Assembly (NCBI GenBank): GCA_032622095.1
Contig: CP136061.1
Location: 251,793,582 to 251,857,581 of the forward strand
Origin: Siphonodentalium dalli
Taxonomy: Eukaryota; Mollusca; Scaphopoda; Gadilida; Siphonodentaliidae
DNA: 64,000 bases
Direction of reading: 5' to 3'
How positions within the stretch are numbered: the first letter of the stretch is position 1; each line of letters starts with the position of its first letter. A model generated the notes under the pieces. That model searched no databases and was not told where the DNA came from. It saw only the letters and a program-made list of their open reading frames with translations. Positions 1-64,000 of this stretch are shown piece after piece. A program made the translations under genes and the position numbers.

Positions 1-75
1 TATGTCCACTTACCTCACCGTTACATCTCCATAAAAACAGTCCACATGACAGTTAATCCTTATATAAGCAGCTCG
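1..75. repeat. Half copy of a foldback element
   Basis: The first 75 bases match the right arm of the complete palindrome at 20119-20279, including the shared stretch CTCCATAAAAACAGTCCACA. The window edge cuts the element, so the left arm presumably lies outside. Seen directly as near-identity with few mismatches. Confidence 0.75.
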
Positions 76-194
76 ATTTTGGTGTATAAGCAGCTGTATA
101 TTAAAGACATATTATGTACTTATACGGGTGCGTGAAACTAATAAGTTAGTATTCAGGCACTATGTCAACTGGTGGAATATAGCATTATAGTAAC

Positions 195-335
195 ATCGCC
201 GAAATTTTCAAACAAATTGACCTTACCACTCCATAGAAAACATCGTCTGAACTACGCGCAATTGTAAATATTTACTTCTTGATTCGGGACGCTACTATCT
301 GCGATAAGCCAACGAAAACGATTTCGCCATCGAGA
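195..335 (-). repeat. Dispersed repeat, inverted partner at 16.5 kb
   Basis: About 140 bases match the reverse complement of 16530-16650. Shared blocks include GTAGTTCAGAC, ATGTTTTCTATGGAGT and TCGTTTTCGTT. There is no coding capacity. It is probably a short non-autonomous element of unknown class. Confidence 0.65.
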
Positions 336-1510
336 GTCAATGTATTTAATTCATATATAAGAATGACGGTGTTTGTTGTCAATTTGGATATAATTTAATT
401 AATATTTGTTAAAAATTCTACTTTGAGCAAGATTATTCTCCATTTCTATTTGATCACCCTACCAGAGTGTTTCACATCACTTTAACAAATCGGAGAAAAC
501 TAGTACAATTGAAGTGAAAAGTCACCAGTAAGTTACTGCGGTTAATGTTGAGCTACTAATATCACATGGACTGTGCACATGTATTTGTTGACTATCGTTG
601 TTGTGAAAGATCACAAAATCAGGTAACACAATCCAGGGCGCTGGGTAGATGTAAGCAAATAAGGACCCACCGTAGCGCGCAAGAATACAGTTATCTCCCT
701 CTCGTTGTTTGGCCGTCAAGGAAGAGTCGCTAGACTTCAACTAAGACTGTGCTTTAAAGACAGTATGCCGAATCCAACCAAACCAATTCATCAATCATCA
801 TCTTCCATCATCGACAACGACTTCGAACCACTCACAACGACTACGACATAGCTTAACGGACTACACTGACATCAGACAGCTGAATTAGGTGAGCCATCTT
901 TATTTAATCCTTCGTTCGCACGTTTGTATTTAATTTAATGTCAGAAAATGACGCAACAATATGCAATTAGAACTTTGAGTTCATCGTAAGAAATTATGTA
1001 AAGTTATAACATTACTTATCGTATAAAGAATGTAGAATGTTCGTCATTTGAGTATAGAAAATAAAAGCGTCCATGAGAACAATGTCTATTAATGTAGGCT
1101 AAGCTGTCGATTTCTATTTTAAATTGACACGCATAGCATTTAATTCCGCATATTGTTTAACCAATAGGACGAACACTAGAGACTTGGCCATAAGTGTTTA
1201 CTTAATATAATTGATTTAATAAGTTTCCAAAAAGACGAATATACCAAAGATTGACATCTCAGAGTTGGAGAAATGTGCCTACACCACAGTCGATACGGTG
1301 TAAAATGGTGGCTATTTAGAGGGTGTGGGGGTGCTTTTACACGGTTAACAGGAATCGTGTATTTGGGGAAATATTATGTAGCACAAATTAGAAAGTCAGT
1401 CCAAACTTTATTTCATGCACACAAAGCCAGTAATACAATACAATATTTTTAAAGTCAATTGATAATGGTTATAAGATATCATTCAAACTTGACCAATTCA
1501 GCAGTAATAT
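336..1510. other. No recognisable gene
   Basis: AT-rich sequence without a convincing ORF, splice-bounded exon or internal repeat. The only ORF of note (522-740, minus, 72 codons) has no recognisable motif. Confidence 0.5.
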
Positions 1511-1855
1511 ATATGCCCAGCCTGATTCGGTTACTGCACCCGAAGCGATATGGTGTTCACAAACAAGGGGAGTAATATTTCCAGTCTGTCTCGGTTAATG
1601 TACCCGGAGATATATGGTGTTTACAAACAAGGAGTGTAATATATCCAGTCTGTCTCGGGTAATGTACCCGGATCGATATGGTGTTCACAAACAAGGAGAG
1701 TAATATTTCCAGCCTGTCTCGGGTAATGTACCCGGAGATATATGGTGTTTACAAACAAGGAGAGTAATATATCCAGCCTGTCTCGGGTAATGTACCCGGA
1801 TCGATGTGGTGTTCACAAACAAGGAGAGTAATATTTCCAGCCTGTCTCGGGTTAT
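1508..1855. repeat. 64-bp tandem repeat with dimeric order
   Basis: About five units spaced exactly 64 bases apart (starts near 1572, 1636, 1700, 1764). Each contains GTAATAT, CCAG.CTGTCTCGG and ACAAACAAGGAG. Two unit types alternate, one with GGAGATATATGGTGTTTAC and one with GGATCGATATGGTGTTCAC, so the true period is 128 bases. It directly abuts the 3' end of the PAN-like exon region. Confidence 0.85.
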
Positions 1856-2241
1856 CCACTTGATACTGTTGTTAGCAGCTCACATTCCTTGTCTTTAGTT
1901 TCTGGATTCTCACGGTAGTTGAATGCTTTACATGTTGGATGGCTGGATTCTCGCGGTAGTTGAATGCTTTACATGTTGGATGGCCGGATTCTCGCGGTAG
2001 TTGAATGCTTTACATGTTGGATGGCTGGATTCTCGCGGTAGTTGAATGCTTTACATGTTGGATGGCCGGATTCTCGCGGTAGTTGAATGCTTTACATGTT
2101 GGATGGCCGGATTCTCGCGGTAGTTGAATGCTTTACATGTTGGATTCTCGCGGTAGTTGAATGCTTTACATGTTGGATGGCCGGAACAGATGGCTGAGCA
2201 TTCTAGTTTGCTTCTGACTTCCATGCTGATTCCGCATCCTT
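1852..2241 (-). pseudogene. PAN/apple-like domain exon disrupted by a minisatellite
   Basis: On the minus strand a splice acceptor (TTAATTTCAG) precedes a frame reading EGCGISMEVRSKLECSAIC, then TCKAFNYREN. After the repeat block the same frame type resumes as ETKDKECELLTTVSSG before a stop. The cysteine spacing and the C-KAFNY / CEL signature are those of PAN/apple domains, found in extracellular adhesion and protease-associated proteins. The segment coding for TCKAFNYREN is tandemly copied (1904-2180), adding about 238 bases, which is not a multiple of three. The reading frame is therefore lost between the two halves. It could be a decayed exon or an exon with a length-variable allele. No other exon of the gene was found nearby. 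Confidence 0.55.
1904..2184. repeat. 41-bp minisatellite inside the PAN-like exon
   Basis: Seven copies begin at 1904, 1945, 1986, 2027, 2068, 2109 and 2142. Five steps are 41 bases and the last is 33. Units carry GGATTCTCGCGGTAGTTGAA and then the ACATGTTGGATGGC border. Only the 33-base step keeps frame (11 codons). Confidence 0.9.
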
Positions 2242-3039
2242 CTGAAATTAATAGGCTGATGATCATAAGGCCCAAATTGGGGGCGCCTGTCAGAGAGGGT
2301 ACATACACAATCTGATTGTGCGACGTCACCAATTATTTATTTGTGAGTAATATGCCGACTGTCACGCAAAATAAAAAAAACTGTTATAACCATTTCCAAC
2401 ATTATTGCCCACATCTAAATTTCAGTACATTCTGATTTGACATCAAAACATTGTTTGAAAACATGCAGTTTAAAAGACATACAGTAATAATTATCAATAC
2501 GGCAAAAATTATTGGCGGGTGCAGTAGCTGATTGGCTGAAACTATCTGATAGTTACTATTTGGTTTACAGCTGTGACAAGATCCATTAATGATGAAGATC
2601 ACAAGTATGTAAAGGTCCACTTGATGTTCGGAACCCCCAGATCACATTATATACAATACTTCCATATTCTATACCATCTGAAAGATGAAGCTCCAAACAT
2701 TGTGTTATCAGTTTACTGGTCGAATAAACTGTGAACATGTTGTTTTTATCGTGTTTCGTGTGGCGATGTGTGTTCTGAGTGTACGGTTATGTCGTGTGGC
2801 GATGTGTGTTCTGAGTGTACGGTTATGTGCTTAATGTTTATTTGGACTGTACTCCAAGTTTATTATTATCGATGCTCGGGAAATAACTCTATCTCATAGT
2901 TTTGAATTTGCATACATTTTGGATAAATAAGGGGGACGTCTTGTGGGTGCATCTGAGAATCTCGATCACTTTGTGGACACTTCTAGGCCACAGATGTGTT
3001 GTATCCTGGTGGAGTATATCTATGTTTGTCTTATTTCAT

Positions 3040-3670
3040 GCTAACAATCGTAAAGGTGACCCGACTTTGTCCGGGCTTTGACCTTGAATTGTCCATTTTG
3101 AAGGCCAAGGTTAGGTGGGGTCACGATTTGACCCGTCTAAAACACTGCCCGGACAAAAGTACCCGACAAAAGTACCCGTCGAAATCCATCCTGTTTTACC
3201 CAATTTGACCTCGAATTGATCATTTTGAAGGTCAAGGTCAGGTCGGGGTCACGATTTGACCCGTCCAAAATACTCAGTGGACAAAAGTAACCCCACGTAT
3301 CAAATTTCGTCGAAATCCCATCAAAATTCGCGATTTGACCTTGAATTGACCCGATTTCAAGGTCAAGGTCACGTCGCACGGGCAAATTAATAGGCTTATG
3401 AGACTCCCCGGCCGAAAGTACCCACACATAACAAGTTTCATCGAAATCCCGTGATATTCGGGCGTTTTAGGGTAATTTCAAGGTCACGGTCACGTCACAC
3501 GGGCAAATTAATAGGCCCATGTCACTCCCCGGCCGAAAATACCCCACATACCAAGTTTCATCGAAATCGGTTCGGCCGTTTTCGAGTCCATCGATTACAG
3601 ACAGACAGACAGACACACACACACCCTCACACACACAGATCTTCCAAAATATATAATAGACTAGCAGGTT
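3040..3670 (+). mobile_element. Pearl-like / Helentron-type non-autonomous element
   Basis: Degenerate core repeats of about 120 bases (GGTCAAGGTCA, CACGGGCAAATTAATAGGC, AAGTTTCATCGAAATC) run from about 3060 to 3590. They are followed by ATCGGTTCGGCCGTTTTCGA, an ACAG/AC microsatellite (3597-3635) and the end CTTCCAAAATATATAATAG. Core tandem repeats plus a microsatellite plus a conserved tail is the known plan of bivalve pearl-type elements, which have been placed with Helitron-like transposons. An inverted relative lies at 30240-30720. No protein is encoded. The exact 5' limit is uncertain. Confidence 0.55.
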
Positions 3671-3797
3671 AGCCCGTCACCGGCGGCGTTCGTCAGAAAC
3701 ATGACATTTTTAAAATTATTAATTTGTTTTTAAATGTTTTAATGATTGATTCGTCAATTGAACTGAATGGTCAGAATACAGAACTGAAAACGTGAGG

Positions 3798-3990
3798 AGA
3801 CACGATGAGCCCGACGTTGTCCGGGCTATTCAAAAATCAAATTTCAAGTCGATAGCTCCACCCGTTTCCGAGATCTGGTCTGCGCATGCGCGAAGCTGGC
3901 GTCGCACGGACTCGGCGACCCGATAAAGTTCGTATCCGGGGCAAGATACATTCACATACCAAATTTCAAGACATATAAATGTATCGTGTT
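3798..3990. repeat. Second fragment related to the pearl-like repeat
   Basis: This stretch contains AGCCCGACGTTGTCCGGGCT (a near-palindrome also seen in altered form at 3060), a phrase like 'TCAAATTTCAAGTCGATAGC', and CATACCAAATTTCAAGACA. These are the same sentence types as the element at 3040-3670. Probably an older related fragment. Confidence 0.35.
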
Positions 3991-4027
3991 TATTAAATTA
4001 ACAATTATTCAAAATTTGCAGCAAATT

Positions 4028-4426
4028 TTATTCTTGTGAACTTTGGGAACTCTGTGAGGAACTTGTGGTGGCGACTTCACAATATTGTCTCTTTCTACTT
4101 GGCGTTATATTTATATGTATTGTTCCTCCGTGTACTGTTCTATGTGAACTTCTGGAGGCACTGGTAGAACATGTACTTGCAGATGTCAAATCGTTCTCAT
4201 TTATGCTTAACTCGTCCGATTTTCTCGGAACAATAACTCCTGCTATATCCCGTGATGCTTCTTGCTGCTGGGCCACAGACGGCGCTGAGTATTCGTTTAT
4301 AGTTTGTAACGATTTCCACCCACCTAAGTGCACAACCGCGTTCGGGGCCACACCTGCCTGTATTAGAGTGGTGGCGAATGTCTTCCGCGTAGAGTGATTA
4401 ACTTTCCTCCCTTTTATCTCCGTGGC
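4028..4426 (-). pseudogene. C-terminal part of a tyrosine recombinase (Crypton-like) remnant
   Basis: The minus strand reads HSTRKTFATTLIQAG, then HLGGWKSLQTINEYSAPS, then a polar serine-rich tail ending at 4028. This is the R...H-x-x-[H/W]...Y end of a tyrosine recombinase: Arg in HSTRK, the GGW motif where many members have GH, and the nucleophile Tyr in INEY. The flavour (SLQTINEYS, QQQ soon after) resembles Crypton/DUF3504-type recombinases of animals. A stop codon lies upstream in this frame at about 4427. The adjoining ORF at 4414-4608 is in another frame and could be the shifted upstream part, but I see no recombinase motif in it. This is a dead C-terminal fragment of roughly 130 codons, against about 350 or more for a complete enzyme. 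Confidence 0.6.
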
Positions 4427-4619
4427 GATTCACTTGAAATATCCACTGTTTCCAGTCTGTTCATTTCCTGAGTCGATAATTGTTCTAATATCAAACTATC
4501 TTCCACCAGCAACTGTAAGATATCTTCCGTAGAACGAACATTTTTTGCCGAGCTAAATACGAGGTTCGCCAAAGCTAGTACGGAATGCCAATTACCGGAG
4601 AGTTTCACCTGTTAACGTC

Positions 4620-5180
4620 GCAATCGCGTATGACTTAATTTACGTTATCTTGACTTATTGGCCACGTTTTTTACTTATTGGCCGTCTTTTTGTTACTTAT
4701 GACGTGGGCAGCGTTTTACTTATTACGGCCGATAACGCGTAGCTAATTAATAAATTATATTTCGGATTTTTTTCAACTTCATCAGACTTCATATGAATTA
4801 AACTACAGTTTTATGTAATTTAGCTCCTATAAATATATGTTTCTGTTAAAATGTCACCTACTTCTAAGATTGAGGTAAGAATTGTAATTCAACAGTAATT
4901 ATAGTTAGAAAACAATGTCCAGTTTACTATACATACGCATCAGTAGACTCAATCCTATCACATTTCCAGCTGTGAGACACTGATATTTCTATGAGGTTTT
5001 AAAACTTGGTGATTGCCAAATTATGGAAGTCGGGAATCACCAGTTTTTGTGAAATTTTCAGTTTCGCTACTGTAATCAGAAACATGCACTAAATTATAAA
5101 ATGACATTGATGTATATATACATCAGTAAATTCTTCCGGGTAGTGTCTACATACCATGTATGTACTCCAGGTTTGAAGTT
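4620..5180. other. No recognisable gene
   Basis: 4625-4740 contains repeated ACTTATTGGCC and TTACTTAT phrases and ends in a short CG-rich inverted motif. The rest is featureless AT-rich sequence. Confidence 0.4.
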
Positions 5181-5345
5181 TGCGAAATTCAATTTGCACA
5201 CACATTGGGCTATTTCCAACCTGACACTCTAATGTTGTAATATTTCCAACTGATGGCAATTTGGTCCCAAATTTTGACAAAATAAGGGAAAATATGACGG
5301 TTGGTTCAAAACAACAAATTTCCCAATAAAGAATGTTTGGAAAAT

Positions 5346-5785
5346 CATACTGTGAGAATAATTGCAACATATCTGTGTTTAGTATCAAACTGTGAGAATA
5401 ATTGCAACATATCTGTGTATAGTATAAAACTGTGAGAATAATTGCAACATATTTGTGTTTAGTATCAAACTGTGATAATAATTGCAACATATTTGTGTAT
5501 AGTATCAAACTGTGAGAATAATTGCAACATATTTGTGTTTAGTATCATACTGTGAGAATAATTGCAACATATTTGTGTTTAGTATAAAACTGTGAGAATA
5601 ATTGCAACATATTTGTGTATAGTATCAAACTGTGAGAATAATTGCAACATATTTGTGTATAGTATCAAACTGTGATAATAATTGCAACATATTTGTGTAT
5701 AGTATCAAACTGTGATAATAATTGCAACATATTTGTGTATAGTATCAAACTGTGAGAATAATTGCAACATATTTGTGTATAGTAT
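5346..5785. repeat. 40-bp tandem array
   Basis: About 11 units of 40 bases, each with ACTGTGAGAATAATTGCAAC followed by an AT-rich half ending in AGTATCAA. Variants are a G/T swap in GAGAA/GATAA, TGTGTTT/TGTGTAT, and C/A in the last motif. Confidence 0.95.
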
Positions 5786-6050
5786 TTTATGTGTATATCT
5801 ATATATAGTATTTCATGTGTATATCTATATATCGTATTTTATGTGTATATCTATATATTATATTTTATGTGTATATCTATATATAGTATTTTATGAGTAT
5901 ATCTATATATAGTATTTGATGTGTATATCTATATATAGTATTTTATGTGTACATCTATATACAGTATGTTATGTGTATATCTATATATAGTATTTTATGT
6001 GTATATCTATATATAGTATTTTATTTGTGTATATATATATATATAGTATT
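5780..6050. repeat. 26-bp tandem array
   Basis: About ten units of 26 bases, AGTATTTTATGTGTATATCT followed by ATATAT. It follows directly on the 40-bp array and shares its AGTAT border, so it may have been seeded from that array's last unit. Confidence 0.9.
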
Positions 6051-6426
6051 TCGAACTGATGTTGCGTCAGACATGACATTTTCAACTGTTGAGAATGTTT
6101 ATCAAAGTTGGGGTTGGGTGTGATACACCACACACAACACCTATCGGCACGTCCTAATTCAGTTATGAGTAACTTACGTCATTGGCATGGACCTTCAGTA
6201 AAACATGTGTCGTCAACAGCTATATCGCTTCTGATGTTACCACCACTCGTAGCAATGATCTTTATCTGCGAAAATGAATTGATGTTTAGCTGTAATAAAG
6301 TTATTTAATGAGTTGCACATTTCTGAATAATCATATCAATGCATGCGTTCAACAAGAAATAATCATGTGAATGTTCCATGAACTCATGTGACTGCGTTCA
6401 GTCAATGCATCCAACATATCATATAA

Positions 6427-7806
6427 GGGTGGATACACACATGCATGTAATCTCTGTAAATATCGTGTATTTGGAGTTTTACATGGATCATACACACCGT
6501 GTAATATGTGTCCGCTGACAACTCAATCATTGCGACTGTGTTTGACCACAGTGAGTTAAACTCTGAACCGCTGAAGGGCCGTTGACTGGGACGAAGTCGT
6601 CAGGCCGCTTAAAATAATTATTCGCGCGATAACTGAAATGGTCGACGTTCTGTTTAAATCATTGTCAGTATTCTATTGATGTTAATACCAGTGATGGCCT
6701 CTTCCACAACGCAGGGGGCTATGACCCCCAGCATACACGGGGAGCTATATTATCCCAGAAGCTACCGAATTCACCATTGCATATTTCCTCGACGGGGGGG
6801 GGGGGGGGGGGGCGGTGTGTGCACGCAGCACCCTGAGTCCTGACACCCTGCTTTATACATATCGAAGTCATGTCTGTCGTGTCTGTTTTCTACGAGTGAT
6901 TAATCTAATATGCAGCAATTTATGCTATTCATATAATTATGAACATATTATACAGCTTTAAATTTGAATGCATGGTGTTGCTGTTTGTCTTCATTCGGCG
7001 AAAGGGTTGCCTAGCTACGAGTTCCCAACTACGTCACCTTTCATCTCTTGTGTTATACAGTTATACATGTATACGCAAAATTTACAACTATGGAATATTT
7101 AAGTAAAACATTATATTGTAATTCTTGCCCAGATAATCCCGGCTGATACATTCAATTAACTCCCTTAGTTATTGGAAGCTTTCGAGAACCATCCCCTCCC
7201 CCAATCATGGATTATGGTAGAAAATGTTATAATTCAAGCTTGTGACAGGTAGGAGCTTGTTCAACCTTTGGCTTGAGAAACATATATATAAATGGGGGGG
7301 GGGGTGTCACTCTTTTTAATTTCAACGCTGTACCTGCATTATTTGTTGGCGCTATAATGAATATTTGCAATCCCAATTGAATTAATGTTATCATATGAGC
7401 TCGCTCTCAAATTATCAGAGAAATCTCAACAAGCCGGTATCATCCTATAAAAGAATTCTGCATATTTTATTTCTGTTTTTGGATGACCCTGTTTCCAAGA
7501 AATGACAGACACAAATCAAGTATAAAATCGACCGACTCTAATCCACTTTTCGAAATGAATTATAACTCGTGAAAAACAGCAACATATATCAGACAAGAAT
7601 TACTCATTTCGGCATCCATGAAAGAAGACATGTTTATGACTGGCCTGAAATTTCTTGATGGCAGTGTGTTTGATAATGGCTTATAACTACTCACTGGTGA
7701 AATTGACCTCTCGCGCGCAGGTGATTAATTTTGTCAATTATTGGTGTGGCCATGTAAAATACATGTATTTTACATACATACATTACATGCATGTGTGTAT
7801 CCACCC
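6427..7806. mobile_element. Non-autonomous TIR element, PIF/Harbinger-like
   Basis: Perfect terminal inverted repeats of about 25 bases begin GGGTGGATACACACATGCAT at 6427 and close at 7806 as the reverse complement. TAA flanks both ends (6424-6426 and 7807-7809), as expected for the 3-bp TWA target duplication of PIF/Harbinger elements. The 1.38-kb interior has no transposase and carries a run of 19 G (6794-6812). Family assignment rests only on target site and TIR. Confidence 0.7.
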
Positions 7807-8231
7807 TAACCAAGAAACAATTAAAAAAGAATTGATAACTTTTTCATTGGAAAAACATTCGTTACAACATACTAAACATCAAAGTTGAAGACACGATGCT
7901 AAGTATATTTGTTTGGTTATTCCTGGTGGTCATCGAATTGAGAATGATGTTCTGTGTGTTTAGGGGTGGGACAAGTAGAACATAAACGTTGGCAACATGC
8001 ACTGAATGAATCAGTCCATATCATATATAATGTTGCCAACAGGAATGACATCCGTATCAAATAAGGGTATTCCAGATGTATGTACCAATGCTTGCACAGG
8101 TCAGATGATCAAGCGAATTTCTTTAAAATGAACGGAATCAAATATCAACATATATGATGTTATATTCATTTACACGGACAGCGTATTACCCAGGTAGAGT
8201 GTCCGATAGTACATAGATAGGATGGCATATT

Positions 8232-8372
8232 TAATAAATAGAGCGTGGCTTGGAGTGAAATACGCCGATATAGTGCATAGTGAGGTTGTGTGGTTCACGA
8301 CGCGAAGCGGAGTGAACTACACAACCGCACTATATCGGCGTATTTCACGACAAGTCATGCTCTAATTATTAT
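8232..8372. mobile_element. Small palindromic foldback element
   Basis: About 140 bases form a near-perfect inverted repeat centred near 8300. The left arm has GTGAAATACGCCGATATAGT and the right arm has the reverse complement, with AGAGCGTG/CATGCTCT outside and TAATAA/TTATTA at the rim. It is non-coding. Confidence 0.8.
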
Positions 8373-10270
8373 ATTGTATCGAACAAATGCAGAAATTTTC
8401 AACTTTTACTAAGTTCAGACAATTGATGTTCGCCTTACTGAAGCTTTAATTTGGATCAGCGGCGAAATAACAAGTAGTTTCCGAAAAAAGTTTGATGTAG
8501 TGTTCGTTACTATTTTTAGTAGTCAAAACTACATATGCATAGTGCACGATGGGAGAGACTTGAAGGCGTAGTATACAACTACGACTAATAGAGTCGAGTA
8601 GGCAACCAATCGGAAAGCTTGATTTTAATAACAAAGTCACGTGAGATACAATATACATATATAGAGTTTGTTATGTGTGATGTTCTATTTCCATGTATTA
8701 TATTGATAGGGTTAATTATGTAATGGCTAAGCACTGTATACAGAGAGAGGCATACAAAACGATAAATACAAGCTTACACATCTAAGCAACATAGCATACC
8801 TATATTTGTCGACCACTGATCGACTGGTTGCATTCATTGTACAACGCAGGTATGTGAGTAGATAATAGACTGTTCCAGTGTCAAGTGTGTGATATACACT
8901 ATAGCAAAGTATAGATAGCTTGGATATCATGATACATCAGACCTTATATGGACACATGATATACCAGCAATACTGAGAATAAGTATACTTCTCCGAGAGC
9001 GGAGTGATAAATTTTCCACTAACCTTCGTACCGAGCAGACATATCTTAACCTGTCTACACATGCTTCGCCGGAAACTATTTACCTACATTAAATTATCAA
9101 ACCAACGGATGTTCTGATCTGAATCGTTGCAGATATCACGGCCAATCAACATCTAAACCCTAGACTTATCGGGACAAGAGCCCCTATTGACTTCAATCCA
9201 ATTCAAAGTTTCTTAGAGTTCACTTATTGATACGTCCGCCGGCAGCCATTCCTTGCTGCTCACCAATAAACACACACTGATTAGGATGAGTTCAGCGCTG
9301 ATGGTGTATATTTTGCCCAAAGCAAGTATATGTTTAGTGCAAACCTAAACTTTTTGCTCTAAGAAAGTACATTAGTCAGTTTCGAGCAGCAGTGTCGTCA
9401 TTTTTTCTGAATAAAACATGGTTAGCGTAATCAAATATAGAGCCTAAAAAAAACACACATTCTTTAGCAAAATTGAAAAAAGGATTTTGAAGGTGTGTAT
9501 AATTATATTGATGTCGTTACTATCATGGTATTTCTCACAAAACAATATAATTTGACCACGTGGCTGTGTTTCTGAATCGAGGATTGCTAGTGTGTTTCTG
9601 GCATTTTTAGTGTTTGGGCGCTTTCGCCATTAGTACTTCAGTCTAATCAGACTGTAGCAGGGAATCTAAGTTGAGTTTGTTTTAATGTGACCATAGCAAC
9701 CACCCCGTGGTGAATACACAGGTGCATGATGAAGTCATATAATTTGTCTCTATATTTTCTATTGCGATTGGTCAATTTCTGGTTGTGTGTACGTTTTGTT
9801 TGCAAAATTAACACGTGACTTCCGGTCGGTTTGCGAAGGAAGATAACTGTACATATGGAGATATGGAAAGACTATTTCAGTAATTTTTTTCTTAATTCAA
9901 TATCGAATGTGATTCAAATTATATAAAGGACGTTCGGCTTCGTGAAAGTGACAATTCACATTAGTATTAATGTGTCAAATGTGTGCACGGTGCCAACTAT
10001 ATTAAATATTATTCAACCTGTGTCGTGAGAGTAGGGTGCTCCGAAGACAATGGGCGAATTTACATACAACAATAACGATAGCCGAACACTTTTGAATCGA
10101 GCTCACCCAAAGACTCAATCAAATAATAGATTAATCAAGGATTAATCACAGCCTTTTCGCATCTGATAACATGGAATTCGGTGAAATATTACCTTGACAC
10201 AGTATGGGATTAGCCATCTCGATTGTAAACAAACCTCCTGTTACGCGAAATTTGTAAATTTAAAAACAAA
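8373..10270. other. No recognisable gene
   Basis: AT-rich DNA with short scattered ORFs lacking motifs and no clear repeat structure. A short inverted repeat occurs near 9636-9652 (CAGTCTAATCAGACTG). Confidence 0.45.
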
Positions 10271-10276
10271 TCAAAT

Positions 10277-10546
10277 GTGAATGTATTCAATCATCCATGT
10301 CCCAACCCGGACACACATACCAAATTGACATCCATTGAGAAACAACGAAGAAAACTTTTAATTAGAGCCGGCATCATCCTCGACAAGCACTTTATATTCG
10401 CGTACCACGTTTTCTCCACTACAAGTTCAAGGCCGCCATGGCATGAAATTGAAAAATCAAAGAGTGTTCGATCTGTGTTCCGTGAAATTCGCAACAATGA
10501 ATGTAATTGGAATGTTGTTTTTATGGATTATTATGTACGTACATGA
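10277..10546 (+). CDS. Unrecognised 89-codon ORF
   Basis: An ORF from an ATG at 10277 to a stop at 10544-10546. The composition is mixed, with basic stretches (EKQRRK, EKSKSVRSVFREIRNN). There is no signal peptide, membrane segment or known motif. A chance ORF or a decayed exon are both possible. Its neighbours give no context. Confidence 0.15.
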   Translation: MNVFNHPCPNPDTHTKLTSIEKQRRKLLIRAGIILDKHFIFAYHVFSTTSSRPPWHEIEKSKSVRSVFREIRNNECNWNVVFMDYYVRT

Positions 10547-10859
10547 AGACCAGTGTATCAATTCAATGTTAAGTGTATTCAATTTCATGGCATCATGTGT
10601 GTTCGTGACATGGCTCTTGCACTCTGACTGGAGGCATGGTTGAATTTGTTCTCTAATCAAAGGTTTCACAGGTGTTTGCTTTTTCATTTAGGCCTGAACA
10701 AGATTGTTTCTGTTTTCAAATTGCAAAACATCAATCATAATCTTCTTTCAGTTGGTAAAATTCAGTTCAAATTCCTGCAGATATCTGTCTGTTGGTTCCA
10801 ACGTTATCGCTCTTACTTACTATTAACAAATCAGATTATAATACAGTGCCTGTAAAGTA

Positions 10860-12100
10860 ATCTAAACAGGGTACGTATACATATTCTCAACAAAAGTTCC
10901 CTTCAACGCAGCCTTAGCCATGTACAATGCGGTCATAAAGTCAACAGAACGCGGTTGCTTTTTAGGGTGCATTGTGACCTCGTTGTAAACGACTAAGGAC
11001 CGTATTCAAATTAAATTCACTGACTTGGGAATCAATGCAGTCGTCTTGAATTTCTAATCACTACGCCGAAAAAATATATGAAAGCTGAGGCTGAATTACG
11101 TTTGTCTACTTTGCATTATATCTTTTAGTTTTGTTTCATTAGCTTTCATGTCTGAATAATTTTTCGGTTATTTTCCCACTCCTTTTGTCCATTCAGACCT
11201 GATGTAGTTTTCCATTAAAATGATGTTGTAAATAAATCACTGTTTAATTGCTTTTATTCATCGAGACATTTGTTTGTTAATAAATCAAGGTAACTCTGTT
11301 AATTATTGACGTATTTACAAATGCGTAGCTCCAATATAGCAATAAGTAAACTCAAGCAGGTGGGCGATTTTCCAAGAAATCTTTGAGCTGCCTGTATGTA
11401 TGGCACCCCAAGACGAAGCAGTCTCATTCCCCTCATGGCTGCGATCGGTCCACTCGAAATTATGGCCGATCACCGCAAATCGCAACATATATATATTTTA
11501 GTCGGAGAGCTAATATGGGTCCCCTTTCACCACTCGGGACTTGACTTTACCCCACTAATTTGTTCTTTATTATGTCTTTCAACTTTTAAGCAATGTTAAC
11601 CAGAAAAAAAGTTGCCGTGTAGACTCCAGACAAGATGGCGCCTTTTTCAGACTAGGACCTGAGTCAGTTTGATGCAAATTATAGCGGGAACTCTAGTAAA
11701 ATGTATACAAATGTATATATTTTCGTGAAGGTAAGACATAATGACACTTTCAAAGGGCAAAATTGAAACTCCTTATCCAAGAGGGCCGTCAAAATGACCG
11801 TCAGAAATTGAAAATGTGACGTTTTCTCACTTATAACTTCTAGATCAGTTTATTCTGCGTGGAAGTGGTTGAGAAATGTGACTTTATTTTGTATATTGTA
11901 TATTAACTGATCATTGGGTCAATGACATGTGGAATTATTGGGGTCCTAGCCGCTTCCGATTCCTCAAAAATTGCGATTTTACAGAATACGATATAAAATT
12001 TCACAAAAATTTACAATTGGGATTCTAATCATATTTCAACAACAAATGAACATAACCTTGTAATGTAAGTGGGGTATATCATTATCTATGAATATTCCAA
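10860..12100. other. No recognisable gene
   Basis: AT-rich non-coding sequence. No exon with convincing borders was seen on either strand. Confidence 0.4.
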
Positions 12101-12119
12101 CTTATTGGAACCAAAATTG

Positions 12120-13900
12120 TGACTTTGGCTCAAAATGGCTGCCAAAATATAATTAACTGACAACTTCGTGTTCTATTCTGGTTGTCCCAGTTGCGTATGG
12201 GGCATGACAAATTCATTTTAAAGTTGAATATGGCATTTTGCAGAGAACCTCTTTTGTGATTCTGGCCATATTATTGAAAGGAAGTCGGCAAAACTTTGAG
12301 ACGGAACTGAGATGAACCACAACCTTTGGCTATTCTGGTCCAGTTGTATTAAAATTGATCAACTGGATACAGGGTGGATGCCAAGATGTAAGCCAGGGAT
12401 TTACTGTATGGCCATAGATGAGGTTAATATGTATACATCGAGTTATTGTATGGCCATGACTGATGTGAATAGGCATACAATGAATTGACTATAAGATAAT
12501 GAGTGGGTGTCCATGGTGAGATGTATAGGTATACAACGAGTGGTCACGGTCATGTGTGAGGTGAAACGGTATGCATTGAGTGACTATGGTGTATGGTTAT
12601 GTGTACGCAGTACGATGTACCCGATGTAGCTGTATGGACATTGATGTGGTGTATGGTAATAACGAGACTAGCTACACGGTCATATGTGGTGTTGTTTATG
12701 TATATATGGAGTGACTGTTCTGGTCGTGTACCGTGTGTGGCTGTATTGTGATAGGTGGGTGTATTTGTATGCATGTGCTGACTGTATGATCATGGATTGG
12801 TGTGTGGATAAATGGGGAGTGATTTTATGGCTATGGGTAATGTGTAAAGGTATTCATAGAATGAACGTACATTCATGATTTAAGTGTATATGCATACCTA
12901 GAGTAAGTGGATGCCCATTGACAAGCGTGTGGGTATATATGGAGTGGCCTTGTGGTAAGGGTGGGATGTATATCTATATATGTCGTTTATGTATTATTAT
13001 TTGTATTTGTATACGGATTAGCCGTATGATCATGGATGGCGTGTATGAGGAGTATACAGTGAGTCGCTGACTTGTCATTTGTGATGTGAAAATGCAAGTA
13101 CGGAAGGTATGAGTGGTTGTGTGTGCGGGTATTGGCACCTGGAAGGGATGAATGGACATTGGCGAGGTGTATATGCATACCTGGAGTGACTCTATGGTCA
13201 TGTGTGGGCTTCATATGTATATATCTAGTGGTTATATGACTATGGGAATAGGGACTATGTATACGGGTAGTGACTGTATGTTCAATTGTGAGATGAATAG
13301 GTATAAACGGAGTGACTGTATGCTACTGGATGTGCATATGTATACATGGAGTGACTATATTACCACACTGCCAAAAATATTTTCTCAATTCAGGAAAAAA
13401 AAATAATCTTGAAATGAGATATTATCTTGGGAGAATAGCTAGAAAAATAAGAAAAACATATTTTCTAGGTCAAGAAATGAAAGGGTGGGATAATTTCTTG
13501 TCTGAGAAAATTTCTTTAAGAAAACACAGTAATCTTAGTAAGAAAATCCTAGTAAAAAAATCTTAGTATAGATTTTTTTTCTTAATGTAGGAAAGATTGT
13601 TTTTCTCACATAAGTTTATTTTTCTTGAAATAAGATAAGTTTAAGATACTGCGATTATCTTGGGAGAATAGCTAGAAATTTAAGAAAGCTATACAATTAA
13701 TCTAGAACAAGAAATTATATTTTCTATAGTAAGAAATATCGTCAAGATATTTTTTCTTAAGTGATGCCAATTTTTTCTAGAATGAGATTTTCTCAAGCAG
13801 GAAAATAAATCTAAGTGAGGAAAACAAGTTTTCTTAACTAGGAATATTTTCCCCAATTAGGAAAGATATATTAGAAAACAATTCTTAATTAAGAAAAACA
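12120..13900 (+). repeat. Composite repeat, arm 1 of a long inverted pair
   Basis: Three parts in order: a unique head (about 12120-12400, with GTATGGGGCATGACAAATTC and ATACAGGGTGGATGCCAAGA); degenerate tandem units of roughly 46 bases built on GAGTGACTGTATGGTCATG (about 12400-13360); and a tail starting CACTGCCAAAAATA at about 13367, made of short TTTTCTTA/TAAGAAAA motifs in both orientations. The same three parts appear in inverse order and strand at about 27826-29335. The tail start resembles a TIR terminus, but I found no matching second end. Confidence 0.75.
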
Positions 13901-14025
13901 TTTAATTTTAAATTAATATATAATTTCAATTGTGTTTTAAAATATACAATTGACATTTATTCTGAATATAAAAACTTGTAAATATCATTGTTAAATGTAT
14001 AATAGAGACAATAAGGGGGGCTTAA

Positions 14026-14517
14026 AGGCACGGGAGGCCTTAGTTGTCGAAAATATTCATATTTGTTTCAATCACCGTAAACAGAAAAACATTAAAACGC
14101 ATACAGTTTTGTTCATATAAACATGACCATCGCGTAAACAGCATGCTATCATAAAGACCTACTATATTTTACCTAAGCAGGAGCCTGATTGTGTTACATA
14201 AGGCAGCACAGTGTTACTGGCTAATCACACACAAATGATATAAATGCTCTTTATTCGTTCCATATCAAAATTCAGCAACAATGAACGCTCTTTATGTTTA
14301 CCATCATAATATAAACAAACACCAGGAAAGTACCTTTTTATGCTTTTGTTTACATAAGAATGGTCAAACATATGACAATAAGATACTGTTTAATCGATAT
14401 TTCTTATTTGTATACGGACAAAGTCTGTCTGCATTTTAATATTCTTTCTGTTTGTGGCGGTTTTTGACCGGTGGAAATATTTTCACAGCATACCCACCGC
14501 CAAGGCCTCCCGTACCT
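14026..14517. mobile_element. TTAA-flanked MITE
   Basis: Terminal inverted repeats AGGCACGGGAGGCCTTAG (left) and its one-mismatch partner AGGTACGGGAGGCCTTGG (right, reverse strand) are flanked by TTAA at 14022-14025 and 14518-14521. The 492-base interior is non-coding. TTAA target sites are used by piggyBac and Kolobok elements, and the AGG start does not decide between them. Confidence 0.8.
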
Positions 14518-15190
14518 TTAAACTTTTAATATACAGTCAACAATTTCTCGTTACAGTTATGGGTTTCTAAAATTGCAAGTGGCCAAACAAGATACTGTGT
14601 ACATTCGCGAAATGAAACTATACAAAGTACCTGTATCTTGTTCTGCCTCTTAAAATTGTATAAACCTATATACGCAACAAAAAATATATTGATTGCTAAT
14701 ATTACATCCCGACACATGATTTTCAATATATTTATAGAAAGAGTTACCTCAAATCTGTCGGTTGCAAAAATAATATATAACAATTTCTGTTATTTGAGTA
14801 TCCAGTTCAAACGATAGGATAAAAAATCATCACACATGACAAAACAAGCACTGTATGTGCCTTAATAAACATCGTAACCCTGTATTTTTAAATGCACATA
14901 TTCTAGGACGGGTGATGTGTAATAAACACAGAAAGACACTTGTATTAATGGATTTGTTGATACAGCACTTGTGCCATTGAGGAAAGATAGAACTCTAGGG
15001 TGTGCTGTTCATTCCGTCATTGTGCGCTAGCACTCGTGTCATATCAACAAACCCATAAACAAAATTGTGTAATTCTAAGTATATACAGCATGGTTTCAAT
15101 AGCTGTTTCATGAATCATGCAGATTGCAGGTTTACTGTTCAGGTACTAGCCCAAGTCTTTTCGGTATGCAACAGCTTGAGATATCGAATA

Positions 15191-15403
15191 CAGTAATGCC
15201 CAGAGTATAATCGACTCCTTAAACACAGTAGAATTATGGGTAACTTTTCAGGATTTAGTCGGAAATATGGCTTGTTGCCATTCATCAGAAAGCTCTCTGA
15301 GAGCTTTCCGATGAATGGCAACAAGCCATATTTCCAACTAAATCCTGAAAAGTTACCCATAATTCTGCTGTGGTTAAGGAGTTGATTACTTAGAGCATTA
15401 CTG
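15191..15403. mobile_element. 213-bp palindromic element
   Basis: Two arms of about 106 bases, centred near 15297, are near-perfect inverted copies. The left arm includes ATTATGGGTAACTTTTCAGG and GGCTTGTTGCCATTCATC. The outer ends are CAGTAATGC and GCATTACTG. A diverged single arm of the same family is at 20527-20610. It is non-coding. Confidence 0.85.
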
Positions 15404-16500
15404 CAGTTGAAACTGTTTTGGATCGAGTCCTGTCCGGCTACTCTTCTATAACCTCTCAAGATTTTGAAGTGTTGAATGGGTCACCATGAATCGCTCAATT
15501 AAACAATCGCAACGGTGTTGAGTGTTTTGCTTATCGCTCACTATTTACTGCTGTATATAAACAAACGATTGACTCACACAAAGTGTGTTTTGTGGATAAT
15601 AACGCATTCATATGAACATTATCCTATACTATTAGTATATTCTTGGGAAACTTTTTGTAAATGTTATTTATAAATTATAACCTATAACGAAGGCCATCCA
15701 TTCCTTTAAGTTCCAAAGATATAAGGAGAATCACTGCATTTTAATTGCATACCGCATCCATCGTGGTGCTGTTTTGTGTTCAAGTGACAACCTTACCATG
15801 GTGTTGGAAATTACTGCAGTGTAATACCACAGCATTACCTGGGTAACACCACGTTAGAGATGGTCAATTACTTTAAGTATATGCAGGTTTGAAATCATCA
15901 CGCTTGGGAAAGGCTGCCCTCTATGTTCTTATAAAAAAGCGTCACTTTGACCTAATCTGACGAAATACTGGTAGTGCTACAATCAAGATAACTTCAACCC
16001 ACAATTCTGGGCGTAAAGTCCATTATAGAAGAGTATCGGGATGGGACTCGGTCCAAAACAGCATCAACACAACCGATACCACAAGTTGTGGACAGGGAAA
16101 ACTTGGTCTAAACAGGTACTAGTACATGCATGTATTACAAGCATTAAAGGGTACACTAAATCCGGCCATTTATGAGACCATCTCCTTGTATACTCAACAG
16201 AATATATGCAACAAATGAATGTGCTCTATGTCTAAGCCACATTAAGCTCCTTGTACAGATTACTTGGTGATACAGCAGGTTGACAAAGATAAAGGAACAT
16301 CAGAATATTTTTATTCTGTGATGGATTTTAAGGCCTGTATGTGTGTACATGTACATGAATCTGATTATATTGACATGCTGCAATAATGTGTCACTTGAAG
16401 TGATGTGAAACACTCCAATAGGGTGATAAAATATAAATGGAGAATAATCTTGTTAAAAGTAGTACTTTTTACAAACATTATATCCAAATTAACAACACAC
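15404..16500. other. No recognisable gene
   Basis: Non-coding. A short palindromic stretch near 15815-15850 (ACTGCAGT, GGTAATACC-like) is the only structure noticed. Confidence 0.4.
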
Positions 16501-16529
16501 ACCATCATTTGTATACATAATTAAATGCA

Positions 16530-16650
16530 GTAACTATCAAAGGCGAACTCGTTTTCGTTATATTATCGCCGATAGATGCGCCCCGAATCGAGTAGTAAAT
16601 ATTCACAATTGAGCGTAGTTCAGACAATGTTTTCTATGGAGTATTACGGT
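16530..16650 (+). repeat. Dispersed repeat, partner of 195-335
   Basis: This is the reverse-complement match of the copy at the window start, with mismatches spread evenly. See that entry for shared blocks. Confidence 0.65.
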
Positions 16651-16726
16651 TGATTTGCTTTCGATTTTCGGCTATGTTAGTAGAATGCTACCTTATTCCA
16701 GTTGGCATAGCGCCTTGGTACTAAAG

Positions 16727-18829
16727 CCCCTGTCACACTCAGACCGGCGCTCTCATTGCGCTGCAAAAGTATCAAAGCGCCCACCTAAACGCACTAAGGT
16801 CTCCAAGAACCGATTGGTGACGCAGTGGACACTGGCTACAACGGGCGAGGATCTCCATGGTCGCACATAGGTGCCAGAGCGCCGCGCTTGTTTTATGCAT
16901 GCACAAAACAAGCGCAGAAGCTCGGCGTTCTGACCAGGACGTAGTACTGTCGCCGTGACAGCGCAAAGCAAAGCGCCAAGCGAGCGACGTGAGCGTTATG
17001 TGGACGTAGCAAAAGCGCATTATTAGCTTCTCGTGGTCGCAGCAAGGAATTAATATTGTATTTTGCGACTACAGTAAGCTTAATCAAATTCTCACTACGT
17101 GCCTTTCCCGTCCTTAATACGCTCAATGAGGCTCTGTCAAAAACTTATTGCGCTCTTTCTGCGCTGTCATGGGGTGTTATGGACTGGTTCCCGCTCATAG
17201 AACGTCCACGTTGTGCTGCCACTGCGACTCTGGCGCTCGCTTTACGCCCAAGCGTTACACATGGCGTTCTTTCGGCGTTTACATCAGGTTTACAGTACGA
17301 TCCCACTTTGAAATGCGGTCTGCTCACACCAACTGTTGTATTGCGTGTGTCTTTGGTAGGTATCTGCTATGTCTGAATTATATAGTTGTATTGCGTGTGT
17401 CTTTGGTAGGTATCTGTTATGTGTGAATTATATAGTTGTATTGCGTGTGTCTTTGGTAGATTTATGTTATGTCTGAATTATATAGTTGTATTGCGTGTCA
17501 GGCTGGCGATCAGGCTGGCGTTTGCTTTGAGTTGAAAAAGTATCAAAATACGAGTAACGCACAGTAGAAGCGCGGAAAATTGTCAGAAATTTTCAATCTG
17601 TTAAAACAAGAGAACCAATGTCAGAAATGGTAACGCGCTCAAGATCATATATTATAAACCCAAGAATGTAATTGTAGAATATAAAATATAGTGGTTTTGC
17701 GAATGACCAACTCAGAATTCCGTTAAATAACAATAACAACCAGCACCTAATTAACGAACCGGTGGCCGACTCGACCGTCTCCGACCACAACCCCCAGTGG
17801 GCTGCTGAAATTTCTTTTATTTGTAATTGACATATAGTTTATCACAAACCAAAAATCAACATTAATCAACGTTGATTAACACAATAAACGAAAGTGAATT
17901 TCCCCAACTACATGCACCTTTTACGGGACTCGGCCTCCAGCTTGCAGTTTGACTTTTAATCATCCCAAAAATTCCCATTCTATAAATAAAACTAATAAAA
18001 TACCCATTGATAATGTCAGCCCGCACGCGAAACGAGAAACTTCCCCACCAGTTATACATGCGGCGCGCGTGACAAGCTATGCTCATATCCCGCTTATCAC
18101 GTTTTCGTCGCGCTCTTTGTACGACCCATTGCGTTCCTGCTTTGTCATGTCAATTCTCACGCTCTCACGAACTCTCACTGCGTTTCCTCCACGCCGTAAA
18201 CGCTCTTAATGCGTTCAAGTCGTTGTCATTGCGTTGTTAGTACGCTCTGCGCTGTCATGGCGACCGTACTACGCCTGGTCAGAACGCCGAACCTCTGCGC
18301 TTGTTTTGTGCATGCACAAAACAAGCGCGGCGCTCTGGCGCTCTGGGGCGATCACGGAGACCCTCTCCCGTCCTAGCCAGTGTCCACTGCGTCACCAATA
18401 CGTTCTTGAATACCTTACTGCGCTTTGCTTGGCGCTTTGATTATTTGTCAGCGCAATGCAAGCGCCGGCCTGGTCGCATCGGAGTGTGACAGTAGTTTAA
18501 TCGGACAGCTAATTTATTGCGGAGTGTTGGGTATTTTCCTCACAACATAAAAACTGACTATGACTGGAGAACGCAGGAGGCGCTATCTATACTCTCCGCG
18601 CCCGCGCAGAGAACGTTTTGCGAACTTATTGAGAACGTACTAGCATCACAATGACAGCGACTTGAACGCACTAAGAGCGTGAGACTTGACAAAGTAGGAA
18701 CGCAATAGGAGCTTACTTTGTTTTAAAAGTTTGACAATTTTCGACAGTTTTCGGCGCTCCTCCTGCGTGTTACTCATATGTTGGTACCTTTGCAGCGCAG
18801 TGAGAGCGCCGGTCTGAGTGTGACAGGGG
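16727..18829. mobile_element. Nested GC-rich long-TIR element complex
   Basis: The outer ends share CCCCTGTCACACTCAGACCG followed by GCGCTCTCA.TGCGCTGCAAA in inverse orientation (16727 and 18829). Inside, 16760-17000 is again inverted against 18236-18495. Both of these copies contain a hairpin, GCGCTTGTTTT...AAAACAAGCGC, around TGCATGC. The inner right copy ends in its own TIR-like tail (GAGTGTGACAG, 18483-18493), so at least two insertions of one family appear to be nested. GC content is well above that of the surroundings. No transposase was found. A possible degenerate 9-bp flank duplication (GTACTAAAG/GTATTACTG) would suit Mutator-like elements but matches at only 6 of 9 positions. Confidence 0.65.
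17335..17497. repeat. 50-bp tandem repeat
   Basis: Three and a partial unit with a 50-base period (TTGTATTGCGTGTGTCTTTG, then a TATGT..GAATTATATAG border). It lies within the GC-rich TIR complex. Confidence 0.85.
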
Positions 18830-18839
18830 TATTACTGAT

Positions 18840-19500
18840 CAGTTTCACGCACCAGAACAAGTGCATAATATATCTTTAAAAGTTCATATCCTTCAGACAA
18901 GCTCAGAAACAAGGCTTGAGACTGATCCATGGGTACTGTTGTGCTTTGTGTAGAGATATGAAACTGGTACACCTCCAAATTCTGGTCAATGTAGTATGAA
19001 GTACGGTATAACAAAGGTTATGCATACACTGGATGCCATAGTGCACATTTTCTGAGACTCATACAGGTACATACAGAAGCATACAGGTACATGTATGTTG
19101 TAGAATTGAATTCACTAACTTCACTTGCCAAGATTTTCACCACTAAGTCTGATAAAATGTAGACGTCACTGATCGGTCTCCATCAAGGAAGGAATTGATG
19201 TGTCATTTTTGCCTTTGATGAAGACATTGGTCATCATTTGGTTATATATTAAAGCCTCCCCTTCGCTGCACAGTACTGGATTCAGTGCATACCGTCCATT
19301 GGCATCATATGGTACATGTATATAGCCAGGACTGTCACAAAGCAACAACTCACATTATGTCATGCATGGACGAATACCGATAACATCTAGATTACATGTA
19401 TCCGTTACATGTACACCGAATAACATTTGAAATCCTTCCTCATCCAGTCCTGGACAGAATTAATAATATTGGTATCAAGGGTAATCATTATCTGCAAGAA
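18840..19500 (-). other. Coding-like minus-strand segments, unknown family
   Basis: Three short open segments look protein-like. 19425-19494 follows the acceptor TTTCTTGCAG and includes NSVQDWMRKDFKCYS. 19170-19338 follows GTGACAG and reads SPGYIHVPYDANGRYALNPV onward to SLMETDQ. 18840-18993 follows CATTGACCAG and reads NLEVYQFHISTQSTTVP onward to VRETDQ. The last two each end in GATCA followed directly by GT. Mixed residue content and plausible acceptors suggest exons, but phases do not join cleanly and I do not recognise the family. They could be decayed exons of one gene with the segments at 21.4-22.1 kb. The last segment ends just outside the GC-rich TIR complex. Confidence 0.25.
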
Positions 19501-20118
19501 ACACTCAGGAAACATGATTCTATGATTGGTTGTCAGATATCATGCCTTGAATGAAATGTGTATGTCTCAATCCAGTCAGGCAGCTCCTCCTGTCTGAAAA
19601 ATAAGATTTGAATGCTTGTAATGACATCAGAAAAGCGGAATGACTAATCATGTACATATTATTAAGATGTACGGTCCAAATTAATCACCCGGGGGGGAGG
19701 GGCAGTTATAACAGTAATGTTATCCATTCAAACGCTGCATGTTGGTCAGAATCAGCTACAAATACATATATTTACATACTAAGTGTTGTCATCATTAAAT
19801 CCAGCATACTGATTGGTCGGCGCCCACGTGGCTAGTTGCAGTTATTTCTCGGTGAATGCGCAACGGCTCATAACACCAAGCTCACAACACCATACATACG
19901 TCATTGGGTTTGGAAAGACGAACGCGTAATGTTTTGGGAGCATTTGGACTCGCGCAGGATTGACTTAATACATCATCTGGTTGCAATATGAAGAGAAATT
20001 GTTCCTATTAACTTTTGCCAAGGGTGCTATTGGGTACTTTGGGCTGTTTTTTGTCACGATACACTATTCAATTTAAATACATTTACAAAAGTGGCTTTTT
20101 CGCTAAATGTATATAAAT

Positions 20119-20279
20119 ATAAGGATTAACTGTCATGTGGACTATTTTAATGGAGATGTAACCGTGAGGAAAGTGGTCATAACTTGTATGTAAAACCCTT
20201 TGGGTTTTACACAAGTTATGTCCACTTACCTCACGGTTACATCTCCATAAAAACAGTCCACATGACAGTTAATACTTAT
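20119..20279. mobile_element. Complete palindromic foldback element
   Basis: Two inverted arms of about 78 bases centred near 20205. The left arm has AACTGTCATGTGGACT and GGAGATGTAACCGTGAGG; the right arm is its reverse complement with a few changes. The window start carries the right arm of another copy. Confidence 0.85.
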
Positions 20280-20526
20280 GTACATATACTAGTAGCATAT
20301 ACCGTTGTAACAGGATACCTCCCCTTAAATATCTCCCCACTAACAATACCCACATGAATGACTAAAATAAAATTTCACTCATTTGATATGTTACTTGAAC
20401 AAACAAAATTAAATAAAAAACAAACGTAAATCTCATAAAACATCTTTTTCGGGCCATTTCATGGTCAAATGATATCAAAAGGGTGAATTTTCTTTTAGTC
20501 AAAGATTGGGGGAATGTCAGGGAATT

Positions 20527-20610
20527 ACAGTAATGCCCAAAGTAAGTGACCACTTAACCTCAGGATTGTGGGTAATTTTTCAGGATTTATTCAGAAATAT
20601 GGCTTGTGTG
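20527..20610 (+). repeat. Single arm related to the 15.2-kb palindrome
   Basis: CAGTAATGCCCAAAGTA, ATTGTGGGTAATTTTTCAGG and AGAAATATGGCTTGT match the left arm of 15191-15403 with scattered changes. No opposite arm follows, so this is a half element or a degraded copy. Confidence 0.6.
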
Positions 20611-20935
20611 GTCTCACACCAGAAACTTCTAACACAGCAGTACTAGAAAGGTTACCGCTTCAACACTGCACCAAATCGGTTGATATTTATGTAAAATATA
20701 CGAAGCAGACTAGGTGTTATGTATTGCTCTGCGTACCTATTTTTCCATGTACCTAAAAATAAGTCAAGCCCTGTTCCATGTGTGAGGTATGGCTACATGT
20801 ATACTCAAAGTAATTGGCCACCTCTTAGTATAGTGCCCCCGTTAATACTGCAGTATTAAAGATATATAAAGCACAGTAACCTCCAACACCTCATTATGGT
20901 TACTAGTACAGTTTCAACGTTGCATATACCACAGT

Positions 20936-21100
20936 TACACCCCATATGCATGTTGTCATGTCACACCCCATATGCATGTTGTCATGTTACACCCCATATG
21001 CATGTTGTCATGTTACACCCCATATGCATGTTGTCATGTTACACCCCATATGGCATATGCATGTTGTCATGTTACACCCCATATGCATGTTGTCATGTTT
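20936..21100. repeat. 26-bp tandem repeat
   Basis: Six units of CACCCCATATGCATGTTGTC plus ATGTTA. One unit has an internal repeat of GCATAT (around 21050). It produces repetitive ORFs that have no coding meaning. Confidence 0.9.
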
Positions 21101-21382
21101 CGCATGCATGAAAATAAAATGCAGTGTTTTTCCTCCTATCTGTGGAACGGATGGCCTTCGTTACATGTACATGTATATATTATTCCAAATATAGGACATG
21201 GGAACGCTGATAGAAAAATTGTATTGTATATACGGGAGTTAAATGTAGCACATAATGAACTTTTAAGTTGCCAACATTGTTTAGGCTGTCAATTTATAAA
21301 CTCCACCCATCCATGTTGTCAGGCTGCATTGATTGGCATTACACAAACAAGCATGAAAAGATAATTTAGTGATTCATCTTAT

Positions 21383-21535
21383 TCATGCATATATAAGTTC
21401 ATTGAACAAGATCCATGTGGCTGTTTTAATTTTCAACTTTTGGTGTGATATTTGTTGGTGTATCATAACTGCATGGTGCTCCACAACAGTAATGGACTTG
21501 ATACCGTGGTGGATATCATATACTGCCCGTATATA
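21383..21535 (-). other. Possible exon, unknown family
   Basis: An open minus-strand segment after the acceptor ATCGCAG reads YIRAVYDIHHGIKSITVVEH and ends FNEL-IYA-stop. The opposite-strand ORF is rich in Trp, Cys and Ile, a typical antisense shadow of a true coding stretch. The acceptor lacks a polypyrimidine tract, so it may not be a working exon. Confidence 0.25.
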
Positions 21536-21599
21536 CTGCGATCATTACCAGGTATCCCCCCCGGAAAACAACTGCGGGACACAACGTACCGGGGGGTGG

Positions 21600-21700
21600 G
21601 GTGGTACTTAGGCGTAAAAAATTTACACGTAAATTTTTTCCTTATTCATTTAGGGGGGGGGGGGTTGTCGGAAAAAATTTGCATGTAATATTTTTCCAAA
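21600..21700. repeat. Poly-G and TTTTTCC-rich stretch
   Basis: Short inverted AAAATTTACACGTAAATTTT, a run of about 12 G near 21651-21663 and GGAAAAAATTTGCATG. It resembles the ends of the G-run element at 41667-42209, but no complete element can be outlined. Confidence 0.35.
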
Positions 21701-21834
21701 TATGTATTTTCAGACTCACAACTTCAATTTTCTCTCATTTTATAGAATATGGATTAACCTTAATATCCAAATCATATATACATGAGTAATACAATCCACA
21801 TAAAACAATTTTGGATAACCACTGTCTTGGTGTA

Positions 21835-22064
21835 CATGTGATATTGACCCCATTAACCCTCTTAATAATGCCAACTATGTCAGTGTCTACCAGTCGATTG
21901 CAGAATTCTACCCTGCGATCGCTTATCTGGCAAATTTTTACTGCAGAACTATCCCATGTATTAAACAATTTCTCCTCCAATGGTATCAGAAAACAGTTAT
22001 ATGCTGGTATCTCACTCATCTCATTTGCATCTTTTTCAAAGTCGAGGTAATGACTAGTTGTCAT
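21835..22064 (-). CDS. Putative exon with start codon, unknown family
   Basis: The minus strand opens with ATG at 22064, preceded in frame by a stop. It reads about 75 residues with mixed composition, including SEIPAYNCFLIPLEEKLFN, VKICQISDRRVEFCNRLV and DIVGIIKRVNGVNITCTPRQ. A CA|GTGGTT donor-like site follows TCTCCAAGA. There is no signal peptide and no domain I can name. The ORF continues to 21735 with lower-quality sequence, consistent with intron read-through. It could be the first coding exon of the gene suggested by the other minus-strand segments. Confidence 0.35.
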
Positions 22065-22279
22065 TTTTTAAAGTGCATACATAGCGTTGCGATCACCAAT
22101 ATACATGTTTGTACATGTCATGACATCACGAGGTACAAATCTGCGTTCTACTGGTAGACAATGACCATTTTAGTCACAATAATCTAAACTAAGTTAACAA
22201 GCACCTTCTCGTGAATTGTATGCTCCGGTGTTTTTTTCGCTTTCCGGTCAAACCGAGTTGTTGTCCGGCTGCGGTAGAT

Positions 22280-22440
22280 TTGATTTGGGGGGGGCGGGCA
22301 AATGGTCAGTGGATAAAAACTGCAGTTTTTGCTGTTTTGGGGGGGGGATACCCAAACCGAAGAAAACAGTTTTTTCCACCCTGTGTCTGCAGTTTTTTTC
22401 CGCCCCCCCCCCCTGCCCCCCCCCTCCCCCCCCCTTTTTT
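22280..22440. repeat. G-run/C-run hairpin sequence
   Basis: GGGGGGGGCGGGCAAATGG at the left, C-runs at the right (22404-22434) and inner CTGCAGTTTTT blocks form an imperfect inverted repeat. The G tracts could form quadruplex DNA. It may be a small element related to other G-run elements in the window. Confidence 0.5.
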
Positions 22441-22894
22441 AAGGTCCATAATCTTGAGGATAGCAGTATATACATGTATTGGTGACAATGTACAAATATT
22501 CATCTGCATGGTAGCTATACATGTAGATTATAAACTCACCACTGGTATTTTGGCGAACAGACTTCCAGTAATATTTGATATTTCACCTGTCATTTGTTCA
22601 TTGCCACGTGTCTAGCTAGACAGGACCGACGCTTAGACTAATCATGGGCGAAATCAATCTTCATATGTTGAAGATGAGAGGGCATGATGCCGCATCCACC
22701 ATGGCTAATGAATCTGGTATTTCTGTAATTGAAGAAAAAATACATGTACATGTATGCTGCATATATATGTATGTGATATGGATGCATGTATTTTCATAAT
22801 TTGCAAACATATTCAAAAACCAAGTGTAAAGTTCATTCTTCCAACAATATTAGCATTTTCGGCGATTCAGATGTCAGAAGACCATAATTCAATC

Positions 22895-23530
22895 GTAAGT
22901 GGAGGAATCGGGCCTGACAAAATCATGGATAGTTTGTTACGATGTCATCGCAGATGAGAATATTTAATATCGGTGGTTAACCACGTGATTAACTATCCTA
23001 TGATATTTCTATTTACTTTGTACGATTTTTACGTACACGCAAATTTCACCAAGTGGAGGTAACCAAGGATACGTCACAATTTTTGCAAATCTGCATTGAT
23101 ATAACTCGTGATCATGTCGTGAGCATGCGCAGTCCAACTATCGGTTATTACCCAAGATGGGAATCTGTCCACTTACAATTGAATCGTAGTCATATGAATC
23201 ATGAATGTTCACTCAGTGAACGTACAGATGAAAGATATAATCTTAAGTGGAGGAACCGGGATCGACGAGATCGTGGATAGTTTGTTCACACGATTACGAT
23301 GTCGTACATGGTGAAATCACAGTTTTTTTGTAAAGCATGTGATTGACTATCATGCGATCCTTCAGGCCACACTTTTTACATACACATGACTGATTAGTGA
23401 TTACGTCGCAAATGGGGATAACCAAGGATACGCCACAATTTCGCTTTTAAATAAAACAGTGCATGATATTATTTTTTACCTACTTACAATTGTATCGTGG
23501 TAATCTGAACGTTCACTTAGTGTTAAATTG
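22895..23530. repeat. Direct duplication of about 345 bp
   Basis: TAAGTGGAGGAATCGGGCCT (about 22898) and TAAGTGGAGGAACCGGGATC (about 23243) start two diverged copies. They share GGATAGTTTGTT, AACCAAGGATACG.CACAATTT and ACTTACAATTG.ATCGT in the same order. It is non-coding. Confidence 0.7.
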
Positions 23531-23639
23531 GCCATGGCATGACAATATTAAAGAGATTGTGGGAATTCTATCAGATTGACTATCTATCTATCTACTCGAT
23601 ACTCCATCGCCCTCAATGTGCTGAGGATTATGTGGAGGT

Positions 23640-24000
23640 CCAGGTGCTACCACGGCCGAGTAACTTTATAACCCTGTGGTGACTCCAGTAGCGTTCTTTA
23701 ACGTGCACACACTGAGGCGTGTACACGGGTCAGCCATTAATGTCCGCGTCCGATCGGACAGCGTACTGAACCCACGACAACATACCTGGACAAGTGTTGT
23801 AATGGGGGGAAGTCGGCATTTTTGCATTCGGATCTTTATTCAGTGATCTCGAATGAGACTTTTCAGCCTGACAAACTTGTATCTGACCGAGTTCTGATTT
23901 TTGTCAGAATACCCTGACCACGTTACGATCCCCGGTCCGATAGCACGAGAGACCAGTACGCTACCTGTCGGCCACCGACTTCCCTTGACATTTGTTAGAA
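23640..24000 (-). other. Possible decayed tRNA-derived SINE head
   Basis: On the minus strand GTGGCCGACAGGTAGCGTAC is followed about 35 bases later by GGGGATCGTAAC. These are near-matches to polymerase III A-box and B-box spacing, but each has mismatches. The rest of the block is GC-richer than its surroundings. Weak evidence only. Confidence 0.25.
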
Positions 24001-25329
24001 TAATGGTATGAAGACTTGAAGTATAACTGATCATAACTGACAATTTCCTTATAAGCTACATGTATATTTTCAATAAATGGGACCTTTTTATTTTCCAACT
24101 ATTGTCATATTAATGTCGACCGATAATACACTGCATTTATGGCAGAATTTGATTTTGCAGACGAAAATAGCCATTCCCGGATAGTTTTTCTTTTTATGTA
24201 GCATAAAATTTAGGCCAATTTATAATTCATTAAAAATCGTTTTTGCAGTTGGGAACGCAGTTGGGAATATTGTGTAGGGCTACCTTTATATATGAATCAT
24301 AAATGCCATATAATCATAGTCCGTCAGAAGTTACTATTTTGACCAAAAAAATGTTCATTTATCAATGACGGATTCCATTTTCTGAAATATTACACGGAAA
24401 CAAAATTAGGCCGATTTACTATCAAATTTCATTTGAATAAAATGGATAATTCGTGCCCTTTTAATTGTAGTTCGATTAAATATTTTACTAGTAACAGTCT
24501 GTTCATAATGAGAAATCACTTCAATTGATTACTAATTAGTTTCACTTACCTAAAATCCGATCAATTTGTATCCTATGAAAACGTAAGATGGACGTAGTTT
24601 TTTATCCACGAAGCCTCGATCTGAGCCGGTAGGTAAAACAATAGGAATGCTTTTGCCCCTGTTGTAAAGTGGAACGAAATTACATGCTCAAATTTGTAAT
24701 AATAAAAGTTCAACGAAGCAATAGATTGATAAGGCCACCACCAACAGGAACGTGGTGATTGGGGTGTATATATCCCAAACAGTTCTAATAATTAAAAATT
24801 TCATGACTGCCACATTAGTTGTAAACTTCACACCATATAAGAGCACCCCCACCCCCTGGAATACGGAATAATACCACTTAACACAGAGGGTGGAATACGA
24901 AATACCAGTTAACAGCCATATGGATAAATTCTCTATTGTCGTACGAACGCAGGTCATAATGTCCATGTCTAAAATGATATAAATTGATGATCGACGATCT
25001 GTATGTCAAACCGTGCATTTATTGTGACAAACATCGCATTTATATTATTCTTATGATCATTTTTTTTGGAAGGTTGGAATACGAATACCGGTATTTTTGG
25101 AATACCGAATACCTCCTAACAGAGGGGCCGGAATATGTCGTACCTCGTAACAGGGCATGGAATACGGCGTACGAAATGGGGGGGGGCTCTTATACCGGGT
25201 ATGACATACATAAAAAACACACTCACCGCGCTGTTGAAGGGGGGTGTCTGTGCAACCTTTGTTTATTAATTTAACCCTTTCATAACGGGAGTTAGGCTGG
25301 TGCAGCATCAAGGACGCTGTTTGTATTAA

Positions 25330-27180
25330 ACATTTATCATGGTCAGTGTATGCATTTTAAAACACAGGGCAAGTTAGATTACATCATTTAATTGATATTC
25401 TAGTTAAAATAGTCTGTGAAACTACTTTAAAACCACATGTTATGCACCCTGTTTTGCCAACCAAACTATGAAATATAGATATGTTATTTGTTTTATTATC
25501 AGAGAAAAGCATTCTGCAAAGATATGGCCTTATACATGTTATAAACATGCAAATAGTGGCTTCATTTGGCCTTTCTACCATCATTTAGAGAGTCAAATCT
25601 GAAGAAATTCCCTTAGTTTGATATTTATGATTCCATAATCCCATGAAATGGTATTTAAAACCTCAAATGTCAGTATTTCCTATCAGATGGACATATCAAC
25701 TAATAAATTAAACATTTCCCATGGTCATTACATGCATTTTTAATATACAAGGCAATGTAGAAAACATCATTTGATGGATATTTTACTTAAAATAGTCAGT
25801 GGAAACTACATAAAAGCAATATTGTATGCATCCCTGTATAGCCAAATCAAATTAAACTATGGATATTGTATTGTTTATTTCATCTGAGACATGTATTCTG
25901 TTCAGATATAGCCTTATATATGTTATAAAGATGCCAATAATGGCATAATTTAGGTTTTTTTTCCATAATTTAGAGGGTCAAAGCTGAATAAATTCCCTTA
26001 TTTCAAATTTGTAAGATGCCAAGCCAGCTGAAATGGTGTATCAAACCTCAAATGGCAGTATTTCTTATCAGATGGACATCTCTACCAATAAATTAAACAT
26101 TTTTCATGGTCATTGCATGCATTTTAATATACAGGATAAGGCAGAAAACATCATTTGATGGATATTTTACTTAAAATAGTCTGTGGAAACAACCTAAAAG
26201 CCATGTTGTATGCATCCCTGTATAGCCAAAACAAATTAAACTATGGATATTTTATTGTTGATTTCATCAGAGACATGTATTCTGTTGAGATATAGCCTTA
26301 TACATGTCATTAACATGCAAATAGTGGCTTCATTTTGGCTTTCTTCCATTATTTAGAGAGTCAAATCTGAAGGAATTCCCTTAGTTTGATATTTATGATC
26401 CCATAATCCCATGAAATGGTATTTTAAACCTCAATTGTCAGTATTTCTTATCAGATGGACATATCAACTAATGAATTAAACATTTCCCATGATCAGTACA
26501 AGCATTTTAATATACAAGGCAATGTAGAAAACATCATTTGATGGATATTTTACTTAAAATGGTCTGTGGAAACTACATAAAACCAATATTGTATGCATCC
26601 CTCTATAGCCAAATGCAATTGAACTATGGATATTTTATTGTGCATTTTATCAGAGACATGTATTCTGTTGAGATATAGCCTTATACATGTTACTAACATG
26701 CAAATAGTGGCTTCATTTGGGCTTTCTTCCATAATTTAGAGGGTCAAAGCTGAATAAATTTCCTTAGGTTTCAAATTTAAAAGATGCCAAGCCAGCTGAA
26801 ATGGTGTATCAAACCTAAAATGTCAGTATTTCTTATCAGATTGACATCTCTACCTATAAATTAAGCATTTATCATGGCCATTGCATGCATTTTAATATAT
26901 AGGACAAGGCAGAACACATCACTTGATGGATATTTTACTTAAAATACTTTGTGGAAACTACATAAAAGCCACATTGTATGCTTTCCTATATAGCCAAATG
27001 AAATTCAACTATGGATAAATTGGATATTTTATTGTTTGTATCATCAGATATAGTCTTTTGTGTATTATAAACATACAATAGGTGCATGGCCTCATTGGGC
27101 TTGCTTTCATAATACAAGAGAGTCAACTCTGAAGAAATACCATCGGTTTGAAATTGGTAGCATCTTCCATCCTTATATAA
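25330..27180. repeat. Tandem repeat of about 385 bp with dimeric order
   Basis: Five units marked by ACATCATTTGATGGATATTT (starts near 25379, 25753, 26145, 26528, 26916). Units 1 and 3 share AGAGAGTCAAATCTGAAG..ATTCCC and a TGATATTTATGAT block. Units 2 and 4 share AGAGGGTCAAAGCTGAATAA and GATGCCAAGCCAGCTGAAAT. The higher-order period is therefore about 770-780 bases. It is AT-rich and non-coding. Confidence 0.85.
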
Positions 27181-27439
27181 GAGGGGTATATACCAGCTTG
27201 AAGTACCTGTTTAATTAATAGGTTCAATGCAAGGGGCCACCAGAGAGGTTTGTCTAGTTCGGGATGGTGTGGCAAACCACCAACTGGAGATTTCAAGGGA
27301 GGCCTCCTCAATGGCGACCCACTATATTGTGCAAACAAAATTTTATTAAAATTGTATAAAGGTCAGCAATCCCTAAGAGCATTGAGAAATAGATAAAAAC
27401 ACTTACTGACAGATTGCCAATAACAAAATTACAGCTGTT

Positions 27440-27725
27440 GAAACTATTGTCATGTAAACAAAACTGTTACAGTGATTTGTCAACAAATATATAATTCTAG
27501 CTGTATTATTAGTTCAAATATTTAACTATGAATAACATTTTCAGAATATTTAATCAACAGGTTGGACCTTTTCCAATGTTATGTAAACAAAACTGTTACA
27601 GTGAGTGACTTGTCAACAATTATATAATCCTATAGCTGTAGTATTACATGTAGTTCAAATATTTAAGTATGAATATGAATTTCAGAATATTTAATCAACA
27701 GGTTGGACCTTTTTCAATGTTTACC
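27440..27725. repeat. Direct duplication of about 130-135 bp
   Basis: Two copies begin ATGTAAACAAAACTGTTACA (about 27453 and 27580). Both end in CAGAATATTTAATCAACAGG TTGGACC with small indels. Confidence 0.8.
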
Positions 27726-27825
27726 ATAACATTTTTATCACAATTTTGCTATCGTTGGACTTTTACAGTTATTCCATTACAGCAGTAATTTGTACATAAC
27801 AATTAATTCTTGGTTTAGAAATATT

Positions 27826-29335
27826 TTCTTTAAGTATTTCTTAACTTAGAAAAAAAAATCTTGAAACAAGAAATATATATTTAATTTTTGAAGCCATTTT
27901 CTTAGTAAGGAAATTGTTTCTTGTTTCAAGACTAAAATCTATCTTATTTGAGAAAACTATCTCTTGACTGGTGGGAGTTTCTTAAATTTTCTTGATGTAG
28001 CAGACTTGGGGGGTATATTTCCCAAAATAAGATTTATTTTCCTGTTTCAGGAAATAGTTTTTCTTGTTTCAAGATATTTTATCTTATTAAGAAATTATTT
28101 TTGGCAGTGCAGGTGTCAGGTGTAAGAGTATACCTGGTGTATTAGTATATCTTGAGTGGCTAGTTGGCTATGGTGTGACCTATACAGGGAGTTACTTATG
28201 GCCAATGTGAGGTGAATATGTATACACAGATTGACAATGATCATGTATGAATGTTATGAATAGGTACACAGGCGGTGACTTTATGGCCATAGGCCAGGTG
28301 AAGGAGTATGCCTGGTGTCATGGGTGAGGGTATGTGCATGAAGCATTGTCCATTGGTGAGATTCATATGTATACCTGGAGTGACTCTATGGTCATTGTTG
28401 TAGTGTGTATGTATATCTTGAATGTATATGTGGCCATAGGTGTGGATAATATGTATGCATGGTGAGGTGAACGAACCCACCCATAACCTCATAGTCACTC
28501 CATATGCATAAACACCACAATATAGCCACACAATGTATACAAGTACACCTGACCCATGACCATGCAGCCATACTTGGTTACACCCGTACACGCCACACAT
28601 GACCATACAGCAATGAGTCACAATGCAGGCACACCGGCTATACTCGTACACATGACTCATAACCATATAGTCACTCCCTGTATACCCATTCAACACATTC
28701 ATGATCAGAAGTCATTCCTTGTTTTCCCATTAACATCGCCATTGGTCATACGGTTACCCCCTGCATACATATTCTCCACACCATGACCAAATATACATAC
28801 ATGATATACATAAACACCCCAACAATGACCATAGAGCCACGATGCAGGAACACCATGTACACTCATGTATAGTCACTCCCTTGTACATATTCGTCACACT
28901 CAGGATCATACAGTCACTCCGTGTGTACCTATTCACCTCACCATTGACCATACAGTCACTATATGTATACCTATTCGCCACACCCATAGTCATGTAAACA
29001 CTCGATATATATATATATAGAGCCCACCCTACCTATGATCATACAGTAAATCCCTGACTGCCTTCTTGGCATCCACCCTGTATCCAGGCGGATCAATTTT
29101 GATCCTAATGGGCCAGAATAGCCAAAGATTATGGTTCATCTCAGTTCCTTCTCAAAGCTCGGCCGATTTCCTTTCAATAGTATGGCCAGAATCACAAAAG
29201 AGGTTCTCGGCAAAACTCCATACTGCAACTTTAAAATGAATTTGTCATGCCCCATACGGAACTGGGACATGTAGTTGTCAGTTAATTGCCTAACACGTAC
29301 AATAGCCAAGTGAGTCACAATCGTTGTTGAAAATG
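27826..29335 (-). repeat. Composite repeat, arm 2 of the inverted pair
   Basis: Reading the minus strand gives the same order as arm 1. The head (29335 to about 29035) has GTATGGGGCATGACAAATTC and ATACAGGGTGGATGCCAAGA. Degenerate tandem units of about 46 bases follow (about 29030-28110). A tail opens at about 28103 with CACTGCCAAAAATAATTTCT. The arms are separated by about 14 kb. The copies differ at many sites, so the pairing is old or comes from two independent insertions. Confidence 0.75.
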
Positions 29336-29349
29336 GGCACTATAATTAA

Positions 29350-30130
29350 ATTGTCAGATCAGGTTGATTGTGAATATAATTAATGCATGTTGCTTTTGTC
29401 GTGGAAGTGCATGGGGTGTAGAGTCGAGACTAGAACGTTCTATACAGTCGTTGGAAATGGGTGCTAAATGGTCTTATAATATGCCACTTCAGTGTGAATA
29501 TAATTAATGGATTGTCTCTTTGTCATGAAAGTTGTGCATTGTATGTTGAATCGAAGGAGTACATATACGGAAGACGGCAAACTGATAAATAACGTTTTAT
29601 ACAACATAAAATGGACGCGAAGTGGGTAAATCGGCGCAGTGTAAGGGTCTATGGCCTATGGCCTATATACGCTTCTGAATAAAAGCTCCCGAAGTGAGCC
29701 TGTTTAAGATCATAATGCATGTGCGCAAAGCGCACATTGGGGCTGCAGACCACTCGGTCGCTGAATAAAGATGTTGTTTCAGGTACTGGAATATACATAT
29801 AATAGTAATAAAGAACTATAAGTTGATTATGTTGCATTCCATATGCACATGCAATTATGTGGGTGGTAGTAGAATCTACAGTTTTTTCTGTGAAAAAAAG
29901 TGTTCTCGAGCCATAGTCTCATATACATGTAGGGCTATAGCGCACAAATAAATGCTCCCAAATGCAGTCTATTTCAGTTAGTAAATACAGTAATAAAATA
30001 GTATGTTGATTTCGTTGCGTTCCAAATGTGCATGCATGTATGTGGGTATATGGTGGGAGTACAAAATACAGTTTTAGTTCAATAAAGTGTTCCCACGCGC
30101 CTCCGGTGAAAGAGAAGTATGACCAATTCA
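29350..30130. repeat. Diverged local duplications
   Basis: Two pairs of related blocks: GTGAATATAATTAATG near 29390 and 29507, and the block GTTGCATTCCATATGCACATG near 29830 against a relative near 30014. They are non-coding. Confidence 0.45.
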
Positions 30131-30239
30131 TTGCTAATATATAAATAATAATGTGTTCAATCTCCCAGTAGTATATATAAAATCTGTCGTATTAGACCAG
30201 GGTGAATACATTGAACAATTCTATACCTGTAAATACAAA

Positions 30240-30720
30240 TAGTCTATTATATATCTATTATATATCTATTATACATTTTGGAACTTATGTCTGTATGTAT
30301 GTATAATGTATGTATGTATGTGTTGTAGATTCGAAAACTACTCGACCGATCCGACTCAAATTTGGTATGTAGAGCTACTTTGATCCCGGGAACAATATGG
30401 GTGGGTCCAATTTCACGTGCGACCGTTTCATTGACCTTGACCTCGCTTATGTATGCTCAACTATGCATGTTTCTGGACCTCGACCAATCCGACTCAAATT
30501 CGGTATGTAGAGCTACTTTGATCCCGGGAACAATATGGGCGGGTCCAATTTCACGTGCGACCGTTTCATTGACCTTGACCTTGACCTCGCTCCTGTATGC
30601 TCAAATAGGCATGTTTCTGGACTTCGACCGATCCGACTTAAATTTGGTATGTATGTCTACTTTGATCCCGGGAACAAAATGGGCGGGTGTAATTTCACGT
30701 CTACACTAAATTACTAATAC
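30240..30720 (-). mobile_element. Second pearl-like / Helentron-type element
   Basis: On the minus strand, core repeats of about 137 bases (AAAGTAG..CTACATACCAAATTTGAGTCGG, CCCGGGATCAAAG) are followed by ATCGGTCGAGTAGTTTTCGA, a CATA microsatellite and GTTCCAAAATGTATAATAGA. This matches the tail of the element at 3040-3670. The end motif TATAATAGA is further tandemised here. It lies about 400 bases before the first LINE ORF. Confidence 0.55.
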
Positions 30721-31118
30721 CGAAACATATAATTAATACTTTAATAATTAAGTGACATCGTCTCTCGATCATACCATATCGTCCAAATGCGGACACGACG
30801 ACGGGAGGCGGTTGTGACATGTCCTGATGTTGGGTGGCTTGGTGGGTGTCTCATCCTTGGGTCAACATTTTAGTTTGAACAGTGGCTGGTAATTCCATAC
30901 CTGATAGGCTGATTTACACTCGTTCTTTAATTGCACATAAAGTAATTAGTGGGAAATGTGTTCTGGGACCACTCAGTCAGAATCACTGGCATATTTTGCG
31001 ACTTTTAGTTATTACGCTCGAAACGTGGTGCAACGAAATTAGGTGAAGGCCGCCGTCTTGCCTTCTTGGTCAACTTTGAAGTGGGGACTCTATCGGTTTG
31101 ACCCATTAGCGATAAGCA

Positions 31119-31730
31119 ATGGTCGTGTCACATGAGAAGATACACAGTGATTCAGACGGAAGAAATAACATATCCCTGATGAGCTATAATCATGATACCA
31201 ACATAGTGAGGACTTCAGCTCGACTCAAGAAGATTGAGCAACAAGACAACAACACACGAATGATAAAGCCATTCAAGCTAAATGTTGATAAAACACATCA
31301 GAAGAAGATAGAGGCTGCCAGCAGAGAAACTACTGTGCTATACAAGGTAACGGGTGGTGGTATCACAGGAACAGCAGATGCCATTTCGTTTGAAGTTATA
31401 AAAGAAGCCATCGTGTTTTATTTCAATGAATTTCCAAAATCCGAAGGAAATGCACAGATCGACTATGACCGGGACACAGAGGGAAGTATCGTGGCACTGG
31501 TTATAAAGGTAACAAATAATTCTGTACCTCAGTACACGTTGAATGTATATCCAACAAAATGCAGCTTTCTGGTGAATGGAAAACATACCGAAAAGTTCAT
31601 GAACGTCGACTTGCTTGGGATCCATCAAACAATAGCTGATGTGGTGCTCAGAGGGAAACAATTAGACTTAACAACACTCAACAAAATTCTGAAAACACAA
31701 CTCTCTGAGATTCGCAAGAAAATCCATTAA
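31119..31730 (+). pseudogene. LINE ORF1, N-terminal segment (203 codons)
   Basis: Starts at an ATG and ends in TAA at 31728-31730. A polar N-terminus is followed by a folded-looking stretch (YTLNVYPTKCSFLVNGKHTE, then DLLGIHQTIADVVLRG). I recall similar stretches upstream of PHD fingers in animal LINE ORF1 proteins, but cannot name the domain. The following sequence stays open in the same frame, so the TAA may be a single mutation within a longer ORF1. Confidence 0.6.
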
Positions 31731-32411
31731 GATAAATCGAATGATTGTATTTCCTTGACGGCTGGAGAAAACATCAAATGTCGAAAATGCAACAAGAATG
31801 TACAAAAACGTGGTGTCATCTGTGAAACGTGTAACCGGTGGGTGCATTATTGGTGCGAACGTATATCCGACAGTGAGATAGCTGATCTTGAAAGTAACGT
31901 ACATGCCTACAAATGCAAATTCTGCTTGACAGGAGATGAAAGACTCGTAATGGAAATGAGCAAAGATATAGCATCTATTGAATATTGCAGTTCTAGCTCA
32001 ACACCACTAACCAGGCTAGCAGAAATTCAACCTGCAAAGACAACAACGTCTACAGCATCCCAGCTGCTTACCGAAGAGAATGACAACAGCAACAATGATC
32101 GGTGTGACATGTGCGATGAGATATGCAACGACAATACCAAAGTTTGTCCTCTATGTGGAGTAATGACCCATAACAAATGCGACGATGGAGACAATGACTG
32201 TTGTGCGAACTGTGATGCAATACACAGTGAACAGATGATTGCTTCCTCACACATCGAAGGCGAGTTAGAAGCTCCTGCTGATAACACAGTCACAACATCA
32301 CATGAAGTTCTCCAATATAATAACACCATACTGGCGAGTACGAAAAACCAATCTTCTTCAATCGACAAGGTTGACAGGAACAGGGAAATGACTACCAACG
32401 ATACTGATTAG
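31731..32411 (+). pseudogene. LINE ORF1, PHD zinc-finger segment
   Basis: In the same frame as the preceding segment. CRKCNKN, CETCNRWVHYWC and YKCKFC give the Cys4-His-Cys3 pattern of a PHD finger within the first 60 residues. A second cysteine cluster (CDMCDEIC, CPLCGVMTHNKC, CCANC) resembles another zinc-binding module. ORF1 proteins of LINEs bind RNA and form particles; PHD modules there are of unsettled function. Ends in TAG at 32409-32411. Confidence 0.7.
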
Positions 32412-33077
32412 CACATGACCCAAAACTCGAAACAGATGCGGTTGCGTGAAAGTAAAGTCAGGAAGAGAGAGGAAGAAGTCAAATTAAAGGAAAGGCTCAT
32501 TCAGGAATGTGATACCGAAAGAATATGGTTTAAAACATATATTCACAAACTCGAAATTAACATATCGGAACTCGAAGAATCAAACGACCTATTAAAGAAA
32601 AAACTCTCAAACCCGACAAATGTTATAAATATCCAGAATACAGATGTTAGCAGTCCAACACAGCAGTCCAGCACATACAACCTTATGGTACGCCTGCAAA
32701 ACAAAGTCACAAATATGGTTCTGGAGCAGATGGACTCTCAGATTGACAAATTGAACCAAGCATGGAAAGACTCTCAGCTGTCAACGACACCTAGATCGCA
32801 GCAGAAAGGAGTCGAGACCCAAACACAAACCGAATTCGACAGTGAAACACGCCCTCTTATGAACACACAACCTGACATGGTGACAAAATTATCTGGACAA
32901 CCACTATATTCTTCGATACAGAAACCTATGCAGCAGATACAGCATAGAGGTGGTAATGAACAACAATATAACAAACGAGAGAACAAGACCTCCAATCCGC
33001 GAAATCAGCGAGAGATGGAAAAGTGTCCTGAAGTCATCAAACGAGGTAGAAAGACAGCAACGAAATATAAACAATAA
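32412..33077 (+). pseudogene. LINE ORF1, coiled-coil segment
   Basis: Same frame again. The first 70 residues are strongly charged with heptad-like leucines (KVRKREEEVKLKERLIQE, then HKLEINISELEESNDLLKKK), typical of the trimerising or oligomerising coiled coil of ORF1 proteins. A Gln/Asn-rich, basic C-terminus follows. Ends at TAA 33075. The overlapping frame from 32950 is also open and basic, and may represent the true start of ORF2 or a frameshifted end. Confidence 0.6.
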
Positions 33078-33101
33078 CTCACGTGGTTTTAATAACTCAA
33101 A

Positions 33102-33960
33102 TTGGAGGAACAACAGTGTCACTCAACCAGACGAAAAGCACCATCGGCATTCCATATCTACCAATACAGAACGACAACTGAATCGTTTTTTGTCCAAGCG
33201 ACCGACTCCAAACAACTGGAGATAACACAAGATCAACCAAGTACTTCAACCCCAACACACCAAATACGACTAGTAACATTCAACTGTAAAAACTTGAAAA
33301 CATGTGGTTCGATGTTTAAAGATTTATATGACGTCGGTGATATATTCTTGGAACAAGAACATTGGCTATATGATTTTGAAATAAAATTAATTAACAACCT
33401 CCACAGTGGACTATTAGGTGCTGGAAAAGCTGTCGACAGCAGTGATCCCTTAACTCCATCACACCTACCCAGATGATATGGAGGTGTTGCCTGCATATGG
33501 AAAAAATCAATCGACAAGTTCATCAATGTTCTTAAGGACGGAAACTCACGCATTCAATGCATTGAGGTTAAGATTAACCCACCTTTAATAATTGTTGATG
33601 TATATATGCCAACAAAATCAAATGCAGTGCAAGATGAATATGAAGACATATTGGATCAAATCGGAGAAGTAAGCGCAAAATATGGGAACACGCATAAAAT
33701 ATTCATCGGCGGTGACTTCAACGAGAATCTTGTGTCGTCAAACAATTCGAAACGAGTCCTCGGAAATTCATGGAAGAACATAACTCAAAACCAACATGAA
33801 TGGAAAAACTTTCATAAACGTTCACGGGATACCAGTTTCTGAGATTGACTACGTCCTATACATGAAGAACATAGAAAATCTACGGACTACCCTTCTGGAC
33901 GATCTCACCACCAATGTGTCCGACCATATTCCAAAATTAATTGTAATTCAGTGCGAACTT
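33102..33960 (+). pseudogene. LINE APE-type endonuclease domain
   Basis: Motifs in order: LVTFNCKNLKT (metal-binding Asn), FLEQEHWL (catalytic Glu), YGGVACIW, LIIVDVYMPT, FIGGDFNEN (Asp/Asn pair) and, in a second frame, SEIDYVLY and VSDHIPKLIV (catalytic Asp-His). These are the hallmarks of the exonuclease-endonuclease-phosphatase fold that nicks target DNA. Lesions are TGA at 33474-33476 and a frame change between about 33795 and 33840. Confidence 0.85.
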
Positions 33961-36110
33961 ACACCTATAGCTGAAAGCAGTGCTGGTAAGGAAAAACAGA
34001 AAACCCGGCCTGATTGGACCAAGATAGATACCCCGCGTTATAAAAAAAAACTGGTTAATGACCATCTTAAAAAGGAAAGTAACAACGATACAGAGGACAT
34101 CGCGGATAGGAGAGTCACTCTATCAGAGGTGCTCGTAGATGCTTCAAAAATGTCTGCACCTAAACAACGTAAAACAAACAATAAACCAAAGCTTCAAGTA
34201 TGGAACAAGAATATCGCTGACAAACTCCACCAAAACAGAATAGATCATAGAAACTGGTGTGATGCTGGAAAACCAACTGATCAAGATAATTCACTTCTGC
34301 GAGCGAAATAAGATTCCCGCAAAATATATCGATATGAAGTGAGGAAAGCCGTATGTTCTCAGAGCATGAATTACAAGATGAAAATAATGGAAGCCAAGGA
34401 GTATGACAGGAATGCATTCTACAAACTCATAAAAAAGCAGCGTTGCAATGGGATATCCTTAATCAGCGATCTGCATGTTGGTGATGTTACATACAGCAAC
34501 GAGAATGTCATTGATGGATGGACTCAGCATTTCAAGGAACTTGCAAAACCGAAGGACAATGACGCTTTTATCCATCAATTCTTCTCAAACTGTATCACCG
34601 ATTACGAGAGTATAAAGAGTAACAATTACACGTATGACCTACCAGACATCAATGTTGAAGTCGTGAAGAAAGCGTTAGCTTCATTAAACAAAGGGAAATC
34701 TGCCGACAATTTTGGGCTTACAGTCGAACATTTTATGTATGCCAGTGAGGATCTCATCATATCTGTAGTACACATATTGAAGTTAATATTCAGAGATAAA
34801 CAAATCCCAGACATTCTAAAGCTTGGGCTACTCTCCCCCATCTACAAAAACAAAGGAGATAAATCAACATCTGGCAACTACAGAGGGATAACTGTGCTTC
34901 CAGTGTTACTGAAGATACTGGAGCTAATCCTGAGAGCAGACCTGCGGGATAGCGTGCTGCACCTCCAATCACCATTACAGAGAGGCTTCACAGAAAATTC
35001 ATCCCCGTTAAACAGTGCATTAATGCTAGAAGAAATTCTCAGAGACAACAAAGATGCGAACAAGACAGTATATGTAGCATTCTTGGATGCGAAGTCTGCT
35101 TTCGATGTCGTAAACAAAGAAATCCTTCTCAGAAAAGTTTTCCTATATGACGTTAACCCTTCAACATGGACACTTATTGATGATCTTCACACAAACTGTG
35201 CATCTGTAGTCAAATGGGAGGGACGTACATCACAACAATTTGATATCCATCAAGGAGTACGACAAGGAGTGTCATGAGTGCGGACATGTACAGATTATAT
35301 GTGGAAGATCTACTACACAAGTTCCAGAGTACAGACGCCGGAACCAGCATTGGAAATATTCACCTGAACGCCACAGCTTGTGCTGATGATGTAGCAGTTT
35401 TCAGCACAAACCCGGGTGATTTACAAATACTTATTAACCTGGCATACCACTATAGCTGCTTACACAGATATAAGCTGCAACCACAGAAAAGTGTAACAGT
35501 TGTTGTCCTTCCGAAAAACCGAAAGCAATCCAATGAACAGGCCTGGCTTATGAGCAATGACTGTATGCCTAACGTGGAATCTACAATGCACCTGGGGCTC
35601 GTAAGATCAACAAGCACAGAGAATTCGCTTAAACTGTCCATTGAGAACAACATCACAAAAGCACTTAGAGCAACATATAGCTTAATGCCTATCGGACTGC
35701 ATGGATACAATGGTCTAGATCCTGACACTTGTATTCACCTGTATAGAACCTACATATCTCCCATACTGACATACGGATGCGATATAATACTACCATTTGG
35801 GATTAATCGTCAACATCTAGAAACATTTAAAAAAAAGTTCATCAAGAGAATAATGTCTCTACCCACCAATGTTGCTGATCCAGCCGTGTACATCCTCTCC
35901 GGACTCTTACCTATAGAAGGGCAGATACACATCACAGCTCTCTCATTCTATAACAACATCTGTATCCAGGACGACTCATGCATCGAGAGACAACTAGCAG
36001 AAAGACAGCTGATGACCAAAGATCTTAGCAGTCACAGTTGGTTCATCAACATTAAGAAGATTCTGATAAAATACAGCAGCTATAGATTTATTACATCAAA
36101 GAGTACCAGA
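33961..36110 (+). pseudogene. LINE reverse transcriptase
   Basis: The frame is broken by TAA at 34309-34311 and by one missing base near 35264, inside the conserved VRQG box. Motifs: LGLLSPIYKNKG, NYRGITVLPVLLKILE, GFTENSSPLNSA, VYVAFLDAKSAFDVVN (first catalytic Asp), HQGVRQG, ACADDVAVF (the Asp-Asp pair) and a thumb region. A connection to the C-terminal domain follows. A second frame change lies near 36100, before QWKRMIKAAVHTYWKER. Catalytic residues are all still present. Confidence 0.9.
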
Positions 36111-36669
36111 GGCGCAATGGAAAAGGATGATCAAAGCAGCAGTGCACACTTACTGGAAAGAACGGGTTTACAGTCATGCGTTGACATATACAACTCTCAC
36201 CTATCTAAATATATGCAACTGCCAACCAGGACAGACTCACAGCGTAGTTAAAATACAGGGTAACCCGGTAAAAACAGCATCACGCTTAGCTACGAAACTG
36301 AAACTAGTCACAAATACCTACACCCTAGAAAGAAGCAGACATAATATTGGCAAATCTAATGGTATATGTAGATTATGTCACAAGGAGAAAGAAGATAGGC
36401 TTAATTTCCTACTGCAGTGCCATGCTTTAAATGATGTAAGAGCTAGTGTGCTCTCAACCATATCCGAAGAGTACCAGAATCTATTCCATCAAGATTTCAA
36501 CAAGCTTCCTGATGATAAAAAACTAGAGGTCGTCCTGGATTGCTCCAAGATCAGTAGTAGTGACACTTTATCACCCATCAAGATTGACACTCTACAATTC
36601 CAAACAACAAGATTATGCCATGTCCTGCACAGCAGAAGATTCAGACTACTCCAGCACGACAAAGATTAA
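36110..36669 (+). pseudogene. LINE C-terminal zinc-knuckle region
   Basis: CRLCHKEKEDRLNFLLQC corresponds to the C-x2-C...H...C knuckle common at the ends of LINE polymerases, but Asn stands where His is expected, so zinc binding is probably lost. Ends at a stop at 36667-36669. About 150 bases of 3' untranslated sequence and a pentanucleotide tail follow. Confidence 0.7.
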
Positions 36670-36839
36670 ATTGCTGGTCCAACCATTCATGCATCCTTGA
36701 ATTTTATTCTGAAATATTTTAGATGTACATAATTTTAAACGAGGGAAGATAATTACCAATACTAGGATCGGGATCACTCGGAAGAGGTTGACCACACATG
36801 GTCGGACAGAAGAAGTAAAGTAAAGTAAGGTTAACACTT

Positions 36840-38300
36840 GGGACTAAATTGCCATCATTATTCAAACCATTGGCGGCATCAGATTAGGCATTTCTAACAG
36901 GTGGAAAGCTCGAGCTACCAGCTGGAGGCGTCCATCTCAATGTGATCTGGTTTCAAATTGAATCTCGCAAAACTGGACGTTTGGTATTGTTCACGGGGTG
37001 CAGTTGAAAAAGTAAAGGTGGCCACGTATGGGCACTCTCTGGTTACGTCCCTACATGTACGTCAGAATATATAACTTTTTAATTTGAGGGGAGGGATATC
37101 CACTTCCAAATTCCAGGTGCACTCGATTTATTATATTTACACATTAGACTGGGCGAGGGAACATGGACAGAAAGCACACCATCCCGCCTCCATTCACACG
37201 TTATGGCAGGAAGCGTGTGAACGATTAACAAAGATTGAAATATGGCATGGTTCACCAACAAAATGTTTAAACAATCGTAAGTTGAGAGGATAATGGCTTG
37301 TTAGAGCTATCCAATGGGTACTCAGTTCGTGTTCATTACAATCATGTTCTTGTGAGAAGTTAATCAATCAACTGTGCTCAGAGCTTGTAAGTGAGTATAA
37401 ATCCTTATCGGGTCGAGCAATACAACTTATTTGTTATCTTTGTTTTCACAAATTACAATCATTCATTTGTGAAAACAATATATTAGGTTGATGGTACAAT
37501 ATACATTTCACATATCAAGGCAGGGACATGGTTATATGGAGTTCAGATTTGTGAGCAGGAAGTATGGAAGCAGGGACGTTCAAATGTTCTCAGTTATAGG
37601 AGAGGGTTATCATACTATAATTTCAATCTGATCCACCCCTCTTATCATAACATATATAGGCAGGGGCGTGGCTATAACGGTTGTTTGGTGAGGGAGTTTC
37701 CACCATAATATCGAAACAGGGACGTGGTATAGGCTACCAGAGGAGGGGTAGTCACCCTTTGACTAATCTGCCCTCTTATAACATATCGAGACAGTGACTC
37801 GGATATAGGGGCTTCGTTTGATGATCGGGTATCCATCCTATAATTTCCAAAGTGCACCCCTTGAACCCAAACAACCCAAATGCATATGAATTCCACATAT
37901 CGAGTGATTTGCTATACGGATATATGTTAAATGCAGTACGTATACTCGGCAAATCCCACAAACTTCACTCACCGTTTACATTCTTCGAAATATTGTTGAT
38001 TATGCTAAGCACATGTGACATGCCAATGTTGGCTATACAAGACCACAAGTCTCATTCAATGGGGCTATTCACATATGGTTTGGTGGTGACTCATTTCATA
38101 AAAACAAAATTTGCAACTCCCCCAATTGGGATTTTGTGTCCCAACTAGTACCTCACATATAGTGGTATAACTCCAGTCAATTTCACCCCTTCTATTTGGT
38201 TTGCTTAAATTTATTTGGTTAGAAGTTTTTAACTGGCTACGCGGGGGAGGGACCAACAAAACAATTTGAACTCCTAGCTTCTGGACTGGCATTAAGCTTT
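36840..38300. other. No gene; weak degenerate repeats
   Basis: Between about 37510 and 37830, four loosely similar phrases of the type ATATC.A.GCAGGGACGTGG..ATA occur at irregular spacing of roughly 60-130 bases, suggesting an eroded tandem repeat. No exon was recognised. Confidence 0.35.
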
Positions 38301-38304
38301 CCAA

Positions 38305-38540
38305 GTCTTCGCAATTTCCAACCTGACACCCCTAATGTTGCCAAAGTTCTAACTGATTGCCTTTTCAGTCCAAACTTCTGATCAAAGTAGTACAATATGC
38401 AAACGTTGATATAAAACCAACACATTTCCCACTAAACATTGTCAGCAATCCAACTACGAGAAATAGTGTCAGGTATGACATTTCCAACTGTTCAACATGT
38501 TGACCACAGTTGTGGGGTGTGACATTTTCACAAGGGGAAA
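38305..38540. repeat. Dispersed repeat, uninterrupted copy
   Basis: Matches the two flanks of the split repeat at 5180-6130 (TTTCCAACCTGACACCCCTA, then GACATTTCCAACTGTTCAACATG, then GGGTGTGACA). Here the segments are joined without tandem arrays. Confidence 0.5.
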
Positions 38541-39052
38541 AACGAATCGACCCCTTATCGCCACATCCCTGCATATCATAGATTGATATATGCTCCGGTT
38601 CAAAGTTATGAAAAACAAAAGTTAAAATCAAAAATTGATGTTGGACACTCCATGAGAAGACTTTCTAGTCACGTTCCTTAACGTTGTATCTTTCAATAAA
38701 CGTTCGTAGTAGTCGATAATTCTTTTTGTTAGTAGTAAGATTATACCGGAATGAGAAATTGATATTTCTTACAAACAATAATGTAGAATCTAACAAAGAA
38801 CCCTGTTCATAGACATATTATCACCCATCGATGTGACAAACAATGGCATACTATCAACTCTTAGATGGTTGGCAGTATGGCTGCCGAAGTGAAAATATAG
38901 TAATTGTGCAATATCTTCCCAACTCGACGCAGCTTTTTGCTTGATTTAAACCTAGTAATATCCGAGACAAACTAGTAATATTCTATATCATTATACTTCT
39001 ATATCAAATCATGCAACTAAACTAATACAAATTCGGGTATAACAGATTACTG

Positions 39053-39660
39053 TTAAGAACATTAATGACTAGTCGGATCAAGAACTTAATTAAGAACATT
39101 AATGAATAGTCAGATCATGAACTTAATTGAGAACATTAATGAATAGTCAGATCAAGAACTTAATTAAGAACATTAATGAATAGTCAGATCATGAACTTAA
39201 TTAAGAACATTAATGAATAGTCAGATCATAAACTTAATTAAGAACATTAATGAATAGTCCGATCAAGAACTTAATTAAGAACATTAATGAATAGTCAGAT
39301 CAAGAACTGAATTAAGAACATTAATGAATAGTCAGATCAAGAACTTAATTAAGAACATTAATGAATAGTCAGATCAAGAACTTAATTAAGAACATTAATG
39401 AATAGTCAGATCAAGAACTTAATTAAGAACATTAATGAATAGTCAGATCATGAACTTAATTAAGAACATTAATGAATAGTCAGATCAAGAACTTAATTAA
39501 GAACATTAATGAATAGTCAGATCAAGAACTTAATTAAGAACATTAATGCATAGTCAGATCAAGAACTTAATTAAGAACATTAATGAATAGTCAGATCATG
39601 AACTTAATTAAGAACATTAATGAATAGTCAGATCAAGAACTTAATTAAGAACATTAATGA
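39053..39660. repeat. 37-bp tandem array
   Basis: About 16 units, AAGAACATTAATGAATAGTC followed by AGATCAAGAACTTAATT. Variation is low (AAG/ATG after ATC, a few single changes). Very AT-rich. Confidence 0.95.
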
Positions 39661-40084
39661 CTGTTTGAACAAAATGGTAAGCTCATCTAACATATTAACT
39701 ATCTGTTATATAACCGTTGTAGTTTGTGAGGGAAACCATAACAGTTACTATTGACAAGTGATATCCCGCTGCATACTATAAAGTTATTATACACTGTTGT
39801 GTGCAGTGTGTGTTTTTCTTGTACGAGTCCGGGTTGTGGCGAAAAGTCATTTTGGACGTGACACGCCAGTACATTGTATAATGACATTTTTATTATCCAT
39901 CTGAGTCCCAATAAAAAGTGATATTGTACAGTCGGGAGTCCAATATGACTTTCGGGAGTCAAATATAACATTTTCCAGGACTATCACGTGGCGGATTTCG
40001 CCCAATCGGAAATGGTGTTAGATAAGGAATGGATAATAAATGTATTTATACAGTTGCGACAAGGGACTCGTCCGTTAAGCGAGT

Positions 40085-40795
40085 ATCCAACGAGGAGCTA
40101 ATGGACTTAGTCGGTATTTAAACTAATCCAAAATGCGCTCTCTGTTCGGATCCCGCCTAAGTGAGATATATTGTAGCGATTTAAACGCTGACAAATTTTC
40201 TAACTTCATATCGGACAATCCAAGCTGTCGTTGTGGTCACCCGGCCGAAGAAGCAAATCATTGTATTTTTGTTTGTCCATTTTACACTGATCAACGATGT
40301 TTGTTGTTTAACCAACTCGCTACCCTGGGTGTACAAAATATTAATCTCGAGAAACTCCTGCTTGGAGATACTAATCTGAATATTACACAAAACCGGAACA
40401 TATTTAGGGCTGTTCAATTATACATAACCTCGACATCGAGGTTCAAACTTTATTACACACCTTAGTGTGCAAACCTATGCTGCAAAAGTAACTACATGTT
40501 GTATTATCACTACATAGAATGCGAAGACTCACATGAGCCACCGACCCACGAGACGACCCCCCCCCCATAAAGTGAAATATCCACCGTTATGGTCACACTC
40601 AAGATTATATCATTATATTGTTATAAGTGAAAAGATGTAGTACATATGAATTATAATGTTTGTGTGTAATTATATTTTATGTTCATTTTGTGTAATACAA
40701 TTATGTGGGGAGAGAGACCCTTTATAAGTTGCAAAACTTGTGTCTCAATCCCGTTGCGATATTATGCAATAAAATATGTTTAACCGGATACAATA
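40085..40795 (+). mobile_element. LINE 3' end fragment
   Basis: After a frame stop, 40133-40465 reads a C-terminal LINE domain: LSEIYCSDLNADKFSNFI, PSCRCGHPAEEANHCIFVCP, FYTDQRCLLFNQL. This is a cysteine/histidine knuckle of the C-x-C...H...C kind. A roughly 330-base 3' untranslated tail with GGGGAGAGAGACCC and an AATAAA signal (about 40769) follows. The catalytic domain is absent, so this is a 5'-truncated insertion of a different LINE family from the one at 31-36.8 kb. Confidence 0.7.
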
Positions 40796-40952
40796 GTTAC
40801 GTTAGTGCATTGAACCTAATTTACGTTAATATGCCAATTTATCAACAATTATTATTATCACTATAATTTGCATGTGTGTTGGGGTAACTAAATAAGATGT
40901 CGTAATTAAACGTTAAGAGACAAAAGGCGTCAAGTAAATTTTGCTTAACGGG

Positions 40953-41044
40953 GCAATGCTATATGGAGGCAATGCTATATGGAGGCAATGCTATATGGTG
41001 GCAATGCTATATGGAGGCAATGCTATATGGAGGCAATGCTATAT
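40953..41044. repeat. 16-bp minisatellite, left part
   Basis: Six units of GGCAATGCTATATGGA. They are identical in type to the array at 42850-43284, on the other side of the inserted LINE. Confidence 0.95.
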
Positions 41045-42840
41045 GCTAACATCTCGTCATCTGAAAATTATCGACCTATAGCTCTATCAACACTCATATC
41101 AAAAATATTCGAAAAAGTTGTTCTGCAGAAAATTTCTCATCGCCTTCATACAACCGATAATCAATTCGGTTTCAAGAGCGGACATTCCACTGACAGTTGC
41201 ATTCTGGCACTCAAAGAGACAATAAATCACTATATATCGAAGAATACCCCTGCTTTCGTATGCTTTCTTGACGCCAGCAAAGCATTTGATAGAGTCAATC
41301 ACAGAACATTAACCCAATTATTGTGGAAACGCGGTATACCGACCTCAGTCATCAATGTCCTCAGTAATTGGTTTGGAAATCAGGAATACAACGTCAGATG
41401 GGGAGGATCGCACTCGCCTCCATTCCGGCCAACGAGTGGAGTTCGACAAGGCGAGGTTCTCAGTCCTTATTTGTTTAATGTGTACATAAATGGTATAAGT
41501 GAGAGGTTGAATGAAAGCGAGAGTGGATGTGTGATAGGTGGTAAGAGAGTAAACCATTTATGCTATGCTGATGACATGTGTCTACTTACACCCTCTCTAG
41601 AGGGACTTCGTCGTCTCGTGAGAATATGTGAAGCCGAAGCTTTACCCATAAATTTGGTATATAATTCAGGGGGGGGTGAAAAAAAAAATTCCGGCACGTA
41701 TGCCGGGGTGGGTGGGTGGTCAAAGCCACCAACAAGCAATTTTTTCCGCAACTAAAAAAAAAAATTCCTGTTTGTTTTTTAGTGTTTTGGCAATGAGTTG
41801 GGCTTCAAACCGACTTTGAATGAGAGAAATAATGTAATTCCAACTGTAAACTGACTGCAGGCAGTTATCGTGTTGTATTTTGTTGCAAATTTTGAAATCC
41901 AAGATGGCCGCTGGCAGCCATGTTTTTTTGGCCGAATGACCTCAAAATGACTCATTCCTATTTACATGTCCATGTTAACATCCATGATAAATAGTATGCA
42001 CAGAAATTCATATACAGCTGTTTACAGAGAATTTCCCCCCTCAAATCTCTGTTTTAGTGTTAAAAGGGGGGGTGGGTGTCAAAAAATGGTCGGAAAAAAC
42101 TGCCGAAAACGGAAAAAAAGTTGGCGGTGGGGGTGGGTGGGTACAAAAAATGATCGAAAGGGAAAAAATGCCATACGTGCCTGAAATATTTTTCCGACCC
42201 CCCCCCCTGTATAATTGCACAAAAACAGTAGGGATGGCGTTCATACCAAAATCCCTACGCCTCACGACCTTTCCAAAACTTTTTCTCATGGGTAGAGAAC
42301 TTAAGTTTGTTCCCGCCTATAAATACCTTGGACATATTCGCAGAGACGATCTTATTGATGATGATGATATTATGAGGCAATATAGATCAATTTGTTCCCG
42401 TTCCAATATCCTCATGAAAAAGTTTTACAAGTGTTCATTTGATGTAAAACGCCATCTTTTTCATGCTTATATTTCATCATTATATTGTTGTACTCTGTGG
42501 GAAAATTTCACCCAGCGCAGTTACCGCAAATTAATTGTATGTTATAACAATGCCTATAGGAAGTTTATGGGGTATGAATGGAGATGTAGCGCAAGTGGGA
42601 TGTATGCCAGGGATGTTGTTAGTTCTGTTCCTATGTTGATAAGAAAGAGTGTGTATGGTCTGAGAGAACGTGTGACTGAATCTGAAAATACAATTTTGCA
42701 TGCAATCATTAATTCCGATTTATTTTATGAATCTTATCTTTTCAAACATTGGAAAGAAATTCTGTATTACATATAATTGATATCTCTATCATATGGGCCA
42801 TTTGAGCCTGAATTAAATAAACTATATATAATATATATTA
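41045..42840 (+). mobile_element. 5'-truncated LINE inside the minisatellite
   Basis: The reverse transcriptase starts abruptly at SSSENYRPIALSTL and continues through FVCFLDASKAFDRVNH, GVRQGEVLSPYLFNVY and CYADDMCLLT to position 41659. After an inserted element it resumes at 42217 (FIPKSLRL, YKYLGHI, HAYISSLYCCTLW) and stops at 42776. Sequence type is of the CR1/L2 group. The insert plus duplicated target is 550 bases; removing it returns the reading frame exactly. No endonuclease is present. Minisatellite units on both sides show that the LINE landed in the array. Confidence 0.8.
41667..42209. mobile_element. CAGGGG-type TIR element inside the LINE
   Basis: Starts CAGGGGGGGG and ends CCCCCCCCTG, with flanking TATAATT at 41660-41666 and 42210-42216 as target duplication. 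Subterminal inverted matches include GGCACGTATG...CATACGTGCC and GGTGGGTGGGT-type blocks. The 543-base interior codes for no transposase. The terminal CAGGGG suits hAT or P superfamily elements (8-bp or 7-8-bp duplications); the 7-bp duplication leaves this open. Confidence 0.8.
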
Positions 42841-42849
42841 TAGAAGTAT

Positions 42850-43284
42850 ATGGAGGCAATGCTATATGGAGGCAATGCTATATGGAGGCAATGCTATATG
42901 GAGGCAATGCTATATGGAGTCAATGCTATATGGAGGCAATGCTATGTGGAGGCAATGCTATATGGTGGCAATGCTATATGGAGGCAATGCTATATGGTGG
43001 CAATGCTATATGGAGGCAATGCTATATGGATGCAATGCTATATGTAGGCAATGCTATATGGAGGCAATGCTATATGGATGCAATGTTATATGGAGGCAAT
43101 GCTATATGGTGGCAATGATATATGGAGGCAATGCTATATGGATGCAATGCTATATGGAGGCAATGCTATATGGAGGCAATGCTATATGGAGGCAATGCTA
43201 TATGGAGGCAATGCTATATGGAGGCAATGCTATATGGAGGCAATGTTGTATGGAGTCAATGCTATATGGAGGCAATGTTATATG
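42850..43284. repeat. 16-bp minisatellite, right part
   Basis: About 27 units of GGCAATGCTATATGGA with single-base variants (GGTGGC, GGATGC, GGAGTC). Since 16 is not a multiple of 3, all three frames stay open in rotation and yield repetitive ORFs without meaning. The array ends 6 bases from the GTGAGTTTAAC splice donor sequence of the MAM exon (minus strand). Confidence 0.95.
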
Positions 43285-43296
43285 GGTTAAACTCAC

Positions 43297-43553
43297 CATA
43301 TAATCGACACCCGCAGCGATGTTGACATTGGCCTCGAACCATGTGTCACCCTTCTCTCCAGTCTCTTGCCAGACCAGGGCCGGTGTATTAGATCCTTGTA
43401 AGATCCATACCGCGAGGTCTCCAGTTCTGCTTCCGTACATGTGATACCAGAACGTCAAGCAACCGGGTCCGGTCGTTATAGCTGGACTAATGATCGACCC
43501 CGTTTCTCCTGTGAACGTACCCGATGTTTCAATATATATATATGTCCCGTCTC
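43297..43553 (-). CDS. MAM domain exon 2
   Basis: Bounded by an acceptor (CGCTTTTCAG) and a perfect donor (GTGAGT). The 257 bases code for GDGTYIYIETSGTFTG, CLTFWYHMYGSRTGDLAVW, then GEKGDTWFEANVNIAAGVDYM. CLTFWYHMYG and the G-G-x-W-x-x-x-x-V run are diagnostic of MAM domains, extracellular adhesion modules of about 160 residues in receptor phosphatases, meprins and many invertebrate surface proteins. The exon begins with 2 bases completing the Gly codon of exon 1 and ends in phase 0. The remaining 30 or so domain residues should lie in a further exon at lower coordinates, which I did not find. Confidence 0.85.
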
Positions 43554-43969
43554 CTGAAAAGCGTTTGGATCGTATCGTTTATGCAAATCAAGGGTAGAAT
43601 ATGTACTAGGAACTAGTTTAACGGTGAGCAGAGTACTATTTATCTTGTAAATGTTGTATTTTAATGACGCCTATATATTGTTGCGGGTTGGCTATGCATT
43701 ATGTTAGAGACATGAGTCGAGCTGAATTGGTTGGGCTTATGTCCACCTTTACGAATAAATTGTATACTTAATCCCCCAGAATTACCTGTGGTTGGTCCAT
43801 TGCAATTCAGTATAGCTCATTCACACTATAATAGTCACCTGACCACGCCAATACATGCACTGCACATATTATATTACAAACTGAACGACGGACGATTTGT
43901 TTTTTTTCTTCTTTTTGTAAAATTAATGTTGTATTATGGTAACATGTATCGCGAGTTATATATAACTAA

Positions 43970-44173
43970 TAATAGTAGTTTCAGTCGCTATGTCGCATAT
44001 CCGGACGTTGTCATTTTTATTGGGACAAAAACACATATGGTTAGTTGCATTGGGAAATCGCCCATCTGCACACACAAAATACTGGCTATTGGTAAGTAAC
44101 TGACCAACTAGCCCAGATACATGACTTACATTAACCGCCTTTCTGTCATTTGCTTCGATCACAAATTTGCATT
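43970..44173 (-). CDS. Possible MAM tail exon, or longer unknown exon
   Basis: After the acceptor TTTCACAG (first base 44173), the frame reads CKFVIEANDRKAVN and meets GTAAGT at 44129-44124. KFVIEA fits the last third of a MAM domain. The frame also stays open beyond the donor to about 43970 with a cysteine-rich stretch (VCADGRFPNATNHMCFCPNK, then NVRICDIATET), so a longer exon is possible. The 2-base start phase does not match the end of either MAM exon nearby, which argues for a relic or a missing exon. Confidence 0.35.
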
Positions 44174-44472
44174 CTGTGAAATTCCAACCAACTTATGTAT
44201 CGCTCATCAGCTAATGACGACCTTATGCGCTGTACATGTGGCATTGTAATCAGCAGTGTGCCCCATATATAGAGTTGACATAGAGGAAAGGTAACTACAA
44301 ATTCGTCCGATTTACAACATTTCTGAAAACAACTAAATTTAGCCGACATACATGTATAAGCAATTATAACGATGTCGACATGGATGGATCGGAAAAGAAT
44401 TCCTCTTTAGAATAAATACCGCCCACATCCGACCCACGCTCTAAATTTCAAAGCAGACACCGATTAACTAAC

Positions 44473-44591
44473 ATATCAAACTCGATACCTGATTTAATGT
44501 TAGATACCGTCATATCGGCACTCCAGATATGACCTTTCTCATTTGCCATTTGCATTCGCGATATCGTGTGCATGTCCAGTATGTACATGTA
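44473..44591 (-). pseudogene. Partial duplicate MAM exon
   Basis: The minus strand reads YMYILDMHTISRMQ, then NEKGHIWSADMTVSNIKS and GIEFDM. This aligns residue by residue with exon 2 from AVWILQ to GVDYM. An AG precedes it and GTTAGT follows, but the N-terminal half (IYIET to WYHMYG) is absent. It lies within the intron between MAM exons 1 and 2. It is probably the remains of a tandem exon or domain duplication; use as an alternative exon is not excluded, but phases do not fit. Confidence 0.5.
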
Positions 44592-44714
44592 CTAGTATTG
44601 TGTACTTATTGTGAAGTCTATTCGAATGAAAGTATATTCCACCAGCTCTAAAATCCAATGGGTAAAATGTAACCGAATATTACTAAATCATACCGCGATC
44701 ACGATTATACTTAC

Positions 44715-44858
44715 CACATAGCAGTGTGTGATCCCCGCTCGGACCGGTATAACCTGAACCTGTCGGTCCCGATAAACGTGAGAATAGGCCTGAAGTTTGC
44801 CACGAACACGTATCTACTTCAAAATCACAGGCCGCCACTTCAGAATCACAGTACCCCC
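44715..44858 (-). CDS. MAM domain exon 1
   Basis: Acceptor (ATTACTTTCAG) and donor (GTAAGT) enclose 144 bases coding for GYCDSEVAACDFEVDTCSW, then SGPTGSGYTGPSGDHTLLCG. CDFEVDTCSWQ is the classical MAM opening with its first disulphide cysteines, and the G-DHT motif precedes the exon boundary as in other MAM genes. The last base (G) joins GA of exon 2 to make Gly, so the two exons join exactly in phase 1. The gene's upstream exons would lie toward or beyond the 42-bp array. Confidence 0.85.
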
Positions 44859-44859
44859 C

Positions 44860-46227
44860 TGAAAGTAATGAAAATGATCACTAAACAAAGTCATTTCAAA
44901 ACCCCGGTGAGTATCCATGGATAAGTGTTGCTGTTGTTTTGCTATGGATGTTGGTGGATCTTGCTTAATTATCGTAAATTATGGTGTTGGTGGGGTAAAG
45001 TGATGCTGATAATGATCAAAGTTCAATGACACTGTAGCGCAACGTGGTCAGGGGATAATATCATACATTGCAGTCAATGGAACGGTAAGGAGCGCTGAAA
45101 ATGTAAATGTTATGTGACCAGAAGTCAACCTGAAGAGCCATATGAAGTTCGGGATCAATTGGATATCTCCTGCTGGCAGTCGGGTATGCCAATGTATTGA
45201 GTGATGCTAAATTGCTAATAGTAAAATCCAAGATGGCTGCCGGCGTGCAATCTTGTTTATGATAGAATATCATTCATATTTGATAACTAAGCCACTGACT
45301 TTGGAAATTATATCCAATACGAGCATTGGTTGCCATGTTTTTTGGAAGAATATGGTAACTTTGACATTGTGTAGATTTGTCAGGATCGACTCACCCAACA
45401 GACAATGAATGACGTCACGAAAACTTTCTAAATAGTTGCCAAATAACCCAAACACTAACCCTATCCACCACCCTATCCACCATATCCACCACCCTATCCA
45501 CCACCATATCCACCACCCTATCCACCCTATCCAACACCCTATGCATGTTCACAATCCTGGTATTATCCATGACCATAACCATAGAACTATCCCAAACCCT
45601 GACCGAAGCCCTCACCCTAATCATAACCGTACTCCTATCTCAACCATGTATATAATCCAGTTAAATGCAACCATTGTGTGATACATAATGATATAGCCGT
45701 GCATTGTACAAGAAATCCTGACCGCCTATCGTAACATCTTTTCATCTTTAAGGGGGTGGGGGCAGTAAGACAGTCTAGCCTTACTATGCTACCCCCTCGA
45801 GTATACAATATAACTATGCATGACTAACAGTATGTATTCAACGGGAATGTGACAATGTAATTTGCTGGACATTTTGTGTGAATAATTACAATACTCAATC
45901 AGAAGAGATATTATCAAGAATTAGTGACTGAGTTGAAAGCAGGACGACTTCTCTAAAACAAAGATTCAAATACTGGTCTGTTGAAAGATATAATTCCAGT
46001 GGGTGGTATATGTCAGTTTAACATGATTATTTTTCCGATTTCCTCTGTTCTGGCCAGGAGTTAAATCGCAGTTAATTCTGCGGAGATTATCACATAATTT
46101 AAATATGCATTCATGGCTCAATACCATCAGTTACAACACCATAAGTCAACATGTATATCAAATTAAACATTCAACGCTAAGTAAGGTCATGGCAATTTAC
46201 AATGCCTGCAGTGTGTGGCTGTGGCCA
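44860..46227. other. No recognisable gene; CACCCTATC-type repeats
   Basis: 45460-45545 holds short repeats of CCACCCTATCCACCA and CCACCATAT type (9-12 base periods). The rest is non-coding. The last 150 bases before the 42-bp array show no similarity to it. Confidence 0.5.
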
Positions 46228-49200
46228 GACTGGTTCCGGAAGAGATACAAGATTGTATGGACTCATTCAGACTGGTTCCGGGTGAGATACATGATTGTAT
46301 GGACTCATTCAGACTGGTTCCGGAAGAGATATATGATTGTATGGACTCATTCAGACTGGTTCCGGAAGAGATACATGATTGTATGGACTCATTCAGACTG
46401 GTTCCGGAAGAGATACATGATTGTATGGACTCATGCAGACTGGTTCCGGAAGAGATACATGATTGTATGGACTCATTCAGACTGGTTCCGGAGGAGATAC
46501 ATGATTGTATGGACTCATTCAGACTGGTTCCGGAAGAGATGCATGATTGTATGGACTCATTCAGACTGGTTCCGGAAGAGATACATGATTGTATGGACTC
46601 ATTCAGACTGGTTCCGGAGGAGATACATGATTGTATGGACTCATTCAGACTGGTTCCGGAAGAGATGCATGATTGTATGGACTCATTCAGACTGGTTCCG
46701 GAGGAGATACATGATTGTATGGACTCATTCAGACTGGTTCCGGAAGAGATACATGATTGTATGGACTCATTCAGACTGGTTCCGGAAGAGATACATGATT
46801 GTATGGACTCATTCAGACTGGTTCCGGAGGAGATACATGATTGTATGGACTCATTCAGACTGGTTCCGGAGGAGATACATGATTGTATGGACTCATGCAG
46901 ACTGGTTCCGGAGGAGATACATGATTGTATGGACTCATTCAGACTGGTTCCGGGAGAGATACATGATTGTATGGACTCATTCAGACTGGTTCCGGAGGAG
47001 ATACATGATTGTATGGACTCATGCAGACTGGTTCCGGAGGAGATACATGATTGTATGGACTCATGCAGACTGGTTCCGGAGGAGATACATGATTGTATGG
47101 ACTCATGCAGACTGGTTCCGGAGGAGATACATGATTGTATGGACTCATTCAGACTGGTTCCGGGAGAGATACATGATTGTATGGACTCATTCAGACTGGT
47201 TCCGGAGGAGATACATGATTGTATGGACTCATGCAGACTGGTTCCGGAGGAGATACATGATTGTATGGACTCATTCAGACTGGTTCCGGGAGAGATACAT
47301 GATTGTATGGACTCATTCAGACTGGTTCCGGAGGAGATACATGATTGTATGGACTCATTCAGACTGGTTCCGGAGGAGATACATGATTGTATGGACTCAT
47401 GCAGACTGGTTCCGGAGGAGATACATGATTGTATGGACTCATTCAGACTGGTTCCGGGAGAGATACATGATTGTATGGACTCATTCAGACTGGTTCCGGA
47501 GGAGATACATGATTGTATGGACTCATTCAGACTGGTTCCGGAAGAGATACATGATTGTATGGACTCATTCAGACTGGTTCCGGAAGAGATACATGATTGT
47601 ATGGACTCATTCAGACTGGTTCCGGAGGAGATACATGATTGTATGGACTCATTCAGACTGGTTCCGGAAGAGATACATGATTGTATGGACTCATTCAGAC
47701 TGGTTCCGGAAGAGATATATGATTGTATGGACTCATTCAGACTGGTTCCGGAAGAGATACATGAGTGTATGGACTCATTCAGACTGGTTCCGGAAGAGAT
47801 ATATGATTGTATGGACTCATTCAGACTGGTTCCGGAGGAGATACATGGTTGTATGGACTCATTTAGACTGGTTCCGGGAGAGATACATGATTGTATGGAC
47901 TCATTCAGACTGGTTCCGGAGGAGATACATGATTGTATGGACTCATTCAGACTGGTTCCGGGAGAGATACATGATTGTATGGACTCATTCAGACTGGTTC
48001 CGGGAGAGATACATGATTGTATGGACTCATTCAGACTGGTTCCGGAAGAGATACATGATTGTATGGACTCATTCAGACTGGTTCCGGAAGAGATACATGA
48101 TTGTATGGACTCATTCAGACTGGTTCCGGAAGAGATACATGATTGTATGGACTCATTCAGACTGGTTCCGGAGGAGATACATGATTGTATGGACTCATTC
48201 AGACTGGTTCCGGGAGAGATACATGATTGTATGGACTCATTCAGACTGGTTCCGGGAGAGATACATGATTGTATGGACTCATTCAGACTGGTTCCGGAAG
48301 AGATACATGATTGTATGGACTCATTCAGACTGGTTCCGGAAGAGATACATGATTGTATGGACTCATTCAGACTGGTTCCGGAAGAGATACATGATTGTAT
48401 GGACTCATTCAGACTGGTTCCGGGAGAGATACATGATTGTATGGACTCATTCAGACTGGTTCCGGAAGAGATACATGATTGTATGGACTCATTCAGACTG
48501 GTTCCGGAAGAGATACATGATTGTATGGACTCATTCAGACTGGTTCCGGAAGAGATACATGATTGTATGGACTCATTCAGACTGGTTCCGGGAGAGATAC
48601 ATGATTGTATGGACTCATTCAGACTGGTTCCGGAGGAGATACATGATTGTATGGACTCATTTAGACTGGTTCCGGAAGAGATACATGATTGTATGGACTC
48701 ATTCAGACTGGTTCCGGAAGAGATACATGATTGTATGGACTCATTCAGACTGGTTCCGGGAGAGATACATGATTGTATGGACTCATTCAGACTGGTTCCG
48801 GAGGAGATACATGATTGTATGGACTCATTTAGACTGGTTCCGGAAGAGATACATGATTGTATGGACTCATTCAGACTGGTTCCGGAAGAGATACATGATT
48901 GTATGGACTCATTCAGACTGGTTCCGGGAGAGATACATGATTGTATGGACTCATTCAGACTGGTTCCGGAGGAGATACATGATTGTATGGACTCATTCAG
49001 ACTGGTTCCGGAGGAGATACATGATTGTATGGACTCATTCAGACTGGTTCCGGAGGAGATACATGATTGTATGGACTCATTCAGACTGGTTCCGGAGGAG
49101 ATACATGATTGTATGGACTCATTCAGACTGGTTCCGGAGGAGATACATGATTGTATGGACTCATTCAGACTGGTTCCGGGAGAGATACATGATTGTATGG

Positions 49201-49349
49201 ACTCATTCAGACTGGTTCCGGAGGAGATACATGATTGTATGGACTCATTCAGACTGGTTCCGGGAGAGATACATGATTGTATGGACTCATTCAGACTGGT
49301 TCCGGAGGAGATACATGATTGTATGGACTCATTCAGACTGGTTCCGGAA

Positions 49350-52300
49350 GAGATACATGAGTGTATGGACTCATTCAGACTGGTTCCGGAAGAGATATAT
49401 GATTGTATGGACTCATTCAGACTGGTTCCGGAGGAGATACATGATTGTATGGACTCATTTAGACTGGTTCCGGGAGAGATACATGATTGTATGGACTCAT
49501 TCAGACTGGTTCCGGAGGAGATACATGATTGTATGGACTCATTCAGACTGGTTCCGGGAGAGATACATGATTGTATGGACTCATTCAGACTGGTTCCGGG
49601 AGAGATACATGATTGTATGGACTCATTCAGACTGGTTCCGGAAGAGATACATGATTGTATGGACTCATTCAGACTGGTTCCGGAAGAGATACATGATTGT
49701 ATGGACTCATTCAGACTGGTTCCGGAAGAGATACATGATTGTATGGACTCATTCAGACTGGTTCCGGAGGAGATACATGATTGTATGGACTCATTCAGAC
49801 TGGTTCCGGGAGAGATACATGATTGTATGGACTCATTCAGACTGGTTCCGGAGGAGATACATGATTGTATGGACTCATTCAGACTGGTTCCGGGAGAGAT
49901 ACATGATTGTATGGACTCATTCAGACTGGTTCCGGAAGAGATACATGATTGTATGGACTCATTCAGACTGGTTCCGGGAGAGATACATGATTGTATGGAC
50001 TCATTCAGACTGGTTCCGGAAGAGATACATGATTGTATGGACTCATTCAGACTGGTTCCGGAGGAGATACATGATTGTATGGACTCATTCAGACTGGTTC
50101 CGGAACAGATACATGATTGTATGGACTCATTCAGACTGGTTCCGGAAGAGATACATGATTGTATGGACTCATTCAGACTGGTTCCGGAAGAGATACATGA
50201 TTGTATGGACTCATTCAGACTGGTTCCGGAAGAGATACATGATTGTATGGACTCATTCAGACTGGTTCCGGAAGAGATACATGATTGTATGGACTCATTC
50301 AGACTGGTTCTGGAAGAGATACATGATTGTATGGACTCATTCAGACTGGTTCCGGAAGAGATGCATGATTGTATGGACTCATTCAGACTGGTTCCGGAGG
50401 AGATACATGATTGTATGGACTCATTCAGACTGGTTCCGGAAGAGATACATGATTGTATGGACTCATTCAGACTGGTTCCGGAAGAGATACATGATTGTAT
50501 GGACTCATTCAGACTGGTTCCGGAAGAGATACATGATTGTATGGACTCATTCAGACTGGTTCCGGAAGAGATACATGATTGTATGGACTCATTCAGACTG
50601 GTTCCGGAAGAGATACATGATTGTATGGACTCATTCAGACTGGTTCCGGAAGAGATACATGATTGTATGGACTCATTCAGACTGGTTCCGGAAGAGATAC
50701 ATGATTGTATGGACTCATTCAGACTGGTTCCGGAAGAGATACATGATTGTATGGACTCATTCAGACTGGTTCCGAACAGATACATGATTGTATGGACTCA
50801 TTCAGACTGGTTCCGGAAGAGATACATGATTGTATGGACTCATTCAGACTGGTTCCGGAGGAGATACATGATTGTATGGACTCATTCAGACTGGTTCCGG
50901 AAGAGATACATGATTGTATGGACTCATTCAGACTGGTTCCGGAAGAGATGCATGATTGTATGGACTCATTCAGACTGGTTCCGGAACAGATACATGATTG
51001 TATGGACTCATTCAGACTGGTTCCGGAAGAGATACATGATTGTATGGACTCATTCAGACTGGTTCCGGAAGAGATGCATGATTGTATGGACTCATTCAGA
51101 CTGGTTCCGGAAGAGATGCATGATTGTATGGACTCAGTCAGACTGGTTCCGGAGGAGATACATGATTGTATGGACTCATTCAGACTGGTTCCGGAAGAGA
51201 TACATGATTGTATGGACTCATTCAGACTGGTTCCGGAAGAGATGCATGATTGTATGGACTCATTCAGACTGGTTCCGGAAGAGATGCATGATTGTATGGA
51301 CTCATTCAGACTGGTTCCGGAAGAGATACATGATTGTATGGACTCATTCAGACTGGTTCCGGAAGAGATACATGATTGTATGGACTCATTCAGACTGGTT
51401 CCGGAAGAGATGCATGATTGTATGGACTCATTCAGACTGGTTCCGGAAGAGATACATGATTGTATGGACTCTTTCAGACTGGTTCCGGAAGAGATACATG
51501 ATTGTATGGACTCATTCAGACTGGTTCCGGAAGAGATGCATGATTGTATGGACTCATTCAGACTGGTTCCGGAAGAGATGCATGATTGTATGGACTCATT
51601 CAGACTGGTTCCGGAAGAGATACATGATTGTATGGACTCATTCAGACTGGTTCCGGAAGAGATACATGATTGTATGGACTCATTCAGACTGGTTCCGGAG
51701 GAGATACATGATTGTATGGACTCATTCAGACTGGTTCCGGAAGAGATACATGATTGTATGGACTCATTCAGACTGGTTCCGGAAGAGATGCATGATTGTA
51801 TGGACTCATTCAGACTGGTTCCGGAAGAGATACATGATTGTATGGACTCATTCAGACTGGTTCCGGAAGAGATACATGATTGTATGGACTCATTCAGACT
51901 GGTTCCGGAGGAGATACATGATTGTATGGACTCATTCAGACTGGTTCCGGAAGAGATACATGATTGTATGGACTCATTCAGACTGGTTCCGGAAGAGATA
52001 CATGATTGTATGGACTCATTCAGACTGGTTCCGGAAGAGATACATGATTGTATGGACTCATTCAGACTGGTTCCGGAAGAGATACATGATTGTATGGACT
52101 CATTCAGACTGGTTCCGGAGGAGATACATGATTGTATGGACTCATTCAGACTGGTTCCGGAAGAGATACATGATTGTATGGACTCATTCAGACTGGTTCC
52201 GGAAGAGATGCATGATTGTATGGACTCATTCAGACTGGTTCCGGAACAGATACATGATTGTATGGACTCATTCAGACTGGTTCCGGAAGAGATGCATGAT

Positions 52301-55300
52301 TGTATGGACTCATTCAGACTGGTTCCGGAACAGATACATGATTGTATGGACTCATTCAGACTGGTTCCGGAAGAGATACATGATTGTATGGACTCATTCA
52401 GACTGGTTCCGGAAGAGATGCATGATTGTATGGACTCATTCAGACTGGTTCCGGAAGAGATGCATGATTGTATGGACTCATTCAGACTGGTTCCGGAGGA
52501 GATACATGATTGTATGGACTCATTCAGACTGGTTCCGGAAGAGATACATGATTGTATGGACTCATTCAGACTGGTTCCGGAAGAGATGCATGATTGTATG
52601 GACTCATTCAGACTGGTTCCGGAAGAGATGCATGATTGTATGGACTCATTCAGACTGGTTCCGGAAGAGATGCATGATTGTATGGACTCATTCAGACTGG
52701 TTCCGGAAGAGATACATGATTGTATGGACTCTTTCAGACTGGTTCCGGAAGAGATACATGATTGTATGGACTCATTCAGACTGGTTCCGGAAGAGATGCA
52801 TGATTGTATGGACTCATTCAGACTGGTTCCGGAAGAGATGCATGATTGTATGGACTCATTCAGACTGGTTCCGGAAGAGATACATGATTGTATGGACTCA
52901 TTCAGACTGGTTCCGGAAGAGATGCATGATTGTATGGACTCATTCAGACTGGTTCCGGAAGAGATGCATGATTGTATGGACTCATTCAGACTGGTTCCGG
53001 AAGAGATACATGATTGTATGGACTCATTCAGACTGGTTCCGGAGGAGATACATGATTGTATGGACTCATTCAGACTGGTTCCGGAAGAGATACATGAGTG
53101 TATGGACTCATTCAGACTGGTTCCGGAAGAGATATATGATTGTATGGACTCATTCAGACTGGTTCCGGAGGAGATACATGATTGTATGGACTCATTTAGA
53201 CTGGTTCCGGGAGAGATACATGATTGTATGGACTCATTCAGACTGGTTCCGGAGGAGATACATGATTGTATGGACTCATTCAGACTGGTTCCGGGAGAGA
53301 TACATGATTGTATGGACTCATTCAGACTGGTTCCGGGAGAGATACATGATTGTATGGACTCATTCAGACTGGTTCCGGGAGAGATACATGATTGTATGGA
53401 CTCATTCAGACTGGTTCCGGAAGAGATACATGATTGTATGGACTCATTCAGACTGGTTCCGGAAGAGATACATGATTGTATGGACTCATTCAGACTGGTT
53501 CCGGAAGAGATACATGATTGTATGGACTCATTCAGACTGGTTCCGGAAGAGATACATGATTGTATGGACTCATTCAGACTGGTTCCGGAAGAGATATATG
53601 ATTGTATGGACTCATTCAGACTGGTTCCGGAGGAGATACATGATTGTATGGACTCATTTAGACTGGTTCCGGGAGAGATACATGATTGTATGGACTCATT
53701 CAGACTGGTTCCGGAGGAGATACATGATTGTATGGACTCATTCAGACTGGTTCCGGGAGAGATACATGATTGTATGGACTCATTCAGACTGGTTCCGGGA
53801 GAGATACATGATTGTATGGACTCATTCAGACTGGTTCCGGAAGAGATACATGATTGTATGGACTCATTCAGACTGGTTCCGGAAGAGATACATGATTGTA
53901 TGGACTCATTCAGACTGGTTCCGGAAGAGATACATGATTGTATGGACTCATTCAGACTGGTTCCGGAGGAGATACATGATTGTATGGACTCATTCAGACT
54001 GGTTCCGGGAGAGATACATGATTGTATGGACTCATTCAGACTGGTTCCGGAGGAGATACATGATTGTATGGACTCATTCAGACTGGTTCCGGGAGAGATA
54101 CATGATTGTATGGACTCATTCAGACTGGTTCCGGAAGAGATACATGATTGTATGGACTCATTCAGACTGGTTCCGGGAGAGATACATGATTGTATGGACT
54201 CATTCAGACTGGTTCCGGAAGAGATACATGATTGTATGGACTCATTCAGACTGGTTCCGGAGGAGATACATGATTGTATGGACTCATTCAGACTGGTTCC
54301 GGAACAGATACATGATTGTATGGACTCATTCAGACTGATTCCGGAAGAGATACATGATTGTATGGACTCATTCAGACTGGTTCCGGAAGAGATACATGAT
54401 TGTATGGACTCATTCAGACTGGTTCCGGAAGAGATACATGATTGTATGGACTCATTCAGACTGGTTCCGGAGGAGATACATGATTGTATGGACTCATTCA
54501 GACTGGTTCCGGAAGAGATACATGATTGTATGGACTCATTCAGACTGGTTCCGGAGGAGATACATGATTGTATGGACTCATTCAGACTGGTTCCGGAAGA
54601 GATACATGATTGTATGGACTCATTCAGACTGGTTCCGGAAGAGATACATGATTGTATGGACTCATTCAGACTGGTTCCGGAAGAGATACATGATTGTATG
54701 GACTCATTCAGACTGGTTCCGGAAGAGATACATGATTGTATGGACTCATTCAGACTGGTTCCGGAAGAGATACATGATTGTATGGACTCATTCAGACTGG
54801 TTCCGGAAGAGATACATGATTGTATGGACTCATTCAGACTGGTTCCGGAAGAGATACATGATTGTATGGACTCATTCAGACTGGTTCCGGAGGAGATACA
54901 TGATTGTATGGACTCATTCAGACTGGTTCCGGATGAGATACATGATTGTATGGACTCATTCAGACTGGTTCCGGAAGAGATACATGATTGTATGGACTCA
55001 TTCAGACTGGTTCCGGAAGAGATACATGATTGTATGGACTCATTCAGACTGGTTCCGGAAGAGATACATGATTGTATGGACTCATTCAGACTGGTTCCGA
55101 ACAGATACATGATTGTATGGACTCATTCAGACTGGTTCCGGAAGAGATACATGATTGTATGGACTCATTCAGACTGGTTCCGGAGGAGATACATGATTGT
55201 ATGGACTCATTCAGACTGGTTCCGGAAGAGATACATGATTGTATGGACTCATTCAGACTGGTTCCGGAAGAGATGCATGATTGTATGGACTCATTCAGAC

Positions 55301-55700
55301 TGGTTCCGGAACAGATACATGATTGTATGGACTCATTCAGACTGGTTCCGGAAGAGATACATGATTGTATGGACTCATTCAGACTGGTTCCGGAAGAGAT
55401 GCATGATTGTATGGACTCATTCAGACTGGTTCCGGAAGAGATGCATGATTGTATGGACTCATTCAGACTGGTTCCGGAGGAGATACATGATTGTATGGAC
55501 TCATTCAGACTGGTTCCGGAAGAGATACATGATTGTATGGACTCATTCAGACTGGTTCCGGAAGAGATGCATGATTGTATGGACTCATTCAGACTGGTTC
55601 CGGAAGAGATGCATGATTGTATGGACTCATTCAGACTGGTTCCGGAAGAGATACATGATTGTATGGACTCATTCAGACTGGTTCCGGAAGAGATACATGA
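49350..55700. repeat. Higher-order duplicated blocks within the satellite
   Basis: The rare ATGAGTG variant occurs at 47761, 49357 and 53094 (38 and 89 units apart). The CTTTCAGAC variant is at 51471 and 52731 (30 units). The single-base deletions at 50774 and 55099 are 103 units apart. Downstream of both deletions about 14 successive units have the same variant order except one change. Upstream, the run between ATGAGTG and GGAACAG is the same apart from an extra 11-unit duplication in the second copy. Large-block duplication, not only unit-by-unit slippage, therefore shaped the array. Confidence 0.85.
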
Positions 55701-58700
55701 TTGTATGGACTCATTCAGACTGGTTCCGGAAGAGATACATGATTGTATGGACTCATTCAGACTGGTTCCGGAAGAGATACATGATTGTATGGACTCATTC
55801 AGACTGGTTCCGGAGGAGATACATGATTGTATGGACTCATTCAGACTGGTTCCGGAAGAGATACATGATTGTATGGACTCATTCAGACTGGTTCCGGAAG
55901 AGATACATGATTGTATGGACTCATTCAGACTGGTTCCGGAAGAGATGCATGATTGTATGGACTCATTCAGACTGGTTCCGGAGGAGATACATGATTGTAT
56001 GGACTCATTCAGACTGGTTCCGGAAGAGATACATGATTGTATGGACTCATTCAGACTGGTTCCGGAAGAGATACATGATTGTATGGACTCATTCAGACTG
56101 GTTCCGGAAGAGATACATGATTGTATGGACTCATTCAGACTGGTTCCGGAGGAGATACATGATTGTATGGACTCATTCAGACTGGTTCCGGAGGAGATAC
56201 ATGATTGTATGGACTCATTCAGACTGGTTCCGGAAGAGATGCATGATTGTATGGACTCATTCAGACTGGTTCCGGGGGAGATACATGATTGTATGGACTC
56301 ATTCAGACTGGTTCCGGAAGAGATACATGATTGTATGGACTCATTCAGACTGGTTCCGGAAGAGATACATGATTGTATGGACTCATTCAGACTGGTTCCG
56401 GAAGAGATGCATGATTGTATGGACTCATTCAGACTGGTTCCGGAAGAGATACATGATTGTATGGACTCATTCAGACTGGTTCCGGATGAGATACATGATT
56501 GTATGGACTCATTCAGACTGGTTCCGGAGGAGATACATGATTGTATGGACTCATTCAGACTGGTTCCGGAAGAGATACATGATTGTATGGACTCATTCAG
56601 ACTGGTTCCGGAAGAGATACATGATTGTATGGACTCATTCAGACTGGTTCCGGAAGAGATACATGATTGTATGGACTCATTCAGACTGGTTCCGGAAGAG
56701 ATACATGATTGTATGGACTCATTCAGACTGGTTCCGGATGAGATACATGATTGTATGGACTCATTCAGACTGGTTCCGGAAGAGATACATGATTGTATGG
56801 ACTCATTCAGACTGGTTCCGGAGGAGATACATGATTGTATGGACTCATTCAGACTGGTTCCGGAAGAGATACATGATTGTATGGACTCATTCAGACTGGT
56901 TCCGGAAGAGATACATGATTGTGTGGACTCATTCAGACTGGTTCCGGAAGAGATACATGATTGTATGGACTCATTCAGACTGGTTCCGGAAGAGATACAT
57001 GATTGTATGGACTCATTCAGACTGATTCCGGAAGAGATACATGATTGTATGGACTCATTCAGACTGGTTCCGGAAGAGATACATGATTGTATGGACTCAT
57101 TCAGACTGATTCCGGAAGAGATATATGATTGTATGGACTCATTCAGACTGGTTCCGGAAGAGATACATGATTGTATGGACTCATTCAGACTGGTTCCGGA
57201 GGAGATACATGATTGTATGGACTCATTCAGACTGGTTCCGGAGGAGATACATGATTGTATGGACTCATTCAGACTGGTTCCGGAGGAGATACATGATTGT
57301 ATGGATTCATTCAGACTGGTTCCGGAAGAGATACATGATTGTATGGACTCATTCAGACTGGTTCCGGAAGAGATACATGATTGTATGGACTCATTCAGAC
57401 TGGTTCCGGAAGAGATACATGATTGTATGGACTCATTCAGACTGGTTCCGGAAGAGATACATGATTGTATGGACTCATTCAGACTGGTTCCGGAAGAGGT
57501 ACATGATTGTATGGACTCATTCAGACTGGTTCCGGAAGAGATACATGATTGTATGGACTCATTCAGACTGGTTCCGGAGGAGATACATGATTGTATGGAC
57601 TCATTCAGACTGGTTCCGGAAGAGATACATGATTGTATGGACTCATTCAGACTGGTTCCGGAAGAGATACATGATTGTATGGACTCATTCAGACTGGTTC
57701 CTGAAGAGATACATGATTGTATGGACTCATTCAGACTGGTTCCGGAAGAGATACATGATTGTATGGACTCATTCAGACTGGTTCCGGAAGAGATACATGA
57801 TTGTATGGACTCATTCAGACTGGTTCCGGAAGAGATACATGATTGTATGGACTCATTCAGACTGGTTCCGGAGGAGATACATGATTGTATGGACTCATTC
57901 AGACTGGTTCCGGAAGAGATACATGATTGTATGGACTCATTCAGACTGGTTCCGGAGGAGATACATGATTGTATGGACTCATTCAGACTGGTTCCGGAAG
58001 AGATACATGATTGTATGGACTCATTCAGACTGGTTCCGGAAGAGATACATGATTGTATGGACTCATTCAGACTGGTTCCGGATGAGATACATGATTGTAT
58101 GGACTCATTCAGACTGGTTCCGGAAGAGATACATGATTGTATGGACTCATTCAGACTGGTTCTGGAGGAGACACATGATTGTATGGACTCATTCAGACTG
58201 GTTCCGGAGGAGATACATGATTGTATGGACTCATTCAGACTGGTTCCGGAAGAGATACATGATTGTGTGGACTCATTCAGACTGGTTCCGGAAGAGATAC
58301 ATGATTGTGTGGACTCATTCAGACTGGTTCCGGAAGAGATACATGATTGTATGGACTCATTCAGACTGGTTCCGGAAGAGATACATGATTGTATGGACTC
58401 ATTCAGACTGGTTCCGGAAGAGATACATGATTGTATGGACTCATTCAGACTGGTTCCGGAAGAGATACATGATTGTATGGACTCATTCAGACTGGTTCCG
58501 GAAGAGATGCATGATTGTATGGACTCATTCAGACTGGTTCCGGAGGAGATACATGATTGTATGGACTCATTCAGACTGGTTCCGGAGGAGATACATGATT
58601 GTATGGACTCATTCAGACTGGTTCCGGAAGAGATACATGATTGTATGGACTCATTCAGACTGGTTCCGGAAGAGATACATGATTGTATGGACTCATTCAG

Positions 58701-60589
58701 ACTGGTTCCGGAGGAGATACATGATTGTATGGACTCATTCAGACTGGTTCCGGAGGAGATACATGATTGTATGGACTCATTCAGACTGGTTCCGGAAGAG
58801 ATACATGATTGTATGGACTCATTCAGACTGGTTCCGGAAGAGATACATGATTGTATGGACTCATTCAGACTGGTTCCGGAGGAGATACATGATTGTATGG
58901 ACTCATTCAGACTGGTTCCGGAAGAGATACATGATTGTATGGACTCATTCAGACTGGTTCCGGGGGAGATACATGATTGTATGGACTCATTCAGACTGGT
59001 TCCGGGGGAGATACATGATTGTATGGATTCATTCAGACTGGTTCCGGAGGAGATACATGATTGTATGGACTCATTCAGACTGGTTCCGGAGGAGATACAT
59101 GATTGTATGGACTCATTCAGACTGGTTCAGGATGAGATACATGATTGTGTGTACTCATTCAGACTGGTTCCGGAGGAGATACATGATTGTATGGATTCAT
59201 TCAGACTGGTTCCGGGAGAGATACATGATTGTATGGACTCATTCAGACTGGTTCCGGAAGAGATACATGATTGTATGGACTCAGTCAGACTGGTTCCGGA
59301 GGAGATACATGATTGTATGGACTCATTCAGACTGGTTCCGGGAGAGATACATGATTGTATGGACTCATTCAGACTGGTTCCGGAGGAGATACATGATTGT
59401 ATGGACTCATTCAGACTGGTTCCGGATGAGATACATGATTGTATGGACTCATTCAGACTGGTTCCGGAAGAGATACATGATTGTATGGACTCATTCAGAC
59501 TGGTTCCGGAAGAGATACATGATTGTATGGACTCATTCAGACTGGTTCCGGAAGAGATACATGATTGTATGGACTCATTCAGACTGGTTCCGGAAGAGAT
59601 ACATGATTGTATGGACTCATTCAGACTGGTTCCGGGAGAGATACATGATTGTATGGACTCATTCAGACTGGTTCCGGAGGAGATACATGATTGTATGGAC
59701 TCATTCAGACTGGTTCCGGAGGAGATACATGATTGTATGGACTCATTCAGACTGGTTCCGGATGAGATACATGATTGTATGGACTCATTCAGACTGGTTC
59801 CGGAAGAGATACATGATTGTATGGACTCATTCAGACTGGTTCCGGAGGAGATACATGATTGTATGGACTCATTCAGACTGGTTCCGGATGAGATACATGA
59901 TTGTATGGACTCATTCAGACTGGTTCCGGAAGAGATACATGATTGTATGGACTCATTCAGACTGGTTCCGGAGGAGATACATGATTGTATGGACTCATTC
60001 AGACTGGTTCCGGATGAGATACATGATTGTATGGACTCATTCAGACTGGTTCCGGAAGAGATACATGATTGTATGGACTCATTCAGACTGGTTCCGGAAG
60101 AGATACATGATTGTATGGACTCATTCAGACTGGTTCCGGAAGAGATACATGATTGTATGGACTCATTCAGACTGGTTCCGGAAGAGATACATGATTGTAT
60201 GGACTCATTCAGACTGGTTCCGGGAGAGATACATGATTGTATGGACTCATTCAGACTGGTTCCGGAAGAGATACATGATTGTATGGACTCATTCAGACTG
60301 GTTCCGGAAGAGATACATGATTGTATGGACTCATTCAGACTGGTTCCGGAAGAGATACATGATTGTATGGACTCATTCAGACTGGTTCCGGAAGAGATAC
60401 ATGATTGTATGGACTCATTCAGACTGGTTCCGGGAGAGATACATGATTGTATGGACTCATTCAGACTGGTTCCGGATGAGATACATGATTGTATGGACTC
60501 ATTCAGACTGGTTCCGGAAGAGATACATGATTGTATGGACTCATTCAGACTGGTTCCGGAAGAGATACATGATTGTATGGACTCATTCA

Positions 60590-61700
60590 GACTGGTCCCG
60601 GAAGAGATACATGATTGTATGGACTCATGCAGACTGGTTCCGGAAGAGATACATGATTGTATGGACTCATTCAGACTGGTTCCGGAAGAGATACATGATT
60701 GTATGGACTCATTCAGACTGGTTCCGGAAGAGATACATGATTGTATGGACTCATGCAGACTGGTTCCGGAAGAGATACATGATTGTATGGACTCATTCAG
60801 ACTGGTTCCGGAAGAGATACATGATTGTATGGACTCATTCAGACTGGTTCCGGGGGAGATACATGATTGTATGGACTCATGCAGACTGGTTCCGGAAGAG
60901 ATACATGATTGTATGGACTCATTCAGACTGGTTCCGGAAGAGATACATGATTGTATGGACTCATTCAGACTGGTTCCGGAAGAGATACATGATTGTATGG
61001 ACTCATTCAGACTGGTTCCGGAAGAGATACATGATTGTATGGACTCATGCAGACTGGTTCCGGAAGAGATACATGATTGTATGGACTCATTCAGACTGGT
61101 TCCGGAAGAGAGGCATGATTGTATGGACTCATTCAGACTGGTTCCGGAAGAGATACATGATTGTATGGACTCATGCAGACTGGTTCCGGAAGAGATACAT
61201 GATTGTATGGACTCATTCAGACTGGTTCCGGAAGAGATACATGATTGTATGGACTCATTCAGACTGGTTCCGGAAGAGATACATGATTGTATGGACTCAT
61301 GCAGACTGGTTCCGGAAGAGATACATGATTGTATGGACTCATTCAGACTGGTTCCGGAAGAGATACATGATTGTATGGACTCATTCAGACTGGTTCCGGG
61401 GGAGATACATGATTGTATGGACTCATGCAGACTGGTTCCGGAAGAGATACATGATTGTATGGACTCATTCAGACTGGTTCCGGAAGAGATACATGATTGT
61501 ATGGACTCATTCAGACTGGTTCCGGAAGAGATACATGATTGTATGGACTCATTCAGACTGGTTCCGGAAGAGATACATGATTGTATGGACTCATGCAGAC
61601 TGGTTCCGGAAGAGATACATGATTGTATGGACTCATTCAGACTGGTTCCGGAAGAGAGGCATGATTGTATGGACTCATTCAGACTGGTTCCGGAAGAGAT
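60590..61700. repeat. 3-4-unit periodic sub-array and 13-unit duplication
   Basis: The CATGCAGAC variant recurs every third or fourth unit here. The unique GAGAGGCATG variant is found at 61111 and 61657, exactly 546 bases (13 units) apart, with the same flanking order of GGGGGAG and GCAGAC units. Confidence 0.8.
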
Positions 61701-63239
61701 ACATGATTGTATGGACTCATTCAGACTGGTTCCGGAAGAGATACATGATTGTATGGACTCATTCAGACTGGTTCCGGAGGAGATACATGATTGTATGGAC
61801 TCATTTAGACTGGTTCCGGAAGAGATACATGATTGTATGGACTCATTCAGACTGGTTCCGGGGGAGATACATGATTGTATGGACTCATTCAGACTGGTTC
61901 CGGAAGAGATACATGATTGTATGGACTCATTCAGACTGGTTCCGGGGGAGATACATGATTGTATGGACTCATTCAGACTGGTTCCGGAGGAGATACATGA
62001 TTGTATGGACTCATTCAGACTGGTTCCGGGGGAGATACATGATTGTATGGACTCATTCAGACTGGTTCCGGAAGAGATACATGATTGTATGGACTCATTC
62101 AGACTGGTTCCGGAAGAGATACATGATTGTATGGACTCATTCAGACTGGTTCCGGGGGAGATACATGATTGTATGGACTCATTCAGACTGGTTCCGGGGG
62201 AGATACATGATTGTATGGACTCATTCAGACTGGTTCCGGAGGAGACACATGATTGTATGGACTCATTCAGACTGGTTCCGGAAGAGATATATGATTGTAT
62301 GGACTCATTCAGACTGGTTCCGGAGGAGATACATGATTGTATGGACTCATTCAGACTGGTTCCGGAGGAGATACATGATTGTATGGACTCATTCAGACTG
62401 GTTCCGGAGGAGACACATGATTGTATGGACTCATTCAGACTGGTTCCGGAAGAGATATATGATTGTATGGACTCATTCAGACTGGTTCCGGAAGAGATAT
62501 ATGATTGTATGGACTCATTCAGACTGGTTCCGGAGGAGATACATGATTGTATGGACTCATTCAGACTGGTTCCGGAAGAGATACATGATTGTATGGACTC
62601 AGTCAGACTGGTTCCGGAAGAGATACATGATTGTATGGACTCATTCAGACTGGTTCCGGAAGAGATACATGATTGTATGGACTCATTCAGACTGGTTCCG
62701 GGAGAGATACATGATTGTATGGACTCATTCAGACTGGTTCCGGAAGAGATACATGATTGTATGGACTCAGTCAGACTGGTTCCGGAAGAGATACATGATT
62801 GTATGGACTCATTCAGACTGGTTCCGGAGGAGATACATGATTGTATGGACTCATTCAGACTGGTTCCGGAGGAGATACATGATTGTATGGACTCATTCAG
62901 ACTGGTTCCGGAAGAGATACATGATTGTATGGACTCAGTCAGACTGGTTCCGGAGGAGATACATGATTGTATGGACTCATTCAGACTGGTTCCGGAAGAG
63001 ATACATGATTGTATGGACTCAGTCAGACTGGTTCCGGAGGAGATACATGATTGTATGGACTCATTCAGACTGGTTCCGGAAGAGATACATGATTGTATGG
63101 ACTCATTCAGACTGGTTCCGGAAGAGATACATGATTGTATGGACTCATTCAGACTGGTTCCGGGGGAGATACATGATTGTATGGACTCATTCTGACTGGT
63201 TCCGGAAGAGATACATGATTGTATGGACTCATTCAGACT

Positions 63240-64000
63240 TTGTGTTAATAGTTCCTAAACTGACATAAATTACATAGTTAGAGTGACTAACTTGTGTTAG
63301 TCAAACTCGTATCCTCCAATTAACTGACTTATATTTGTCAAACTTACTATGTTTCGGCTCAGTCAATTTGGTGATTCCTATCAAGTAGGACATGTCCTGG
63401 TCAATGGTATACGTGGCTTGACATTAGTTGAACACGCTGCGCTGAGACCACGGTGTGCTTATATGAGCGAATTGGAAGTTTTATGACTGTAATGTAATTA
63501 AGATATCTCTCAACTTTTATCGGCGACATAACGCTAAGAATAATGTATGTAACATCGTGCAATGGACACGATGGAGATGATATGCCAACTTGACAAGATG
63601 GGTCATGGATTGTGCAATCTTGTCTGGATTCTGGCCCACAAATCCAAAATCACGTTTTCATTTTCGTTTGCATTAAGTTGTGAAGTAGTTACTTTCATTT
63701 TCATCGCAATGCTTCATTCCCAATTCCGCATTTTTTTGCAATCTCCACAATGTTGCTAACCGGAAGTCACGTGACAATTTCTCCAAAATCCATACAGCGA
63801 TCTTTGAAAAATCACTGACGGATATAGAAAAAAAATATATGACATCATTCACCTGCGCCTAATGTATAAACAACCTCCTGGTGGTGCTTTTATATCCCAA
63901 ACTTGGCACTAGGCGGAGATACAATGGTAAGGTACAATTGTAAACTTTAGTGTAAACATATTTGTATTTCCAATTCCAAACATATAAATTAATATAACAT
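63240..64000. other. No recognisable gene
   Basis: Right flank of the satellite. The ORF at 63562-63759 (plus, 65 codons) has a hydrophobic stretch (ITFSFSFALSCEVVTFIFIA) but no known motif. Nothing connects it to the MAM gene. Confidence 0.4.

What the first reader, a model, noticed from the sequence alone, without database searches (positions are those of the whole stretch)
46228..63239. A 17-kb, 405-unit, 42-bp satellite with almost no length drift
Seen: 405 units with only two net single-base deletions over 17 kb, which fits an exact 404 x 42 count. Most minisatellites gather indels as they age. Either the array is young and expanded by copying of exact units, or something keeps the 42-base register. 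The unit length is also four helical turns (10.5 x 4), which could matter for nucleosome or protein phasing; that part is inference.
Basis: partly seen in the sequence, partly recalled or inferred. Interest (0 to 1): 0.8.

Follow-up and report, generated by a model that had tools for sequence, protein, structure and literature searches.

The report
Ordinary young 42-base tandem repeat array
A long stretch of animal-like DNA repeats one 42-base unit about 405 times with almost no length change; this looks like an ordinary, recently copied repeat array, and nothing special seems to be needed to keep the unit length.

Summary
The array is real: 46226-63239, 405 units of a 42-bp motif, 403 of exactly 42 bp and two of 41 bp. 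The two short units are identical in sequence, lie 103 units apart, and sit inside a large duplicated block (about 50 units, copied about 100 units downstream), so they are best read as one deletion that was copied. The 272 substitution instances in the 403 full-length units reduce to 25 types at 22 sites. With the indel:substitution ratio of diverged repeat pairs in the same window (38:389), 2-3 indel events are expected. In simulations of block duplication and deletion with no rule on unit length, 27-28% of matched runs keep at most one indel event. No reading frame survives the array and variants show no clear coding constraint. Best explanation: a young non-coding minisatellite or short satellite, grown and homogenised by whole-unit exchange, upstream of or in an intron of a MAM-domain gene. 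No reads or genome of this organism were available.

The parts
46226..63239 (.). tandem array, 405 units of a 42-bp motif plus 6 bases (CAGACT)
50745..50785 (.). 41-bp spacing holding the first short unit (deletion site near 50772)
55070..55110 (.). 41-bp spacing holding the second short unit, identical in sequence to the first (deletion site near 55097)
49362..51400 (.). block of about 50 units (unit indices about 75-123; end approximate), one copy; a 777-bp exact repeat starts at 49362
53561..55700 (.). other copy of that block, about 100 units downstream (unit indices about 175-226; end approximate); the 777-bp exact match starts at 53561
43288..43560 (-). exon of a MAM-domain gene near the array (ends approximate); neighbour, not part of the array
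   Evidence: Pfam MAM, E 1.1e-16 for ORF 43201-43578; splice-like ends read by eye

Best explanation
A young, non-coding minisatellite (short satellite) array in a eukaryotic, animal-like genome. A 42-bp unit was copied head to tail. The array then grew and was homogenised by exchanges that pair homologous units and add or remove whole units, singly and in blocks up to about 50 units (unequal sister-chromatid exchange, slippage or break-induced copying). Such exchange preserves unit length by itself, and few independent mutations survive in the array, so few indels are seen. Shown: unit lengths, block duplication, absence of a frame open across the array, and that a model without any length rule is compatible with the data. 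Simplest reading: a single origin of the two short units. Inferred: which exchange pathway, and that there is no function.
For: 403 of 405 units are 42 bp and the other two are one identical variant. The best self-alignment of the string of unit types scores 42.2 against maxima of 8.7-11.1 in 10 shuffles, with 43 of 51 alignment steps (gaps included) identical, at a lag of 100 units; other blocks at lags 13, 38, 71 and 89. 25 substitution types (listed by hand), 272 instances in 403 full-length units. The local indel:substitution ratio 38:389 predicts 2.4 indel events for 25 substitution events, P(at most 1) 0.30. Of 199,999 simulations, 2583 matched loosely (18-32 types, 0.4-1.0 substitutions per unit, 300-550 units): 27% kept at most 1 indel event, 21% at most 2 indel-bearing units, 18% both; 1034 matched more tightly: 28%, 22% and 19%. 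13 of 405 units are unique, among them units 1, 2 and 405, a pattern I recall as expected under unequal exchange.
Against: Raw instances show fewer gaps per substitution (2:274) than ten other arrays of the window (7:93) or diverged pairs (38:389). In the loosely matched simulations the median number of indel-bearing units is 10 and the mean 22, against 2 observed. If the true ratio were 0.15, P(at most 1 event) would be 0.11 for 25 substitution events and 0.04 for 34; at 0.2, 0.04 and 0.009. In a first set of growth-phase-only simulations (ratio 0.12), settings with a median of 137-140 substitution instances had at most 2 indel units in 3% of 60 runs and settings with 379-403 in none; these had 43-98 variant types, against 25 observed. 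The ratio rests on 14 hand-picked, partly dependent pairs.
Confidence: 0.87

Rival explanations
1. The 42-bp register is actively kept, by a bound protein or by nucleosome phasing (42 = 4 x 10.5).
For: Raw gap:substitution instances 2:274 against 7:93 in ten other arrays; 42 is an exact multiple of 10.5; 20 of 42 sites never vary, though 25 random hits would leave about 23 untouched (expected 19.0 distinct sites hit, 22 seen).
Against: The scarcity of indels is compatible with block copying without any length rule. A/T-dinucleotide power at 10.5 bp is unremarkable, 597 of 2000 shuffles reach it. The commonest variants (positions 16, 15, 22) are carried by 115, 49 and 34 of 403 units. Only one of ten other re-aligned arrays has a unit that is a multiple of 10.5.
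Confidence: 0.04
2. The array encodes a 14-residue-repeat protein (for example a Ser/Thr-rich repeat ESIQSCISSGTSLN on the minus strand, the strand of the neighbouring MAM gene).
For: 42 is a multiple of 3; two plus-strand phases and one minus-strand phase of the unit are open; ORFs up to 2707 aa; the MAM exon lies on the minus strand.
Against: The two 1-base deletions shift the frame and no frame is open across the array. In the open minus phase the 25 variant types split silent/replacing/stop 8/16/1 against 7.2/16.9/0.9 expected; in the two open plus phases 6/18/1 against 6.2/18.2/0.6 and 5/19/1 against 5.5/17.4/2.2 (no formal test).
Confidence: 0.02
3. Assembly or collapse artefact.
For: No reads could be examined; tandem arrays are often mis-sized (general knowledge).
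Against: 35 distinct unit types in an irregular order, and the longest exact internal repeat is 777 bp, short enough for long reads to place (read lengths recalled). The true copy number may still differ.
Confidence: 0.07

Closest known systems
Minisatellites / VNTR arrays
   Same: Unit of tens of bases and an array of 17 kb, within the 0.5-30 kb that PMC8122249 gives for minisatellite arrays (passages seen); close to a gene; block duplications and unique edge units.
   Different: 405 copies is many for a minisatellite (my judgement); no population data on copy-number variation.
Satellite DNAs under concerted evolution by unequal exchange
   Same: Low divergence and homogenised units, multi-unit block copies (concerted evolution and its mechanisms as in PMC8122249, passages seen).
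   Different: Only one locus could be examined, so a genome-wide family is neither shown nor excluded; no regular higher-order repeat, only scattered block copies.
Helitron-borne central satellite arrays of bivalves (Crassostrea gigas)
   Same: Tandem arrays in animal DNA (PMC8268682, abstract parts and passages seen).
   Different: The arrays described there for the Cg170-type satellite average about six monomers; Helitron end boxes were not searched for here, and the organism is unknown.

Membership tests
Minisatellite / short satellite array | Head-to-tail copies of a unit of about 10-100 bp | tested here: met
Minisatellite / short satellite array | Non-coding | tested here: met
   no frame open across the array; variant types near expectation in the three open phases
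Minisatellite / short satellite array | Turnover by whole-unit exchange | tested here: met
   block copies far above 10 shuffles, unique edge units
Minisatellite / short satellite array | Copy-number variation between individuals | not testable with these tools
   no reads or other genomes of this organism; one search answered that no whole genome is held
Register-keeping or nucleosome-phasing satellite | Fewer indels than copying without a length rule allows | tested here: not met
   27-28% of matched simulations keep as few indel events at the local ratio; sensitive to that ratio and to the model
Register-keeping or nucleosome-phasing satellite | 10.5-bp A/T dinucleotide periodicity | tested here: not met
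   597 of 2000 shuffles reach the power
Helitron-borne satellite | Helitron end boxes on either side | not tested
   no eukaryotic repeat library among the tools

The most novel reading that the evidence does not exclude
The array is held at 42 bp because a sequence-specific protein or a chromatin constraint removes out-of-register units faster than substituted ones.
Probability: 0.04. Interest if true: 0.55.

Novelty: new member of a known kind. Interest (0 to 1): 0.13.

Why it matters
Mainly as a worked example: near-perfect unit length in a long array does not by itself show a constraint on length, because block copying leaves few independent mutations and copies whole units. The order of unit variants would make a useful marker of array turnover once individuals can be compared.

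Tried and rejected
Coding array: rejected. RNA family: none in the window at gathering threshold; no tRNA by ARAGORN. Single-strand folding as an expansion driver: one unit folds no better than shuffles (z -0.19 and -0.46 for the two strands); three units z -1.98, 6 of 200 shuffles as good; weak and not pursued. Relatives elsewhere: 0 exact matches of a 20-base piece in viral contigs, 0 of a 26-base piece in the prokaryote genome set, no megablast match of the first 4001 bases in phages or plasmids (low-complexity filter on). None of these collections is eukaryotic, so this does not say that the unit is unique. Copies of the unit outside the array: best ungapped match 20 of 30 bases in 1-46000 and 63401-64000, and 15 of 20 bases in the two flanks. 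Paper searches for a 42-bp unit, for unit-length and unequal-exchange terms, for edge monomers, for amphioxus intron minisatellites and for helical-turn lengths were judged from titles and abstract starts, and I saw no paper that describes this array; the unit's letters were not searched in papers. A wheat satellitome paper (PMC10827815) was checked by one passage, which concerns curvature. Growth-phase-only simulations did not give so few variant types at so many substitution instances and were replaced by the runs with later turnover; their result is told in the Against line.

Full report
Observation. TRF reports one array at 46226-63239, period 42, 405.1 copies, 97% matches and 0% indels. 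Anchoring on an internal 15-mer found 405 units and 404 spacings, 402 of 42 bp and 2 of 41 bp. The unit CAGACTGGTTCCGGAAGAGATACATGATTGTATGGACTCATT is the commonest form (171 of 405 units), and there are 35 distinct unit types.

The two short units. They have the same sequence and lie 103 units apart; by eye they also carry a second change besides the lost base, one that some 42-bp units have too. A self-alignment of the string of unit types finds a block of about 50 units (indices 75-123) repeated 100 units downstream (indices 175-226), 43 of 51 alignment steps identical, gaps included, score 42.2; the maxima of 10 shuffles were 8.7 to 11.1. Both short units fall inside this block and inside a 527-bp exact repeat. 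Further exact repeats of 777 and 577 bp and blocks at lags of 13, 38, 71 and 89 units show copying at several scales. The simplest reading is one deletion event, copied with its neighbours.

Is the shortage of indels remarkable? The 403 full-length units carry 272 substitutions against the consensus, 1.6% per site, at 22 of 42 sites. I listed 25 substitution types by hand. For a local yardstick I chose 14 pairs of diverged repeats or palindrome arms from the self-comparison of the window (130 rows): 389 mismatches and 38 gap openings; one pair aligned on its own overlap and added nothing, and three come from one 383-bp array. At that ratio, 25 or 34 substitution events predict 2.4 or 3.3 indel events, and one or none has probability 0.30 or 0.16; at a ratio of 0.2 it would be 0.04 or 0.009. 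In 199,999 forward simulations with random block sizes, mutation rates and turnover, and no rule on unit length, 2583 runs matched the observed types, divergence and array size loosely and 1034 more tightly. At most one indel event remained in 27% and 28%, at most two indel-bearing units in 21% and 22%, both in 18% and 19%; the median number of indel-bearing units was 10 and 11. Growth-phase-only simulations (15 settings of 60 runs, ratio 0.12) did not match types and instances together; settings with a median of 137-140 or 379-403 substitution instances had 43-98 types and at most two indel units in 3% or 0% of runs. Against the neutral reading too: counted as instances, ten other arrays in the window show 93 substitutions and 7 gaps (6 of the 10 have none), the 42-bp array 274 and 2.

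Phasing. A/T-dinucleotide power at 10.5 bp in the unit is reached by 597 of 2000 base shuffles. The ten other short-unit arrays that I re-aligned have units of 64, 41, 40, 26, 50, 26, 42, 37, 16 and 16 bp; one of ten is a multiple of 10.5. Neither supports helical phasing.

Coding. The unit has two open plus phases and one open minus phase, which gives ORFs up to 2707 aa, but no frame crosses the array. My count per segment, cut a few bases before the deletion sites, shows 0 to 2 stops in the open phases and about one per unit in the others. The 25 variant types divide into silent, replacing and stop changes close to expectation in five phases; in the plus phase that holds a stop in every unit they are 4/18/3 against 7.5/16.5/1.0 expected (no formal test; transitions weighted four to one).

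Array behaviour. Of 13 units found once, three are units 1, 2 and 405; at least 3 of the 4 outermost units being unique has probability 1e-4 under random placement, a test chosen after seeing the data. Units 1-10 apart differ by 2.4-2.6% and units more than 200 apart by 3.0%. Both fit exchange that is frequent inside and rare at the edges; that expectation is recalled from theory.

Surroundings. The window is eukaryotic in character: a MAM-domain match in ORF 43201-43578 on the minus strand (Pfam E 1.1e-16), a PAN-domain fragment at 2054-2332 and reverse-transcriptase fragments. A stretch at about 44700-44860 on the minus strand looks by eye like the first part of the same MAM domain, but Pfam found nothing there at E up to 1. 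It is preceded by a splice-acceptor-like sequence (read by eye), so a further upstream exon should exist, either between 44.9 and 46.2 kb or beyond the array. The array may thus be intronic or upstream of the gene; this was not settled. The organism is not identified; a marine invertebrate is my impression only.

Verdict. Register-keeping cannot be excluded without reads and individuals, but nothing here requires it.

Noticed in passing
40952-43285: A 16-bp array (GGCAATGCTATATGGA) occurs in two pieces, 5.9 and 27.4 copies, on either side of a 1.8-kb stretch with reverse-transcriptase similarity; TATATG at both junctions suggests a 5'-truncated LINE inserted into a minisatellite. The larger piece lies next to the splice-donor-like end of the MAM exon, so it is probably intronic.
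   Followed up: partly
41660-42216: Inside that LINE-like stretch, an insert of about 0.54 kb with inverted terminal sequences (CAGGGGGG.../...CCCCCCTG) and TATAATT on both sides looks like a MITE (read by eye).
   Followed up: partly
1904-2332: A 41-bp array overlaps an ORF with a PAN-domain match (minus strand), as if an exon piece had been duplicated in tandem.
   Followed up: no
4031-4429: Tyrosine-recombinase-like fragment on the minus strand (Phage_integrase, E 1.2e-7), possibly a Crypton or similar element (the element name is recalled).
   Followed up: no
46226-63239: Strong strand asymmetry over the array (GC skew +0.23 to +0.26 in the 2-kb windows from 46001 to 62000), set by the unit.
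   Followed up: no
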